Below the pieces are notes generated by a model. That model was not told the origin of the DNA and made no database searches. It worked only from the letters and a program-made list of their open reading frames with translations. From Bacteroidales bacterium (GTDB lineage: Bacteria > Bacteroidota > Bacteroidia > Bacteroidales > Dysgonomonadaceae): DNA of 55,434 nt. The stretch lies in NCBI GenBank assembly GCA_012838585.1, contig DUPB01000167.1:1-55434 (forward strand). Direction: 5' to 3'. This document shows positions 1 through 55,434 of this stretch, one piece after another. The translations under genes and the position numbers were made by a program. How positions within the stretch are numbered: the stretch's first letter is position 1; every line of letters starts with the position of its first letter.

Positions 1-624
1 GGGGGTCAATTCGACCGTGGCGGTTGTCCCCATTGTTTCGTTCAACTCCATTACGGTATTCGCTTTCACCGCGTTGTTTGCATCCATTTTGGCGCTTGTC
101 TCCATCGCGGTGGTTTCTGGTGTGTGGCCCCGGTTGTATCGTAGTGATACCTTGTAGCAGCTGGTCAGTAGCTCCGTGGAGCCGTTGCCGCCTATCCACA
201 AAGCACCGTGGGGGATGGGTATCGATATACCATAGGCCGAGGGTACCGGTAACCTCCCGATGATTTTCCAAGAATTGTTCGCGGGGTTATACCAGAGAAT
301 CTCGTCGTAAAATGCTTTCGCTCCTCCTTCAAACCCCAGCTTGTCGGGGAAGTTGGCACCCCCGGCCACGATTAGCTGCCCGTCGATGAACGCGGCATAG
401 GCAGCAGAAACACCTTTTGCGAGGTGGCCTTGTAGCCCCTCGTCGCTTAGTTTATTCCAATTGATCACTATCGGTTTTGCCATAGGTGGTCCGTTGCACG
501 AGAAGAGCAAGGTGAAACCGATACATGCAATACCTATCAGTGCGGACCTGAGCCGTACGGATTTGACAAGCGCGGTTCTGATCGATGCGCACTTAGTCAA
601 CGTTCTCGCGGTCGATTCGCTCAT
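1..624 (-). CDS. Cyclically permuted mutarotase-type kelch protein (NanM-like), C-terminus outside window
   Basis: The frame stays open from an ATG at 624 to the window edge, so only about 208 N-terminal codons are present. The N-terminus carries a hydrophobic stretch ending in LLFSCNG, a lipoprotein-type signal (Cys near residue 37). After it come kelch-like blades (VAGGANFPDK, LWYNPANNSWKIIGRLP, LWIGGNGS) typical of the family that includes sialic-acid mutarotase NanM; such proteins epimerise N-acetylneuraminate outside the cytoplasm. It lies downstream, same strand, of GH20 and an N-acylglucosamine 2-epimerase, which supports sialic-acid or amino-sugar use. Odd: about residues 170-205 are a Met/Thr/Ala/Asn-rich stretch that does not look like kelch and matches a degenerate repeat seen elsewhere here. 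The family call is firm, the exact substrate inferred. Confidence 0.75.
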   Translation of the reverse strand, partial: MSESTARTLTKCASIRTALVKSVRLRSALIGIACIGFTLLFSCNGPPMAKPIVINWNKLSDEGLQGHLAKGVSAAYAAFIDGQLIVAGGANFPDKLGFEGGAKAFYDEILWYNPANNSWKIIGRLPVPSAYGISIPIPHGALWIGGNGSTELLTSCYKVSLRYNRGHTPETTAMETSAKMDANNAVKANTVMELNETMGTTATVELTP

Positions 625-722
625 GCTGCTTCTCGCTTTATCCCTCGTTGTTTTTTGACAACCCATTATATCCTATTCCGTCTATTCCTGCACCCTTTGT
701 TTAACCCCTTATGGAAGACGGG

Positions 723-2681
723 TTACTTTACCTTATCGGGACTATAGACCAGGTCGGGTACCCGCTCCTTCCCATCGGGGGTTACAAATACAAAGGTAAA
801 CATCCATTTTTGTAACCGCACCTCCGGGGTTGAAAATTTCCCGATCGGTAACTTGAGGAGCACCTTGTTCCATCCCTTTTCCAGTTGGACGGGAAGGGGT
901 GGGCAGGCGCTAAAGTTCTCGTTTTTGAGCGTGATCTCGTTGCTTTTCACCGTGTGCTGGTTCTCCCAGATGGGGGGTGTCAACGGTTCATTATTAATGA
1001 AAACGAGGCTCTCCCGGTAATCCCATTTGCCCGGTGGCGGTGGCAGATCGCTCTCCGATCGGCTGTAGTCCTGTGTCGTCACCCAGAGTCCCACCTCCTG
1101 CTTTTTGGGCGACCATACCCAAGTATAGGCGTAGGCGGTGTGGTTCTCCTTCGGCTCCTCGTAAAAGCCGGGCACGATATCCCACACGTGCCGCAGGTAG
1201 ATGGAGGCACCCACCGCGTCGCGCACCTTATACTCGTTGTTCTGGTACAGGTACGGGTCAGCCAGTCCCTCCTCCGGGGGGAACGATCGGGTCAACACCC
1301 CCTCGTTGGGGAACGGGTCGGTAATTCGCCAGCGAATATCGGTCTGCTTCACGTAGGGGAAAGGTTCCTCCTGGAAATATCGCTCCTTGTGCCACAACAG
1401 GCGTCGCTCGAAATCGGTGAACGATTGAAACACCGGGTCATTAGGGTCAGTCGGCAGGATCGGACCGTTTTCGTCGAAATACTCTGATCCTCCGCCCTGC
1501 CACGTGCGCTCCGCGAAAGCCAGCATGTTGGGGTAAAAATGGTTTTGCATGAGAATCTGCTTCTCGTCAGGCAGCAGTCGATCGTTCCATACCGCTAAGA
1601 TGCTCCCCGCCAAGTCGCCGTTGCCCCGTTCCGCATCGTAAATTCGGCTGTTGTACAGTGCTATGATATCGCCAAACGCGTCAAAGTGGTTGATATAGTG
1701 GAACCGCGAGTCGATGGCCGGGATACCCGGTTGGGCCTTGCCCCGGTAGCTCCATAGTTGGGTGGCATCAATCTCCCCGGGCTCGTAGTTCCACCCGGGG
1801 TTCCAAGAGATCACCTTTTTACCCAGCCCCCGGATATGGGCCACCATCTCCGGCACGAAGTCGGGGTTCGTGAATTGTACTTCATCGGTTCCAATATGGA
1901 TATAGGGCAGGTCTGGGAACACCTCGGTGCAGACCTCCTCCATCAACTCCTTCAGTATCTTCATCCCTTTGGGTGACTGCATATCTACGCCCATCGCCCG
2001 GACAAACGCGGCACTATGTCCCGGCATATCCACCTCGGGAACCAACAGCACATGATGCTGTCGGCACCAATAGGCGATTTCCCGTGCCTCCTCGATGGTG
2101 TAATATTTTCCGGGTAGTCGTTCAAAGTGGACACTATCGTTCAGTTCGGGAAAGCGGTTGCTTTGTAGTCGCCACCCCTGGTTTTCCGTCAGGTGCCAGT
2201 GGAACAGGTTGATCTTGTAGCGGGAGAGGAGGGCAATCTGCCTCTTTAGCTCCTCCACCGAAATGTAACTTCTTCCGATATCGTGCATGAAGCCCCGTAC
2301 CCTGAAGGCCGGCCAGTCGGTAATCTCGACCAGCGGTAGGTAAGCCTTGCCGTTTTCTTTTTTCACGATAAGCTGTTGCAGCGTCTGTTGCGACCAATAG
2401 AGTCCCCGTTCCGTAACGGCTTCCATTAGGATACTATCTTTCGTCACTACCAACCGATAGGCCTCTTCTTGGTGGTCGTCCGCCTCGGGGATGGCGTCCA
2501 CCCTCTTTTGGGAGACAGCCATTTCGTCAATTGAACCGGATGGGAGCCAATGCTTCCCTGAACCGGAAAGGAAGATCTCTTGAGGCATCGGGAGGAGAGA
2601 CAACTCTTCCACCCCTTTTTCTGTTTCACAAGAAAAAAGGAGCAGCAACAAGAGGAGTGGGATGTATATATCGCGTTTCAT
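723..2681 (-). CDS. Family GH20 beta-N-acetylhexosaminidase, lipoprotein
   Basis: Predicted 652-residue exported glycosidase that would release terminal GlcNAc/GalNAc from glycans. A lipoprotein signal (MKRDIYI, then a Leu run, FSC at residues 16-18) supports the start at 2681; a longer open frame reaches 2762 but would bury the signal. GH20 hallmarks are visible: NLFHWHLTENQGWR, EVDMPGHSA, and HIGTDE, where the Asp-Glu pair (about 266-267) is the catalytic pair of substrate-assisted GH20 enzymes. The C-terminal 200 residues look like a beta-rich accessory region. The start codon overlaps the stop of the epimerase gene upstream as ATGA, implying translational coupling. Substrate specificity cannot be read from sequence. 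Confidence 0.92.
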   Translation of the reverse strand: MKRDIYIPLLLLLLLFSCETEKGVEELSLLPMPQEIFLSGSGKHWLPSGSIDEMAVSQKRVDAIPEADDHQEEAYRLVVTKDSILMEAVTERGLYWSQQTLQQLIVKKENGKAYLPLVEITDWPAFRVRGFMHDIGRSYISVEELKRQIALLSRYKINLFHWHLTENQGWRLQSNRFPELNDSVHFERLPGKYYTIEEAREIAYWCRQHHVLLVPEVDMPGHSAAFVRAMGVDMQSPKGMKILKELMEEVCTEVFPDLPYIHIGTDEVQFTNPDFVPEMVAHIRGLGKKVISWNPGWNYEPGEIDATQLWSYRGKAQPGIPAIDSRFHYINHFDAFGDIIALYNSRIYDAERGNGDLAGSILAVWNDRLLPDEKQILMQNHFYPNMLAFAERTWQGGGSEYFDENGPILPTDPNDPVFQSFTDFERRLLWHKERYFQEEPFPYVKQTDIRWRITDPFPNEGVLTRSFPPEEGLADPYLYQNNEYKVRDAVGASIYLRHVWDIVPGFYEEPKENHTAYAYTWVWSPKKQEVGLWVTTQDYSRSESDLPPPPGKWDYRESLVFINNEPLTPPIWENQHTVKSNEITLKNENFSACPPLPVQLEKGWNKVLLKLPIGKFSTPEVRLQKWMFTFVFVTPDGKERVPDLVYSPDKVK

Positions 2682-3862
2682 TGATCTAGCCGTTGGGCGA
2701 TCGCTTCCAGTGACTGCCAGCACTGGTAGAGTCCTCTCGGGATATGGAAGCAGCCTTTCCATTTTCCACCTTTCAAGTCAAGGAGCACCTCCCCTTGACG
2801 GTTCAGGTAACCCCACCACTCGGGGTATTCGGGGTCTTTAAAGTGCTTCCACGTGTAATCGTGTACCTTTTTGAACCAGTCGATACACTGCTGGTTGTCT
2901 GTCAGCTGGTATCCCTTTATCAACGAGATCAGGGATTCCATATGCACCCACCATAACTTTTGGTCATGTTCCAGTTGTTGTGGCGGGTATCCTTTTCTAT
3001 CCATGAAGTAGAATATCCCATCGTGCTCTTTGTCCCAACCGTACTCGACCATGGTCAGGGTGGTCTCTACGGCCTTTTCCACCAGTTCAGGGCGGTTGAG
3101 CCGCACGCCCAGGTCCATGATGAACCACATGGCCTCGATACAGTGGCCCGGGTTAATCAGTCTACCATCAAAGGTGTCGGAGAGCGTTCCGTCATCGTTC
3201 AGGTTCTCCACGATAATGCCCCCAAGTTCCGGTCGAAGAAACAGGTTCATCACCTCGTGGATGCACTCCTCCATGGTGCGCTCCACCGTCTCTTTATCGA
3301 GCAGGTGTTCTATTTCGAGCGTGAGGTTGCTTAGGATCATCGGGAGCGAGAACGATTTCAGTTTCCTCGTGCCAGGGTGCGCCTTGTTCCACCGCCCCTT
3401 TGGGTTGTCTCTCTTCTGGAGGATGATCTCAAAGGTGCGTTTGGCAATTTCGGCATACTCTTGGTTCCCTGTCGCCAAGCTTAGTTGGCCGAACGCCATA
3501 GCGGCGAAGGTGTAGGAGAAGATGTTGTAGGGCTCCACCAATGGCCTCCCTTCACGCGTTAGGGAAAAGTACCAGTTGTAGGCTCCATCGTGGCCGTGTC
3601 TTTTAAGGAACTCGGCACCCTGGATGGCGCATTCGAGCCACTCCCCTCTTTTCTCTACCTTGTTGCAGAGCATGGCGAAGAGCCATACCTGCCTGCCCTG
3701 AAGCCAGATAAACTTGTCGGTGTCGAACACGTTGCCCTGTCTGTCCAGGCAGGTAAAGTAACCCCCATGCTCGTTGTCTTGCGACTTGGAGAGCCAAAAG
3801 GGAACCACGTTGTCAAGTAGTTCCGATTGATATAGTGCCCGCAATGCGTTAAAATTCGTCAT
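2678..3862 (-). CDS. N-acylglucosamine 2-epimerase (AGE/RenBP family)
   Basis: 394-residue cytoplasmic (alpha/alpha)6-barrel epimerase that interconverts GlcNAc and ManNAc, or a related sugar pair. Family features are visible: EHGGYFTCLDRQG near the N-terminus, FIWLQGRQVW (R57), HCIEAMWF, and KLWWVHMESL with the conserved His/Glu. The chosen ATG at 3862 gives the usual family length; an upstream in-frame extension to 3970 is Asn- and aromatic-rich and unlike the family. It couples by a 4-bp overlap to GH20. Together with the mutarotase this is the expected set for sialic acid or GlcNAc conversion, but no NanA lyase or kinase is in the window, so the pathway is inferred. Confidence 0.9.
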   Translation of the reverse strand: MTNFNALRALYQSELLDNVVPFWLSKSQDNEHGGYFTCLDRQGNVFDTDKFIWLQGRQVWLFAMLCNKVEKRGEWLECAIQGAEFLKRHGHDGAYNWYFSLTREGRPLVEPYNIFSYTFAAMAFGQLSLATGNQEYAEIAKRTFEIILQKRDNPKGRWNKAHPGTRKLKSFSLPMILSNLTLEIEHLLDKETVERTMEECIHEVMNLFLRPELGGIIVENLNDDGTLSDTFDGRLINPGHCIEAMWFIMDLGVRLNRPELVEKAVETTLTMVEYGWDKEHDGIFYFMDRKGYPPQQLEHDQKLWWVHMESLISLIKGYQLTDNQQCIDWFKKVHDYTWKHFKDPEYPEWWGYLNRQGEVLLDLKGGKWKGCFHIPRGLYQCWQSLEAIAQRLDQ

Positions 3863-3894
3863 GTTTTGGTTGTTATTGTTAAAGCCAGGATGAA

Positions 3895-3912
3895 ATGGTA
3901 CTTTTATACCAT
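3895..3912. promoter_or_regulatory. Perfect inverted repeat ATGGTA-N6-TACCAT upstream of the epimerase
   Basis: Two 6-bp perfect arms (3895-3900, 3907-3912) separated by six A/T-rich bases lie 33-50 bp upstream of the epimerase start, in the 196-bp gap behind the SGNH gene. On the coding (minus) strand it reads GGTATAAAAGTACC. TGGT...ACCA symmetry is usual for GntR- or LacI-type operators. No such regulator lies in this window and no clear TAnnTTTG box was found beside it, so this is a candidate operator only; RNA hairpin is the alternative. Confidence 0.35.
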
Positions 3913-4058
3913 AATAACATAATATTAAACGCAAAGAAAAGAAATTATTTTCATTAATCCAAGGCCCCAAAAGAGAATATTTAATATGTGTGCCGGTTTT
4001 AATGAGGTTTAACTGTTAATTAGAGGGATATTCCCCGCTTTCAGCAACTTATGTTGCG

Positions 4059-5129
4059 TTATCTCTTCTTGATGGTTTGAATCGCCTCGAAAACTTTTCG
4101 GGCTAGTCTGTCGAACCCGGTATCGGTGAGGTGAACACCGTCTACGGTAGCTTCACCATCTTCGCCGATGAGCCCATCGGTCGGCAAGTAGTAGACGTGG
4201 GAATCCCCTTCGCTTTTAATTTTCTCGAATGTCTCCCTCAGTAACCTATTTTTTTCCGTTACGTTTTTCCGTGTATTTTGATCGTACGTCATGTAAGGAT
4301 AGCTGATATTCTCCACGAGAAGAATGGGGGTAGTGGGATTGGCTTTGCGGATGATATCGTAAAAAGGGCGTGCCTTTTCTGCCAGTTGCGCTGTGTTGAC
4401 GTTGGGGACAAAGTCAAGGATGAAGAGGGATGCATCCGTTCGTGTCGCCATCAACTCGGCGATCTCGTAATCGAGTTTCCCGTTACCGCTAAAGCCAAGG
4501 TTAATGACCTCCCGGTTTAACATTCGTCCAAGTATACTGGTGTAAACCATTCCTGCCCGTGTGGCACATCCTCCTTGGGTAATGCTGGTTCCGTACACCA
4601 GGATGGGTTGAGAGGTGTCAGGATAGGGTAGTACCGGGGGGGCGATATAGGCGGTGGAGTCGACTCCTATCTCCAATGAGACTACCCCATCGTACAGGGG
4701 CAGGTAGAGCATGAACTCCCGCTTTTCTGGCGTCATGTTGGAGATGATGGTTCGCTCGTTTACCTTACCGGAGGGGAGGGCAGCTTTCACGGGCCTCCAG
4801 TGATCTCCTTCCCAGGCGTATAGGTCAAGCCCCTTGATGCCTGTCTCGGTCATGTGGTTCATCCGATTGTCACCAAGCACCTCCCATTTGGCGGAGATGG
4901 AGGTGCTGTTGCTGTTGAATCGTATGGCCAGGCCGGCGCTATTTTTCCCCAGGTTCCACACCGGTTGGCGGGTCACCTCTTTCAGGTAGGCAGGGAGCCG
5001 TTCGTATCGCGTCTCTGTCTCATCCGACGTTTTTCCTAAGAGTGGGAATTGATCCGCGTTATAATAAACTACTTGTGCGTTTAGTTGCCAAGCTAGGGCT
5101 AAGGCGATTAGGGAAAGAAAGCGTTTCAT
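4059..5129 (-). CDS. Exported SGNH/GDSL hydrolase (two-domain esterase)
   Basis: 356-residue secreted hydrolase. The N-terminus MKRFLSLIALALAWQLNAQ is a signal peptide. About residues 20-165 form the beta-sandwich domain common before this SGNH type; the catalytic domain follows with YGTSITQGG (nucleophile Ser block), a FSGNGK Gly/Asn block, and DGVHLTDTGF near the C-terminus giving the Asp-His pair. Family members are carbohydrate esterases or lipases; beside GH20 and epimerase genes a sugar O-acetyl esterase, for example acting on O-acetylated sialic acid or peptidoglycan sugars, is plausible but not shown. No clear promoter box was found in the 114 bp upstream. Confidence 0.85.
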   Translation of the reverse strand: MKRFLSLIALALAWQLNAQVVYYNADQFPLLGKTSDETETRYERLPAYLKEVTRQPVWNLGKNSAGLAIRFNSNSTSISAKWEVLGDNRMNHMTETGIKGLDLYAWEGDHWRPVKAALPSGKVNERTIISNMTPEKREFMLYLPLYDGVVSLEIGVDSTAYIAPPVLPYPDTSQPILVYGTSITQGGCATRAGMVYTSILGRMLNREVINLGFSGNGKLDYEIAELMATRTDASLFILDFVPNVNTAQLAEKARPFYDIIRKANPTTPILLVENISYPYMTYDQNTRKNVTEKNRLLRETFEKIKSEGDSHVYYLPTDGLIGEDGEATVDGVHLTDTGFDRLARKVFEAIQTIKKR

Positions 5130-5243
5130 TTTTTCGTCTTTAAATTAATGGAGTCCAACTTTTGCTATTTTTTTGACTGCGGTTATCGTTTTTATACATA
5201 GGATGCAGGGTACGAGAGTAAGCTTGGAAGACAAAATGACCTT

Positions 5244-5990
5244 CTAAGGGATAGCCTTGGAGGGGTTTAAAAAGATTTCGGCCGCTGCAAGCGCTTCTGG
5301 TTTCCCTACGTCGATGGTTTGCATCCCCTCGGGAGCATACGATGTAATGATGACCTCATCGCAATATTGCAGGTAGAAGTCGATAATGGAAAACGCGTCG
5401 GGCATCTTTTCCATCTGCTCAAAAAGGGAGGGTTGCAGGAGATGAATGCCTGAAAAAGCCAGCTTCTTGTAGCAGGAGGGATCACGATGGGCAACGGGAG
5501 ATTTCACCTCCCCGGTTTTCTCGTTCACCCACGCTTGTAGTCGGTTCGACCCGTCAAAGAGCAGGTAGCGTGAAGTTTCGCGTTCACTGCATACCAGGGT
5601 GGCTACCGAGTTGGAGTCCCGATAATGCTTCACCAGTTTGGTGAGGTCGATGTTGGAAAGGATATCCACGTTATGGATTAGAAAGGGTTGGCCGTCGTCA
5701 AAAAACCAGGATGCCAGCTTGATACCGCCCCCCGTATCGAGGAGTTTCTCGCTTTCGTCGGAAAATTCAATCCGGATGCCAAAATCATCGTTCGCCCGCA
5801 CGAAATCGATAACCCGGTCGGCAAAGTGGTGCACGTTGATAATAATCTCGTTGAATCCTGAGGCTTTCAGCTTTTCAATGGTGTGTTGCAACAGCGGCTT
5901 TCCCGCTACCGGTACCAGTGCCTTGGGCATACTGTCCGTCAACGGCCTCAACCGGGTTCCCATTCCCGCTGCAAATACCATCGCTTTCAT
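5244..5990 (-). CDS. Sugar-1-phosphate nucleotidyltransferase, MurU-like
   Basis: 248-residue nucleotidyltransferase starting at MKAMVFAAGMGTRLRPLT; the ATG at 5990 puts the G-x-G-T-R-x-R-P signature at the N-terminus, as in the family, while an upstream frame to 6041 adds unrelated residues. Further motifs: PKALVPVAGKP, LDTGGGIK and IHNVDI for the metal-binding Asp. It resembles MurU (UDP-MurNAc pyrophosphorylase) and mannose-1-P guanylyltransferases of similar short length. Its direct upstream neighbour is an AmgK-like kinase, the partner of MurU in the Pseudomonas peptidoglycan-sugar salvage route, which favours MurNAc-1-P or GlcNAc-1-P as substrate. Specificity is inferred from context. 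Confidence 0.8.
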   Translation of the reverse strand: MKAMVFAAGMGTRLRPLTDSMPKALVPVAGKPLLQHTIEKLKASGFNEIIINVHHFADRVIDFVRANDDFGIRIEFSDESEKLLDTGGGIKLASWFFDDGQPFLIHNVDILSNIDLTKLVKHYRDSNSVATLVCSERETSRYLLFDGSNRLQAWVNEKTGEVKSPVAHRDPSCYKKLAFSGIHLLQPSLFEQMEKMPDAFSIIDFYLQYCDEVIITSYAPEGMQTIDVGKPEALAAAEIFLNPSKAIP

Positions 5991-6051
5991 ACGATTAATA
6001 TACTCTTTTACATTTTGGTGTATGGAACCTATCGGTTTCATAGGGTCACTA

Positions 6052-7470
6052 TTAGGGCCTGAACTCCTGCTCCAGATTCTGTTCGCGGTGTACGAGGGAG
6101 ACCTTTACCTTAAAATGGTTGGCGATATGTTCGGCAACCCGTTGCGCGGCGTAAACCGAACGGTGTTGCCCGCCGGTACACCCGAAGGAGACCATCAGGT
6201 CGGTAAACCCACGGTCGATGTAGCGTTGCACGTGCCGGTCAACGAGGGGGTAGATATTGTCTAGGAATGCTGTTATCTCGCCCTCCTCCTCCAAAAACTT
6301 GATGACCGGTTCATCCAGGCCATTCACGTTGTTATATCGTTCAAATTTGCCGGGGTTGTTGATGGCGCGACAGTCGAACACGTACCCCCCACCATTGCCG
6401 GAGGTATCGTTGGGTATCCCCTTCTTGTAGGCGAAGCTGAAAACACGCACCTCTAGCGTTCGTTTACGGGTATCGGCGAACTGTTTTAGTTCCGCCATTT
6501 CGGTTAAAACCTCGTGGAGGTAGGGATATTCCTTGAACCCCTTTTTAAGCAGATCCCTGAGATTGTTCAGGGCGAACGGGATGCTCTGGATGAAGTGCGG
6601 TTTCTTTTCAAAGTAACCCCTGAAGCCGTATGCCCCCAATACCTGTAACGTGCGGAATAGGACAAACAGCTGCAACTGCTCCTTGAAAGCGGTTTCGTTC
6701 ACTGGCATCCATTTTTGAAGCGACCGGATGTAGGTTTGGGTCAGCTCATCACGCAGCTCATTGGGGAAGTTGGCTTTCGCTTGCCACAAGAACGATGCCA
6801 CGTCGTAGTAGACCGGCCCTTTTCGCCCCCCCTGGAAATCGATGAAGTAGGGTGTTCCATCCACCAGCATCACGTTACGCGATTGAAAATCGCGGTAGAG
6901 GAAGGTCTCCGTCTGCTCTTGCAAGAGCTGTTCCGTCAGCCGCTCGAAATCATCCTCCAGGAGGTCTTCCCTGAAGTCCATGCCGGTAGTTTTCAGGAAG
7001 TTGTACTTGAAGTAGTTGAGGTCCCAATGGATTGAACGCCGGTCGAACTCCGGTAAGGGGTAGCAGACGTTAAAATCGAGCCCCTCTGCACCCTTTACCT
7101 GAAAGTCGGCCAGCAGTTCGATGGTCTTATGCAGCATCTTTTTTTCATCGTGGCTAAATACCCCGGTTAGCCTTCCCCCTCTTATGGCATCAAACAGGAT
7201 GGTATCGCCCAGATCCTGTTGGATGTAAAACATCTCATCATGCGAGACAGACAGCACCTCGGGTACATGTAATTCCTTCTCGCGGAAATGACGAGCCAGC
7301 CGGATAAAGGCGCGGTTCTCGTCTCGTGACTCCCCCCGAACACCAATCAGGGAGACCCCATCGCTTGAAAGACGATAATACTTTCGGTTAGAGCCGGATG
7401 AAGGCAAAGCTTCCAGCTTAGGGTTGGCTTTGCCTGTCTGCCGGGTAAAAAGGGTGATCAGTTGCCTCAT
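6052..7470 (-). CDS. AmgK-like sugar kinase fused to a RapZ C-terminal domain
   Basis: 472 residues with two domains. Residues about 1-335 are an aminoglycoside/choline-kinase fold: SSGSNRKYYRL loop, QQDLGD, YRDFQSRNVML (catalytic D194, N199) and YFIDFQGG (metal Asp D211). This matches AmgK, the anomeric kinase that makes MurNAc/GlcNAc-1-phosphate. Residues about 338-472 match the RapZ C-terminal domain, with FGCTGGQHRSVY (429-440) and VSLVHREQN; that domain binds glucosamine-6-phosphate in E. coli RapZ. The RapZ N-terminal P-loop domain is absent, so calling the gene RapZ would mislead. The MurU-like gene follows after 61 bp. Kinase plus amino-sugar-phosphate sensor is the inferred role. Confidence 0.82.
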   Translation of the reverse strand: MRQLITLFTRQTGKANPKLEALPSSGSNRKYYRLSSDGVSLIGVRGESRDENRAFIRLARHFREKELHVPEVLSVSHDEMFYIQQDLGDTILFDAIRGGRLTGVFSHDEKKMLHKTIELLADFQVKGAEGLDFNVCYPLPEFDRRSIHWDLNYFKYNFLKTTGMDFREDLLEDDFERLTEQLLQEQTETFLYRDFQSRNVMLVDGTPYFIDFQGGRKGPVYYDVASFLWQAKANFPNELRDELTQTYIRSLQKWMPVNETAFKEQLQLFVLFRTLQVLGAYGFRGYFEKKPHFIQSIPFALNNLRDLLKKGFKEYPYLHEVLTEMAELKQFADTRKRTLEVRVFSFAYKKGIPNDTSGNGGGYVFDCRAINNPGKFERYNNVNGLDEPVIKFLEEEGEITAFLDNIYPLVDRHVQRYIDRGFTDLMVSFGCTGGQHRSVYAAQRVAEHIANHFKVKVSLVHREQNLEQEFRP

Positions 7471-7533
7471 TTCGATATTATCTTTTGTTTAACCAACGAT
7501 GATGCTTTAGAAGGATTCCCGTTAAACATCATA

Positions 7534-9468
7534 TCAGGTATTCAATCCTTCTAACCAGAGGGAAGGTGACGCGTCGCTCGGCATGAGCCAGCTGCCCCGG
7601 GGCGAAAGGTTTACTGAGCCCACTTTGGGCCCATCAGGCAGGCAAGAGCGTTTGAACTGCTGCGCGAAGAAGCGCTGGTAAAATAGCTTCAGCCATTTCT
7701 CTATCTCCTTGGAGTTGTACCTCCCGGCGAATGCCTGTTCGGCTAAGAAATGGGTACGCGCAGGGGTATCGCCATACCGCAACACGCGGTGCAGAAAGAA
7801 GTCGTGCAACTCGTAGGGACCCACGAACTGTTCGGTCTCCTGGGCGATGGAGCCATCCCCCTTGGCTGGTAGTAGCTCGGGACTGAATGGGGTGTCCAGG
7901 ATGTCGTGCAGGACGCTTCTTGTGCCCTCTTCGGCGCGGTTATCCGCTAGCCAGAGAACCAGCGTGGCGACCAGTGTTTTGGGTACACCCGTGTTGACGG
8001 CGTACATCGACATGTGGTCACCGTTGTAGGTGGTCCAGCCCAGGGCCAGCTCCGACATGTTACCGGTGCCGATAACCAGTCCCCCTACCCTGTTCGCGTA
8101 GTCCATCAATATTTGCGTCCGCTCCCTGGCCTGGCTGTTTTCATAGGTCACATCGTGGTTGTTGCCGTCATGTCCAATATCCTTGAAGTGTTGCGATACA
8201 GCATCGTTGATGGGGATCTCCTTGATGGTGACGCCGATCTCCCTCATCAAGGCCATCCCGTTGTTGAAGGTGCGCCGGGTCGTGCCAAAGCCCGGCATGG
8301 TGATGCCGTGGATATTTTCCCGGGGGAGCCCCAGCCGATCGAACGTGTTGGCCACCACCAGCAGCGCCAGCGTGGAGTCTAACCCCCCTGAGATGCCGAT
8401 GACCGCTTGTTGTATATTGGTATGAACCAGCCGTTTTGCCAGGCCGTGCGTTTGAATGGCAAACAGCTCGGAGAGACGTGCGTCGCGCTCTTCCGCGGGA
8501 GGGATAAAGGGGTGTGGGTTAAACGACCGGTGCGTCGTTGCCGGGGAGATGGTATCGAGGTGGCAGTCAACCTCTATCAAATCGTCCGTTGCTTCGGTTG
8601 TGAAGTGGTGACTATTTAGCCGGTCGTGTCGCAACGCCTCCACGTCGATGTCGGCTATGATCAGTTCGCTATCGAGCGAGAAGCGGGGCGATTCGGCAAG
8701 GAGGATGCCGTTCTCCGCGATGAGGCAGTCGCCCGAGAAAACCAGGTCGGTCGTCGATTCGCCAAACCCGGCCGAAGCGTAGATGTAGGCTGCATGGCAA
8801 CGGGCCGATTGTTGCTTGACGAGCGCTTTTCGGTAGTCGTGTTTGCCCACCAGCTCGTTGCTCGCCGATAGGTTGAAGATAAGCTCCGCCCCTTGCATGG
8901 CCAATTCCGACGAGGGGGGCACCGGTGCCCAGAGCTCTTCACCGATCTCCACGCCAAAGTGGGCGAACGGGGTTCGGAAAATCATCCCGCCGGGAGAGAC
9001 CGGTACATCCTCTCCCGCGATCTCCATCGTGCAGCATTCGAGGTGTTTACCCAAAGTGAACCAGCGGTTTCCGGGAGAGCCGTCGCGGCTGGAGGGGGAA
9101 CCCTTGGGCACCATGCCCAAGATACCTTCGGCAGATACCACGGCTGCCACGTTGTAGAGGCTGTTTTGGATGCGCAGGGGAAGTCCGACCAACACGATAG
9201 GGGAAGCACCGCTTTCTCCACGCTTCAGGAAAAGTGATAGCTCGGATAACGCCTCCAACGCTTTATCCTGCAGCACCCGTTGTAAGAACAGGTCGCCGCA
9301 GCTGGAGGCGGTGAGGCAGAGCTCGGGAAAGCAGAGGAGCTGCACCTCCTCTTGCCGTGCCCGCTCGATCACCTCTTTTATCTCGGCCACGTTGTGCCCG
9401 CAATCGGCTACCTTGAGCTTGGGCGATGCCGCACCCACGCGAAGGAACCCGTGCCTGTTTATCTCCAT
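7534..9468 (-). CDS. nadE: NAD+ synthetase with degenerate glutaminase domain
   Basis: 644-residue two-domain NadE that converts deamido-NAD to NAD with ATP. Residues 1-290 are a nitrilase-type glutaminase domain and about 320-644 the synthetase domain, with the ATP P-loop GISGGLDST and the TGNMSELALGWTTYNGDH block. Of the nitrilase triad, Glu (E49) and Lys (K122) are present, but the nucleophile position in the usual EICED motif reads EIGEE: codon 8941-8943 is GGT, Gly176. The loop after K122, normally close to LPNYxEFYE, is replaced by an unrelated Ser/Gly/Pro sequence at the same length. The enzyme is therefore probably ammonia-dependent. The start at 9468 matches the family N-terminus (GFLRVGAA). 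Confidence 0.93.
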   Translation of the reverse strand: MEINRHGFLRVGAASPKLKVADCGHNVAEIKEVIERARQEEVQLLCFPELCLTASSCGDLFLQRVLQDKALEALSELSLFLKRGESGASPIVLVGLPLRIQNSLYNVAAVVSAEGILGMVPKGSPSSRDGSPGNRWFTLGKHLECCTMEIAGEDVPVSPGGMIFRTPFAHFGVEIGEELWAPVPPSSELAMQGAELIFNLSASNELVGKHDYRKALVKQQSARCHAAYIYASAGFGESTTDLVFSGDCLIAENGILLAESPRFSLDSELIIADIDVEALRHDRLNSHHFTTEATDDLIEVDCHLDTISPATTHRSFNPHPFIPPAEERDARLSELFAIQTHGLAKRLVHTNIQQAVIGISGGLDSTLALLVVANTFDRLGLPRENIHGITMPGFGTTRRTFNNGMALMREIGVTIKEIPINDAVSQHFKDIGHDGNNHDVTYENSQARERTQILMDYANRVGGLVIGTGNMSELALGWTTYNGDHMSMYAVNTGVPKTLVATLVLWLADNRAEEGTRSVLHDILDTPFSPELLPAKGDGSIAQETEQFVGPYELHDFFLHRVLRYGDTPARTHFLAEQAFAGRYNSKEIEKWLKLFYQRFFAQQFKRSCLPDGPKVGSVNLSPRGSWLMPSDASPSLWLEGLNT

Positions 9469-9535
9469 AACCTTGTGCTTTTAATAGTATGATTCCGTAT
9501 CCCTATAGCCTCTTTTCTCTACACATCACGAAAAG

Positions 9536-10282
9536 CTAAACAGTAATCGTTCGGGCCAGATGAAGTATCTCCGGCATGGCTGCCGTTAGTTCCGGCATAG
9601 AGTGAAAGACGATGGAGGCTCCCGCGTCAGTCAGCACGGTATCGTCCAAGGGACCCGTGTTGACGGCGATGGTGAAGATACCCGCTTTCACGGCCGCCTC
9701 GATACCCAGCGGTGCGTTCTCAATCACGATGGCCTGGTTGGGCTGCAGGCTACCTCCCATTTCCAACCCTTTCAGGAAGGGTTCCGGATGCGGCTTTCCC
9801 CGCTTCACGTTGAAAGCGGTTACCATTGTCTCCGGGGTGAATACTCCCGGGAAGTGGATGGCGAGCCGCTCCAGCAGGGTGGCCTGTCTCGAGCCGGTGA
9901 CCAAGATGGGGGTCAGCCCCTCTTTTTGAACATATTTCAAGGTCTCATATGCGCCCGGCATGGGTTCGTAATTATTGTACTGGCGGAATATCTCCGACTT
10001 GCGGGCGTACACGCTCTTCACCTCTTCGGGGGTGGAGCCTCGGTTCAAGTTGCGTTGAAAGATGTCGCTGATCATGTCATGAGCCAGTCTCCCTTCCTGA
10101 AAGTAAAACTCGTTAGGGAGGTACTTTAGTCCCAGCTCATCCATCGTCTCCCGCCAGGAGAGGTCGTGTGCCGGCATGGAGTCGTAAAGTACCCCATCCA
10201 TATCAAAGATGACCGCCTTGAGGTCGAATGCCGAATAGTTCTGCTGCTTTAGATAATGTATAAGTAAAGATTTTCTCATCAT
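9536..10282 (-). CDS. HAD-family phosphatase/phosphomutase (beta-PGM-like)
   Basis: About 248 residues. HAD motif I is VIFDMDGVLYDS (nucleophile and acid Asp), motif II is ILVTGSR, motif III the Lys in VKRGKPHPEPFL, and motif IV is VIENAPLGIEAA. The helical cap after motif I is like beta-phosphoglucomutase and sugar phosphatases; the phosphorylated substrate cannot be named. Start is uncertain: ATGs at 10297, 10282 and 10279 are all possible. 10297 would overlap the upstream stop; 10282 lies 4 bp after it and gives family length. It sits between the GH109-like gene and nadE on the same strand, perhaps one transcript. Confidence 0.85.
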   Translation of the reverse strand: MMRKSLLIHYLKQQNYSAFDLKAVIFDMDGVLYDSMPAHDLSWRETMDELGLKYLPNEFYFQEGRLAHDMISDIFQRNLNRGSTPEEVKSVYARKSEIFRQYNNYEPMPGAYETLKYVQKEGLTPILVTGSRQATLLERLAIHFPGVFTPETMVTAFNVKRGKPHPEPFLKGLEMGGSLQPNQAIVIENAPLGIEAAVKAGIFTIAVNTGPLDDTVLTDAGASIVFHSMPELTAAMPEILHLARTITV

Positions 10283-10286
10283 TTCG

Positions 10287-11654
10287 TTAATATTCATCCG
10301 ATAAACCAAATATAGGTTTGTTTTGTAACCACTTTCCATGGGTGAAATCAGGGAATTCCACGGGAGCGCTGCCTAAGGCAATCGACTTTTCGGTCAAAGG
10401 GGTTACAGCAATCCATGTGGCCGTGTCATATACATCGATAACGGTAGGAATACCCCTCTTGATGCACTCTATAAATGATCGCACTTTAAGGTATCCCGCA
10501 CCTCCATGATCTCCCCTAACGCCATCGGCCATGAATTTTTTCCATAAGGGATGTTCAAATTCCGGGATATATTTCTCCCAATCGTCCCATTGGTGGCCGG
10601 AACTTCTTCCCTCAGCATAGACCGAATTGCAAAGTCCCCTATGATATATCCAAAGCCCTTTGGTGCCCTGTGCCATCATGTTGTTTGAATAGGGACGCGG
10701 TGAATTGGTGTCGTGTGTGAGCGTGATGGTTTCACCCCTTTGTGTTTTGATAACCGTGGTGATAACGTCTCCAAGCGACCAGTCGATACTTGCATTGGGG
10801 TGATCGTTGCCACCATGTTGCACAATGTATTCATGTAAACTTCTGGACTTGGAGGCGGTAGATGTTAAGGAGACCATTCTGTTGCCCCTATTGTCATCCA
10901 TGTAATTCGCGATGGGGCCCAAACCGTGGGTAGGGTACAAGTCTCCGTTTCTCTTTCGCGAGTGTTTCGTTCTCCAACGGGCTTCGCCCTCGCCTTTCTC
11001 TCCAAATTCCACGCCGGGGCGAAATTTAACCTCTCTAAGGTCATGGCAATAACTACACTCGTAGTGAAGCATTTCTCCAAACAGCCCCTCCCTTACCATT
11101 TTCAATGCCGACATTTCAATGCGGTCAAAGCAGTGGTTTTCTAACATCATGCATTGCATCCCCGTCTCTTCGGCAGTTCTGACCAATTCCCAACACTCCT
11201 CGATGGTGGAGGCCCCCCATACTTCAGGTGCAACATGCTTCCCCGCTTTCATGGCTGCCACGCACATGGGTGTGTGCCAAAGCCATGGAGTAGCGATAAT
11301 CACCGCATCAATATCTTCTCTCGCTACGAGGTTCAAATAATCGTAATCGCCATTAGCGTACCCTTCAGGTCGTTTACGTCCGGAATCTTCCACCAGGTTG
11401 AGGGCTCGTGTAAGTGCCGCCACATTGATGTCACAAATGGCTGGGATCTGCACATCCGGCATGGTAAGGCATGATTTCAACAGATTAGTTCCCATCCCAC
11501 CTACACCAATAATTCCTATTCTCACGACCCTGTCATCTTTCCCTTTGAGGATGACGGGTGAGGATAAGGTGCTTGATAGTGCCTTATCTGTCATCATGAC
11601 AGCACCTGTTCCCATCGCGGTTTTTTTCAAGAAATCCCGTCTGTTTAATGTCAT
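10287..11654 (-). CDS. Tat-exported Gfo/Idh/MocA oxidoreductase, GH109-like (alpha-N-acetylgalactosaminidase family)
   Basis: 455 residues starting MTLNRRDFLKKTAMGTGA, a twin-arginine signal, so it is exported folded with its cofactor. The Rossmann motif is RIGIIGVGGMGTN, followed by ICDIN and ATPWLWHTPM. The block NGDLYPTHGLGPIANYM resembles GH109, glycosidases that use NAD+ in a retaining redox mechanism and were first described as alpha-N-acetylgalactosaminidases. A hydrolase acting on alpha-linked GalNAc would suit the amino-sugar neighbourhood. Other Tat Gfo/Idh proteins exist in Bacteroidales, so the substrate remains inferred. In the 82 bp between it and pgi there is a hairpin at the pgi stop but no clear promoter box. 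Confidence 0.82.
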   Translation of the reverse strand: MTLNRRDFLKKTAMGTGAVMMTDKALSSTLSSPVILKGKDDRVVRIGIIGVGGMGTNLLKSCLTMPDVQIPAICDINVAALTRALNLVEDSGRKRPEGYANGDYDYLNLVAREDIDAVIIATPWLWHTPMCVAAMKAGKHVAPEVWGASTIEECWELVRTAEETGMQCMMLENHCFDRIEMSALKMVREGLFGEMLHYECSYCHDLREVKFRPGVEFGEKGEGEARWRTKHSRKRNGDLYPTHGLGPIANYMDDNRGNRMVSLTSTASKSRSLHEYIVQHGGNDHPNASIDWSLGDVITTVIKTQRGETITLTHDTNSPRPYSNNMMAQGTKGLWIYHRGLCNSVYAEGRSSGHQWDDWEKYIPEFEHPLWKKFMADGVRGDHGGAGYLKVRSFIECIKRGIPTVIDVYDTATWIAVTPLTEKSIALGSAPVEFPDFTHGKWLQNKPIFGLSDEY

Positions 11655-11728
11655 CTCTTTATTATCTTAGTCTTAGGTTTTTTTCGAACCTGTTGCTACA
11701 AGGTCGTAAAACGAGTGTTCCCCACTAG

Positions 11729-11749
11729 CTCGAGGGTTATAGCCTCGAG
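11729..11749. other. Hairpin spanning the pgi stop codon
   Basis: Arms CTCGAGG and CCTCGAG pair perfectly around a 7-base loop that contains the pgi stop (11737-11739). No T-run follows on the minus strand, so it is not a canonical intrinsic terminator; it could be an RNA stability element between pgi and the GH109-like gene. Confidence 0.35.
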
Positions 11750-13086
11750 CGGATGGCTTTGGTGGCCTCCTCGAAACCAGGCTTCTCCAGGAGGGCAAAC
11801 ATGTTCTTCTTGTAGGCTTCCACGCCTGGCTGGTTGAAGGGGTTCACCCCCAGCAGGTAACCACTAATGCCGCATGCCTTTTCGAAGAAGTAAATCAGTT
11901 GTCCCAGGTACTTCTCGTTCAGCTCAGGTAGCTCGATCAACAGGTTGGGGACACCCCCGTCCACGTGGGCGACCTGGGTTCCTAGTTCCGCCATTTTGTT
12001 CACCTCATCTACCCGCTTTCCTGCCAAGTAGTTTAACCCGTCGAGATTCCTCTCGTCGTTGGGTATTCGTACTTCCCTGTTGGGCTTCCGAATGGAGATC
12101 ACCGTTTCGAAGAGGGTGCGTTCTCCCTCCTGTATCCATTGACCCATAGAGTGGAGGTCGGCCGTGAAATCGACCGCCGCCGGAAAGATTCCCTTTAGCT
12201 TCTTCCCTTCGCTCTCTCCATACAACTGCTTCCACCACTCGGCCAGGTAGTGTAGCTTGGGGTGGTAGTTCACCAAGACCTCTATCTTTTTACCTCGCCT
12301 GTAGAGCTCATTCCGGATTACCGCGTAAATGGCTGGCAGGTTGTGGGCGAAAGAGGTACCGGGTTCCGTTGCCTTCTCGATTTCCTGGGCACCGGCTACC
12401 AACGAGCGGATGTTGATTCCCGCTACCGCGATGGGGAGCAACCCCACCGGGGTGAGAACCGAGTAGCGTCCCCCCACGTCATCGGGGATGACGAACGTCT
12501 TGTATCCTTCCGAATCGGCGAGCGTGCGGAGCGCACCTTTCGTGGCATCGGTAATCGCGACGATTCTTTTTTTCGCCTCCTCTTTGCCGACCCTGGTTTC
12601 CAGCTGCTCCTTCAGCAGGCGGAAGGCGATGGCCGGCTCGGTGGTGGTGCCCGACTTGGATATATGGATGATACCGAACTGCTTGTCGTTCAGGTAGCGG
12701 GTCAACTCATATAGGTAATCCTCGCTGAGGTTGATCCCGGCGAACAGCACCACCGGGTTTTTTCGTTCCCCTTTCTTTTGCAGCCAATCGAATGAACTGG
12801 TGAGCGCCTCGATTACGGCGCGGGCACCCAGGTAACTCCCGCCGATGCCTACCACCACGATCACCTCGCAGCGGTCCCGAAGGGCATTTGCGGCCTCTTC
12901 TACCTCGTGCAAGAGGTTGTCGGTGATGGAGGAGGGGAGGGAGACCCATCCCAGGAAATCACTACCCTCGCGAGAGCCATCGTGTAATGCTTGGTTACAC
13001 GCGTCGGCTTGCTCCGATTTTTTCAAGATGTCCTCTTCCGGGAGAAAGGGGAGTACCTGCTTGATGTTGAGTTGAATACTTTCCAT
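11737..13086 (-). CDS. pgi: Glucose-6-phosphate isomerase
   Basis: 449 residues, the short bacterial Pgi form, interconverting glucose-6-P and fructose-6-P in the cytoplasm. Visible signatures are [36 protein letters not shown] and [16 protein letters not shown], with the phosphate-binding Ser/Thr cluster intact. The ATG at 13086 starts [14 protein letters not shown] as in relatives; an open extension to 13272 runs back into the end of gpsA and is not real. gpsA lies 62 bp upstream on the same strand and lysS before it, so lysS-gpsA-pgi is probably one transcript. Confidence 0.97.
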
Positions 13087-13148
13087 TGTATTGTTTTTTG
13101 AACGGGTGACCGGGTAATGCGCGGCAACCCGTTGGGTGAAAATAAGAA

Positions 13149-14144
13149 TCAGAAGAAATCGATCAGTTGCAGGATCCCTTTTTTGGGTGGCAACTTCTCG
13201 TGAAGTATCTCGTATACCGTCTGGGCTATGGGGATGTCCACCTTGAACCTTTCGTTGAGTTCGTGGATGCATTTAGCCCCGTAGTACCCTTCGGCTATCA
13301 TCTCCATCTCCAACTGGGCTGTTTTCACGGAGTAACCTTTGCCGATCATCGTGCCCAGCGTACGGTTACGGCTGAACTGTGAGTAGCTGGTCACCAGCAT
13401 GTCACCCAGGTACTGTTGTTCTGTGATCTGGCGTTCCATGGGGGCTACCTTGTAGAGGAAGCGCGCCATCTCCTTGGCGCAATTGCTCATCAGCACCGCC
13501 TGGAAGTTGTCACCATACATCAGTCCTTGGCAGATACCCGCCGCGATGGCGTAGATATTCTTCAGCACCGCCGCGAGCTCTATTCCTACCACGTCGGTTG
13601 AGGTATTCGTTTTCAATATCCTCGACGAGATGGCCTCGGCCAGCAGCTTTGCCTTCTCCTCGTCTTTGCTCGCGGCCGTTAGGAACGAAAGGCGCTCCAG
13701 GGCAACCTCTTCGGCATGGCATGGCCCAGAGAGTACTCCGATGTTCTCGGTGGGGATTTTAAAGCTATCGGCCAGGTACTCGCTCATCACCATGTTGTCG
13801 TTGGGGATGATGCCCTTCAATGCCGAGACGATGAATTTTCCTCGGAACGTGCTGTTCCATACGCGCCGGAAGGATTGCTTCACGTAGGGCGACGGGATAG
13901 CGATAATGACCGTGTCGGAGTCCTTGATAGCCCTCTCGATGTTCGAGTAGAAGGTGATCTGCGCCAGGTTGAACTTCACGTTGGTCAGGTAGTTGGGGTT
14001 GCGCCCCAGCTTGTAAAACCCTTCGATCTGCTCATCCCGGCGGATGAACCAGTTGATATGTTTCTGGTTCATCAACACCATTTTGGCCAGCGCGGTAGCC
14101 CATGTGCCGCCCCCGAGAATGCAAATTTTTCCGATAGAATCCAT
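13149..14144 (-). CDS. gpsA: NAD(P)H-dependent glycerol-3-phosphate dehydrogenase
   Basis: 331 residues. It reduces dihydroxyacetone phosphate to sn-glycerol-3-P for phospholipid synthesis. The N-terminal dinucleotide fold has [16 protein letters not shown]; the conserved LKGI and GPCHAEEV blocks and [12 protein letters not shown] with the catalytic Lys are present. Start at 14144 gives the Rossmann strand near the N-terminus, as usual. Only 6 bp separate it from the lysS stop upstream. Confidence 0.96.
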
Positions 14145-14150
14145 GCCACG

Positions 14151-15755
14151 TTATTTTTTCTGGTCAGTCGATGCTCTCTGTTCACCGTTAAGGTTTCCTG
14201 GATTCGCCTCTTTTTCGGTGTTTCGCGGGGTGGTCTCTCGCTTCACGCGCCACTCGGGACGCATGGTGGGGAAGAGAAGCACCTCCTGGATAGAGGTCTG
14301 ACCGGTAAGCAACATGGTGAGGCGATCCATCCCGATTCCCATTCCCGAGGTGGGGGGCATGCCGTATTCCAGTGCCCGCAAAAAATCCTGATCGATGAAC
14401 ATCGCCTCGTCATCTCCTTTCTCCGACAAACGGAGTTGCTCCTCGAAGCGATACCGCTGGTCTATCGGGTCGTTCAACTCGCTGTAGGCATTGGCCAGCT
14501 CCTTGCCGTTTACCATCAGTTCGAACCGCTCTGTTAGTTCGGGGTTATCCCTGTGTCGCTTGGTGAGGGGCGACATTTCTATGGGGTAGTCGATAATAAA
14601 GGTGGGCTGGATGTAGTGGTTCTCGGCCTTTTCGCCAAAAATCTCGTCGATTAGCTTTCCCTTGCCCATCGTTTCGTCCTCCTCTATTCCCAGTTGCCTA
14701 CAAGCCTCCCTGAGCTGAGATTCGTCCATCCCGCTGATATCGATACCGGTATGTTCCTTGATGGCGTCAATCATGCTTACACGCGGGTAGGGCGCCTTGA
14801 AGTCGATCACGTGGTCGCCCACCCTCACCTGGGTAGTACCCAGCACCTCCAGTGCCACATGCTCTAAAAGCTGTTCTGTAAACTCCATCATCCAGTGGTA
14901 GTCGGTGTAGGCCACGTAAATCTCCATCACCGTGAATTCGGGGTTGTGCGTGCGGTCCATCCCCTCGTTTCGGAAGTTGCGTGAAAACTCGTACACCCCG
15001 TCGAAACCACCCACGATAAGCCGCTTCAGGTACAGCTCGTTGGCGATTCGCAGGTAGAGGTCAATGTCGAGCGCGTTCATGTGGGTGACGAACGGGCGGG
15101 CAGCGGCACCACCCGGGATGCTTTGCAGTACCGGTGTGTCCACCTCGAGGTAACCCCGTTGGTTGAAGAACGAGCGCATCGCGTCGAAGATGCGGGTCCG
15201 CTTCACGAAAATATCTTTTACCCCCTCGTTCACCAGTAGATCCACGTAGCGTTGGCGATACCGCAGCTCGGGATCCGAGAACTTGTCATAAACTTCCCCA
15301 TCTTTCGCTTTCACGATGGGCAGGGGCCTGAGCGATTTCGCCAGAAGGGTCATCGATGCGGCATTCACCGATATTTCCCCCATCTTCGTGCGGAAAACGT
15401 TGCCCGTGATTCCCACGAAGTCACCGATGTCCAGCAGCTTTTTAAAAACCGTGTTGTATAGCTCCTTATCTTCCCCCGGGCAGAGGCCGTCGCGGGTGAT
15501 GTAGACTTGGATGCGGCCCTTTGAGTCCATCAACTCGAAGAATGATGCCTTCCCCATGATGCGGCGGCTCATAATCCGCCCCGCGATGCTTACCGCCCGC
15601 GGCTCTTCGCCGTCCACGAATGTCTCTTTTATATCAGAGGAGTAGGCGTTCACCTCGTACAGGTGAGCCGGGTAGGGCTCTATTCCCAGTTTTTTTATCT
15701 CCTCGAGGCTCTGCCTACGAACGACCTCTTGTTCGCTCCGTTCCAAAGTATGCAT
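14151..15755 (-). CDS. lysS: Lysyl-tRNA synthetase, class II
   Basis: 534 residues. An OB-fold anticodon-binding domain (about 50-160, [22 protein letters not shown]) precedes the class II catalytic domain with motif 2 ([15 protein letters not shown]) and motif 3 ([16 protein letters not shown]). The ATG at 15755 matches the family start ([14 protein letters not shown]); an upstream frame to 15806 is excluded because it crosses the likely promoter. The last ~35 residues after [10 protein letters not shown] are polar low-complexity, and the longer C-terminal extension often seen in Bacteroidales LysS is absent. First gene of lysS-gpsA-pgi. Confidence 0.96.
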
Positions 15756-15795
15756 ATTCGTTTTATTAATCGCTTTTTTCCCCTCCCTGAGCTTA

Positions 15796-15803
15796 CAAAA
15801 GTA
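15796..15803 (-). promoter_or_regulatory. Probable -7 box for lysS-gpsA-pgi
   Basis: The minus strand reads TACTTTTG, an exact fit to the Bacteroidota TAnnTTTG box, 41 bp ahead of the lysS ATG. No TTTG at the right -33 distance was seen, so confidence is moderate. Confidence 0.5.
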
Positions 15804-15929
15804 CAAAAAAGTTCATAATATACCATCCTTTCTGCCGCTCTCTTCGTGATTTCAGGGAGTATCATGTACCAACGACAGGGCTACTAAAATTAATTAAAGC
15901 TAAAAACGTTTAAATCAAAAAATATTATC

Positions 15930-15937
15930 TATATTTG
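15930..15937 (+). promoter_or_regulatory. Probable -7 box for the hydrogenase operon
   Basis: TATATTTG matches TAnnTTTG exactly. The -33 side is poor (TTTA at 15909-15912, 17 bp away). A start near 15944 would leave about 185 nt of untranslated leader before the first gene at 16129. Confidence 0.5.
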
Positions 15938-15944
15938 TGTACTA

Positions 15945-16128
15945 TGTTGACTGATCTATTTAGGGTCTTGGAAATCCCTTTTCGGTTGACATGCTGATAA
16001 TACCAATGACCGTATGAAAATGACCGTATGAAACCGACATGTTTAAAATAATCATTAAACATCCTTGGCAAGGATTATTTTTAACATCAAAGGTTCCATA
16101 CACCGAAACATGAGAATAAAATAACCGT
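15945..16128 (+). promoter_or_regulatory. Long structured leader of the hydrogenase operon with repeats and mini-ORFs
   Basis: No gene fits the 373 bp between lysS and the first hydrogenase-operon gene. The leader holds two tandem 14-bp units, ATGACCGTATGAAA, at 16006-16019 and 16020-16033, and a third near copy at 16121-16134 that contains the start codon of the first gene. Short frames MTV-stop (16006-16017), MKMTV-stop (16014-16031) and MKPTCLK-stop (16028-16051) overlap there. GTATGAAACC (16026-16035) can pair 9 of 10 with GGTTCCATAC (16092-16101). Inside lies AAAATAATC/GATTATTTT (16045-16053/16073-16081) or, exclusively, ATCCTT/AAGGAT (16061-16066/16070-16075). A cis-acting control leader is inferred. 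Confidence 0.45.
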
Positions 16129-16509
16129 ATGAATATAGAACGGGTGAATGAAATCGTGGAGGGGACGCTGCTTTTTGCACCGGATGCGGCGTGTAGCTGC
16201 GAGAGCGCTTTCGCCTCTGACTTGATGAGCGACGTGTTGCGCTACTACATGGAAAACACGATCCTGATTACAGGATTGTGCACGTTGCAGACCATCCGAA
16301 CCGCGGAAATCTCCAATATACCGTGCATTGTTTTCGCTCGTGGCAAGCAGGTTTCCGATCCAATGCTTCAGTTGGCGAAGGAGAATGGTATCGCGATTAT
16401 CGAATCGGGGTTGACCCTGTTCGAGGTCTCTGGCAGGCTCTATCAACACGGGTTGAAATCGGTTCAAGAGTACCTGCACAGCAAGAAAGAGGAGGACCGG
16501 CAACGATAA
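16129..16509 (+). CDS. DRTGG-type regulatory domain protein (first copy)
   Basis: 126 residues, first gene of the hydrogenase operon. It resembles stand-alone DRTGG domains, named from phosphotransacetylase and CBS-linked proteins, often annotated as HPr-serine-kinase-like but lacking a kinase domain. Features: MSDVLRYYMENTILITGL, PCIVFARGKQV and GIAIIESGLTLFEVSGRLY. A shorter paralogue lies at 18481, sharing the SDLLSDV-like and ILASGKPAFE-like segments. Single DRTGG proteins recur in bifurcating [FeFe] hydrogenase clusters of Clostridia; their ligand and role are not known to me. The ATG at 16129 lies within the third copy of the leader repeat. A Cys-rich spot (ACSCES) at 21-26 is notable. 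Confidence 0.72.
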   Translation: MNIERVNEIVEGTLLFAPDAACSCESAFASDLMSDVLRYYMENTILITGLCTLQTIRTAEISNIPCIVFARGKQVSDPMLQLAKENGIAIIESGLTLFEVSGRLYQHGLKSVQEYLHSKKEEDRQR

Positions 16510-16555
16510 CCGATGAGGCGGGAATGGCGAACACCTTGAAAGCGGGGGAGGGAGA

Positions 16556-16966
16556 ATGAGGATTGAATACCATATAGAAGGGGGGGACTTTAGTTCCGGC
16601 GGTAGCGCCAGTTCGGCGGTAAGGAAAACGTTGAAGCAGTTTAATATTGCCCCGCTCTTGGTGAGGAGGATCGCGGTGGTCCTATACGAGGCGGAGATGA
16701 ACGTGGTGGCGCACGCGTATCATGGCACCATGACCGTGGATATACGTCCCACCGGTATTCACGTGGTAATCGAGGATAGTGGACCCGGGATCGAGGATAT
16801 CGATAAAGCGATGGAGGAGGGATTCTCCACGGCGACGGATGAGGTTCGTCAAATGGGCTTCGGGGCGGGAATGGGGCTGCCAAACATCCGTAAGAACTGC
16901 GACGAGATGAAGCTCACTTCCACACCCGGCGAGGGAACCCGCCTCGAGATACAGGTAAATTTTTAA
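16556..16966 (+). CDS. RsbW-like HATPase (anti-sigma/serine kinase type)
   Basis: 136 residues, a single GHKL ATPase domain. The N-box is LYEAEMNVVAHAY, close to RsbW/SpoIIAB; G1 is EDSGPGIED; G2 is GFGAGMGLPNI; a GEGTRLEIQV end follows. There is no transmembrane segment, PAS or phospho-acceptor His. By family it could phosphorylate an STAS or partner protein or bind a sigma factor; no obvious anti-anti-sigma partner lies nearby, while two DRTGG proteins do. A GGGGGAGGGAG Shine-Dalgarno-like run just before the ATG (16543-16553) supports the start. Third-party function in hydrogenase control is inferred from position. Confidence 0.82.
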   Translation: MRIEYHIEGGDFSSGGSASSAVRKTLKQFNIAPLLVRRIAVVLYEAEMNVVAHAYHGTMTVDIRPTGIHVVIEDSGPGIEDIDKAMEEGFSTATDEVRQMGFGAGMGLPNIRKNCDEMKLTSTPGEGTRLEIQVNF

Positions 16967-16996
16967 ACCGTCTAGCCGAAAAAAGATAAACGTGAC

Positions 16997-18355
16997 GTGA
17001 AAGATAGGAATTACACGCACTCGATACAGATCAATTCGGATAAATGTATCGGTTGTTCACATTGTATGCGGGTTTGCTCCACGAAGGCCATCCGCATAGT
17101 GGACGGGCATGCGCGTATTCAGCCTGAACGGTGTGTTGATTGTGGCGAGTGTTTCCGTGCCTGTCCCCAGCGGGCTATCTATGCCCAAGACGATGGGTTG
17201 GCCTCCTTGCTTCCCGAACATCACACCATCGCGCTGGTTCCATCGGTCTTTATTGGGCAGTTCTCTTCCGATTACTCGGCCACCCAGGTGCTGGATGCCG
17301 TACGTCAGGTGGGTTTCGACGAGGTGTTTGAAGTAGAACACGCGGTCGATTTCATGAAGCGTGCCTATTCCGCGTACGCGGAGAGTCACTCGACGAGGCC
17401 GCTTATTAGCTCTTATTGCCCCGCCGTGGTGCGCCTTATACAGGTGCAGTACCCCGCGTTGACCGGCCAGATCATGCGGTTGAAGGCCCCGCACGATATC
17501 GCATCGCTCTTTTTGAGAAAATCGAAAGAGGAAAAGGGTGAATCGACCGAAAAGATATCCATCTACTATATAACCCCGTGCGCCGCGAAGAGCGTGGCGG
17601 CCAGTGCCCCCGTGGGAGAGGAGAAGTCGCTTATCGATGGAACGGTCAACATGCCGACCGTCTTTAACCTCGCCTCGAGAATATTGCGGGGACAGAAAGG
17701 ATCCATGCCTCGGAAATCGGTTGCGGATATGAGTCCCGATTCGGTCTGTTGGTCGCTGTCGGGAACCGAAAAGAGTTACTTCCCCGGGCGAAGCCTCGCT
17801 ATCGATGGGATGGATAACGTGATCGAGTTCCTAGAGAAGCTTGAGTTGGGGCAGATAACCGGGATCGACTTCCTGGAGATGCGTGCTTGCGATCAGGGGT
17901 GTGCAGGTGGTATCCTCTGCCCGGGCAACCGTTTCCTCACGGTGGAGCGATTGGAGCAACGGCGAGAGCGTTTGAAGATGCTCAAGGATGAGCACCAGGG
18001 TATAGTGGAGAATAGTTTGCTGGAACGGGAGGAGGAGCTTCATGCCCACTCGGGGGTGGAACCGGTTTACCCGCGCGATGGGCTGTTGCTGGATGAGGAT
18101 ATGGGGAAGGCCCTCCTCAAGCTGCAGCGCATTGACCGGCTGATGACCTACCTGCCCGGCTTCGACTGTGGTGCTTGCGGCGCACCCGAGTGCAGGTACC
18201 TGGCTGAAGATATCGTGAAAGGAAAGGCGACCATCTCTCACTGCGTTTTCGTGCAGCGCGTTATGGAGAAGAACTATAAGCTGAGTCCCGAGCAGTCGTT
18301 CGAGGTGATTGAGAAGGTGTGGGGCAAAAACCGGCTCGATAAGTACCAGGGGTGA
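16997..18355 (+). CDS. Hydrogenase-like iron-sulfur protein (putative sensor, non-catalytic [FeFe] fold)
   Basis: 452 residues. Two ferredoxin motifs (C17, C20, C23, C27; C46, C49, C52, C56) precede a [FeFe]-hydrogenase large-subunit fold and a C-terminal CGACGAPEC...C cluster motif (C391, C394, C399, C416). H-cluster loops are altered: L1 reads SSYCPA instead of TSCCPGW, so ligand C141 stays but the proton-transfer Cys is Y140; L2 is TPCAAKS (C195); L3 is EMRACDQGCAGG (C298, C302). The four cubane ligands are kept. It therefore may hold a cluster without turning over H2 well, as in sensory hydrogenases. Start is GTG at 16997: the next Met lies past the first cluster Cys. Confidence 0.8.
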   Translation: MKDRNYTHSIQINSDKCIGCSHCMRVCSTKAIRIVDGHARIQPERCVDCGECFRACPQRAIYAQDDGLASLLPEHHTIALVPSVFIGQFSSDYSATQVLDAVRQVGFDEVFEVEHAVDFMKRAYSAYAESHSTRPLISSYCPAVVRLIQVQYPALTGQIMRLKAPHDIASLFLRKSKEEKGESTEKISIYYITPCAAKSVAASAPVGEEKSLIDGTVNMPTVFNLASRILRGQKGSMPRKSVADMSPDSVCWSLSGTEKSYFPGRSLAIDGMDNVIEFLEKLELGQITGIDFLEMRACDQGCAGGILCPGNRFLTVERLEQRRERLKMLKDEHQGIVENSLLEREEELHAHSGVEPVYPRDGLLLDEDMGKALLKLQRIDRLMTYLPGFDCGACGAPECRYLAEDIVKGKATISHCVFVQRVMEKNYKLSPEQSFEVIEKVWGKNRLDKYQG

Positions 18356-18480
18356 CCCCTCCTGGGACAATGAGTTGGTACTGCATAGCAACCAAAAGAG
18401 GGGTTAATAAAAAGAGCGACAAAACCAAAGGGAGTAGGCAAAACAGAAGGAGTAAGCCAATAAATAATAGAGCAGTGAAT

Positions 18481-18828
18481 ATGAATGTAAAAAACATGCA
18501 AGAGGCGTTGGGCTACGAGTGCCTCGCTGGTGAGGCGTGGCTCGATCGACCCGTGAAAGGTGCCTACCAGTCGGATCTGTTGAGCGATGTTATGGGGAAG
18601 GCGCAAGCGGGGATGGTGTGGGTCACTTCCCAAGTGCATAAGAATATAGTGGCGGTCGCCTCACTAAAGGAGTTGAGCGCCATCATCGCCGTGAACGAGC
18701 GAAAGGTGGACCCGGAAGTGATCGAGGCAGCCAACGAGGAAGAGGTGATAATCCTCGCGTCCGGTAAGCCTGCCTTCGAGACGGGTGGTGAGTTGTACCG
18801 ATGGATGAGCGAGACGAAAAGCGGCTGA
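18481..18828 (+). CDS. DRTGG-type regulatory domain protein (second copy)
   Basis: 115 residues, paralogue of the gene at 16129, with shared blocks SDLLSDVMGKAQAG, VASLKELSAIIAV and VIILASGKPAFETGGELYRWM. The ATG at 18481 (MNVKNMQEALGYE) is chosen; the open frame back to 18352 is a Lys/Arg/Ser-rich spill into the 125-bp gap. That gap carries a purine-rich degenerate repeat rather than a gene. Stop is 10 bp before the PHP gene. No catalytic motif is visible; a ligand-binding or protein-interaction role is the family expectation. Confidence 0.72.
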   Translation: MNVKNMQEALGYECLAGEAWLDRPVKGAYQSDLLSDVMGKAQAGMVWVTSQVHKNIVAVASLKELSAIIAVNERKVDPEVIEAANEEEVIILASGKPAFETGGELYRWMSETKSG

Positions 18829-18838
18829 GCGAGTAGCC

Positions 18839-19615
18839 ATGAGGGCCGACCTGCATATACACACCTGTCTCTCACCTTGCGGGGACCTGGATATGAGCCC
18901 GAGGAACATCGTCCGAGTTGCCAAAGAGCGGGGACTGCAGATCATCGCGATCACCGATCACAACAGTACCCGAAACGTCCGGGCCTGCATGAGCTTGGGA
19001 GAGCGAGAGGGGCTCCGCGTGATCCCTGGCTGCGAGGTGAATACGCGCGAGGAGGTGCACGTGCTGTGTTACTTCCCTCACCTGGAGGCCACCGAGATGT
19101 TCCAGCGCTACCTGGACGAGAAGATGAGCGACGTGAAAAACGATCCTGATCGGTTTGGTTACCAGGTTGCCGTGGATGAGGACGACCGGATCGTGTACGA
19201 GGAGGAGCGCTCCCTGTTCATGGGTATTGACGATGAGATAGATGGGGTTGCAGAGGTGGTACATCAGTTGGGAGGCCTTTTCGTGCCGGCTCATGTGGAC
19301 CGACCCAGGAACAGCTTGTTCAGCCAGTTGGGGTTTATCCCCCCGGGGTTGCGGTACCAGGCGCTGGAGGTGTCGAAAGCTACCACGCCTGCCGATTTTT
19401 TGCTACGGCGCCCGGAGTTGACAGGAGTTCGCTTGATACAGAGCTCCGATGCGCATTACCCGGAAGACATCGGGGTGGCCTATACCCGCTTCGGTATCAC
19501 GGGGCGAAGCTGGGAAGAACTTTCTGACGCGTTGTTTAACGCCCGGTATGAGACCTGTAACAACCGGTTTGGTACGCCCCGGGGAACTGATACCCCTATC
19601 AAGGGGAGACCTTGA
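18839..19615 (+). CDS. PHP-domain metal-dependent phosphoesterase
   Basis: 258 residues. PHP metal-ligand motifs occur in order: DLHIHTCLSPCG, ITDHNS, GCEVNTREEVHVLCYF, PAHVDRPRNS and SSDAHYPEDIG, so the trinuclear metal site looks complete. The family hydrolyses phosphate esters or nucleotide ends; close relatives occur in [FeFe] hydrogenase operons of Clostridia. Placed between a DRTGG protein and a HATPase, it could be the phosphatase of a phospho-signalling module, but it could equally act on a nucleotide or cofactor. Cytoplasmic; no signal peptide. Start 18839 puts the first His-x-His at residues 6-8 as usual. Confidence 0.82.
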   Translation: MRADLHIHTCLSPCGDLDMSPRNIVRVAKERGLQIIAITDHNSTRNVRACMSLGEREGLRVIPGCEVNTREEVHVLCYFPHLEATEMFQRYLDEKMSDVKNDPDRFGYQVAVDEDDRIVYEEERSLFMGIDDEIDGVAEVVHQLGGLFVPAHVDRPRNSLFSQLGFIPPGLRYQALEVSKATTPADFLLRRPELTGVRLIQSSDAHYPEDIGVAYTRFGITGRSWEELSDALFNARYETCNNRFGTPRGTDTPIKGRP

Positions 19616-19630
19616 AAAAGAAGAACGTTT

Positions 19631-20179
19631 ATGACCGATTTGGCCATGCATATGATGGATATCGCCCAGAACTCCCTTCGGGCGGATGCCCGAAATGTTG
19701 GGATCGATATCGAGGAGAGGAGTGACGACCGAACGCTCACCCTCCGGGTAACGGACGATGGCAAAGGGATGAGCCGCGAGACCGTGGAAAAGCTGGTCGA
19801 CCCCTTCTTCACCACCCGCGATACGCGGAGGGTGGGATTGGGAATCCCCTTCTTGAAGATGACCTGCGAGCAGGCGGGAGGAGGATTACAGATCATCTCC
19901 ACGGAGGGAGAAGGGACGACCATCGAGGCGATATACCGTACCGATAATATTGACTGCTTGCCGATGGGCGATGTGCCCGGCTACCTTTCGCTCCTGTTGA
20001 AAGCGAATCCGGAGGTTGCCTTTCGGTTCACGTACCGGGTGGACAACACGGAGTTCATCTTGGATACCGAAGAGCTGAGGGAGCAGGGGATCGACTGGGC
20101 AGATGCGGGGATGCTGGCCGCGATAAAGGAGTACATAGGTGAAAACATGAACGCGATCAATAGCACGGTGAACAGGTGA
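19631..20179 (+). CDS. Stand-alone HATPase (histidine-kinase ATP-binding domain)
   Basis: 182 residues. Residues about 1-105 are a GHKL domain: HMMDIAQNSLRADA (N-box-like), TDDGKGMS (G1), VDPFFTTRDTRRVGLGIPFLK (G2 region) and EGEGTTIEAIY. There is no dimerisation His box, so it is not a classic sensor kinase. The C-terminal ~75 residues (VAFRFTYRVDNTEF onward) form a small domain of unknown role seen in the same context elsewhere. It starts 15 bp after the PHP gene. Second ATPase of the putative hydrogenase signalling module. Confidence 0.8.
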   Translation: MTDLAMHMMDIAQNSLRADARNVGIDIEERSDDRTLTLRVTDDGKGMSRETVEKLVDPFFTTRDTRRVGLGIPFLKMTCEQAGGGLQIISTEGEGTTIEAIYRTDNIDCLPMGDVPGYLSLLLKANPEVAFRFTYRVDNTEFILDTEELREQGIDWADAGMLAAIKEYIGENMNAINSTVNR

Positions 20180-20266
20180 TAGTGCATGGATGACGACAAC
20201 GATAAACAGGTAGACGATATATTGGAATAACCAAATAAATTATAACTAATTAAATGATTGAATGAT

Positions 20267-20656
20267 ATGGCTGTGATTAAAACACTGGACGACCTGAAAA
20301 AGAGACAGGAGGAGATGAAGGCCCGGGTGAACCTGAGAGACAAGGCGGAAGATCCCGAGTCGTTGGTTCAAGTGAAAGTGGCGATGGCTACCTGCGGCAT
20401 CGCCTCGGGAGCCAAAGAGGTGATGGAGTTCTTCGTGACGGAGCTTAATAAGCGGAGTATCGACGCGGTGGTCACGCAAACCGGCTGCATGGGATACTGC
20501 TTTGCCGAACCGACGGTGGAGATTACCCTGCCAGGTAAAGAGCCGATAGTATTTGGGTACGTGGACGTTAAAAAAGCCGATGAGATCATCGAGCGGTACA
20601 TCAAGGAGGGAGAGCTGGTGGACGGCATCATCCCGCAGAATTATAATACCATTTAA
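20267..20656 (+). CDS. Thioredoxin-like [2Fe-2S] protein, HndB-like hydrogenase subunit
   Basis: 129 residues. ATCGIASGAKEV (C43) and TGCMGYC (C74, C78) match the HndB subunit of the NADP-reducing hydrogenase family, a short thioredoxin-fold [2Fe-2S] protein; the first of the four usual cysteines is missing here as in HndB. Residues 1-30 are a charged helix. ATG 20267 is preferred to the TTG at 20258. It precedes HydB by 10 bp and likely passes electrons or assembles with the complex. Confidence 0.85.
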   Translation: MAVIKTLDDLKKRQEEMKARVNLRDKAEDPESLVQVKVAMATCGIASGAKEVMEFFVTELNKRSIDAVVTQTGCMGYCFAEPTVEITLPGKEPIVFGYVDVKKADEIIERYIKEGELVDGIIPQNYNTI

Positions 20657-20666
20657 ATAACGATCT

Positions 20667-22511
20667 ATGAGTCACTACAAAATGCATTTGCTGGTGTGTG
20701 CCGGCACCGGTTGCCACTCCTCAGAGAGCGACCTGGTTTACGAGATGCTACACGATGAGGTGGAGCGGAAAGGGTTGAGTAACGACGTGCAGGTTATCCG
20801 CACGGGTTGTTTCGGCTTTTGCGAGAAGGGTCCCATCGTGAAGGTGCTTCCGGATAACACCTTCTATACCGAGGTGAAGCCGGGTGATGCCCAAGAGATC
20901 ATCGATGAGCACGTGATCAAGGGAAGAAAAGTGGAGCGGCTGCTTTACCTGGATCCCGAGACGAACGAACACGTGCTCGACTCGAAGCACATGGGGTTCT
21001 ACAAGAAACAGCTACGGGTGGCCCTGCGCAATTGCGGCACCATCGACCCGGAGAACATTGACGAGTCAATTGCCCGAGACGCTTACATGGCACTGGGGAA
21101 GGTGATTACCGAGATGACCCCTCGAGAGACCATCGAGCTGATCAAACGGTCGGGCCTTCGTGGCCGCGGTGGTGCCGGATTCCCTACCGGGCTGAAGTGG
21201 GAGATCACGAGCAAGAACCATGGCGACCGGAAGTACGTGGTCTGTAACGCCGACGAGGGAGACCCCGGTGCGTTCATGGATCGCTCCATCTTGGAGGGCG
21301 ACCCGCATTCCGTCCTTGAAGCGATGGCGATATGTGGCTACTGCATCGGGGCGTCTGAGGGGCTGATCTATATCCGTGCCGAGTACCCGCTGGCTATACG
21401 GCGACTGAGGATAGCCATCTCTCAGGCACAGTCGTACGGGTTGTTGGGAGAGAATATCTTCGGGAGTGATTTCAGCTTCAATATCAAGTTGCGCTACGGC
21501 GCCGGTGCCTTCGTGTGTGGCGAGGAGACCGCGCTGATTCACTCCATGGAGGGGCTGCGGGGTGAACCAACCAACAAACCTCCCTTCCCGGCAGAAAGAG
21601 GGTACCTGGGGAAACCCACCTGCGTGAATAACGTGGAGACCTTTGCCAATATCCCGGTGATCGTGCTGAAAGGGGCTGAATGGTTCGCCTCCATCGGTAC
21701 CGAGAAGTCGAAAGGGACCAAGGTTTTTGCCCTCGCGGGTAAAATTAACAACGTGGGCCTCATAGAGGTACCGATGGGCATCACGCTTAGGGAGATCATT
21801 TACGAGATCGGGGGCGGTGTGAAAGAGGGCAAAAAGTTCAAGGCCGTTCAGACGGGAGGTCCGTCGGGAGGGTGCCTCACCGAGAAGCACCTCGATACGC
21901 CTATCGACTACGAGAGCCTTATGGCCGCCGGGTCGATGATGGGTTCTGGAGGTATGATCGTACTTGACGAGGACGATTGCATGGTGTCGGTCGCCAAGTT
22001 TTACCTCGACTTCATCGTTGAGGAGTCTTGCGGGAAGTGCGCGCCCTGCCGTATCGGGAGCAAGCGGCTCTACGAGACCCTGGATCGAATTACCCTTGGC
22101 AAGGGTGAGCAGGAGGATATCGAGATACTGAAGAACCTGGGGATGGTCATGAAAGATACCGCGCTATGTGGCTTGGGTCAAACCGCTCCGAACCCGGTAC
22201 TCTCCACGCTCGATAACTTCAAGGAGGAGTACCTGGAACACGTGAACGAGAAGAAATGCCGTTCCGGGCAGTGCCGAGATCTGTTATACTACGTGATCTT
22301 GGAAGAGGAGTGCACCGGCTGTATGGCATGTACGAGGGTCTGCCCTACCCATGCCATCATTGGCGAACGGCGGAACCCCCACGTGATCAACCAAGAGGTC
22401 TGCATCAAGTGTGGCGCCTGCATGGAGAAGTGCCAATTCGATGCCATTAGCCTGCAGAAGGACTACCCGAGAGAAGTGCAATTAACCACGAATAATGAAT
22501 TAACAGTATGA
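20667..22511 (+). CDS. hydB: Electron-bifurcating [FeFe] hydrogenase, beta subunit (NuoF-like)
   Basis: 614 residues. Domains in order: thioredoxin-like [2Fe-2S] (C11, C16, C48, C52); NuoF core with GLRGRGGAGFPTGLKWE for FMN and NADEGDPGAFMDR for NAD(H); NuoF [4Fe-4S] site (C455, C458, C461, C501); then two C-terminal ferredoxin motifs (C549-C559 and C579-C589). This is the HydB/HndC architecture, the site where NADH and ferredoxin electrons are combined. The stop overlaps hydA as ATGA, so translation is coupled. Cytoplasmic complex with the neighbouring subunits. Confidence 0.95.
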   Translation: MSHYKMHLLVCAGTGCHSSESDLVYEMLHDEVERKGLSNDVQVIRTGCFGFCEKGPIVKVLPDNTFYTEVKPGDAQEIIDEHVIKGRKVERLLYLDPETNEHVLDSKHMGFYKKQLRVALRNCGTIDPENIDESIARDAYMALGKVITEMTPRETIELIKRSGLRGRGGAGFPTGLKWEITSKNHGDRKYVVCNADEGDPGAFMDRSILEGDPHSVLEAMAICGYCIGASEGLIYIRAEYPLAIRRLRIAISQAQSYGLLGENIFGSDFSFNIKLRYGAGAFVCGEETALIHSMEGLRGEPTNKPPFPAERGYLGKPTCVNNVETFANIPVIVLKGAEWFASIGTEKSKGTKVFALAGKINNVGLIEVPMGITLREIIYEIGGGVKEGKKFKAVQTGGPSGGCLTEKHLDTPIDYESLMAAGSMMGSGGMIVLDEDDCMVSVAKFYLDFIVEESCGKCAPCRIGSKRLYETLDRITLGKGEQEDIEILKNLGMVMKDTALCGLGQTAPNPVLSTLDNFKEEYLEHVNEKKCRSGQCRDLLYYVILEEECTGCMACTRVCPTHAIIGERRNPHVINQEVCIKCGACMEKCQFDAISLQKDYPREVQLTTNNELTV

Positions 22512-24280
22512 TAGAACTAACGATAGATAAAAAGAAGGTGCGGGTGGAGAAAGGAACCACTATCCTGAAGGCAGCCCGGCAAGCGGGTATAGAGATACCC
22601 ACCCTGTGTCATTACGAGTTGTGCGACATGGGCATCGAGAATAAACCGGGCGGATGCCGTATCTGCGTGGTGGAAGTAGAGGGGCGGCGTAACCTTGCGC
22701 CCTCATGCATCACCGAGGCACAGGATGGCATGGTGATCCACACGCATAGTATACGGGTGCTGAACGCGCGGAAAACGGTGTTGAGGCTCATCATCTCCGA
22801 CCACCCGTTCGATTGTTTGGTATGCGCCAAGTCGGGTCATTGCGACTTGCAAGACCTGGCCGTGCAGTTCGGTATCCGGAGCCAGCCCTACGTGGGGGAA
22901 CAGTCGAGGTACCGCAAAGATACCTCCCCCTCCATTATTCGTGACGTGGATAAGTGCATCATGTGCCGTCGCTGTGAGATGATCTGCAACGAGGTGCAAA
23001 GCGTGGGCGCGTTGGCTGCCGTGAACCGCGGCTTCATGTCGGTGGTGGCTCCCGCGTTCGAGATGAACCTGGAAGATTCTCCCTGCACCTACTGTGGACA
23101 GTGCGTGTCGGTCTGTCCCACGGGTGCGCTCACCGAGAAGGACCACACCATTGAGATTATCCGTGCGCTAAGCAACCCCTCGAAAACGGTGGTAGTGCAG
23201 ACGGCTCCCGCCGTGCGTGCGGCACTGGGTGAGGAGTTCGGCATGCCTGCCGGAACGCTGGTTACCGGCAAGATGGTCTCCGCGCTCCGGGAGCTGGGCT
23301 TCGACTACGTGTTTGATACTGATTTCAGTGCCGACCTAACGATCATGGAGGAGGGGACGGAGCTGTTGCAGCGTGTGCGGGGATACCTGGAAGGTGATTC
23401 CAACGTGCGCTTGCCCATCCTCACCTCATGCTGCCCTGGCTGGGTCAACTTCTTCGAGCACAACTACCCGGATCTGCTGGATGTGCCCTCCACGGCTAAG
23501 TCGCCCCAGCAGATGTTCGGGGCTATCGCCAAGAGTTACTTCGCGGAGAAGATCGGGGTGAAACGGAACGATATGATCGTGGTCTCCGTCATGCCCTGCC
23601 TGGCCAAAAAGTACGAGTGCCAGCGCGACGAGTTCAAGGTGGGTGGTAACCCCGACGTTGATTACTCGATATCTACCCGCGAGTTGGCATCCTTTATCAA
23701 GCAGGCGAATATCGACTTCTTGGAACTGCCTGACGGTGAGTTTGATGACCCGTTAGGTGAATCGACCGGTGCCGCTGTCATCTTTGGCAACACCGGGGGG
23801 GTTATCGAGGCGGCTTGTCGCACGGCCTACGAATTGTATACCGGTAAGAAGCTGGAGAAGGTGGATTTCCATGAACTGCGCGGGATGGATGGTATTCGCT
23901 CGGCCACGATCGATTTTAATGGGCTGGAGCTAAATATCGGCATCGCGCACGGGTTAAGGAATGCCCGCAAGTTGCTGGACGAGGTGAGAGAAGGGAAGTC
24001 GAAGTTCCACGCGATCGAGGTGATGGCGTGCCCCGGTGGATGCGTCGGTGGCGCTGGGCAGCCCTTTAACCACGGTGATAGCGGGGTGCTTGGGAAGCGT
24101 GCCGCCGCCCTCTACGCGGCAGACCAAGAGATGCCAATCCGCAAGTCGCACGAGAACCCCTCCATCATCAAGTTGTACGAGGAGTTCTTGGGCGAACCGG
24201 GGAGCGAGCTAGCTCACAAGCTGCTGCACACGGAGTACTTCGCGAAGAGCAACGAGGTAACCATCCATCTGCAAGGATGA
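22508..24280 (+). CDS. hydA: Electron-bifurcating [FeFe] hydrogenase, catalytic alpha subunit
   Basis: 590 residues, M3-type architecture. N-terminal plant-type [2Fe-2S] (C34, C39, C50, C53, C67), His-ligated [4Fe-4S] (H99, C103, C106, C112), two ferredoxin cubanes (C150-C160, C193-C203), then the H-cluster domain: L1 TSCCPGW (C308 proton transfer, C309 ligand), L2 MPCLAKK (C364), L3 EVMACPGGCVGG (C508, C512), then the small-subunit-like C-terminal helices. It should evolve H2 from NADH and reduced ferredoxin together. The extra C-terminal [2Fe-2S] domain of the Thermotoga HydA is absent. All catalytic residues look intact. Confidence 0.96.
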   Translation: MIELTIDKKKVRVEKGTTILKAARQAGIEIPTLCHYELCDMGIENKPGGCRICVVEVEGRRNLAPSCITEAQDGMVIHTHSIRVLNARKTVLRLIISDHPFDCLVCAKSGHCDLQDLAVQFGIRSQPYVGEQSRYRKDTSPSIIRDVDKCIMCRRCEMICNEVQSVGALAAVNRGFMSVVAPAFEMNLEDSPCTYCGQCVSVCPTGALTEKDHTIEIIRALSNPSKTVVVQTAPAVRAALGEEFGMPAGTLVTGKMVSALRELGFDYVFDTDFSADLTIMEEGTELLQRVRGYLEGDSNVRLPILTSCCPGWVNFFEHNYPDLLDVPSTAKSPQQMFGAIAKSYFAEKIGVKRNDMIVVSVMPCLAKKYECQRDEFKVGGNPDVDYSISTRELASFIKQANIDFLELPDGEFDDPLGESTGAAVIFGNTGGVIEAACRTAYELYTGKKLEKVDFHELRGMDGIRSATIDFNGLELNIGIAHGLRNARKLLDEVREGKSKFHAIEVMACPGGCVGGAGQPFNHGDSGVLGKRAAALYAADQEMPIRKSHENPSIIKLYEEFLGEPGSELAHKLLHTEYFAKSNEVTIHLQG

Positions 24281-24306
24281 TTGTTGAATCATGAAATTGA
24301 AACCAT

Positions 24307-24858
24307 ATGAGTCAAAAAGTAATCATAACACCCGAGGCCTTCGAATACATGGAAAAGGTGACCGGCACCGATGGCGTGGAGGTAAGGGTAAATTTGCCGA
24401 AAGAGATCATAGAGCAGATCAACGAGATATGCGATTCGTTCGACAACGATCCGGGAGAGTTAATCAACGTGCTGCATGAAGCGCAAAACAGGTTTGGCTA
24501 CCTGCCGGCGGAGGTGCAGGATATGGTGGCCCATAACTTACACATACCGGTGGCACAGGTGTACGGGGTGGTGACCTTCTATTCCTACTTCTCGATGATC
24601 CCCAAGGGGGAACACCCCATTTCCATCTGCGTGGGGACGGCTTGCTACGTGCGCGGTGCCGAGAGGGTGCTCGAGGAGTTTATCAAGGAACTGGGTATCA
24701 AGGTGGGAGAGACCACGCCCGACGGGCGCTTCTCGATAAACTGCCTGCGTTGCGTGGGTGCCTGCGGTTTAGCCCCCGTGGTGCTCGTGGGCGATAAGGT
24801 GTACGGCCGCGTTTCGCCAGACGGGGTAAAGCAGATCATTGCCGAGTACTCGTCATAG
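24307..24858 (+). CDS. hydC: Electron-bifurcating [FeFe] hydrogenase, gamma subunit (NuoE-like)
   Basis: 183 residues. NuoE-like helical N-terminus (NRFGYLPAEVQDMVAHNL, YGVVTFYSYFS) followed by a thioredoxin-like [2Fe-2S] domain with C108, C113, C149 and C153 (SICVGTACYVRGA, CLRCVGACGLAP). It completes the HydABC core. It lies at the end of the operon rather than ahead of hydB as in Thermotoga. Its last 23 bp overlap the convergent hydE 3' end. Confidence 0.95.
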   Translation: MSQKVIITPEAFEYMEKVTGTDGVEVRVNLPKEIIEQINEICDSFDNDPGELINVLHEAQNRFGYLPAEVQDMVAHNLHIPVAQVYGVVTFYSYFSMIPKGEHPISICVGTACYVRGAERVLEEFIKELGIKVGETTPDGRFSINCLRCVGACGLAPVVLVGDKVYGRVSPDGVKQIIAEYSS

Positions 24859-25921
24859 ATTGTATCCTTTTTTCGTAGCGGGCGGAGTTCCCTTGTTGGA
24901 AGTAGGCGATAACGTGATCCATATCGTATAGTCGCCGCTCCAGTGATGTAAGTTCCCCTTCCCCGTTGTCGTTGGCGGCGGGGAGGGGTTTGTTTTCGTA
25001 TAACAGGTAGCCGGGTCGGTAGCTGCTGGGCGTGATGTTGGGCATCACCACGTTGGCCCCTACCGCGATTGCTTTTTCTCGTGCGTTGCCGTCAATCGCC
25101 TCCAACGCGGTGGTCGCTGCTATATTGATGTCGTTCATCAGGATGCGTAGCAGGGCTACCATCTTCCAGCTGAGGTGCAGCCGCTCTTCAAGAGGGAGGA
25201 GCTTGTCTCGGTGAGCGTAGAGCGGGGTGTTGGGGTGTTCGATGTAGGGTCCCATACCGCACATATCGATATCGATCTGCTGCATGAAGAGGAGATCGTC
25301 TGCCAGTTGCTCAATCGTCTGAAAGGGGAGGCCAATCATTACCCCGGTTCCCACCTGGTAACCCGTTTCCCCCAACGCTTCCAATGCTTTCACCCGTTGG
25401 AGGTAGGTGTGGAAACTATTATTGGGGTGGAGTTTTCGGTATAGCGCTTCTGAAGAGGTTTCAACACGGAGCAGGTAGCGGTCTGCACCGCTCTCGAACC
25501 AGCGGCGGTAGGTCTCTTTGCATTGCTCCCCACAGGAGAGGGTGATGCCGACAGCTCCGTTGGTTGCCTGTTTCGTTTCCCGGACGATGCGATCGATCCG
25601 TGCGATAAATTCCGGTGAGTTCCATTCGCCCGACTGGATGGTGACCGATCCGTATCCTTTCTCATAGGCCTTCATCACGGTCTTCATCGTCTCGTCGTGG
25701 CTTAGCATGTAGCGATGCAGGGTATGGTTCGAATGACGGATGCCACAATAGTAGCAATCCTTTTGGCAGCGGTTGGATAGTTCTATTAACCCTCTCAGGT
25801 ATACTTTGTTTCCCACGTGCTGCTTTTTGACGAGGGCAGCGCGCTCAAACAGTCTCTGCTTCTCCTCCCCTTTGGTTGACAGGAGCGCGATAAGATTCTC
25901 CTTTGACAGCTTTTCCTTCAT
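24836..25921 (-). CDS. hydE: [FeFe] hydrogenase maturase HydE, radical SAM
   Basis: 361 residues. Radical-SAM motif CQKDCYYC (C52, C56, C59) binds the [4Fe-4S]/SAM centre; TIQSGEW, GITLSCGEQ and GTGVMIGLP are HydE-like strand motifs. HydE works on the HydG-made synthon to build the [2Fe] subcluster. ATG 25921 is chosen, as the extra frame to 25978 runs into the gap behind hydF. Third gene of hydG-hydF-hydE; 128 bp of apparently empty sequence separates it from hydF. Tail-to-tail with hydC, overlapping by 23 bp. Confidence 0.95.
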   Translation of the reverse strand: MKEKLSKENLIALLSTKGEEKQRLFERAALVKKQHVGNKVYLRGLIELSNRCQKDCYYCGIRHSNHTLHRYMLSHDETMKTVMKAYEKGYGSVTIQSGEWNSPEFIARIDRIVRETKQATNGAVGITLSCGEQCKETYRRWFESGADRYLLRVETSSEALYRKLHPNNSFHTYLQRVKALEALGETGYQVGTGVMIGLPFQTIEQLADDLLFMQQIDIDMCGMGPYIEHPNTPLYAHRDKLLPLEERLHLSWKMVALLRILMNDINIAATTALEAIDGNAREKAIAVGANVVMPNITPSSYRPGYLLYENKPLPAANDNGEGELTSLERRLYDMDHVIAYFQQGNSARYEKRIQSMTSTRQ

Positions 25922-26049
25922 CGTTACTTGGTTTATCTCTCGGGTGTTTGTGCAGTATGGGCTATTTGGTTTATCCAATGGGTGTTGTCACTGTGCGTGA
26001 TTTATTTGGAATGCCGGGATGTAAGGCGTGTAGGTCGTTGTCTCAGGGG

Positions 26050-27276
26050 TCAAAAATCCGGGAAAAGTTGCAACTCGGTGCTTTTTTTATTGAATACCCG
26101 CGTTGCCCTGTTGAAGATGCCGTGTAGGTAGGCCAGTGCCATCCCGTAGTTGGTGACAGGGACACCCGCTTCGATAAAGGGGCGGAGACGGTTTAACAGC
26201 TGCTTGCGGGTGATCATACAACCACCGCACTGAACCACGAGGGCGAAATCGCGGGGATTAGCGGGAAGCTCGGTGAGGCCCGAAACGACAGTAAACCGCA
26301 ACTTGTTGCCCGTGAATTTTTGAAGCAGGGTCGGTATCTTTACCCTCCCTATGTCGTCACAGCTAACCTGGTGGGTGCAGCTCTCCAGTATCAGCACATG
26401 GTCGTCCTCTTCCAGTTGAGAGATTTTTGGCGTGCCTGCCATATAGGCCTCGAAATCGCCCTTGAGGCGGGCGAATAGGATACTGAAGCTGGTCAGAGGG
26501 ATGTCCTGTGGGAGCCGCTTCGCCACGATTCCGAACACTGAGCTGTCGCTGATGGCTAGGGCGGGCCGTATCCGAAGCTTGGAGAAATCGGCCAATTCGG
26601 TATCCTTGATCACGATGACCACGCAGTCGTTATCAAGGGCGTCGCGCAGGGTTTGGTTTTGCGGGAGGATAAGCCGCCCCTCGGGCGCCGCCTCATCAAT
26701 GGGTGTGATAAGCAGTACCACATCCTTCGGCTTGACCAGGTCGCCAATCAGTGAGCTTTTCAAGAAGGCGGTTTCCGGCACGATTCGCTTGAGTGCGCCA
26801 ATCAACCGCTCTTTATCGGCTGGATGGGTCGTGCTAAAGTCGATGATCTCCGCGTTGGAGTATTGCTTGATGGCTGTTTTGGTGATGGCGGCGATTTTGT
26901 CGATATCGCTTTTGTTGTGCGCGATAAGGTACGGCACCTCGTTCTTGTTGAACTGCTCGATCAGGCGAACCTCGTAGTCGCCGAACTGGTTCCCGGAGAT
27001 GAGTAGAATCGCGCAGTCCACCCTTCGTATGACCTCTTTAGAGCGCTGTATTTTCATTGAGCCGATTTCGCCTAAGTCATCCATGCCGGCCGTATCAATC
27101 AGGACTGCAGGGCCAATGTCAGTGATCTCCACCGATTTTTTCACGGGGTCGGTCGTTGTCCCGGGGAAATGCGATACCAAGGAGATCTCCTGTCCGGTGA
27201 TCATGTTGATCAGCGAACTTTTCCCGGTATTCACGCGGCCAAATATACCAATATGGAGCCTGTTCACGCTCATCAT
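26050..27276 (-). CDS. hydF: [FeFe] hydrogenase maturation GTPase HydF
   Basis: 408 residues. GTPase domain at the N-terminus with Walker A GRVNTGKS (13-20), G2 TTD, G3 DTAGMDD, G4 NKSD. The C-terminal cluster-binding domain carries C300-T-H302 and C350-G-G-C353, the CxH...CxxC set of HydF. It is the scaffold that carries the [2Fe] precursor and delivers it to HydA. Start MMSVNRLHIG is at 27276 (27273 possible). hydG lies 29 bp upstream. Confidence 0.96.
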   Translation of the reverse strand: MMSVNRLHIGIFGRVNTGKSSLINMITGQEISLVSHFPGTTTDPVKKSVEITDIGPAVLIDTAGMDDLGEIGSMKIQRSKEVIRRVDCAILLISGNQFGDYEVRLIEQFNKNEVPYLIAHNKSDIDKIAAITKTAIKQYSNAEIIDFSTTHPADKERLIGALKRIVPETAFLKSSLIGDLVKPKDVVLLITPIDEAAPEGRLILPQNQTLRDALDNDCVVIVIKDTELADFSKLRIRPALAISDSSVFGIVAKRLPQDIPLTSFSILFARLKGDFEAYMAGTPKISQLEEDDHVLILESCTHQVSCDDIGRVKIPTLLQKFTGNKLRFTVVSGLTELPANPRDFALVVQCGGCMITRKQLLNRLRPFIEAGVPVTNYGMALAYLHGIFNRATRVFNKKSTELQLFPDF

Positions 27277-27305
27277 GTGCCATAATTACGTTCAGGGAGC
27301 GTACA

Positions 27306-28727
27306 TTAAAAATAGATGTCCCGCTCCCCGTTTTTTACCCGTTCTATTTTATCTCGTATGTCGCGTTGCATTTTTTCGCTCATTCCTTCCATATTTTTCT
27401 CGATCACGTCCCACCCTTTCACCGCGGTTGCCGGTGGAGCGTAATCCACCAGGTATTCGGCCAGCGTAAGCATGGCGTTGGGCGTGCAGAACCGCTTGAT
27501 GAAACCGGGCACGGAGAACTCCATGAAATGCTCCCCGGTTCGGCCGAGCCGGTAACAGGCTGTGCAGAACGAGGGGAGCATTCCCTGTTGTAGAAGCTCG
27601 TCCACCACCTCGTTCAAGGTGCGATCATCGCCGATATGGAATTGTCCACGGTTCAGGTCGTGATTCCTTTCCGCGCGGGAGTAGCTACCCAGCTCTATTT
27701 TGGTGCCGCCATCAATCTGCGACACCCCGTATTGTATCAGCTCGTTGCGCAATGGTGCCGGCTCGCGTGCGGTGAGAATCATCCCGGTATAGGGTACGGC
27801 CAGTCGGAGGATAGCAACCAGTCGGGTGAACTCTTCGTCCGACACGAAGTAGTGGTCGCCTATTTCGAGCATGGATGCGTCTTTTATCCTGGGGAAGGAA
27901 ATGGTGTGGGGTCCCACGTTGTAGCACGCTTCCAGGTGGTTGGTGTGGCGTACCAGTCCCATCACCTCAAAGCGCCAGTCGTACAGGCCCAGCAGCGCAC
28001 CGATACCCACGTCATCGAGTCCCGCCTCTTGAGCCCGGTCGAGCGAGGTGAGCCGGTAATTGTAGTCGGCTTTTTTGCCCCGGGCATGGTACCACTTGTA
28101 AGCCTTCGGGTGGTATGTCTCCTGGAACACCTGGTAGGTGCCGATTCCCGCCTCTTTCACGGTGCGGAATCCCTCGATGTCCAGCGGTGCCGCGTTGATG
28201 TTCACCCTACGTATCTCGCCGGTACCTTTTTTCACGCGGTAGGCGGTTCGGGCCGCCTCCGCGATGAACTTGGGACTGTATTCGGTGTGCTCCCCGAATA
28301 CCAGGATCAACCGTTTCTGCCCCTCCTCCTCCAGGGCTTCAATCTCTCTTTCCAGCTCTTTGCCGGTGAGGGTAACGCGTACCTGTTCACGGTTGGAGGC
28401 TCTGAAGCCGCAATAGGTGCAATCGTTGGAGCACTTGTTGCCAACGTAGAGGGGGGCGAACAGCACGATGCGATTGCCGTACACCTTTTTTTTTAGTGTC
28501 TTAGCTCCCTCTTTGATATAGTGAACCGACTTGCTGTCGGTCCCGTTAATCAGGACCGACACCTCTTCCAGGTTGAGCCTTTTTTTTGCCAACGACTTCG
28601 CCACCACCCGTTGCACGCTTTCGGGGGTTGAGGGAGTATGGTTCAAGTAGTCCCATATCTCGTCCGCATCGATAAACGGTTGCATCGGGGCGTCAGGGAT
28701 ACGGTATTTTTCGGGAATAAACTGCAT
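27306..28727 (-). CDS. hydG: [FeFe] hydrogenase maturase HydG, tyrosine lyase
   Basis: 473 residues. SAM-cluster motif CSNDCTYC (C99, C103, C106) and the second, C-terminal cluster motif CX2CX22C (C388, C391, C414), in CTACYRLGRTGEHF. HydG cleaves tyrosine to give the CO and CN ligands of the H-cluster. ATG 28727 (MQFIPEKYRIP) fits relatives; the extension to 28766 does not. First of the three maturase genes. The 255-bp gap to dapA carries dapA's promoter, but no TAnnTTTG box was found for hydG. Confidence 0.96.
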   Translation of the reverse strand: MQFIPEKYRIPDAPMQPFIDADEIWDYLNHTPSTPESVQRVVAKSLAKKRLNLEEVSVLINGTDSKSVHYIKEGAKTLKKKVYGNRIVLFAPLYVGNKCSNDCTYCGFRASNREQVRVTLTGKELEREIEALEEEGQKRLILVFGEHTEYSPKFIAEAARTAYRVKKGTGEIRRVNINAAPLDIEGFRTVKEAGIGTYQVFQETYHPKAYKWYHARGKKADYNYRLTSLDRAQEAGLDDVGIGALLGLYDWRFEVMGLVRHTNHLEACYNVGPHTISFPRIKDASMLEIGDHYFVSDEEFTRLVAILRLAVPYTGMILTAREPAPLRNELIQYGVSQIDGGTKIELGSYSRAERNHDLNRGQFHIGDDRTLNEVVDELLQQGMLPSFCTACYRLGRTGEHFMEFSVPGFIKRFCTPNAMLTLAEYLVDYAPPATAVKGWDVIEKNMEGMSEKMQRDIRDKIERVKNGERDIYF

Positions 28728-28806
28728 ATATCTCTTTGCGCCTATACGCGAAGATAGCATTATCACCTCAATTTTACGCTATCCTCACCCAATAAATTCA
28801 TTCAAC

Positions 28807-28839
28807 TTTGTCACGCTATTGGAAAAATACGTACCTTTG
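28807..28839 (+). promoter_or_regulatory. dapA promoter, Bacteroidota type
   Basis: TTTG (28807-28810), 21 bp, TACCTTTG (28832-28839): both boxes match the Bacteroidota consensus TTTG-N19-21-TAnnTTTG. Transcription would start near 28846, 137 nt ahead of dapA. Confidence 0.75.
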
Positions 28840-28852
28840 CCTTGCAGATTCA

Positions 28853-28945
28853 TTTTGCACGGTAAATACAGGAAGTGGTGTTTTTTTGTGCGGTAAGCGT
28901 TGGATATGGTGTCATTTTGCCTGGCAAGAAAGGCAAAACAACGGT
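28853..28945 (+). repeat. Three 31-bp phased degenerate repeats in the dapA leader
   Basis: Units begin at 28853, 28884 and 28915, exactly 31 bp apart, each opening with TTTTG followed by a GGTAA or GGCAA core (TTTTGCACGGTAA, TTTTGTGCGGTAA, TTTTGCCTGGCAA). Units 1 and 2 agree at about 21 of 31 positions. The third unit also forms a perfect hairpin, TTTTGCCT/AGGCAAAA (28915-28922/28931-28938). The array begins right at the predicted transcription start. Confidence 0.55.
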
Positions 28946-28982
28946 AGTATAAGAAACAATCAGATAGCATAAGAGGGGTTAT

Positions 28983-29876
28983 ATGGCGAAAGTTGATTTA
29001 ACAGGTTTGGGGGTGGCGCTCATTACCCCGTTTCGAGCGGACGGTTCCATCGATTTTGATGCCCTCCCTCGGTTGGTGGATTACCAGTTGGAGAACGGGA
29101 CCGATTACATTGTGGCGTTGGGTACCACGGCAGAAACGCCCACGCTTTCTAGTTCGGAGAAAAGAGAGGTGGTCCGTTGTATCGTTAAACGGGTTGATGG
29201 TAGGGTCCCGGTGGTGATGGGGGTTGGGGGCAACAATACGGCTGCCCTGGTGGAGGAGTTGAAGAGCTTCGACTTCACGGGCGTGAGCGCGATCCTCTCG
29301 GTGACCCCTTATTATAACAAACCGTCTCAAGAGGGTCTTTTTCAGCACTACAGGACGCTGTCGAACCATTCGCCCCTGCCCATCGTGTTGTACAATGTGC
29401 CGGGTCGGACGGGTGTGAACATGACGGCCGAGACCACCCTACGTATTGCTTACCACTGTTCCAACGTGATCGCGACCAAAGAGGCGTCAGGCAACCTGCA
29501 ACAGATAAAAGCGGTTGCCGAGGGTGCACCCGAGGGGTTTCACGTGATTTCGGGTGATGATGCTGTTACCACTGCTGTGATCGAACTGGGTGGCATAGGC
29601 GTGATATCGGTCTTCGCCAACGCGTTTCCTAAAGAGATGTCTTGGCTTGTGCAGAGTGCGCTGGGTGGTGACTTTGTGCATGCGCGTAGCGAGATGGAGG
29701 CCAACTACAACGAGCTCTTTCACCTGATGTTCGTGGAGGGTAACCCGGCAGGTGTGAAGTGTATGCTCCATGAAAAGGGGATGATTCTTAACCGCCTACG
29801 CTTGCCGCTCGTTCCGGTGAGCGAGGAGACCCACGCGAAAATCAAGAGAGCATTGGCTAAATTCCTTCATGGGTAA
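28983..29876 (+). CDS. dapA: 4-hydroxy-tetrahydrodipicolinate synthase
   Basis: 297 residues, condensing pyruvate with aspartate semialdehyde for lysine and diaminopimelate. ALGTTAETPTLS, the Tyr in YYNKPSQEG, YNVPGRTGVNM and the Schiff-base Lys in ATKEASGN are all visible. Start 28983 matches family length. It is monocistronic: own promoter upstream, bidirectional hairpin terminator 65 bp after the stop. Confidence 0.96.
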   Translation: MAKVDLTGLGVALITPFRADGSIDFDALPRLVDYQLENGTDYIVALGTTAETPTLSSSEKREVVRCIVKRVDGRVPVVMGVGGNNTAALVEELKSFDFTGVSAILSVTPYYNKPSQEGLFQHYRTLSNHSPLPIVLYNVPGRTGVNMTAETTLRIAYHCSNVIATKEASGNLQQIKAVAEGAPEGFHVISGDDAVTTAVIELGGIGVISVFANAFPKEMSWLVQSALGGDFVHARSEMEANYNELFHLMFVEGNPAGVKCMLHEKGMILNRLRLPLVPVSEETHAKIKRALAKFLHG

Positions 29877-29939
29877 AATTAGAGAGATCTCAACAGCGAA
29901 AAAAGGTTCGACGAAAAAGGGGGTCAAAAAGCTCCCATG

Positions 29940-30027
29940 AAAAAGAGGCCCCCTCGGTTGAGAAGGCCTCTTTTGTAATGGTTAACGTGATATCAGGCTT
30001 AAGGCAAAAAAGATTGTTTTAGGTTAT
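29940..30027 (-). ncRNA. Candidate small RNA between dapA and rpsO
   Basis: About 88 nt delimited by a consensus promoter (30033-30063, minus) and a strong hairpin with a U5 run (29940-29974). No ATG exists in the interval on that strand and no frame looks coding. The 5' part is unstructured A/U-rich (CCUAAAACAAUCUUUUUUGCC). Both signals are exact, so transcription is likely; the function is unknown. It might be a known Bacteroidales family that I cannot check here. Confidence 0.55.
29941..29974. terminator. Bidirectional intrinsic terminator (dapA / small RNA)
   Basis: Arms AAAAGAGGCC and GGCCTCTTTT pair perfectly over 10 bp, with an inner CTC-GGTT-GAG extension. A T-run ends it on both strands (four on plus, five on minus). 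It would end dapA on plus and the candidate small RNA on minus. Confidence 0.8.
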
Positions 30028-30032
30028 CGATA

Positions 30033-30063
30033 CAAAGATAAGCCCCATTTTTGAATTGGCAAA
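30033..30063 (-). promoter_or_regulatory. Promoter of the candidate small RNA
   Basis: On minus: TTTG (30060-30063), 19 bp, TATCTTTG (30033-30040), an exact consensus with the preferred spacing. The only signal downstream is the terminator at 29941. Confidence 0.65.
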
Positions 30064-30212
30064 ATAAAAATACATATTATAAAACATAGTTATACAATAT
30101 GTTTTTGGGTCGATTTGGTCGCTTTAAATCGTCAACCTGCTCTTATTCAGTGTAAAGTGATTTTTTATGAAGGGTCACCCCTTTTGAGAACTGCTCCTCT
30201 TGGTGAGGTGAT

Positions 30213-30245
30213 AAAAAAAGCAAGTCGTTTTGACCTGCCTTTTTC
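30213..30245 (-). terminator. Intrinsic terminator of rpsO
   Basis: On minus: GCAGGTC / GACTTGC arms with one mismatch, loop AAAAC, then T7, 14-46 bp after the rpsO stop. The 150 bp between it and the small-RNA promoter are AT-rich with nothing recognisable. Confidence 0.7.
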
Positions 30246-30258
30246 CATTTTTTGAGAA

Positions 30259-30528
30259 TTACCTGCGGATACCCAGCTCCTTGATAATGGCGCGATACCT
30301 TTCGATATCTTTTTCAATCAGGTAATCGAGTAAGCGACGACGCTTACCCACTAAAAGTCTCAATGCCCTTTCCGTGTTATAATCCTTCTTGTGTGACTTC
30401 AAATGTTGAGTCAGGTGCGAAATACGGTAGGAAAACAATGCTATCTGCGCTTCTGGTGAGCCAGTATCAGTGTTAGACTTCCCGTATTTAGCGAAGATTT
30501 CCTTCTTTTTTTCAGAATCTAAATACAT
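30259..30528 (-). CDS. rpsO: 30S ribosomal protein S15
   Basis: 89 residues, the full S15 length. [30 protein letters not shown] and the [10 protein letters not shown] core are classic S15, which binds the central domain of 16S rRNA. Monocistronic, with its own promoter and terminator. Confidence 0.98.
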
Positions 30529-30566
30529 GTTTTGTTGTAAATTGCGTTTAAAAACTTTTTGGACGG

Positions 30567-30597
30567 CAAAGATACGTTTAAAAAATCAAATTACAAA
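30567..30597 (-). promoter_or_regulatory. rpsO promoter
   Basis: On minus: TTTG (30594-30597), 19 bp, TATCTTTG (30567-30574), identical boxes and spacing to the small-RNA promoter nearby. The start would be about 30 nt ahead of the rpsO ATG. Confidence 0.8.
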
Positions 30598-30690
30598 CGG
30601 ATTGGTTGATTATTTTGCTTTTGCCGTTTTTATGTCTGCCAACGTTTCAGCGTTTGATGGCATTTCAGTGTTTCTGCTGTCGCTTCGGCG

Positions 30691-31980
30691 CTATTGGCGT
30701 CGTTTCAGTTTCCCGCTGAGCCGGCGTATCGCTTCGGTTATCTCCTGATCCGGTTCAATTACGTTGTAATCACCCCAAAAGTCGGGATCGAGAAAGTGTT
30801 CCACCTTTTCCGCGATTACGTCGGTCGATCTTATTCGCTCGTTACGCGGAAACCTCACCACGTTCTCGTTGTACCGATCTGTGATGGCCATCTCAGAGCC
30901 AATGGTGTAGTGGGTGGCAAACAGCCCGAAAAGCCGGTTGGTCCATCGCACGCGAAACCCTACATTGGTTGAGCTGTAGTTGAAAAACCACTTGCCCTCG
31001 CTCTCGCTGAAGTCTACCACGTAGCGGGCGCGGGTCACCTCTACCTTCATCCTGGGTGGCTTGCGGCGGATGAAGACTTGAGATGCCTCTTTCCTTCCCT
31101 CCACATTCATGTTGAACTCCATGCGGGCAAAGGCGAGGGAGTACGCCTCCAGGTAGATCGTTCCCCGGAACAAGATGTCTTGAATGCCTCTTTTCGGGGC
31201 AAACAAAATGGCGTAGTGCGGCCTATCGTTGTAATTGATTAGCCCATCGATTTGAAACGTGTAGTCCGACCCGTCCTTGCCGAAAACGATCTCCGGATAC
31301 TTCGCGATATCAAGCTTCAAGGCATCACTGATGCCCCCTTGAAACTTCACCAACACGGTGTCCCTCGGGGAGATGTCGGTCGCTTTCCTCCCGATGTAAA
31401 TCCGGGCCTGGTCACTGCTTATCGAGGTGTAGCCCGATTTGTAAATATCCAGAACCGCCTCCACGAGAGAGATGTAGCGGGAACCTTTCTTGATGGACTC
31501 GCGGTAGAAGGAGACCATCATGTTGGGCGTGGATGGGTAGTTCAGGTAGATTCGCCGCAATGCTTCCTGCACCAATTCGGTGCCATCGCCGGAGACCACC
31601 TCTACTTCGCTCAACGTGAAGGGTGATGACTTGAGCGTGATGTGGTTATCTGGGATGTCGATTAACGTGGTGACCGGGATATGGCCGTTCTCGTACCCAA
31701 GATGGCGGATTACAAGGTGTGAGTGGCTGTAGGAGGTGGGAACCCGGATGGAGAAGTAGCCCTCTTGGTTGGTGACGCTCGATATATGGGTACCGTACAC
31801 CGTGATGCTCGCGTTCACAAGAGGTTCATTGGTATTGCTACCCAGTACCCTACCCCTCAGCACGTGGATGGTGTCCATGCGCTGATCTGTCTTCACACCC
31901 TCTCCTGCCTCCCTTACTGTCCATGCGTTGGTGGAGAGGATACCGAAAAAAAGAAGGGAAAGGGTTACCAGATGTCTCAT
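30691..31980 (-). CDS. Exported protein with CarboxypepD_reg-like domain
   Basis: 429 residues. Signal peptide MRHLVTLSLLFFGILSTNAW, then a beta-sandwich carboxypeptidase-regulatory-like domain at about 35-115 (VLRGRVLGSNTNEPLVNASITVYGT, TNQEGYFSIRVP), then a beta-rich region with SFYRESIKKG and LVEAVLDIYKSGY typical of Bacteroidota envelope proteins of this type. It lacks a TonB plug or barrel. Function unknown; an outer-membrane or periplasmic role is likely. The frame stays open to 32913 but that part is antisense to nadB; an in-frame ATG at 32094 is a less likely start. The C-terminal codons merge into a repeat-like stretch. Confidence 0.78.
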   Translation of the reverse strand: MRHLVTLSLLFFGILSTNAWTVREAGEGVKTDQRMDTIHVLRGRVLGSNTNEPLVNASITVYGTHISSVTNQEGYFSIRVPTSYSHSHLVIRHLGYENGHIPVTTLIDIPDNHITLKSSPFTLSEVEVVSGDGTELVQEALRRIYLNYPSTPNMMVSFYRESIKKGSRYISLVEAVLDIYKSGYTSISSDQARIYIGRKATDISPRDTVLVKFQGGISDALKLDIAKYPEIVFGKDGSDYTFQIDGLINYNDRPHYAILFAPKRGIQDILFRGTIYLEAYSLAFARMEFNMNVEGRKEASQVFIRRKPPRMKVEVTRARYVVDFSESEGKWFFNYSSTNVGFRVRWTNRLFGLFATHYTIGSEMAITDRYNENVVRFPRNERIRSTDVIAEKVEHFLDPDFWGDYNVIEPDQEITEAIRRLSGKLKRRQ

Positions 31981-32145
31981 GCGCTGAGGGTTTTTCAGTG
32001 GTTCTACTTGGGCACAAGAGTTACCCTTTCTACAAAGTAAACACATAGAAGCCAAAAATCCAACAAAGAGCTGTTTTTTAACCATCTTAACCATGTCGAT
32101 ATATTTTTGTTCCCAAAATATGGGGTGAAATCGGTTTGTTGAAGT

Positions 32146-32153
32146 TACATTTG
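32146..32153 (+). promoter_or_regulatory. nadB -7 box
   Basis: TACATTTG fits TAnnTTTG exactly; the -33 TTTG is not at the usual distance. It is followed by TACTGTAAT, the same block found after the -7 box at 46888. The leader would be only about 12 nt. Confidence 0.5.
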
Positions 32154-32172
32154 TACTGTAATTGCGGTGAAA

Positions 32173-33753
32173 ATGATTTACAAATACGATTTTTTGGTAA
32201 TAGGTTCCGGTATCGCGGGGATGAGCTTCGCGCTCAAGGTGGCCCCTTACGGCAAGGTGGCACTTGTAGCCAAGACCCTGCTGGAGGAGGCGAACACCTT
32301 TTACGCCCAAGGGGGTATTGCCTCGGTGACCCGTCCCTGGGATCACTTCGAGAACCATATTGCCGACACGCTGAATGCCGGTGCCGGTCTGTGTGACCCC
32401 GTGGTGGTAGAGAAGGTGGTGCGTGAAGCGCCCGGGCAGATTCGCGAGCTTATCGGATGGGGGGTAGACTTCGATAAAGATGAACAGGGTAACTTCGACC
32501 TGCATCGAGAGGGGGGCCATTCCGATTTTCGCATCCTGCACCACAAGGATAAAACGGGAGCGGAGATACAGATGAGTCTCGTGGAGGCGGTTAGGGCCCA
32601 TCCCAATATCGACGTGTTTGAACGTCATTTCACCATTGAGGTACTTACGCAGCACCACTTGGGACAGATCGTGACCCGTCATACTCCGAACATCGAGTGC
32701 TATGGGGCGTACATCCTTAACGAGGAGACGGGATCGATTGACGTTTTCTTGTCGAGGGTGACCATGATGGCCACGGGGGGCATTGGCGCGGTTTATCAAA
32801 CTACCACCAACCCGAGCGTGGCCACGGGCGATGGTATCGCCATGGTGTCGAGGGCAAAAGGGGAGGTGAAGGGGATGGAGTTCGTGCAGTTTCATCCCAC
32901 GGCGCTCTACCACCCCGGGGCGAGGCCCTCTTTTTTGATTACCGAAGCGATGAGGGGGTACGGGGCCATTTTAAAGACGCTGGATGGCAAGGAGTTCATG
33001 CACAAGTATGACGAGCGGGGTTCCCTGGCCCCACGCGATATCGTGGCCCGTGCCATCGATACCGAGATGAAGGAGCGTGGGGAGGATCACGTCTTCCTGG
33101 ACGTGACGCGACAGGATGCGGCAGAGACGCGACGTCAGTTTCCCACGATATACGAGAAGTGCCTCGCTTTTGGGATTGACATCATCAAAGAGATGATCCC
33201 TGTTGCACCGGCGGCACACTACCTCTGCGGGGGGATCTGGGTGAACCTAAACGGGGCTACCTCCATTCACCGCCTCTACGCCAACGGCGAGTGTGCTTGC
33301 ACCGGGCTGCATGGGGCGAACCGCTTGGCTTCTAACTCGCTGATAGAGGCGGTGGTGTTTGCCGACTCGGCGGCGAAGCACGCGATACCCCGCTTTAAGC
33401 AGTACCCGTTTCAAGAGGATATCCCTCCTTGGGACGATGAAGGAACCACCTCACCCGAGGAGATGGTGTTAATCACGCAGAGCTACCGGGAGGTGGGGCA
33501 GATCATGTCGTCGTACGTGGGTATCGTTCGTTCCGACCTGCGGTTGAACCGGGCGATGAGCCGCCTTAACATCCTCTTCCGGGAGACGGAGGACCTTTTT
33601 CAACGGTCGGTGGTCTCTCGCGAAATTTGCGAGTTGCGGAACATCATCAAGGTGGGCTACCTGGTAATCAAGCAGGCGATGGCACGCAAGGAGAGCCGTG
33701 GGCTGCATTACACTGTTGATTACCCCGATAAGGATCCTAACTCGGTGTTGTGA
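32173..33753 (+). CDS. nadB: L-aspartate oxidase
   Basis: 526 residues, first enzyme of de novo NAD synthesis: it oxidises aspartate to iminoaspartate with FAD. FLVIGSGIAGMSFALK is the FAD motif; YAQGGIASV, EGGHSDFRILH, HYLCGGIWVNLNG and GANRLASNSLIEAVVF are family signatures. ATG 32173 is preferred to the GTG at 32167. nadA and nadC are not in the window, though nadE is. Under anaerobiosis the electron acceptor would be fumarate or another acceptor. Confidence 0.96.
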   Translation: MIYKYDFLVIGSGIAGMSFALKVAPYGKVALVAKTLLEEANTFYAQGGIASVTRPWDHFENHIADTLNAGAGLCDPVVVEKVVREAPGQIRELIGWGVDFDKDEQGNFDLHREGGHSDFRILHHKDKTGAEIQMSLVEAVRAHPNIDVFERHFTIEVLTQHHLGQIVTRHTPNIECYGAYILNEETGSIDVFLSRVTMMATGGIGAVYQTTTNPSVATGDGIAMVSRAKGEVKGMEFVQFHPTALYHPGARPSFLITEAMRGYGAILKTLDGKEFMHKYDERGSLAPRDIVARAIDTEMKERGEDHVFLDVTRQDAAETRRQFPTIYEKCLAFGIDIIKEMIPVAPAAHYLCGGIWVNLNGATSIHRLYANGECACTGLHGANRLASNSLIEAVVFADSAAKHAIPRFKQYPFQEDIPPWDDEGTTSPEEMVLITQSYREVGQIMSSYVGIVRSDLRLNRAMSRLNILFRETEDLFQRSVVSREICELRNIIKVGYLVIKQAMARKESRGLHYTVDYPDKDPNSVL

Positions 33754-33820
33754 GTTAGGGGTCTTAATGAAACTGGAACGTAAAGCAACCGTGGTAAATA
33801 AAAATAAAGGGTGAAATTGT

Positions 33821-34699
33821 ATGCAAAGTAAAGAGAAGGTGAAAACGATCAATCTGAATGGGGAGTTGATGGAGCTCTCCGAACCGAGGGTGATGGGGAT
33901 ATTGAATGTAACCCCCGACTCGTTCTTCCCCGGCAGCCGGAAGCAGTCGGAACGGGAGATCGTGGAGCGGTGCGGCCAAATCCTTCGCGAGGGGGGCACC
34001 TTTATCGATGTGGGCGCGCAATCCACCACGCCCATCTCCCGCCTCTTGGACGCCAAGGAGGAGGCGGGACGGTTGATGCCCGCCTTGAGGCTAATCAGGA
34101 GGGAGTTCCCGCGGGCGCTGCTATCGGTCGACACCTTTTACGCGGACGTGGCGAAGGAGGCGGTTGAGGAGCACGGGGTGAACCTAATCAATGATATATC
34201 GGGGGGGCAGATTGATGAGCGCATGTTCACCACGGTGGCCAAGCTGAACGTGCCCTACATCCTAATGCACATGCGGGGGACGCCCCAGACGATGCAACAG
34301 CTGACCGACTACGATCACTTCGTGCAGGAGCTGCTCCTTTACTTCGCCGAAAAGGTCGCGCAACTGAATCAGCTGGGGGTGAACGACGTGATCCTCGATC
34401 CGGGCTTCGGCTTCAGCAAAACGGTCTCCCAAAATTACGAATTGATGGCTTATCTGAAATATTTTCATATCTTTGAGGAGCCGCTCCTGGTGGGTATATC
34501 GCGCAAATCGATGATATACAAGCTTCTTGGCTCCACGCCGGAGCAGAGCCTTAACGGGACCTCCGTGTTGAACACGGTCGCCCTGCTATCGGGTGCCCAC
34601 ATCTTGAGGGTGCATGATGTGAAAGAGGCAGTGGAGTGCGTCAAGATCGTGCAGGAGTTGAATCATAAATCAAGGGTATGTTCGCGCATTTCGGTTTAA
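33821..34699 (+). CDS. folP: Dihydropteroate synthase
   Basis: 292 residues, joining pABA to the dihydropterin pyrophosphate for folate. GILNVTPDSFFPGSR, DPGFGFSKTVSQNY, SRKSMI and RVHDVKEA are intact. The pterin/sulfa loop reads DVGAQSTTP instead of the common STRPG, so the usual Arg is T70. cdaA starts inside its last 22 bp. This folP-cdaA pairing is common in Bacteroidota. Confidence 0.94.
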   Translation: MQSKEKVKTINLNGELMELSEPRVMGILNVTPDSFFPGSRKQSEREIVERCGQILREGGTFIDVGAQSTTPISRLLDAKEEAGRLMPALRLIRREFPRALLSVDTFYADVAKEAVEEHGVNLINDISGGQIDERMFTTVAKLNVPYILMHMRGTPQTMQQLTDYDHFVQELLLYFAEKVAQLNQLGVNDVILDPGFGFSKTVSQNYELMAYLKYFHIFEEPLLVGISRKSMIYKLLGSTPEQSLNGTSVLNTVALLSGAHILRVHDVKEAVECVKIVQELNHKSRVCSRISV

Positions 34700-35442
34700 A
34701 GGATTTCATCGATGTAGTACTGGTCGCCCTGCTCCTTTATTATCTTTTCCGTCTGGTCAAGATCTCGGGGTTACGGCCGCTGCTAATCGGTATCCTTGTC
34801 TTCATGGTTATATGGATCCTGGTGTCGAGGGTGTTCAACATGGTGCTGTTGGGCTCTATCCTCGATCAGTTCGTGAGCGCGGGGCTTATACTGTTGGTAA
34901 TTCTCTTTCAAGATGAGATTCGCCGGTTCTTGATGTCGCTTGGCTCTAAAAAGGGGTGGAACTTTATCGCCAAGCTGATTTTCCCGAATGAAGGTAACAA
35001 GAAAGACAACTCGCACCTCACGGCGGTGGTACTCGCGTGCATGAACATGTCGAAGGCCAAAACGGGTGCCCTGATCGCTATACAGGGGGATATCCAAATG
35101 GGGCTGTACGAGCAGACGGGGGAGATCGTGAACGCGGACATCTCTTCGCGGCTTATCGAGAACATCTTCTTTAAAAATAGTCCCCTGCACGACGGGGCGA
35201 TGATTATCGTGGGGAAGAAGATTAAGGCGGCTGGTTGTATCCTGCCCATCTCGCAGAACCCCAACATACCGGCGCATTTGGGGCTGAGGCACCGGGCGGG
35301 GCTGGGAATCTCGCAGGAGACCGATGCCAAGGTGATCATCGTCTCGGAAGAGCGGGGAAAGATTGCCTTCGCCTCTGAGGGGCGGCTAAAGATGAATATC
35401 TCCCCTGAAGACCTGCAGCGGCTCCTGATGAGTGACGATTAA
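34678..35442 (+). CDS. cdaA: Membrane diadenylate cyclase CdaA
   Basis: 254 residues. Three hydrophobic segments at about 10-75, then the DAC domain with NSPLHDGAMIIV (DGA) and GLRHRAGLGI (RHR), the ATP-binding pair that makes c-di-AMP from two ATP. c-di-AMP controls potassium, turgor and wall balance. Overlaps folP by 22 bp; recF starts 5 bp downstream, so the four genes may be co-transcribed. Confidence 0.95.
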   Translation: MFAHFGLKDFIDVVLVALLLYYLFRLVKISGLRPLLIGILVFMVIWILVSRVFNMVLLGSILDQFVSAGLILLVILFQDEIRRFLMSLGSKKGWNFIAKLIFPNEGNKKDNSHLTAVVLACMNMSKAKTGALIAIQGDIQMGLYEQTGEIVNADISSRLIENIFFKNSPLHDGAMIIVGKKIKAAGCILPISQNPNIPAHLGLRHRAGLGISQETDAKVIIVSEERGKIAFASEGRLKMNISPEDLQRLLMSDD

Positions 35443-35447
35443 CCGAT

Positions 35448-36554
35448 ATGATATTAGAAGAGCTATCTATACTGAATTACAAGAATATCGAGCAGGCGGA
35501 GCTACACTTCTCCCCGGGTATTAATTGCTTTGTGGGAAATAACGGGATGGGGAAGACCAACCTGCTCGACGCGATCTATTACCTCTCCTTCTGCCGGAGC
35601 TATACCAACCCGGTGGACTCGCAGGTCATCCGGCACGATGCCGATGTCTGCATGATTCAAGGCAGGTACCTGACCAATGATCATACCCCGATCGAGATCT
35701 ATAGTGGTCTCCGTCGGCGACAGAAGAAGCAGTTCAAGCGGGATAAGAAGGCGTACGAAAAGCTGACTGACCACTACGGCCTAATCCCACTCGTGATGAT
35801 TTCACCCGCGGATAACGAGTTGATCACGGGGGCAAGCGAGGAGCGGCGGAAGTTCATGGATATGGCCATATCGCAATACGACAAGGAGTACCTGCGGGCA
35901 TTGGTGCAGTATAACAAGGCGTTACAGCAACGAAACGTGCTGCTGAAGAGCGAGGAGGGGGATATTGACGTGGAGCTGCTTGAGCTATGGGACGAGCAGT
36001 TGGTCGCGAGCGGGAATCCCATCCACCAAAAGCGGAAGATATTCGTGGAGGAGCTTGTCCCCATCTTCAATGAGTTTTACAGTCGCGTGAGCCGCTCTAA
36101 CGAGGGCGTGTTGCTTGCCTATAGCTCTCAACTCTCCAGCGCGGATTTCAGCAGGAGGTTGATACAGAACAGACAGCGCGATTTGTTGCTGGGCCATACC
36201 ACGGTGGGGATTCACCGCGACGAGCTAGAGATGTTGTTAGAAGGCTACCCCATGAAAAGAGTGGGTTCCCAGGGGCAGAACAAGACCTTTTTCGTCTCTC
36301 TTAAGCTGGCGCTGTTTCAATTTCTTTTGAAGCGGGGACATGCTGTTCCTATCCTGTTGCTGGATGATATCTTCGATAGGCTCGACGCCCACCGGGTGGA
36401 GGAGATCGTGAAGCTGCTCTCGGGCCCCTCGTTCGGGCAGATCTTTATCTCGGACACCAACCGTGAGTCTTTCGATAAGCTCTTGGAACGGTATCACGAT
36501 AATTACCGTGTTTACTCGGTGGTGAATGGAGAGGTTACATCAATGAGCGAATAG
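35448..36554 (+). CDS. recF: DNA recombination/repair ATPase RecF
   Basis: 368 residues, SMC-like ABC ATPase of gap repair. Walker A is GNNGMGKTNLLDAIYYL (about 31-38); the signature region is KRVGSQGQNKTFFVSLKLA and Walker B is ILLLDDIFDRLD. The next gene, DUF721, starts 4 bp after its stop. In this window recF is about 16 kb from dnaA, unlike the dnaA-dnaN-recF order of many bacteria. Confidence 0.96.
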   Translation: MILEELSILNYKNIEQAELHFSPGINCFVGNNGMGKTNLLDAIYYLSFCRSYTNPVDSQVIRHDADVCMIQGRYLTNDHTPIEIYSGLRRRQKKQFKRDKKAYEKLTDHYGLIPLVMISPADNELITGASEERRKFMDMAISQYDKEYLRALVQYNKALQQRNVLLKSEEGDIDVELLELWDEQLVASGNPIHQKRKIFVEELVPIFNEFYSRVSRSNEGVLLAYSSQLSSADFSRRLIQNRQRDLLLGHTTVGIHRDELEMLLEGYPMKRVGSQGQNKTFFVSLKLALFQFLLKRGHAVPILLLDDIFDRLDAHRVEEIVKLLSGPSFGQIFISDTNRESFDKLLERYHDNYRVYSVVNGEVTSMSE

Positions 36555-36558
36555 GACG

Positions 36559-36852
36559 ATGAAAAAAAAAGACGCGCAACCCCTTTCAGATTTGCTGTCT
36601 GATTTCCTGGAGAGCCGTGATGATATACGGAGACAACTGGGTGAGCGCCGCGTGGTGAAAGGGTGGCATGAGTTGCTGGGCGAAGGGGTCTCCAGCTACA
36701 CCCGCGCCATCTACTTCAAGCATGGCGTACTCTACGTGCAGCTCGCGTCATCAGTCCTGCGCGCCGAACTGCAAATGAACAAGGAGAACCTGATTAAAAG
36801 GCTGAACGAGCACGCTGGAGTTCCACTCCTTCGCGATATCGTACTACGATAA
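36559..36852 (+). CDS. DUF721 protein, DciA-like helicase-loader candidate
   Basis: 97 residues. The KH-like DUF721 core is visible: VVKGWHELLGEGVSSYTRAIYFKHGVLYVQLASSVLRAELQM. DciA, the ancestral replicative-helicase operator in bacteria lacking DnaC/DnaI, belongs to this family; the short form beside recF is standard in Bacteroidota. A role in loading DnaB is inferred by family. Confidence 0.85.
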   Translation: MKKKDAQPLSDLLSDFLESRDDIRRQLGERRVVKGWHELLGEGVSSYTRAIYFKHGVLYVQLASSVLRAELQMNKENLIKRLNEHAGVPLLRDIVLR

Positions 36853-36892
36853 ATCCCTACAGCTGTTATATACCGGAATGCAAATAATGGTG

Positions 36893-36918
36893 CCGCGGGT
36901 TGATCTTTAACCTCGCGG
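36893..36918. terminator. GC-rich hairpin between converging DUF721 and secG genes
   Basis: CCGCGGGTT pairs with AACCtCGCGG (one bulged T) around a 7-base loop. No clean T-run follows on either side, so termination is a guess from its place between converging genes. Confidence 0.35.
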
Positions 36919-36952
36919 GCAGTGTTGTACTTTTGTTACGGGTCGCGGGTTT

Positions 36953-37315
36953 CTATTCCGCGGGTGTCTCTCCCTCGGGTGCCTGAGCGGGAGCAGAGGG
37001 GATGGGAAGTCCCGGTGTCACGTCGGGAGCGGTGCTTGGGCTAAGCGGCGCGGGTTGCTGTACCTCGATCTCCGACTGGCGGGCATCACCGTGTGAGGCC
37101 GTGAACTTGGCCGTGAGGATGCTCAACACGATAACCACAGCCGCGAGCGTCCAGGTGAATTTTTCTAGGAAGTCGGTTGTCTTCCGTACGCCCATGATCT
37201 GGTTAGACGAAGCGAAACCACTGGCTAAGCCGCCGCCTTTAGACTTCTGGATCAGTACGACGAAGATCATCAGAAGGGACGCCAAAAGAATCAGAATGGT
37301 AATGAATATATACAT
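36953..37315 (-). CDS. secG: Preprotein translocase subunit SecG
   Basis: 120 residues. Two membrane helices (about 3-22 and 54-72) flank the conserved KSKGGGLASGFASSNQIMGVRK loop segment; the tail is Pro/Ala/Glu-rich and likely disordered. SecG aids the SecYE channel. Last gene of the long minus-strand run, 15 bp after the TPR-like gene. Confidence 0.93.
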   Translation of the reverse strand: MYIFITILILLASLLMIFVVLIQKSKGGGLASGFASSNQIMGVRKTTDFLEKFTWTLAAVVIVLSILTAKFTASHGDARQSEIEVQQPAPLSPSTAPDVTPGLPIPSAPAQAPEGETPAE

Positions 37316-37330
37316 GACTGCTGTCTATTT

Positions 37331-38077
37331 TTATTTTTTGTTCTTCTCGTTAATAATCAAATACTCCAAAAAACGAATTTGGTCGGCAAAGTAAGCACTT
37401 TTTTTTGGAAAATTCAAACTTAACCGCTTAATAATCGCGAGGGCCTGCTCATATTTTTGCTGCTTCATGTAAATTTTCGCGAGCGTTTCGGTCAAGAACT
37501 CGCCTTCTCCCTCTTCTGTTTCTCCTTTGCTGGCCTCACTTCGTTCGGTGGGCAGGGAGGGGCGGATATCGTCATTGTTGGCCTTCTCGATGAAGGCATC
37601 GATAATGTCCTGGTGTTGAAGTCGGTGTTGCTCACGCCCCTCTAGGGATATCCCCTCACCCATGGCATCAAGGTACGCGAAGTAGTCGACTGAGGCGGCA
37701 TGTTCCTCGCCCAAGGCGACGGGTGGTGCATCCTCCTGTACCTTCTTCTCCTCGAACGACTGCAGGTAAGAATTTAGCAGGATCTCGGTTCTATCTTTCT
37801 CCGATAACGTGTCACTTCCTGGCAGGCTTAGTAGCTGCCAGTACCTCTCCGCGTGAATCAGGTAAAAAAGCTTCGAACGGTCGGCACAAAAGATCGCGGT
37901 TTTACCCAGCTCGTCACTGTACCGCGGATCCCCGGTAGCATGCAAGTTCTGGGTATAGAGCAGGCGCGCCGTCTGGAAATAGGGAAACTCCTCGATCAGC
38001 CGGCCTAGCTCCTCCACCGTGACCTTGTCCATTGATCCCGGTTGCTCCATGCAGTGGTAAAGCTGCTCCTGTTCCAT
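37331..38077 (-). CDS. Conserved Bacteroidota protein, TPR-like, upstream of secG
   Basis: 248 residues, no defined function. N-terminal EQEQLYHCMEQP...LGRLIEEFPYFQTARLLYTQNLHATGD and FCADRSKLFYLIHA is a conserved block found before secG in this phylum; the C-terminus (EFLTETLAKIYMKQQKYEQALAIIKRLSLNFPKKS) looks like one TPR. Between them about residues 180-205 is a low-complexity PTERSEASKGE stretch that matches the degenerate repeat family. ATG 38077 avoids a non-conserved MVAKQFRRKR extension to 38107. Cytoplasmic. Confidence 0.75.
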   Translation of the reverse strand: MEQEQLYHCMEQPGSMDKVTVEELGRLIEEFPYFQTARLLYTQNLHATGDPRYSDELGKTAIFCADRSKLFYLIHAERYWQLLSLPGSDTLSEKDRTEILLNSYLQSFEEKKVQEDAPPVALGEEHAASVDYFAYLDAMGEGISLEGREQHRLQHQDIIDAFIEKANNDDIRPSLPTERSEASKGETEEGEGEFLTETLAKIYMKQQKYEQALAIIKRLSLNFPKKSAYFADQIRFLEYLIINEKNKK

Positions 38078-38100
38078 TCTTTTTCGTCTAAATTGTTTCG

Positions 38101-38604
38101 CTACCAATTCGACATGGTGGCGTTGAAAATTTGGTCTACGATCTCATCGATGAGCTCCTCAATGAGTTGATCCTGCACGTTGTCAAACATCGTGTTGCTG
38201 GAAAACGTCCGGTTGGCCGAGATTCGTTCTTCTAGCTCCGGTTCGTCGGTTTTGTTGTTGCGGAACCGCATCCGTACGGTCATGGTTAGCTTCGTTTCGG
38301 AAGCGAAAGCGTCCTCCTGCACGGCGAGTGGGGTGAGCTCGTACCCCACGATCTCTCCCTCTATCTCCATGTCGCCATTCTGGTTGACCAGTTGCAACCG
38401 GGTGTTCCGGGTGAAGTAGTCTTTCATCTCCTCGTTAAAACGTTGCTCCAGAGGGGGGTAGACCAGGGGTGCCTGGTTCACGAAATGCCCTATGTATAGC
38501 GTTTTGGTAAGCTCGTAGTCGATGGAGGCCGTTCGGAAGGAGTAGGATATCCGACACGAGCTCGTCACGAACAGTAACAACAGGAAGAGAATACTTCGTT
38601 TCAT
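38101..38604 (-). CDS. lptE: LptE-like LPS-assembly lipoprotein
   Basis: 167 residues. Lipoprotein signal MKRSILFLLLLFVTSSC, then ISYSFRTASIDYELTKTLYIGHFVNQAPLVYP-type LptE N-terminus and a beta-alpha fold. LptE plugs LptD at the outer membrane. Neighbours (sigma-54 activator 38 bp upstream, TPR 23 bp downstream, secG) match the conserved Bacteroidota arrangement. Sequence similarity in this family is low, so context carries part of the call. Confidence 0.85.
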   Translation of the reverse strand: MKRSILFLLLLFVTSSCRISYSFRTASIDYELTKTLYIGHFVNQAPLVYPPLEQRFNEEMKDYFTRNTRLQLVNQNGDMEIEGEIVGYELTPLAVQEDAFASETKLTMTVRMRFRNNKTDEPELEERISANRTFSSNTMFDNVQDQLIEELIDEIVDQIFNATMSNW

Positions 38605-38642
38605 CGCGGCAGTATTTTAGGACAAGGGGAAACCCTTAACGG

Positions 38643-39911
38643 TTAGAGGCCATACTCTTTAATTTTTCTATACAACGTTCGCTCTGATATCCCCAGGTCG
38701 CTCGCGGCCGCTTTTCGTTTGCCGTTGTGGCGTGCCAACGCCTTGGCGATCATCTCTTTCTCTACCTCGCTAATTGATTTTGTGCTCTCTTCGTACTCGG
38801 TGGCATCTTGGATGTCATGCACTTTGTTGTCACCAATCGTGAGGGTAGGCGGGAACTCCTCGTACTTTGCGGGGACAGACACCCGGGTGGGTTCATTCGA
38901 GATAATGGTAGGGGTGGACGAATGGGCAACCGGATGGTCGGCAGGGTGCACAGACGCGTGGGCGGGTGCTCCCTCTATGATATTTTTCACTACCTGCTTG
39001 AGGTCGGAAATATCCTTCTTCATATCGAAGAGAACCTGGTAGAGGATCTCTCGTTCGTTAGCGAACGACCTGTAATCGGCCTCCTTTAGCTTGGAGACCG
39101 AAACGGGGAGCATGCGCCCCTCGTTGTAGGGGATGTACTTTTGAAGGATGTCGGGGGTGATGGTTCGCTCCCTCTCGATGACCGATACCTGCTCGGTGAT
39201 GTTCTTGAGTTGCCGCACGTTGCCCGGCCAATGGTAGCTCACGAGCATCGCCCGGGCATCATCGGTGAGCGTGATGGGCGGCATCATGTACTTCTCGGCA
39301 CAATCGCCGGCGAACTTGCGAAATAGGAGGGGAATATCCTCTTGCCGGTCTCGGAGCGGCGGCACCCGGATGGGCACGGTGTTCAGCCGGTAGTAGAGGT
39401 CCTCCCGGAACTTCCCCTTTTCGATGGCTTGCACCATGTTGAGGTTGGTAGCCGCTACTACCCGGACATCGCTTTTCTCGACCTTCGATGAACCCACCTT
39501 GATGAACTCCCCGGTCTCCAGCACACGCAACAGCCGAGCCTGCGTGGAGAGCGGCAATTCGCCCACCTCGTCGAGGAATAGCGTACCCCCGTCGGCCACC
39601 TCGAAGTACCCTTTCCGCGCCCCGGTGGCGCCGGTGAACGATCCTTTCTCATGGCCGAACAGCTCGGAATCAATTGTCCCTTCAGGGATAGAACCGCAAT
39701 TGATCGCGAAGTAGGGTCCATGTTTTCGCCTGCTGTATTGATGGATGATCTGGGGGAAGCTCTCCTTACCGGCACCGCTCTCCCCGGTAATCAACACGGA
39801 TAGATCGGTGGGTGCCACCTGCAAGGCAACATCGATCGCCCGGTCCAGCTCCGGAGCCGAACCGATGATTCCAAAACGCTGTTTGACTTGCTGTATCGAT
39901 TGCTTTGCCAT
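38643..39911 (-). CDS. Sigma-54-dependent transcription activator without sensor domain
   Basis: 422 residues. The AAA+ domain begins almost at the N-terminus: Walker A ITGESGAGKESF, the sigma-54 contact loop GSFTGATGARKG (GSFTGA for the usual GAFTGA), Walker B GGTLFLDEVGELP, and the R-finger region. A linker of about 100 residues is Ser/Pro/His-rich (about 285-360). The C-terminus is a Fis-type HTH (NGKRKAAASDLGISERTLYRKIKEYG). There is no receiver, GAF or PAS domain, so its input is unknown. Its place ahead of lptE-secG suggests envelope control. Start ATG 39911; a TTG at 39920 is not preferred. Confidence 0.92.
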   Translation of the reverse strand: MAKQSIQQVKQRFGIIGSAPELDRAIDVALQVAPTDLSVLITGESGAGKESFPQIIHQYSRRKHGPYFAINCGSIPEGTIDSELFGHEKGSFTGATGARKGYFEVADGGTLFLDEVGELPLSTQARLLRVLETGEFIKVGSSKVEKSDVRVVAATNLNMVQAIEKGKFREDLYYRLNTVPIRVPPLRDRQEDIPLLFRKFAGDCAEKYMMPPITLTDDARAMLVSYHWPGNVRQLKNITEQVSVIERERTITPDILQKYIPYNEGRMLPVSVSKLKEADYRSFANEREILYQVLFDMKKDISDLKQVVKNIIEGAPAHASVHPADHPVAHSSTPTIISNEPTRVSVPAKYEEFPPTLTIGDNKVHDIQDATEYEESTKSISEVEKEMIAKALARHNGKRKAAASDLGISERTLYRKIKEYGL

Positions 39912-39934
39912 AGGTGTCAAAGGTAGTCATTTAT

Positions 39935-40765
39935 TTACATTTCTCCTAAAGCGTACGTGGTACGCCGCAGGTAATCCTCCAGCCGACAGGTATCTTTCCC
40001 GAATGCCTTCACCTGTTGTGGCGTGATCGGGTTGCCAAAGGAGAGCACCATCTCCTTGCCCCACTTGTTATGTAGCTCGTGGCAGAGTCTCATCGTGCGA
40101 ACCTGCCATCCCAAGGCGCGGGAGAGGTAGAAAGGGATGCTATTGTACCCCGATATATGAATCGGGATAACGGGCACATGGGCTTTTCGGATGATCTTGA
40201 GGATAGCCTCCTGCCAAGGTCGATCTTCGATGATGAATTTCCCTTTCCGGAAGTAGAGGTTCGATACTGCCCCGGAGGGGAAGAACCCCATGGGGTTACC
40301 CGACCTCAGATGGGCGATACATCCCCGAAACCCGGCCGTGGTGGTGCTGCTTTTCTCTTTGCCTTTCGTCGGGTCGACCGTGATGAAGTTCTCCGACATC
40401 GTGTCGATCAAGCCCAAGATAAAGTTAACCATTACCTTGAAGTTGGGCGCGCGCCCACCCACCTGCTCGATGAGTGCAATCCCGTCGATATGGCCGTACG
40501 GGTGGTTGGATATGGTGATAAAAGGCTCGCCTCTGAGTTGTTCGAGTACCTCCACGTTACGCGGCACACGGGTAACACCCAGCTTGTCGAGCACATCCTT
40601 GCAAAAGGCAGGGCCGGTTAAGTGCTTTGACCGGTCGTATATCGCGTTCGCGTGATGCAATCCAGCCAACTTCATGCCGATATCAATAATCTTGTCGCCA
40701 AGCTTACCTTGGAGCAGGGGATGTAACCCCTTGAAGTCTGAGCGGCTTACCAGCTTTTCCTTCAT
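39935..40765 (-). CDS. Acyltransferase of the PlsC/hemolysin-like group
   Basis: 276 residues. Acyltransferase block 1 is ISNHPYGHIDG (His and Asp five apart as in the hemolysin/OlsB-like branch, not the four of PlsC); block 3 is GFFPSGAVS, and VPVIPIHISG follows. It likely transfers acyl chains to a lysolipid or amino lipid such as the glycine/ornithine lipids of Bacteroidota. No membrane helix is clear. ATG 40765 is chosen; the frame open to 40816 overlaps glmM. Confidence 0.85.
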   Translation of the reverse strand: MKEKLVSRSDFKGLHPLLQGKLGDKIIDIGMKLAGLHHANAIYDRSKHLTGPAFCKDVLDKLGVTRVPRNVEVLEQLRGEPFITISNHPYGHIDGIALIEQVGGRAPNFKVMVNFILGLIDTMSENFITVDPTKGKEKSSTTTAGFRGCIAHLRSGNPMGFFPSGAVSNLYFRKGKFIIEDRPWQEAILKIIRKAHVPVIPIHISGYNSIPFYLSRALGWQVRTMRLCHELHNKWGKEMVLSFGNPITPQQVKAFGKDTCRLEDYLRRTTYALGEM

Positions 40766-40799
40766 TGAACCTTGCTTAACGGCTTCCCCCAGCGTTGTC

Positions 40800-42182
40800 T
40801 CAACGGTAGGAGGCAATTAACTGGATAATCTGTCTGCCGATCTCCTCGGCCTCACGTGCCGTTTTCGCCTCGGAGTAAACGCGAATGATGGGCTCGGTAT
40901 TCGATTTGCGGAGATGTACCCACTTGTCTGGGAAGTCGATTTTAACCCCGTCAATATCGGTCACCTCTTGGTCGCTGAACCGCTCTTTCATCGCTTGCAG
41001 TATCGCGTCGGTATCCATGCCCGGTTGGAGCTCCACTTTCTGTTTTGACATGAAGTAGGCAGGGTAGGATTTCCTTAACTCCGATGGGCTTTTGCCTGAG
41101 CGGGCCAGGTAAGAGAGGAAGAGGGCGATGCCCACGAGGGCATCTCGGCCATAGTGCCAGGCAGGGTAGATAACGCCACCGTTCCCTTCCCCGCCAATCA
41201 CGGCGTTTACCTCTTTCATCTTGGTCACCACGTTTACCTCTCCCACCGCGGCCGCGTAGTACTCACCCCCTCGTTGCCGGGTGACATCCCTTAGCGCACG
41301 GGTAGAGCTCAGGTTGGAGACCGTGTTGCCGGGCGTGTGTTGCAGCACGTAGTCAGATACCGCCACCAGCGTGTACTCCTCGCCAAAGGGTTCCCCGTCT
41401 TCGCTAAAGATAGCCAGCCGATCCACATCGGGATCTACGGCGAAGCCAACGGTGGCCCGAGAGTCCCGGGTGAGTGAGGCTAGCTCGGTGAGATGCTCGG
41501 GAAGGGGTTCCGGATTGTGCGAAAAGTTCCCGTGAGGGGCGCAGTGCAGTTTGAACACTTTTTTTACCCCCAGGGCGTAGAGCAGCTCGGGGATAGCTAT
41601 TCCACCTACCGAGTTCACGCAGTCGATCGCCACTTGGAAGTTGGCCGCCTTGATCGCCTCCGCGTCCACCAAGTCGAGCGCCAGGATACTCTGCACGTGC
41701 TCTTGCAGGTAGTTTTTTTGGATGATCGTACCCAGCTCGTCGACGGGCGAGAAGAGGAAAGCTTCCTCTTCGGCCAAGGCGAGGATGCGCGCACCATCCT
41801 TGGCGTTCAGAAACTCCCCCTTGTGGTTTAACAGTTTCAGCGCGTTCCACTGCTTTGGGTTGTGGCTGGCCGTGATGATAATGCCTCCTTGGGCATTCTC
41901 TTTGACCACGGCGATCTCGGTGGTGGGGGTGGTGGCCATGCCGATATCGGTCACGTCACACCCCATGCCTATCAGGCTACCGGTAAGCACGCGGTGCACC
42001 ATCTCCCCCGAGAGGCGTGCGTCTCGACCCACGACAATCCGAGGGCGTTTTACCTGAGACAGCTCTTTGATAAACGTGGCGTACGCGGCCGTGAACTTCA
42101 CGATGTCGAGCGGGGTGAGGTTCTCCCCTATGGCACCACCTATGGTACCTCTAATGCCAGAGATGGATTTAATTAACGTCAT
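40800..42182 (-). CDS. glmM: Phosphoglucosamine mutase / phosphohexomutase
   Basis: 460 residues, alpha-D-phosphohexomutase family. SISGIRGTIGG, the phosphoserine loop IITASHNPKQWNALK, metal loop VDPDVDRLAIF, sugar loop GGEGNGGVIYP and phosphate loop KSNTEPIIRVYSEA are intact. GlmM makes GlcN-1-P for UDP-GlcNAc; in Bacteroidota such genes are sometimes annotated as phosphomannomutase, so specificity rests on family resemblance. Acyltransferase gene follows after 34 bp. Confidence 0.9.
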   Translation of the reverse strand: MTLIKSISGIRGTIGGAIGENLTPLDIVKFTAAYATFIKELSQVKRPRIVVGRDARLSGEMVHRVLTGSLIGMGCDVTDIGMATTPTTEIAVVKENAQGGIIITASHNPKQWNALKLLNHKGEFLNAKDGARILALAEEEAFLFSPVDELGTIIQKNYLQEHVQSILALDLVDAEAIKAANFQVAIDCVNSVGGIAIPELLYALGVKKVFKLHCAPHGNFSHNPEPLPEHLTELASLTRDSRATVGFAVDPDVDRLAIFSEDGEPFGEEYTLVAVSDYVLQHTPGNTVSNLSSTRALRDVTRQRGGEYYAAAVGEVNVVTKMKEVNAVIGGEGNGGVIYPAWHYGRDALVGIALFLSYLARSGKSPSELRKSYPAYFMSKQKVELQPGMDTDAILQAMKERFSDQEVTDIDGVKIDFPDKWVHLRKSNTEPIIRVYSEAKTAREAEEIGRQIIQLIASYR

Positions 42183-42256
42183 AATTTTTCTTTATGAAAA
42201 CCCTCGATAGGGTCTGTTTAACGTGCCTCTTTTTCTCAGAGGACTTGAATTGCTTA

Positions 42257-42826
42257 TTAATAAAAACCTTCAAAACGGTACTCCACGTGATCGTAGTAGG
42301 TGGGCTGGTAATTGGACTGATCGTACGATGACCCCATCTCGAAGGGGACGATCAGTTTCACCACGGCCTTATGGCCGATAGCGGGAACGGGAACCATCCA
42401 TCCTGCCGTGGAGTAGTGGCTTTTGGTGTTGCTGTTGACTTTCCCCCGGTACACCAGCGTTTGGGGGAAGGGACTTCGGATGGGATCCAGGTTGTTGTAC
42501 CTGGTAGTGTCGTCCGTCATAAAGTAGGTTAATCCCTTGAAACGGATGTATACCTCGTCGCCTAGCGAGGCCTTTTGCTGCTTGTTGCCGTACTCCACGA
42601 TGTTGTAATAGACACCGGTCGAGGCATCCTTGTAGAACTGGTTGCTTTTGAACTGGCCGTCTGATGGCAACTTCTCCAGCACTTCGATCCCGTTTTTCTT
42701 GATGAAAAGGTCGATGGCACGGGCCTCGTCCTTCAGGTAATCGGCATACGTTTTCTTATCGTTGCAAGCGGTGAAAAGCATCAGCAGCGCGGTGATGAGT
42801 ATGGTTGTGGCACGTGAAATTCTCAT
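42257..42826 (-). CDS. DUF4827 lipoprotein
   Basis: 189 residues with lipoprotein signal MRISRATTILITALLMLFTAC. The rest (TYADYLKDEARAIDLFIKKNG, TGVYYNIVEYG, LGDEVYIRFKG, PFEMGSSYD) matches the DUF4827 family of Bacteroidales, which has an FKBP-like look around the GDEVYIRFKGL strand, though no catalytic role is established. A -7-like TATTTTTG box lies at 42865-42872 on minus. Confidence 0.8.
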   Translation of the reverse strand: MRISRATTILITALLMLFTACNDKKTYADYLKDEARAIDLFIKKNGIEVLEKLPSDGQFKSNQFYKDASTGVYYNIVEYGNKQQKASLGDEVYIRFKGLTYFMTDDTTRYNNLDPIRSPFPQTLVYRGKVNSNTKSHYSTAGWMVPVPAIGHKAVVKLIVPFEMGSSYDQSNYQPTYYDHVEYRFEGFY

Positions 42827-42926
42827 ATCGTTTGTCTCTTATTTACGTTCAGCTCAATCATCTGCAAAAATACACAATCCGCGGTAAACAATGGGCGGTT
42901 TAGACGAAATAAACAGCGACTATTCT

Positions 42927-43928
42927 TTAAAATGGGTTAAACGATTTTTTTAGCTTCTCCTCGTACTGCTTAAGCCCTTGGGCGAATAGTTCCAGCGCTT
43001 CCTCGAAGGAGCCGTAAAATTCTCCCCCCGCCGCGTTCAGGTGTCCCCCGCCATTGAAGAACTCGGCAGCAAGCTCGTTGCAGGGGAACGATTGTTGTGA
43101 GCGGAAGGAGAGCTTAACAAGGGCGTCCTCCTCCCGTATAAACGTGGAGAAGATGATGCCCTTGATGCTGAGCGGGAAGTTCGCGAACCCTTCGGTGTCC
43201 CCTTTATTGAACTCAAACTGGGCCTGGTCTTCCCGTGATAGGTAGAGGAGCGCCGAGTGTAGCTCCGGGTAGACCTCCATCCGCTGCGAGAGCATGAAGC
43301 CGAGCAGTCTGAAGCGCGATTCAGAGTAGTTGTGGAACACGTTGGCATAGATCTCGTCCTTATCGATTCCTTTCCGCAGGAGCAGGCTGATGATCTCGTA
43401 AATCTCGGGGTCGCTCGAGTTGAAGGTGAACCCCCCGGTATCGGTCATCATGCCACAGTAAATGCACTCCGCCTCTGCTTTCGTGAGATCGGGATAGGCA
43501 CCTGCCTGCTTCAGGAAACGGAACAGGAGCTCGCAGGTGGAGGCTATCTCCGGGTGGGAGATGGTGATGTCGAAACCCTCCCCCGGGAACGGGTGGTGGT
43601 CGATCAGCACTTTCTTGGCGGGCGACTCTTCAAGGGGGAGGGCCATCGGTTCTACCCGCTTAAAGAGGTTGAAATCCAAGCAGAAGATCAGGTCTGCCGA
43701 GGTGAGGATACGCTGTCCCGCCGGGGGATTGTACTCGTACACCTCCACCTCGTTGCTCCCTTCCATCCATCTCAGGAAGTGAGGGAAAGGGTTTGGGACG
43801 ATTACCCGCGTCCGCTTGCCCTGTCGTTTCAGGAAGTGGTACAGCGCGAGCGACGCGCCCAACGCATCACCGTCCGGCGAACGGTGCGTGGTGATTACGA
43901 TCTCCTGGGAGGCACGAATGGCTTCCAT
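42927..43928 (-). CDS. nrnA: DHH-DHHA1 phosphoesterase, NrnA-like nanoRNase/pAp phosphatase
   Basis: About 333 residues. DHH motifs: THRSPDGDALGA, CLDFN, IDHHPFPGEG, and the DHHA1 GGGHLNAAGG near the end. NrnA degrades 2-5-mer RNA and 3'-phospho-AMP. Start is uncertain: ATG 43928 leaves little before the first strand; an in-frame TTG at 43970, 19 nt after a -7 box at 43989-43996 (minus), is a fair alternative. It follows comEC by 69 bp. Confidence 0.88.
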   Translation of the reverse strand: MEAIRASQEIVITTHRSPDGDALGASLALYHFLKRQGKRTRVIVPNPFPHFLRWMEGSNEVEVYEYNPPAGQRILTSADLIFCLDFNLFKRVEPMALPLEESPAKKVLIDHHPFPGEGFDITISHPEIASTCELLFRFLKQAGAYPDLTKAEAECIYCGMMTDTGGFTFNSSDPEIYEIISLLLRKGIDKDEIYANVFHNYSESRFRLLGFMLSQRMEVYPELHSALLYLSREDQAQFEFNKGDTEGFANFPLSIKGIIFSTFIREEDALVKLSFRSQQSFPCNELAAEFFNGGGHLNAAGGEFYGSFEEALELFAQGLKQYEEKLKKSFNPF

Positions 43929-43996
43929 CACCTGATCCACTTTTTGTTGTTGAATGATGGGTGTAATCAATGGGATAACATTTTCTTGCAAAAATA

Positions 43997-45967
43997 CTAA
44001 TAAAAAATGGAATAGGCGCCATCTGCGGTTACATCGTGTACCGCGACGCCTAACTTGCCACACTCTGCTTGTAACCGGCGGGCCGCGTAGCGAGGGATAG
44101 AGCTATCCAGGACGATTACCTCGGGTTGGAATAGGTTGAGAAGCCGATTGACGTTAAAGTAGCGGTGTTCCGAAAGGATGAGCGCGTGTAGGGGGAACGG
44201 TTCTGCAGCATGGAATCGTTCGATCTCGCCATCGGAGAGTCTGAGGATGGCCTCCGTGGGATGTGGCAGCAGCCCGTTTCGCGGGACTTCCACGTAGTGG
44301 CGTCTTTTCTCCGCGAAAATGGCGATCTCGCTGGTTGAAGGCGTGTTAAAGACAACCAAGCGTGCCGGCTCACTGGTGAGGCGCTCGTGGCTGCCCATGA
44401 CGAAGAAGAGCAGCAGGGAGGTGAGGGCGACCAGTAGGGGGCGGGAGTGACAACTTACAAGGTGTCGTGCAAACAGGTAGAGGAAAAGTAAGAGAAAGAG
44501 GAGCCGCGGGAGGGAGAGGTACTGGTCGGTCACCTGCGCGAAGGGGAGCGTTTCGGTGAACTGTACCACCCACAACACGGTATTGATCAGCATCTTCAAT
44601 ACCCACCTGAACAGCGTTTCCAGCCACGAGAGTAAGGACGATTGGAGGAACGAGAAGAGTGATACGGCGACCAGGGGAACGGTAGCGTAGATAACGAGCG
44701 ATATCAGCGGTACGACCAACAGGTTCGCGAGGAAAAAATAGGTGGGGAAGGAACCGAAAAAGTAGAGAACCAAGGGGAATACGCCTATTTGCGCGGAGAG
44801 GGAGACGGTAGAGAGCTCCCAAAAGTACTTGGCTACCCGGTGGCGGGGGGTGTAAAGGAGGCGTAGCTTCGGTTGGAAATAAAGGATCGCGAAGACCGCC
44901 ATGAAGCTCATTAAGAAACTGACGTTAAACAAGCTAAATGGCTTGAACAGGAGGATGATAAATGCGGCCGCGGCCAGGGTGTTGTAGGTAAAGCCGGAAC
45001 GTTTCCCGATCCGTCCCACGCAGTAGATGGTCAGCATGAACGCGGCACGGGTAATGGGGGCTGACATCCCGGCAATCAGGGCGTAGGCCCATAGGGTGAG
45101 AATGACCAGGAGTTGCCGTGCCACGAACGGTCGCCCTCGCCTCCCTAAAAACGAGAAGAGGAAGTTGATGACCAGGTAGATGATGCCGACGTGCAGCCCG
45201 CTGACAGCCAGCACGTGCGCTGTGCCGGAGGCCCGGAATGCTTCTTGCAGGTCGTCCGAAAGGTAGGCTTTATATCCCAGGGTGATGGCCGATATGAACG
45301 CGAGCGCATCCGGGTCGAGTTGGAATGAGTGGTAAAAAGTCAGCACCTTGGCCCGGCAGCGTTGCGACAAAGTGGCGAGCGTGTGTAGTTGTCTCCCCGT
45401 TTTTCGCCAGTTGTTTGTTGGCACGTAAGCTGATCCGGCCACCCCCTTGATCTTCATGAAGCGCTGATAGTTGAAGTCGTCCGGGTTGCCAAAGTTTCGA
45501 AAGGGTTGCAACCTTGCCCGGAACACCAGTTCATCGCCGGGTGTGAGCAGTTGTGCCCGGTCGCTCTGCTGCAGGTAGAGGATAACCCGTTTCTCCACGG
45601 GGTACCCAATTTTCACGTGGCATGCTATGGAGCGTGGTTTCATTTCGGGGATATCGAGGAGCGTGCCGATGTAATAAGTCTCATCCCTGGTGAAGTCGGG
45701 TTCCGCTCTTTTCTCGTGTTCCCGGAATTGTAGGATGGCTATGAAGAAGAGGAAGAGCGAGGCACCCACCCCGAATAGCCAGCGTAGAGGGTAGCGCCAT
45801 TCCCCCTTAAGGAAAAATGAGAGTAGCATAAGCAGTACTCCCACGAGCGCCACGAGGGAGGAGAAACGTTTGCCAATGGGAAGGTAGGCCGCCACCACGA
45901 TACCGGCGATGACGGGAATGAGAAGGCGTAAAAAGGGTGTTTTACCAAATATGGTGGGTGTAGGCAT
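43997..45967 (-). CDS. comEC: ComEC/Rec2-family membrane protein
   Basis: 656 residues with many hydrophobic segments. N-terminal helices then a DUF4131-like OB region (about 90-190), then the Competence domain with ALTLGYKAYL-like FISAITLGYKAYL, GTAHVLAVSGLHVGIIYL and MSAPITRAAFML. The C-terminal soluble metallo-hydrolase domain is short and lacks its metal His motifs. It may take up single-stranded DNA; whether the cell is competent is unknown. It starts 6 bp after rpe. Confidence 0.9.
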   Translation of the reverse strand: MPTPTIFGKTPFLRLLIPVIAGIVVAAYLPIGKRFSSLVALVGVLLMLLSFFLKGEWRYPLRWLFGVGASLFLFFIAILQFREHEKRAEPDFTRDETYYIGTLLDIPEMKPRSIACHVKIGYPVEKRVILYLQQSDRAQLLTPGDELVFRARLQPFRNFGNPDDFNYQRFMKIKGVAGSAYVPTNNWRKTGRQLHTLATLSQRCRAKVLTFYHSFQLDPDALAFISAITLGYKAYLSDDLQEAFRASGTAHVLAVSGLHVGIIYLVINFLFSFLGRRGRPFVARQLLVILTLWAYALIAGMSAPITRAAFMLTIYCVGRIGKRSGFTYNTLAAAAFIILLFKPFSLFNVSFLMSFMAVFAILYFQPKLRLLYTPRHRVAKYFWELSTVSLSAQIGVFPLVLYFFGSFPTYFFLANLLVVPLISLVIYATVPLVAVSLFSFLQSSLLSWLETLFRWVLKMLINTVLWVVQFTETLPFAQVTDQYLSLPRLLFLLLFLYLFARHLVSCHSRPLLVALTSLLLFFVMGSHERLTSEPARLVVFNTPSTSEIAIFAEKRRHYVEVPRNGLLPHPTEAILRLSDGEIERFHAAEPFPLHALILSEHRYFNVNRLLNLFQPEVIVLDSSIPRYAARRLQAECGKLGVAVHDVTADGAYSIFY

Positions 45968-45973
45968 ATCGGG

Positions 45974-46624
45974 TTACAGCGCCTTCAACGCTTGGATAGC
46001 CCTTAAAGGATCGTCCGCGTTGAACACGTAGCTGCCCGCGACCAGTACGTTAGCCCCGGCTTCAACCAGTTTTTTCCCGGTTTCAAGGTTTACGCCACCG
46101 TCTACTTCGATGAGCGTGGATAAGTCCCGGCGGACGATCATCTCTTTGAGGCGGGCTACTTTCTCCAGGGAACTCTCGATGAACTGTTGTCCCCCGAAGC
46201 CAGGGTTCACCGACATGAGCAGCACCATATCCAGTTCGGGGAGAATCTCTTCCAGCACGCACACGGGCGTGTGGGGGTTAAGGGTGACCGCTGGCTTCAT
46301 CCCTTTCTGGCGAATCTGCTGCACCACCCGGTGGAGGTGGGGGCACGCTTCGTAGTGCACGTTCATGAAGGTGGAGCCGGTGGCCGCCACCTCATCGATG
46401 AACTTTTCCGGTTGCACGATCATCAGGTGGGTGTCCAGCGGTTTTTGGGTAACCTTTCTCAGGAGGCCGGTCAGGGCAAAACCGAACGAGAGGTTGGGTA
46501 CGAACACACCGTCCATTACATCCAAATGAATCCAGTCCGCTTCACTTCGGTTCAACATGTCAATATCTCTCTCGAGGTTTAAAAAGTCGGCCGCAAAGAG
46601 GGACGGCGCCACGATGGTACTCAT
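45974..46624 (-). CDS. rpe: Ribulose-phosphate 3-epimerase
   Basis: 216 residues, TIM-barrel epimerase of the pentose phosphate route. IVAPSLFAADFLNL, DWIHLDVMDGVFVPNLSFG, LMSVNPGFGGQ and EVDGGVNLETG show the metal His/Asp set. ATG 46624 is chosen over an extension to 46696 that crosses the promoter region. First gene of the long minus-strand run to secG. Confidence 0.96.
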   Translation of the reverse strand: MSTIVAPSLFAADFLNLERDIDMLNRSEADWIHLDVMDGVFVPNLSFGFALTGLLRKVTQKPLDTHLMIVQPEKFIDEVAATGSTFMNVHYEACPHLHRVVQQIRQKGMKPAVTLNPHTPVCVLEEILPELDMVLLMSVNPGFGGQQFIESSLEKVARLKEMIVRRDLSTLIEVDGGVNLETGKKLVEAGANVLVAGSYVFNADDPLRAIQALKAL

Positions 46625-46711
46625 GCTTCGTTGTCGTTTGAAATTCGTAAAAGGGGTGACCTGAATAGCCGCGGCCATTCGTGTAGCCGCCTGCATTCAG
46701 GAAATAGAAGC

Positions 46712-46743
46712 CAAAAATACATGAAAAAACTGCTTTTCACAAG
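46712..46743 (-). promoter_or_regulatory. Promoter of the rpe-to-secG run
   Basis: On minus: CTTG (46740-46743, one mismatch to TTTG), 20 bp, TATTTTTG (46712-46719). The start near 46705 leaves an 80-nt leader before rpe. Confidence 0.55.
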
Positions 46744-46887
46744 CGTAAGGGATAAAAAACCTTCTATATCGAGAATGAAACAGGTTTTCTAGAGCGAAGT
46801 GTCCCTGCAATGGGCCTTTTTCTTTAAGATTACCGGACATTTCGCGGAATATCCTCGTTCTCTTTAGTTGATGTACGGTAAAAAAGG

Positions 46888-46895
46888 TATATTTG
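46888..46895 (+). promoter_or_regulatory. -7 box of the GH20-like / ceramidase pair
   Basis: TATATTTG matches TAnnTTTG; TTTA at 46863-46866 with 21-bp spacing is a near -33 box. The start would fall about 15 nt before the gene. The 294-bp gap to rpe otherwise holds only the divergent rpe promoter. Confidence 0.55.
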
Positions 46896-46918
46896 TACTG
46901 TAATAAAATAATTTCATT

Positions 46919-48013
46919 ATGACAAACCGAAGAGATTTTATCAAGCAGATGACCGCAGTCGGTATCGCGGGTTCAATGCCGATTGTCATGCATGCACGGC
47001 CGGATAACCACAAAGCAGGTTCCGTGCGGGAAAACAGTGATCAACAGCGCATCTGGGCCAATCTTTTACACCTCAGCTACAACATGTGGGAAGATAACGT
47101 GCCGCTCAAGTACCGCGATGAAAATTACGTCTGCAGCACGTGTCAGGAGGCGAGGGAGTGGGCCCATCCCTACAGGTCGTTTTTGACTTTCGACGAGTCG
47201 ACATGGAACACGCTCCTTCAAGAGATGGCCAACGTGGGGATGAACATGGTGGTTCTGGATTTGGGAGATGGCGTTCAATATGAAAGTCACCCCGAGATAG
47301 CCGTGAAGAATGCATGGACAAAAGAGAAGTTAAGCTCCGAGCTGGCCAAGATGAGAAAGTTAGGATTGGAGCCTATTCCTAAATTGAATTTCGCCACCAC
47401 ACATGACGTGTGGATGGGAGAATATTCACGAATGGTCTCCACATCGACCTATTATAACGTTTGCCGAAACCTGATCAGTGAAGTGATTGAACTGTTTGAC
47501 ACCCCCCGCTTTTTCCATCTGGGCATGGATGAAGAAACGGCAGGCCACCAGGCTCGTTTCGACTACACCGTCATACGTCAAAACGATCTGTGGTGGGGAG
47601 ACCTCTACTTCTACATCGGCGAAGTGGAGAAAAAAGGGGTAAGGCCTTGGGTGTGGTCGGATTACGCTTGGCATAAACCGGAAGTTTTCTTCAGGAAAAT
47701 GCCCAAGTCAGTCCTGCAAAGTAACTGGTACTACGGGAGCGTGTTCGATGTAGAGAGATTGACAGAGCCGAACAAAACCTACGTGACGCTGTACGACGCT
47801 TTAGAAGAGCATGGCTTTGATCAAATACCGACAGGTAGCAACCACTCCAACGCGACAAACATGGAAGATACCGTGAAATACGGGAAAAGGGTCATCGACC
47901 CGTCAAGGCTTTTCGGCTTCATGACCGCCCCTTGGAGGCCTACCCTCGCCCCCTGCTTGGATAGACATAAAGAGGCCATCACTCAAATAGGAAGGGCCAT
48001 GAAAAATTATTAA
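46919..48013 (+). CDS. Tat-exported GH20-like TIM-barrel protein, probable glycosidase
   Basis: 364 residues, twin-arginine signal MTNRRDFIKQMTAVGIAG. The remainder looks like a glycoside-hydrolase barrel: MVVLDLGDGVQY, LGLEPIPKLNFATTHDVW and PRFFHLGMDEE (D204-E205), which sits where GH20 enzymes have HIGTDE. GH20's FHWHLTDxQGW block is not present, so it is at best a distant relative. Aromatic residues abound after residue 220 (NDLWWGDLYFY, SNWYYGS). The following ceramidase-like gene lies 31 bp downstream, likely co-transcribed. Base use is more AT-rich than neighbouring housekeeping genes, suggesting an acquired pair. Function unproven. Confidence 0.65.
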   Translation: MTNRRDFIKQMTAVGIAGSMPIVMHARPDNHKAGSVRENSDQQRIWANLLHLSYNMWEDNVPLKYRDENYVCSTCQEAREWAHPYRSFLTFDESTWNTLLQEMANVGMNMVVLDLGDGVQYESHPEIAVKNAWTKEKLSSELAKMRKLGLEPIPKLNFATTHDVWMGEYSRMVSTSTYYNVCRNLISEVIELFDTPRFFHLGMDEETAGHQARFDYTVIRQNDLWWGDLYFYIGEVEKKGVRPWVWSDYAWHKPEVFFRKMPKSVLQSNWYYGSVFDVERLTEPNKTYVTLYDALEEHGFDQIPTGSNHSNATNMEDTVKYGKRVIDPSRLFGFMTAPWRPTLAPCLDRHKEAITQIGRAMKNY

Positions 48014-48044
48014 TCCCACGCATACCTTTTAATTTGCTTACACT

Positions 48045-49523
48045 ATGAGGTTATTTACATTGCGCTTCTGTATGGTTGCATTGGTCATGATGGGCTTACC
48101 CGGAAAGGTGCACGCGGCAGCTATGCCTGTCAACGTAGGAACGGAACAACATGAACAAAAGGTTTTCAAGGCCGGTGCGGCAACGGCGAATATCACTCCG
48201 TTTCTTGGAGGTAAACTGATTGGTGAGTGGCATCAGCCGTCGGCCATTGAAGTGCATGATGAGTTGCATGCGCGTTGTTTGATGCTTGACGATGGCACCA
48301 CTAAGCTGGCTTTTGTCGTGACAGATCTTTTGGGTTTGAATCAGGACTTGATTGACGCGGCCAAAGGGTTGATCGCGGAGAGGATGGGTATCCCGCCCGC
48401 CAATATCCTTATTTCTGCTACCCATACCCACTCGGCTGCAAGTGCACTGGGAGCGGATGATCGGCGGCGCAATTGGAGTCTTGATCCATTTGACCGCTAT
48501 CAAGAGTTTGTGATTCACCGGATAGCCGATGTTGTACAGCTTGCCGCCCATCATTTGGAGCCCGCGCGGATAGGATGGGGAGTGGTTCCCGTTCCCGAAC
48601 ACGTTTTTGTTCGCCGCTGGAAAATGAAGGAGCCGGTTATTAACCCTTTCGGAGAATATGATCAGGTTGTGATGAATCCCGGGCACAACAACACCAATAA
48701 ATTGACTCCTGCTGCCGTGCCCGACCCCGATGTCTCTTTCATTTCGGTCAAATCGACTGAAGGGCGCCCCATAGCCCTGTTTGCAAACTATTCGCTCCAC
48801 TACGTGGGAGGAACGCTTCAGGGGCACATTTCAGCGGACTACTATGCTGTTTTTTGTGACCGTATTCGGGAGCTTTTTGGTGTTGAAGGAGGGCATCCCC
48901 CGTTTGTAGGGATCATGTCAAACGGCACTTCCGGTGATATCAATAACATCAACTACAGTGGCTCACCTGAGCAAAATGCACCTTATGAAAAAATGGGGCG
49001 GGTGGGCAGGGATGTCGCTCAAAAAGTATTTGACGCATCAAGGTCAATTGCTTATCACGACTGGGTGCCTTTGCAAGCTAAGCAAAAGGAGGTTGTTCTG
49101 AAAGTGCGAAAACCCGATACGAACATGGTTGAGCGGGCTAAAACCATTCTGGCCAGACCCGATTCGGTTAAGCCGGCACATTGGCTTGAGAAAACATACG
49201 CGGAAAGGACACTGAATCAACTGAAGAAGCCTGATCAGGTCTCTGCCTGTTTACAGGCATTCGGTATTGGTGATTTGGGTGTGGCGAGTATCCCATTTGA
49301 AGTGTTTGCCGAAATCGGATTGGAAGTTAAGGCAAAAAGCCCGTTCAGGCAGACGTTTGTCGTTGGTTTGGGAGGGGGTTACTGGGGGTATCTGCCGACA
49401 CCGGAACAACATGAGCTGGGAGGTTATGAAACCTGGCTGGGTACAAACAACGTTGAGCTTGGTGCGTCGGAAAAAATTGTAGCTGAACTATTGACACAGT
49501 TTTCATTGCTAAAAAGCGAGTGA
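48045..49523 (+). CDS. Neutral/alkaline ceramidase-like exported protein
   Basis: 492 residues, signal peptide ending near VHAAA (residue 26). FKAGAATANITPFLG and ATHTHSAAS match the N-terminal domain of neutral ceramidases, where the His residues bind zinc; NYSLHYVGG gives a further His and IMSNGTSGDINN the nucleophile-loop region. These amidases split ceramide to sphingosine and fatty acid, but many Bacteroidota members of the family act on unknown amides or esters; the protein is shorter than true ceramidases, which have a C-terminal Ig-like domain. A terminator-like hairpin follows. Pairing with a Tat GH20-like protein suggests glycolipid or glycan attack. Confidence 0.8.
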   Translation: MRLFTLRFCMVALVMMGLPGKVHAAAMPVNVGTEQHEQKVFKAGAATANITPFLGGKLIGEWHQPSAIEVHDELHARCLMLDDGTTKLAFVVTDLLGLNQDLIDAAKGLIAERMGIPPANILISATHTHSAASALGADDRRRNWSLDPFDRYQEFVIHRIADVVQLAAHHLEPARIGWGVVPVPEHVFVRRWKMKEPVINPFGEYDQVVMNPGHNNTNKLTPAAVPDPDVSFISVKSTEGRPIALFANYSLHYVGGTLQGHISADYYAVFCDRIRELFGVEGGHPPFVGIMSNGTSGDINNINYSGSPEQNAPYEKMGRVGRDVAQKVFDASRSIAYHDWVPLQAKQKEVVLKVRKPDTNMVERAKTILARPDSVKPAHWLEKTYAERTLNQLKKPDQVSACLQAFGIGDLGVASIPFEVFAEIGLEVKAKSPFRQTFVVGLGGGYWGYLPTPEQHELGGYETWLGTNNVELGASEKIVAELLTQFSLLKSE

Positions 49524-49524
49524 T

Positions 49525-49553
49525 CGGGGATAAATGACATCCCGTCCTTTTTT
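49525..49553 (+). terminator. Probable intrinsic terminator after the ceramidase-like gene
   Basis: GGGAT (49527-49531) pairs with ATCCC (49539-49543) around a 7-base loop, extended by C/G pairs, followed within 5 bp by six T's. The stem is short. Confidence 0.5.
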
Positions 49554-49601
49554 GAGGAAAAGAGTGTTGGGGGTTGCCGACAAAAGGAATCGGTTGCGGA
49601 G

Positions 49602-49763
49602 TTAATTGAGGATGAAGATGTTGTCGGGCAAGGGAAACTCCCTTATCGTGTGGCTGCATCGGGCAAACTGCTTGATTACCTCCAACGTCACTTTTGCCGG
49701 TTTCGTCTCCAACCGATGCGAGGGATAGGTCTCGCCTCTATTCTTGGGCTTGTAGTCGTCCAT
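49602..49763 (-). CDS. Small hypothetical protein, 53 residues
   Basis: An ATG at 49763 opens 53 codons ending at 49602, within the otherwise empty 375 bp between the ceramidase-like gene and the thioredoxin gene. The protein begins MDDYKPKNRGETYPSHR and ends PDNIFILN; it is charged, without membrane segment, and codon use (AAG, GAG, ACC, CTC) resembles neighbouring genes. I think short proteins of this look occur in Bacteroidales but cannot verify it. A shadow ORF is the alternative. Confidence 0.45.
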   Translation of the reverse strand: MDDYKPKNRGETYPSHRLETKPAKVTLEVIKQFARCSHTIREFPLPDNIFILN

Positions 49764-49898
49764 CTGCGCGTATTTCTGTAGATGTAAAACGGAGGAGCTT
49801 CGCCTTTATTGTTATCGATGCAAAAAAAGGTAAAAAGTCGGTCTTACACGCTCAATTTGCCTATCTTCGCGTAGGTCTAACGTTTAAAATGAAACGAA

Positions 49899-51011
49899 AT
49901 GAGAAAAATATTCAATTTGATCATACTGGGTCTGTTGTTGATCTCCTGCCAAGCCAACAGCCGGTACACGATTCAGGGTACCGTGGCCGATGAGGCGTAC
50001 GAGGGTACCAATGTATATTTGCAACGGATGACGGCCGACGCGATGGAGAACATCGACACGGCGATCGTGCTTGATGGTTCGTTCACTTTCACAGGTTCGG
50101 TAGATTCAGCGGTCCTGCGGCTCATTGCTTTGGATGAGTCGTTGCAATCGAAGCGAAGAGCAAGTGTGCCAATTCTACTGGAGCCGGGGACCTTGACGGT
50201 AGCATTTGATTCCGTCGTGACCGTAACCGGTACCGCGGTGAACGATGCTTATACTACTTTTAGGGTGAAACAGCAAGAAGTTGGTCTGGCACTTCGCACT
50301 ACCTTTGAAAACTATAACAAGGCGAAGCAGGAAGGTACGCTGACCGATTCGATGGAGGAGCAAGTACGGAGCGACTTTGATCGCCTCAACGGCGAATTGG
50401 TAGGATCGCTTTTTGCCTTCACCAAGGAGAATATGGGGAACGAGCTGGGTAAGCACCTGTTTATCACCTCCCACTCCAGGTTCGAGCCGGAGCAGCAGCA
50501 GGAGTTGCTGGACTTGGCCGATGATGCCTTCAAGGCTCGTGAAGATGTGGGTCGTGTGATCAAGCGGTTGGAAAACCTGGCCAACGTGGCGATTGGTAAA
50601 CCGTTCGTCGATATTACCTCGAAGGACCCGAAGGGAAATGAGGTGTCACTATCCGATTACGCGGGTAAAGGGAAGTACGTGTTGGTCGATTTTTGGGCGG
50701 CGTGGTGTGGACCTTGCCGCAACGAGATGCCCCATGTGGTGGCCGCGTACGAGAAGTACAAGGCGAAAGGGTTCGAGGTGGTTGGCGTGTCGCTGGACCG
50801 TACACAAGAGGAGTGGACGAAGGGTATTAGTGACCTGAAGATGACCTGGCCACAGATGTCCGACCTAAGCTTTTGGAAAAGCCCCGCGGTAGAGGCATAC
50901 GCCATTCGGGGGATTCCCCATACCGTGCTTCTTGACCCGGATGGGGTAATTATCGCGAAAGACCTGAGGGGTGAGGAGCTGGATAAAAAGTTGGCCGAGC
51001 TGATGCCTTAA
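49899..51011 (+). CDS. TlpA-like thioredoxin lipoprotein with DUF4369 domain
   Basis: 370 residues. Lipoprotein signal MRKIFNLIILGLLLISC, an N-terminal DUF4369 beta domain (about 22-130, YTIQGTVADEAYEGTNVYLQ), a helical linker, and a C-terminal thioredoxin domain with VDFWAAWCGPCRNEMP (active CGPC) and the cis-Pro in RGIPHTVLLDP. Such proteins reduce periplasmic disulfides in Bacteroidota; substrates are unknown. The amidase gene starts 15 bp downstream. Confidence 0.92.
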   Translation: MRKIFNLIILGLLLISCQANSRYTIQGTVADEAYEGTNVYLQRMTADAMENIDTAIVLDGSFTFTGSVDSAVLRLIALDESLQSKRRASVPILLEPGTLTVAFDSVVTVTGTAVNDAYTTFRVKQQEVGLALRTTFENYNKAKQEGTLTDSMEEQVRSDFDRLNGELVGSLFAFTKENMGNELGKHLFITSHSRFEPEQQQELLDLADDAFKAREDVGRVIKRLENLANVAIGKPFVDITSKDPKGNEVSLSDYAGKGKYVLVDFWAAWCGPCRNEMPHVVAAYEKYKAKGFEVVGVSLDRTQEEWTKGISDLKMTWPQMSDLSFWKSPAVEAYAIRGIPHTVLLDPDGVIIAKDLRGEELDKKLAELMP

Positions 51012-51026
51012 GATTAAGAGCCTGAC

Positions 51027-52151
51027 ATGAATAGACGATTCGAGCGAGCAAGCAGCAGGCCTCCCTGTAGGGGCCTGTTGCTGCTTTGCTGTCTCTTCGT
51101 TTTACTTCCTTTCTCGGGTACGCTTTGGGCTCAAGAGCGGCCGTTCACGGTGATTATTGACCCCGGCCACGGGGGCAAAGACCCGGGTGCGGTGGGTGCC
51201 ACCTCCAAGGAAAAGGATATCGTTTTGTCGGTGGGACTTAAGCTGGGACGGATGATCGAGAAGGGGCATCCCGATGTGAGGGTGTTATATACACGCGACG
51301 AGGATCGCTTCGTGGAGTTGAACAAGCGAGCCGATATCGCCAACAAGGCGAAGGGTGACCTCTTTGTCTCCATCCACTGCAACGCGGTGGATCGGCGACG
51401 GACCTCTCCACGGGGAGTGGAGACGTTTGTCCTGGGGTTGCACCGTAGCAAGGACAACCTGGATGTGGCGAAAGCGGAGAACGCGGTCATCATGTACGAG
51501 GAGGACTACTCGGTGAAGTACGAGGGGTTTAACCCCAACGAGCCGGAATCGTACATCATCTTCGAGTTCATGGCCAACGAGTTTCTTGACCAGAGCGTGC
51601 GCTTCGCGACAATGGTCCAGAACCAACTGGTGTCGAACTCTAAGCGGGAGAACAGGGACGTGCGTCAAGCCGGTTTCCTGGTGCTGCGGGAGGTGGCCAT
51701 GCCAAGCGTCCTCATCGAGCTGGGCTATATCAGCCACCGCCAGGAGGAGAGTTACCTGAAAAGCGAGAGCGGGCAAACCTCACTCGCGACCTCTATCTAT
51801 AACGCCTTCAATCAGTACAAGAGGGAACATGACAAAAAGAGCCACGTCTTTGGTAGCACCGGTAACAACATTCCATCGTCTGCAGGGAGCACTACGTTGA
51901 ACCAAGGTGTTGCTCCCGGTGCGAAGGAGTACCGGGTGCAGTTCTTGACCTCTTCACGCAAATACGATAGCGGGGCCTCCGTGTTCAAGGGGTTGCATCC
52001 GGTTGATGTCTACAAAGAGGGCACGATATATAAGTACACGTTTGGCAGTACTACGAGCCTCGAGGAGAGTCAAAGGACACTCCTCGAGGTGCGGAAAAAA
52101 TTCAAGGATGCTTTTATCGTCGAATTTGTTGACGGGAAGCGTGTGAAGTAG
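51027..52151 (+). CDS. N-acetylmuramoyl-L-alanine amidase with SPOR-like C-terminus
   Basis: 374 residues. Signal peptide to about residue 35 (FSGTLWAQ). Amidase_3 domain: IIDPGHGGKDPGAVG (zinc His), the Glu in VETFVLG, FVSIHCNA (zinc His) and PSVLIELGYISH (catalytic Glu), so the zinc site is complete. A Ser/Gly linker leads to a C-terminal SPOR-like segment (YRVQFLTSSRKYDSG to IVEFVDGKRVK) that would bind denuded septal glycan. It cleaves the peptide from MurNAc at division, generating the sugars that AmgK/MurU-like genes might salvage. Confidence 0.94.
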   Translation: MNRRFERASSRPPCRGLLLLCCLFVLLPFSGTLWAQERPFTVIIDPGHGGKDPGAVGATSKEKDIVLSVGLKLGRMIEKGHPDVRVLYTRDEDRFVELNKRADIANKAKGDLFVSIHCNAVDRRRTSPRGVETFVLGLHRSKDNLDVAKAENAVIMYEEDYSVKYEGFNPNEPESYIIFEFMANEFLDQSVRFATMVQNQLVSNSKRENRDVRQAGFLVLREVAMPSVLIELGYISHRQEESYLKSESGQTSLATSIYNAFNQYKREHDKKSHVFGSTGNNIPSSAGSTTLNQGVAPGAKEYRVQFLTSSRKYDSGASVFKGLHPVDVYKEGTIYKYTFGSTTSLEESQRTLLEVRKKFKDAFIVEFVDGKRVK

Positions 52152-52730
52152 GGGAGGTACGGGGGCTCCCGCAAGGGCTATTCCCTGCATGGGAGGATAT
52201 TTCTTCATGTGTAGGGCTGCACATACAGGAAAGTCAGGAGTTGCGTAAAATAGAAACGTTCTAAATAGCGATTTTCTTGTGATTATCCTTGAAACGCATT
52301 GGGCAAGTGGCTTTAACATCAAAAAATGGGTTACACCGTTTTTTTCAGGTCGTTAACATAGTTCTTTATATTCACTTGTTAATCAGCCTTATCTGCTAAT
52401 TGCGCATGGATTATGTATCTGAAAATGAGCGCTGTGCGTCTATGCGGTTGATAAATAGGGAGATTTGAAAGACAGGGGGCAATAAATGGCAGATGCATTT
52501 TTTATTCTCGATTTTTTTTTGAATATTTGTACTCCCGTTTTTGAAAAACATTCAAGAGAGAAGGTCAATGTGCAGGGGTTAAGGGAGGGGACTGAATGGA
52601 GCTTTCACCCCCCGAACAAATAACCCAAATATTTGCTACATGTGACCCTCTCCTTTTCTTGAATAGCTAACCAAAATGAGAGAAAAATAGAAGGGGATTT
52701 ACCAGAAAGTAGCAAAAGATATAGGACAAC
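52152..52730. other. 579-bp intergenic region upstream of dnaA
   Basis: AT-rich from about 52320 on, with runs such as TTTTTATTCTCGATTTTTTTTT. No protein frame is convincing. Near-miss promoter boxes occur (AATATTTG at 52520-52527 and within the palindrome CAAATATTTG at 52626-52635). I found no TTATNCACA DnaA box on either strand, so an origin is not supported. Its length suggests regulatory sequence for dnaA. Confidence 0.5.
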
Positions 52731-54134
52731 ATGAAAAAGAGCTGTCAGGTTTTATGGAACAACTGCTTGGAGGTTATTCGGGACAATATACCCGATATGG
52801 CGTTCAACACGTGGTTTGCCCCCATTGTTCCATTGAATTACAAGGACCGTGTGTTAACCATACAGGTCCCCAGTCAGTTCTTCTACGAGTACCTGGAAGA
52901 TAAATACCTCGATTTAATTCAACAGACGCTTTACCGGGAGATTGGTGAAGGGACCATTTTGAACTACCGCATCCTGGTGGAGACCGAAAGCAATACCGCC
53001 GTGGAGATGCGCGGCGAGGTCAAGCCCTATACCCCGTCTGATAAGAGGGGTGATAAGAAACCCCCGGTCAAGGTGCCCAGTCCCTTCGACCGCGTTGAAC
53101 CTGCTCAGTTCGATTCACAGATCAACTCGAAGTATACCTTTACCAACTTTTTCGAGGGTTCGAGCAATCGGTTGGCCCGCACGGCCGCCGAGGCGGTGGC
53201 GATGAACCCGGCAAAGACGGCGTTCAACCCCCTGTTCATTCACGGCCCCTCAGGCGTGGGGAAGACCCACCTCTGTCATGCCATCGGTTCGGGTGTACTG
53301 GATCGCTACCCCGATAAAAAGGTGCTCTACCTGTCGGCTCACCTCTTCAAGGTGCAGTATACCGATGCGCGACGCTTCAATACCATCAACGATTTCATCA
53401 ACTTCTACCAAAGCATCGATGTGCTGATTATCGATGATATTCAGGAGCTGTCGGGGCTGGAGAAGACGCAAAACACCTTTTTCCATATCTTCAACCACCT
53501 GCATCAGAATAACAAGCAGCTGGTGATGACTTCCGATTGTGCACCCATGGACATGCAGGGGGTGGAAGAGCGCCTGCTTACCCGTTTTCGCTGGGGTTTG
53601 AGTGCCATGCTGGAGCGGCCGGACAAGGAGCTTCGCAAAAAGATATTGCAAAACAAGGTGCTGTCCGATGGCTTGTCTATCCCGGAGAACGTGATCGAAT
53701 ACATCGCGGAAAACGTGACCGAAAATGTACGTGACCTTGAGGGAATCATTGTTTCGCTGATGGCTCACTCTATCATCAACAACCGAGATGTCGATATGAG
53801 TCTCGCGCGTAGGGTGATGGAGCAGAGCATCCGGTTCGAACAGAAGCGGGTGACGGTCGAAAAGATACAGGACACCGTATCGGAGTACTACAACGTGAAG
53901 AAGGAGCTCATCCAGTCGCCTTCCCGCAAGCGGGAGATCGTGCAGGCACGGCAGGTAATCATGTACTTCATCAAAAAACATACCGAGCTCTCCCTCTCGC
54001 AAATCGGATCACGGGTGGGCAACCGTAACCACGCCACGGTCTTGCACGCCTGTAATACCGTTAAGAATTACCTGGATGTTGACAAGGGTTTCCGGTCCGA
54101 CCTCGAGGAGATCGAGCGGTTAATCACCTCTTAA
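52731..54134 (+). CDS. dnaA: Chromosomal replication initiator DnaA
   Basis: 467 residues. Domain I begins CQVLWNNCLEVIRDNIPDMAFNTWF; a short linker (about 90-120) precedes the AAA+ domain with FIHGPSGVGKTHL (Walker A), VLIIDDIQEL (Walker B) and sensor I MTSDCAP; domain IV ends with the DnaA signature VGNRNHATVLHACNTVKNY. Monocistronic, with a long upstream gap. recF and the DciA-like gene are elsewhere in the window. Confidence 0.98.
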   Translation: MKKSCQVLWNNCLEVIRDNIPDMAFNTWFAPIVPLNYKDRVLTIQVPSQFFYEYLEDKYLDLIQQTLYREIGEGTILNYRILVETESNTAVEMRGEVKPYTPSDKRGDKKPPVKVPSPFDRVEPAQFDSQINSKYTFTNFFEGSSNRLARTAAEAVAMNPAKTAFNPLFIHGPSGVGKTHLCHAIGSGVLDRYPDKKVLYLSAHLFKVQYTDARRFNTINDFINFYQSIDVLIIDDIQELSGLEKTQNTFFHIFNHLHQNNKQLVMTSDCAPMDMQGVEERLLTRFRWGLSAMLERPDKELRKKILQNKVLSDGLSIPENVIEYIAENVTENVRDLEGIIVSLMAHSIINNRDVDMSLARRVMEQSIRFEQKRVTVEKIQDTVSEYYNVKKELIQSPSRKREIVQARQVIMYFIKKHTELSLSQIGSRVGNRNHATVLHACNTVKNYLDVDKGFRSDLEEIERLITS

Positions 54135-54149
54135 GGAGCTTCATTGCCT

Positions 54150-54360
54150 GAACATTTTGATGTTTGACCGTTTCGCCGCTACGCCTTTTGTTCACTTGAC
54201 TATTTGCTTGAGTGCTTGATTAAATTTATTTCCGAAGTCTTCAGCAATTCCTCTTTTGAACCCTTGAACGGTTTGTCGTTTCACTCCTTTGCTCCTTCGC
54301 TCCTTTGCTTCCGGAACGTTTCGCTCCCTTCACGTTTTGTCCTTCAAGCGGTATCTGATG
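54150..54360. repeat. Degenerate pyrimidine-strand repeat upstream of rnhB
   Basis: The plus strand is dominated by short CTTTGCT, CCTTCGCTCC, CGTTTCGCTCC and CACTTG-like words with no fixed period; the complementary strand is purine-rich (GGAGCGAAACG, AGCAAAGGAG). Frames opening here (for example from 54289 into rnhB) give artificial Phe/Ser/Leu-rich residues. It resembles the stretches at 30-125, 18405-18470, 30640-30720 and 37505-37560. Confidence 0.5.
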
Positions 54361-54396
54361 CCCATTTTGCGTTACTTACGGTTTTTAGTGAACAAA

Positions 54397-55014
54397 ATGA
54401 AACAGTTGGTCGCACCTTTGTTGGAAAGCATGGTTCCCGGTCGTATCGAAGCCGGGTGCGATGAGGCGGGTCGTGGCTGCCTGGCGGGCCCCGTGTTCGC
54501 CGCCGCGGTGGTTTTGCCGGAAGGGTTTCAATGCGAGGGATTGACCGACTCCAAGCAGCTCACGGAGGGGCAGCGGCGTGCATTGCGGCCCGTTATTGAG
54601 GCAGGGGCACTTTGTTACGCGGTGGCGAGCTGCACTCCAGAGGAGATCGATGCGATGAATATCTTGTGGGCATCGGTGGAGGCGATGCATCGGGCGTTGG
54701 GTAGGTTGACCGTGATGCCGGAGCATATCCTGGTGGATGGCAACCGGTTTCGTTCCTTCCGGGATGTCCCGTACAGCTGCGTGGTTAAAGGCGATGCTCA
54801 TTTTCTATCTATTGCAGCGGCTTCGGTGTTGGCAAAGACCTACCGAGACGAGTACATGGAGAAACTGCACGAGCAATTTCCCGCCTACGGGTGGAAGCGC
54901 AACAAAGGGTACCCCACCCGTGAACACCGAGAGGCCATAGAGCGACACGGGGTAACAGTTCACCACCGGAAGTCTTTCCATTTGACGGAAAAGCAGTTAA
55001 AGATTAATTGGTAA
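54397..55014 (+). CDS. rnhB: Ribonuclease HII
   Basis: 205 residues. CDEAGRGCLAGP holds the catalytic Asp-Glu (D22, E23); TDSKQLTEGQR, HILVDGN and the KGDAHFLSIAAASVLAKTYRDE block supply the other acidic residues. It removes ribonucleotides from DNA. ATG 54397 (MKQLVAPLLES) is chosen; the open frame back to 54289 lies in repeat sequence. Confidence 0.95.
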   Translation: MKQLVAPLLESMVPGRIEAGCDEAGRGCLAGPVFAAAVVLPEGFQCEGLTDSKQLTEGQRRALRPVIEAGALCYAVASCTPEEIDAMNILWASVEAMHRALGRLTVMPEHILVDGNRFRSFRDVPYSCVVKGDAHFLSIAAASVLAKTYRDEYMEKLHEQFPAYGWKRNKGYPTREHREAIERHGVTVHHRKSFHLTEKQLKINW

Positions 55015-55132
55015 TTGAGGGACCTGTACGATGAATTACTGGTTGTGTAGTGGACTATCGTTGTGCCGGGAGTTACCGGTCGTGTGGTGTACCGAACGCT
55101 ACGCAATGCCCTGAATACCACATGGCCAAAAT

Positions 55133-55434
55133 TTACTCGACCCGGATAAACCGCCGCCGCTTCCGGTCGTAATTGTAGATCTCTCCCTCTTCGATGTTGT
55201 AATACCAGCCCATCACGTTTAACTTTCCCTCCCTTACCCGTTTCCGGATATAGGGGTATTTCATCAGGTGCCTGAGCTGCTCCACCACGTTCATCTTTTC
55301 GGTGTATTCGCTGCGCTCTTCAAGGGTAATCTTCTTTTTGGCGATTTTTTCCTCCACGATTTTTTTCACCGGTTCTGCCAGTTGAAGCCAAATTTTGGTG
55401 TGCGGGAGGTGTTTTAGTTCCTCCTCCTGGTACA
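55133..55434 (-). CDS. Beta-class carbonic anhydrase, C-terminal part (N-terminus outside window)
   Basis: The frame is open from the window edge (LPHTKIWLQLAEPVKKIVEE) to a stop at 55133, about 100 C-terminal residues. MNVVEQLRHLMKYPYIRKRVREGKLNVMGWYYNIEEGEIY is the end of beta-carbonic anhydrases (VxxQLxxLxxxPxI and GWxYDIxTG). The zinc-binding Cys/His residues lie outside. The 118 bp to rnhB hold nothing recognisable. Confidence 0.82.
   Translation of the reverse strand, partial: YQEEELKHLPHTKIWLQLAEPVKKIVEEKIAKKKITLEERSEYTEKMNVVEQLRHLMKYPYIRKRVREGKLNVMGWYYNIEEGEIYNYDRKRRRFIRVE

Follow-up and report, generated by a model that had tools for sequence, protein, structure and literature searches.

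Background

NAD synthetase (NadE) is described as a two-domain enzyme, in which a glutaminase (CN-hydrolase) domain is fused to the synthetase domain (type F), and as a single-domain enzyme (type N). According to the parts of PMC6946656 drawn on here, the two-domain enzyme takes free ammonia as well as glutamine. In the Mycobacterium tuberculosis protein, the same parts describe a YRE loop (Tyr127-Glu132) that contacts glutamine, regulates the tunnel and communicates with the synthetase site, a hydrogen bond from Tyr58 to the second Glu, and a contact between Glu129 and Lys644 at constriction 2A (PMC6946656). Single-domain NadE uses ammonia in vivo, as was shown for that of Salmonella; for amidotransferases that depend on glutamine, the glutaminase is usually said to be needed because free cellular ammonia is low (PMC3376133, in the portion drawn on here).

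The window is the whole stretch of DNA that was analysed (55,434 nucleotides; contig DUPB01000167.1 of assembly GCA_012838585.1, a Bacteroidales bacterium of the Dysgonomonadaceae). Judged from sequence comparison, its nadE gene very probably encodes a pseudo-glutaminase NadE fed by free ammonia, as part of a switch, made more than once, by which NAD and GMP synthesis came to draw on ammonia instead of glutamine. The protein represents a variant of an enzyme already known rather than a system of a new kind. No report of a natural nucleophile loss in a two-domain NadE, or of its joint loss with that of GMP synthetase (GuaA), was found in open-licence literature (titles and starts of abstracts; most subscription papers lie outside this scope).

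The nadE gene and its product

The features of the locus are given in Table 1. The query NadE scores far above the curated cut-off of the whole-protein model NF002730 (473 bits), and PF00795 and PF02540 both match above cut-off, the CN-hydrolase being fused to the NAD_synthase domain. Whole-protein score and domain fusion both place it in the two-domain family (NF002730/PRK02628). Among solved structures, M. tuberculosis NadE is the closest in both sequence and fold (TM-score 0.87, 39% identity; the query model was aligned to 6ofc over 675 alignment columns).

Table 1. Features of the nadE locus. Positions are those of the window; residues are numbered in the query NadE unless stated otherwise.
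Feature	Position	Strand	Evidence
nadE ORF, two-domain NAD(+) synthetase, 644 aa	7534..9468 (including stop)	-	ORF list; NF002730 805.5 bits
CN-hydrolase (glutaminase) domain, N-terminal, residues 1-290, predicted dead	8599..9468	-	PF00795 58 bits
Synthetase domain, C-terminal, residues 325-644	7537..8496	-	PF02540 103 bits
PP-loop SGGLDST, intact, residues 360-366	8371..8391	-	sequence/alignment
Gly176 (GGT), nucleophile Cys position	8941..8943	-	alignment; codon read (8943-8941)
Degenerate YRE loop, residues 123-134, Glu130 and Glu133 lost	9067..9102	-	alignment
Tyr55 to Ser (Tyr58 of M. tuberculosis NadE)	9304..9306	-	Tyr in 158/158 comparison rows
Lys122, catalytic, kept	9103..9105	-	alignment
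Glu49, catalytic, kept	9322..9324	-	alignment
Asp626 to Ser, Arg628 to Leu	7585..7593	-	Arg628 in 156/158 comparison rows
RapZ-like/phosphotransferase ORF, neighbour of nadE (name by own reading)	6052..7470	-	9/9 loci

Active-site and interface residues

Full-length comparison NadE rows number 158 (8 further rows, 7 without the nucleophile and 1 partly eroded, were set aside beforehand). The nucleophile column holds Cys in all of them. The query has Gly at the position aligned with Cys176 of M. tuberculosis NadE, and its EICED motif reads EIGEE; the Cys-Glu-Lys triad is incomplete, Glu49 and Lys122 being present. The residues that follow Lys122 are GSPSSRDGSPGN, a stretch of the same length as the usual loop, with the conserved RWF next to it. 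Glu130 and Glu133 of this loop (Glu129 and Glu132 of M. tuberculosis NadE) are both Gly, so that the second Glu is lost together with its partner, Tyr55. Near-invariant positions are changed at 4 of 45 in the glutaminase domain (Tyr55, Glu130, Cys176, Asp178); each of the four lies in the active site or the loop and is changed in both sister species too.

The synthetase domain is changed at 1 of 115 near-invariant positions, Arg628. Counted along the alignment, Asp626 and Arg628 correspond to Asp656 and Arg658 of M. tuberculosis NadE, which we take to be tunnel/interface residues that matter for coupling. Lys615 (Lys644 of M. tuberculosis NadE) is kept; the pair equivalent to Glu129-Lys644 has lost its first member, Glu130, and retains its second. 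The SGGxDST PP-loop and the conserved positions of the domain are those expected of an active NAD synthetase.

The earlier note on this DNA, made from the letters alone, had claimed that the catalytic Cys is gone (Gly176, codon GGT), that the loop after Lys122 is replaced at equal length and that the synthetase P-loop is intact. All three statements are borne out by the codon as read and by the alignment. Its phrase that the domain is dead at two sites holds for the losses named (nucleophile and loop) and understates their count, Tyr55, Asp626 and Arg628 being lost too.

Because the nucleophile is Gly and the YRE loop and interface are decayed, the query NadE is predicted to be unable to open glutamine, and would have no glutaminase activity. 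Residual activity through another nucleophile or activated water is highly improbable: Glu49 and Lys122 remain, and Cys51 and Cys57 lie in the same segment as Glu49, but both Cys also occur in intact relatives, away from the nucleophile position, and the second Glu and Tyr55 are lost.

Inheritance in the query clade

NadE was found in 91 of 101 genomes of the family; the nucleophile site was read in 89 of these 91 (G065 and G097, with partial matches, were left out). The query clade comprises G000 (the query), G080 and G072 (NadE rows L003-L005). The earlier note had named orthologues from sister genomes as a check. Both sister NadE (L004, L005), each 88% identical to the query, have Gly at the nucleophile (codons GGT and GGC) and altered loops; L005 keeps Glu133 and has Lys at 177. 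The RapZ-like ORF adjoins nadE in 9 of 9 loci, nucleophile-lost and intact alike, which indicates that the query nadE is a vertical orthologue.

Since Gly is found in two sister species with GGT and GGC, Gly176 is ascribed neither to chance nor to a sequencing error and is, by these comparisons, a real, inherited state. The chance that a sequencing error, contamination or a decaying pseudogene accounts for it is negligible. The query genome is a draft assembly of 278 contigs, which could favour such an artefact; against this, three separate assemblies have Gly and their codons for it differ synonymously, gene order is conserved, the frame is open, dN/dS is low in both domains and no other NAD synthetase was found. 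This last search covered the contigs of the query genome. Its weak second PF02540 match (contig C113) was considered as a second NAD synthetase and rejected: it is GuaA.

Recurrence of nucleophile loss

The synthetase-domain tree includes 170 NadE rows (L233, a further, badly eroded case, is left out). The nucleophile is missing in 10 of them, which takes 8 changes; well-supported branches force at least 6 of these. The rows concerned are the query clade, L169 and L144 (same family), L097 and L107 (Bacteroidaceae metagenome-assembled genomes from water-buffalo colon and sheep rectum), and L230, L231 and L232 (other families of the order). By origin, the replacement residue is Gly in 6 of 8 cases and Gln in 2 (codons read). 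With Gly taken as one among eight outcomes that a single step can reach, P = 9e-5 for at least 6 Gly in 8; this null is rough, as it takes account of neither mutation bias nor later changes.

L144 and L230 have Gly with a near-usual loop (L144 is changed at 613, 615 and 626; L230 has Arg for Trp180). The glutaminase domain is more eroded in L169, L107, L231 and L232. This difference suggests that Cys-to-Gly comes early and loop decay later. Position 628 is other than Arg in 8 of 10 nucleophile-lost rows (L144 and L230 keep Arg) versus 2 of 154 others, 6 of the 170 rows being dropped for want of a readable C-terminal motif. The independent-pair test gave 4 well-supported pairs and none in the opposite direction; with so few pairs, it could not reach significance.

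Searches beyond the family are of two kinds. A DNA-pattern survey across the order found the intact NadE motif in just 88 of 392 genomes and is for this reason uninformative on loss. A protein search of 28 hand-picked genomes gave a two-domain match in 6 (picked cases, not a rate): the nucleophile is lost in G400, G367, G283 and G258 and intact in G388, and G424 has Cys in a 350-aa frame.

Related frames were also recorded. L134 (NadE of G004) keeps Cys, has lost Tyr55, Glu130 and Glu177, and occurs with an intact GuaA motif; it is possibly a loss by another route. In G258, the glutaminase half of NadE is badly eroded, and a separate 284-aa CN-hydrolase frame (L235; G258:C14:6488-7243) resembles the NadE glutaminase domain and has Gly at the nucleophile. 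In G024, a 240-aa ORF (L191:3223-3945) consists of the NadE glutaminase domain alone with EICED intact; a full NadE is found elsewhere in that genome.

Selection on and structure of the glutaminase domain

Within the three-species clade, dN/dS is 0.12-0.16 for the glutaminase half and 0.06-0.08 for the synthetase half: purifying selection still acts on the dead domain. The ratio of dN between the halves (glutaminase/synthetase) is 1.68-1.95 in the clade and spans 0.37-3.33 in 64 intact pairs. As 17 of these 64 reach 1.68 or more, relaxation of the glutaminase half is mild.

Across the whole protein, the AlphaFold model of the query NadE has a mean pLDDT of 83; most of the glutaminase domain is modelled with confidence. 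The YRE-loop region scores 63 (residues 121-130) and 72 (131-140) in the query, versus 85 and 95 in an intact control (its own residues 121-130 and 131-140, offset by about 7 from the query); this may be taken as a weak hint of loop change. Low confidence in the C-terminal loop (605-630) is uninformative because it is seen in the intact control too.

Selection and model fit a pseudo-glutaminase that is kept as a structural part, and the domain may have a role in oligomer assembly. Alternatively, it may have been repurposed as a sensor or scaffold (one that, for example, still tunes the synthetase upon binding glutamine or glutamate), the ammonia supply being secondary. The full length of the domain and the selection on it would agree with such a function, as would the retention of Glu49 and Lys122 and of a domain of similar length in more eroded relatives. 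A purely structural role accounts for retention as well, however, and separate lineages have lost the loop contact residues and Tyr55 in parallel but by different changes, so that decay fits better than a shared new ligand. Repurposing is considered unlikely.

Damage to GMP synthetase

GuaA is damaged alongside NadE. The class-I GATase half of the protein is collapsed in G000, G080 and G072, with 159 residues versus 186 in an intact relative: a conserved start of about 52 residues and a low-complexity insert of about 40 are present, and about 70 residues are missing between the nucleophile segment and His-Glu. The Pfam GATase match covers just the first 56-57 model positions. The nucleophile position holds Ser in G072 and, by sequence, in G080 (alignment ambiguous). 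The Cys of G000 GuaA may survive (AVCPARQ, versus GICYGAQ); the case for a dead glutaminase in this genome is made by the loss of about 70 of 186 residues and not by the Cys. In G096 and G045, GuaA reads AIGYGAQ, a Cys-to-Gly change (GGC and GGA) that leaves His and Glu in place.

A scan for the intact GuaA motif matched 88 of the 101 family genomes (87 code GICYGAQ and G034 codes GICYGTQ, by eye). Only seven of the matching genomes (G004, G042, G053, G051, G054, G064 and G078) were aligned as GuaA; the motif is intact in these alignments. Among the 62 high-quality genomes (at least 90% complete, at most 5% contaminated), 59 show the motif. The remaining three are G000, G080 and G072, which are also the sole NadE-dead ones of the 62; all 59 high-quality genomes with the NadE Cys show it. 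The GuaA glutaminase is collapsed or Cys-to-Gly in 5 of the 5 NadE-dead family genomes, the motif being intact in none. The other 84 family genomes read include five without a motif match (G070, G018, G029, G043 and G100), all less than 90% complete.

Of 5 evaluable NadE-dead genomes outside the family, 3 (G367, G283 and that of L097) yielded no GuaA other than a glutaminase-reduced one. In G367 and the L097 genome, it is a short form without the Cys segment (that of L097 starts near a contig end). In G283, it is synthetase-sized (332 aa); one match to the GuaA Cys motif lies somewhere in this genome and may or may not be due to chance. Two GuaA copies, one intact and one synthetase-sized, are present in G258; G400 has a Cys-to-Gly NadE but only an intact GuaA. 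The L107 genome yielded only a 47-aa GuaA fragment, and no GuaA was found in G424. GuaA is intact in 10 of 10 comparison genomes with an intact NadE motif. Co-loss of the two glutaminases is not universal. The GuaA pair test included 86 rows, 8 of them GuaA-lost and all 8 NadE-lost; the informative pairs run in the same direction and 4 are supported, too few to reach significance.

In G196 and G347, two of the ten comparison genomes with an intact NadE motif, a short GuaA without the GATase Cys segment is adjacent to a full GuaA (L240/L252 in G347; L241/L253 in G196). These short copies are a possible reservoir of ammonia-type GuaA.

Model-based annotation is misleading here. GuaA with a collapsed GATase (L192:3384-4910 (-)) still reaches 598 bits (cut-off 400) with the model named glutamine-hydrolyzing GMP synthase; the N-terminal domain model fails on the same protein (46 versus 172 bits).

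Other glutaminases and the supply of nitrogen

The PyrG proteins of G000, G080, G072 and G096 retain GICLGMQ and FHPE; the PurF Cys is present in G000, G080 and G096. A generalised loss of glutaminases was rejected on these grounds. Glutamine synthetase was found in 17 of the 18 genomes searched, including the query. The exception, G096 (100% complete, 6% contamination), has no PF00120 (glutamine synthetase) match and is Cys-to-Gly in NadE and GuaA. Given the glutamine synthetase and the kept nucleophiles of PyrG and PurF, glutamine is probably still made and used in the cells of the query. As donor, it would have been abandoned just for the two PP-loop adenylating synthetases read, NadE and GuaA.

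Besides PyrG and the GuaA remnant, no class-I GATase was found above cut-off in G000, G080 and G072, so no separate GuaA glutaminase subunit is evident. By the same result, CarA, TrpG and HisH seem to be missing from these three genomes, which hints at auxotrophies.

Nitrogen could also be delivered in trans, another CN-hydrolase docking on the dead domain or on the synthetase as in the two-subunit Thermus system. A candidate exists: a GNAT-CN_hydrolase fusion of 507 aa (L185:2848-4371 (-), L186 and L187) is common to the three Cys-less genomes, 99-99.8% identical in protein, and is absent from the CN_hydrolase matches of 6 of the 9 other genomes searched (G064, G087, G053, G054, G061 and G078). 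However, none of the genome's CN-hydrolases was matched by the query glutaminase domain at E 1e-3. The glutaminase domain of an intact relative matched a 299-aa CN-hydrolase at about 26% and did not match the fusion; this 299-aa protein adjoins an ORF that resembles an agmatine deiminase (own reading). Arg628 and Asp626 have decayed alongside the active site, which does not suit delivery in trans, nor does the lack of a stand-alone class-I GATase above cut-off for GuaA in G000. Such delivery is very unlikely. The other CN-hydrolases of the query genome were rejected as a NadE glutaminase: they are not NadE-like, and the extra one of the three genomes is the GNAT fusion.

The earlier note had proposed ammonia-dependent NAD synthesis, and this is the reading that the sequences best support, with a clade-wide loss of Cys, losses in loop and interface, no second synthetase found, and a wrecked GuaA glutaminase. 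The glutaminase domain of NadE would persist as a folded part that can no longer open glutamine. The synthetase domain would adenylate NaAD, and free ammonia from solution would attack the intermediate; as two-domain NadE accepts ammonia and single-domain NadE uses it in vivo, this ordinary adenylation followed by ammonia attack is the most likely course. The query NadE would then use ammonia in vivo. With the GuaA glutaminase wrecked in the same lineage, GMP synthesis would also have moved from channelled glutamine nitrogen to free ammonia, and the switch would have been repeated in several Bacteroidales lineages. An ammonia-rich niche, with ammonia plentiful enough, may be the reason for the losses; the lifestyle of an amino-acid-fermenting anaerobe is plausible for the family.

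Significance

A wider proposal is put forward tentatively, its chances being rated slightly short of even. Several Bacteroidales lineages would independently have given up channelled nitrogen from glutamine in two glutaminases at once, that of NadE (nitrilase-type) and the non-homologous one of GuaA (class-I), each of which serves a PP-loop adenylating synthetase, PyrG and PurF being untouched where read, and the first step in NadE would often have been Cys-to-Gly. The combined state of NadE and GuaA would be a genomic marker of lastingly high internal ammonia. The recurrent Gly may be selected, either by relieved backbone strain at the nucleophile turn or as an ammonia inlet into the old tunnel.

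Nature has repeatedly damaged two unrelated glutaminases and left the synthetases intact, which amounts to a natural experiment on the conditions under which free ammonia is enough. From it come a genomic predictor, open to test, of ammonia-rich physiology in bacteria of the gut and of digesters, and naturally uncoupled enzymes for the study of ammonia tunnels.

Comparison with known systems

M. tuberculosis NadE (3DLA/6OFC; type F NADS) shares with the query its full length, domain order, PP-loop and the Glu and Lys of the triad. It differs by its Cys, which is Gly in the query, and by the YRE loop and the residues Tyr58, Glu132, Arg658 and Asp656, the equivalents of which are lost in the query.

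The laboratory C176A mutant of the same enzyme (3SDB, 3SEZ, 3SZG) is replaced at the same residue and has the same fold. The change in the query is natural, is common to three species and is accompanied by decay of the loop and interface.

Single-domain NadE (type N; Escherichia coli, Salmonella) resembles the query in the use of free ammonia in vivo, which is predicted for the latter. The query is two-domain, with a glutaminase domain present at full length; unlike in type N, its use of ammonia would be a secondary reversion with the dead domain retained.

Archaeal GuaA has a two-subunit form. In this split form, as in the short GuaA copies, the GATase function is missing from the ATP-pyrophosphatase protein, a feature common to the query lineage. 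There, in contrast, the fused GATase has collapsed in place or is Cys-to-Gly (G096 and G045), and G000 has no stand-alone partner above cut-off.
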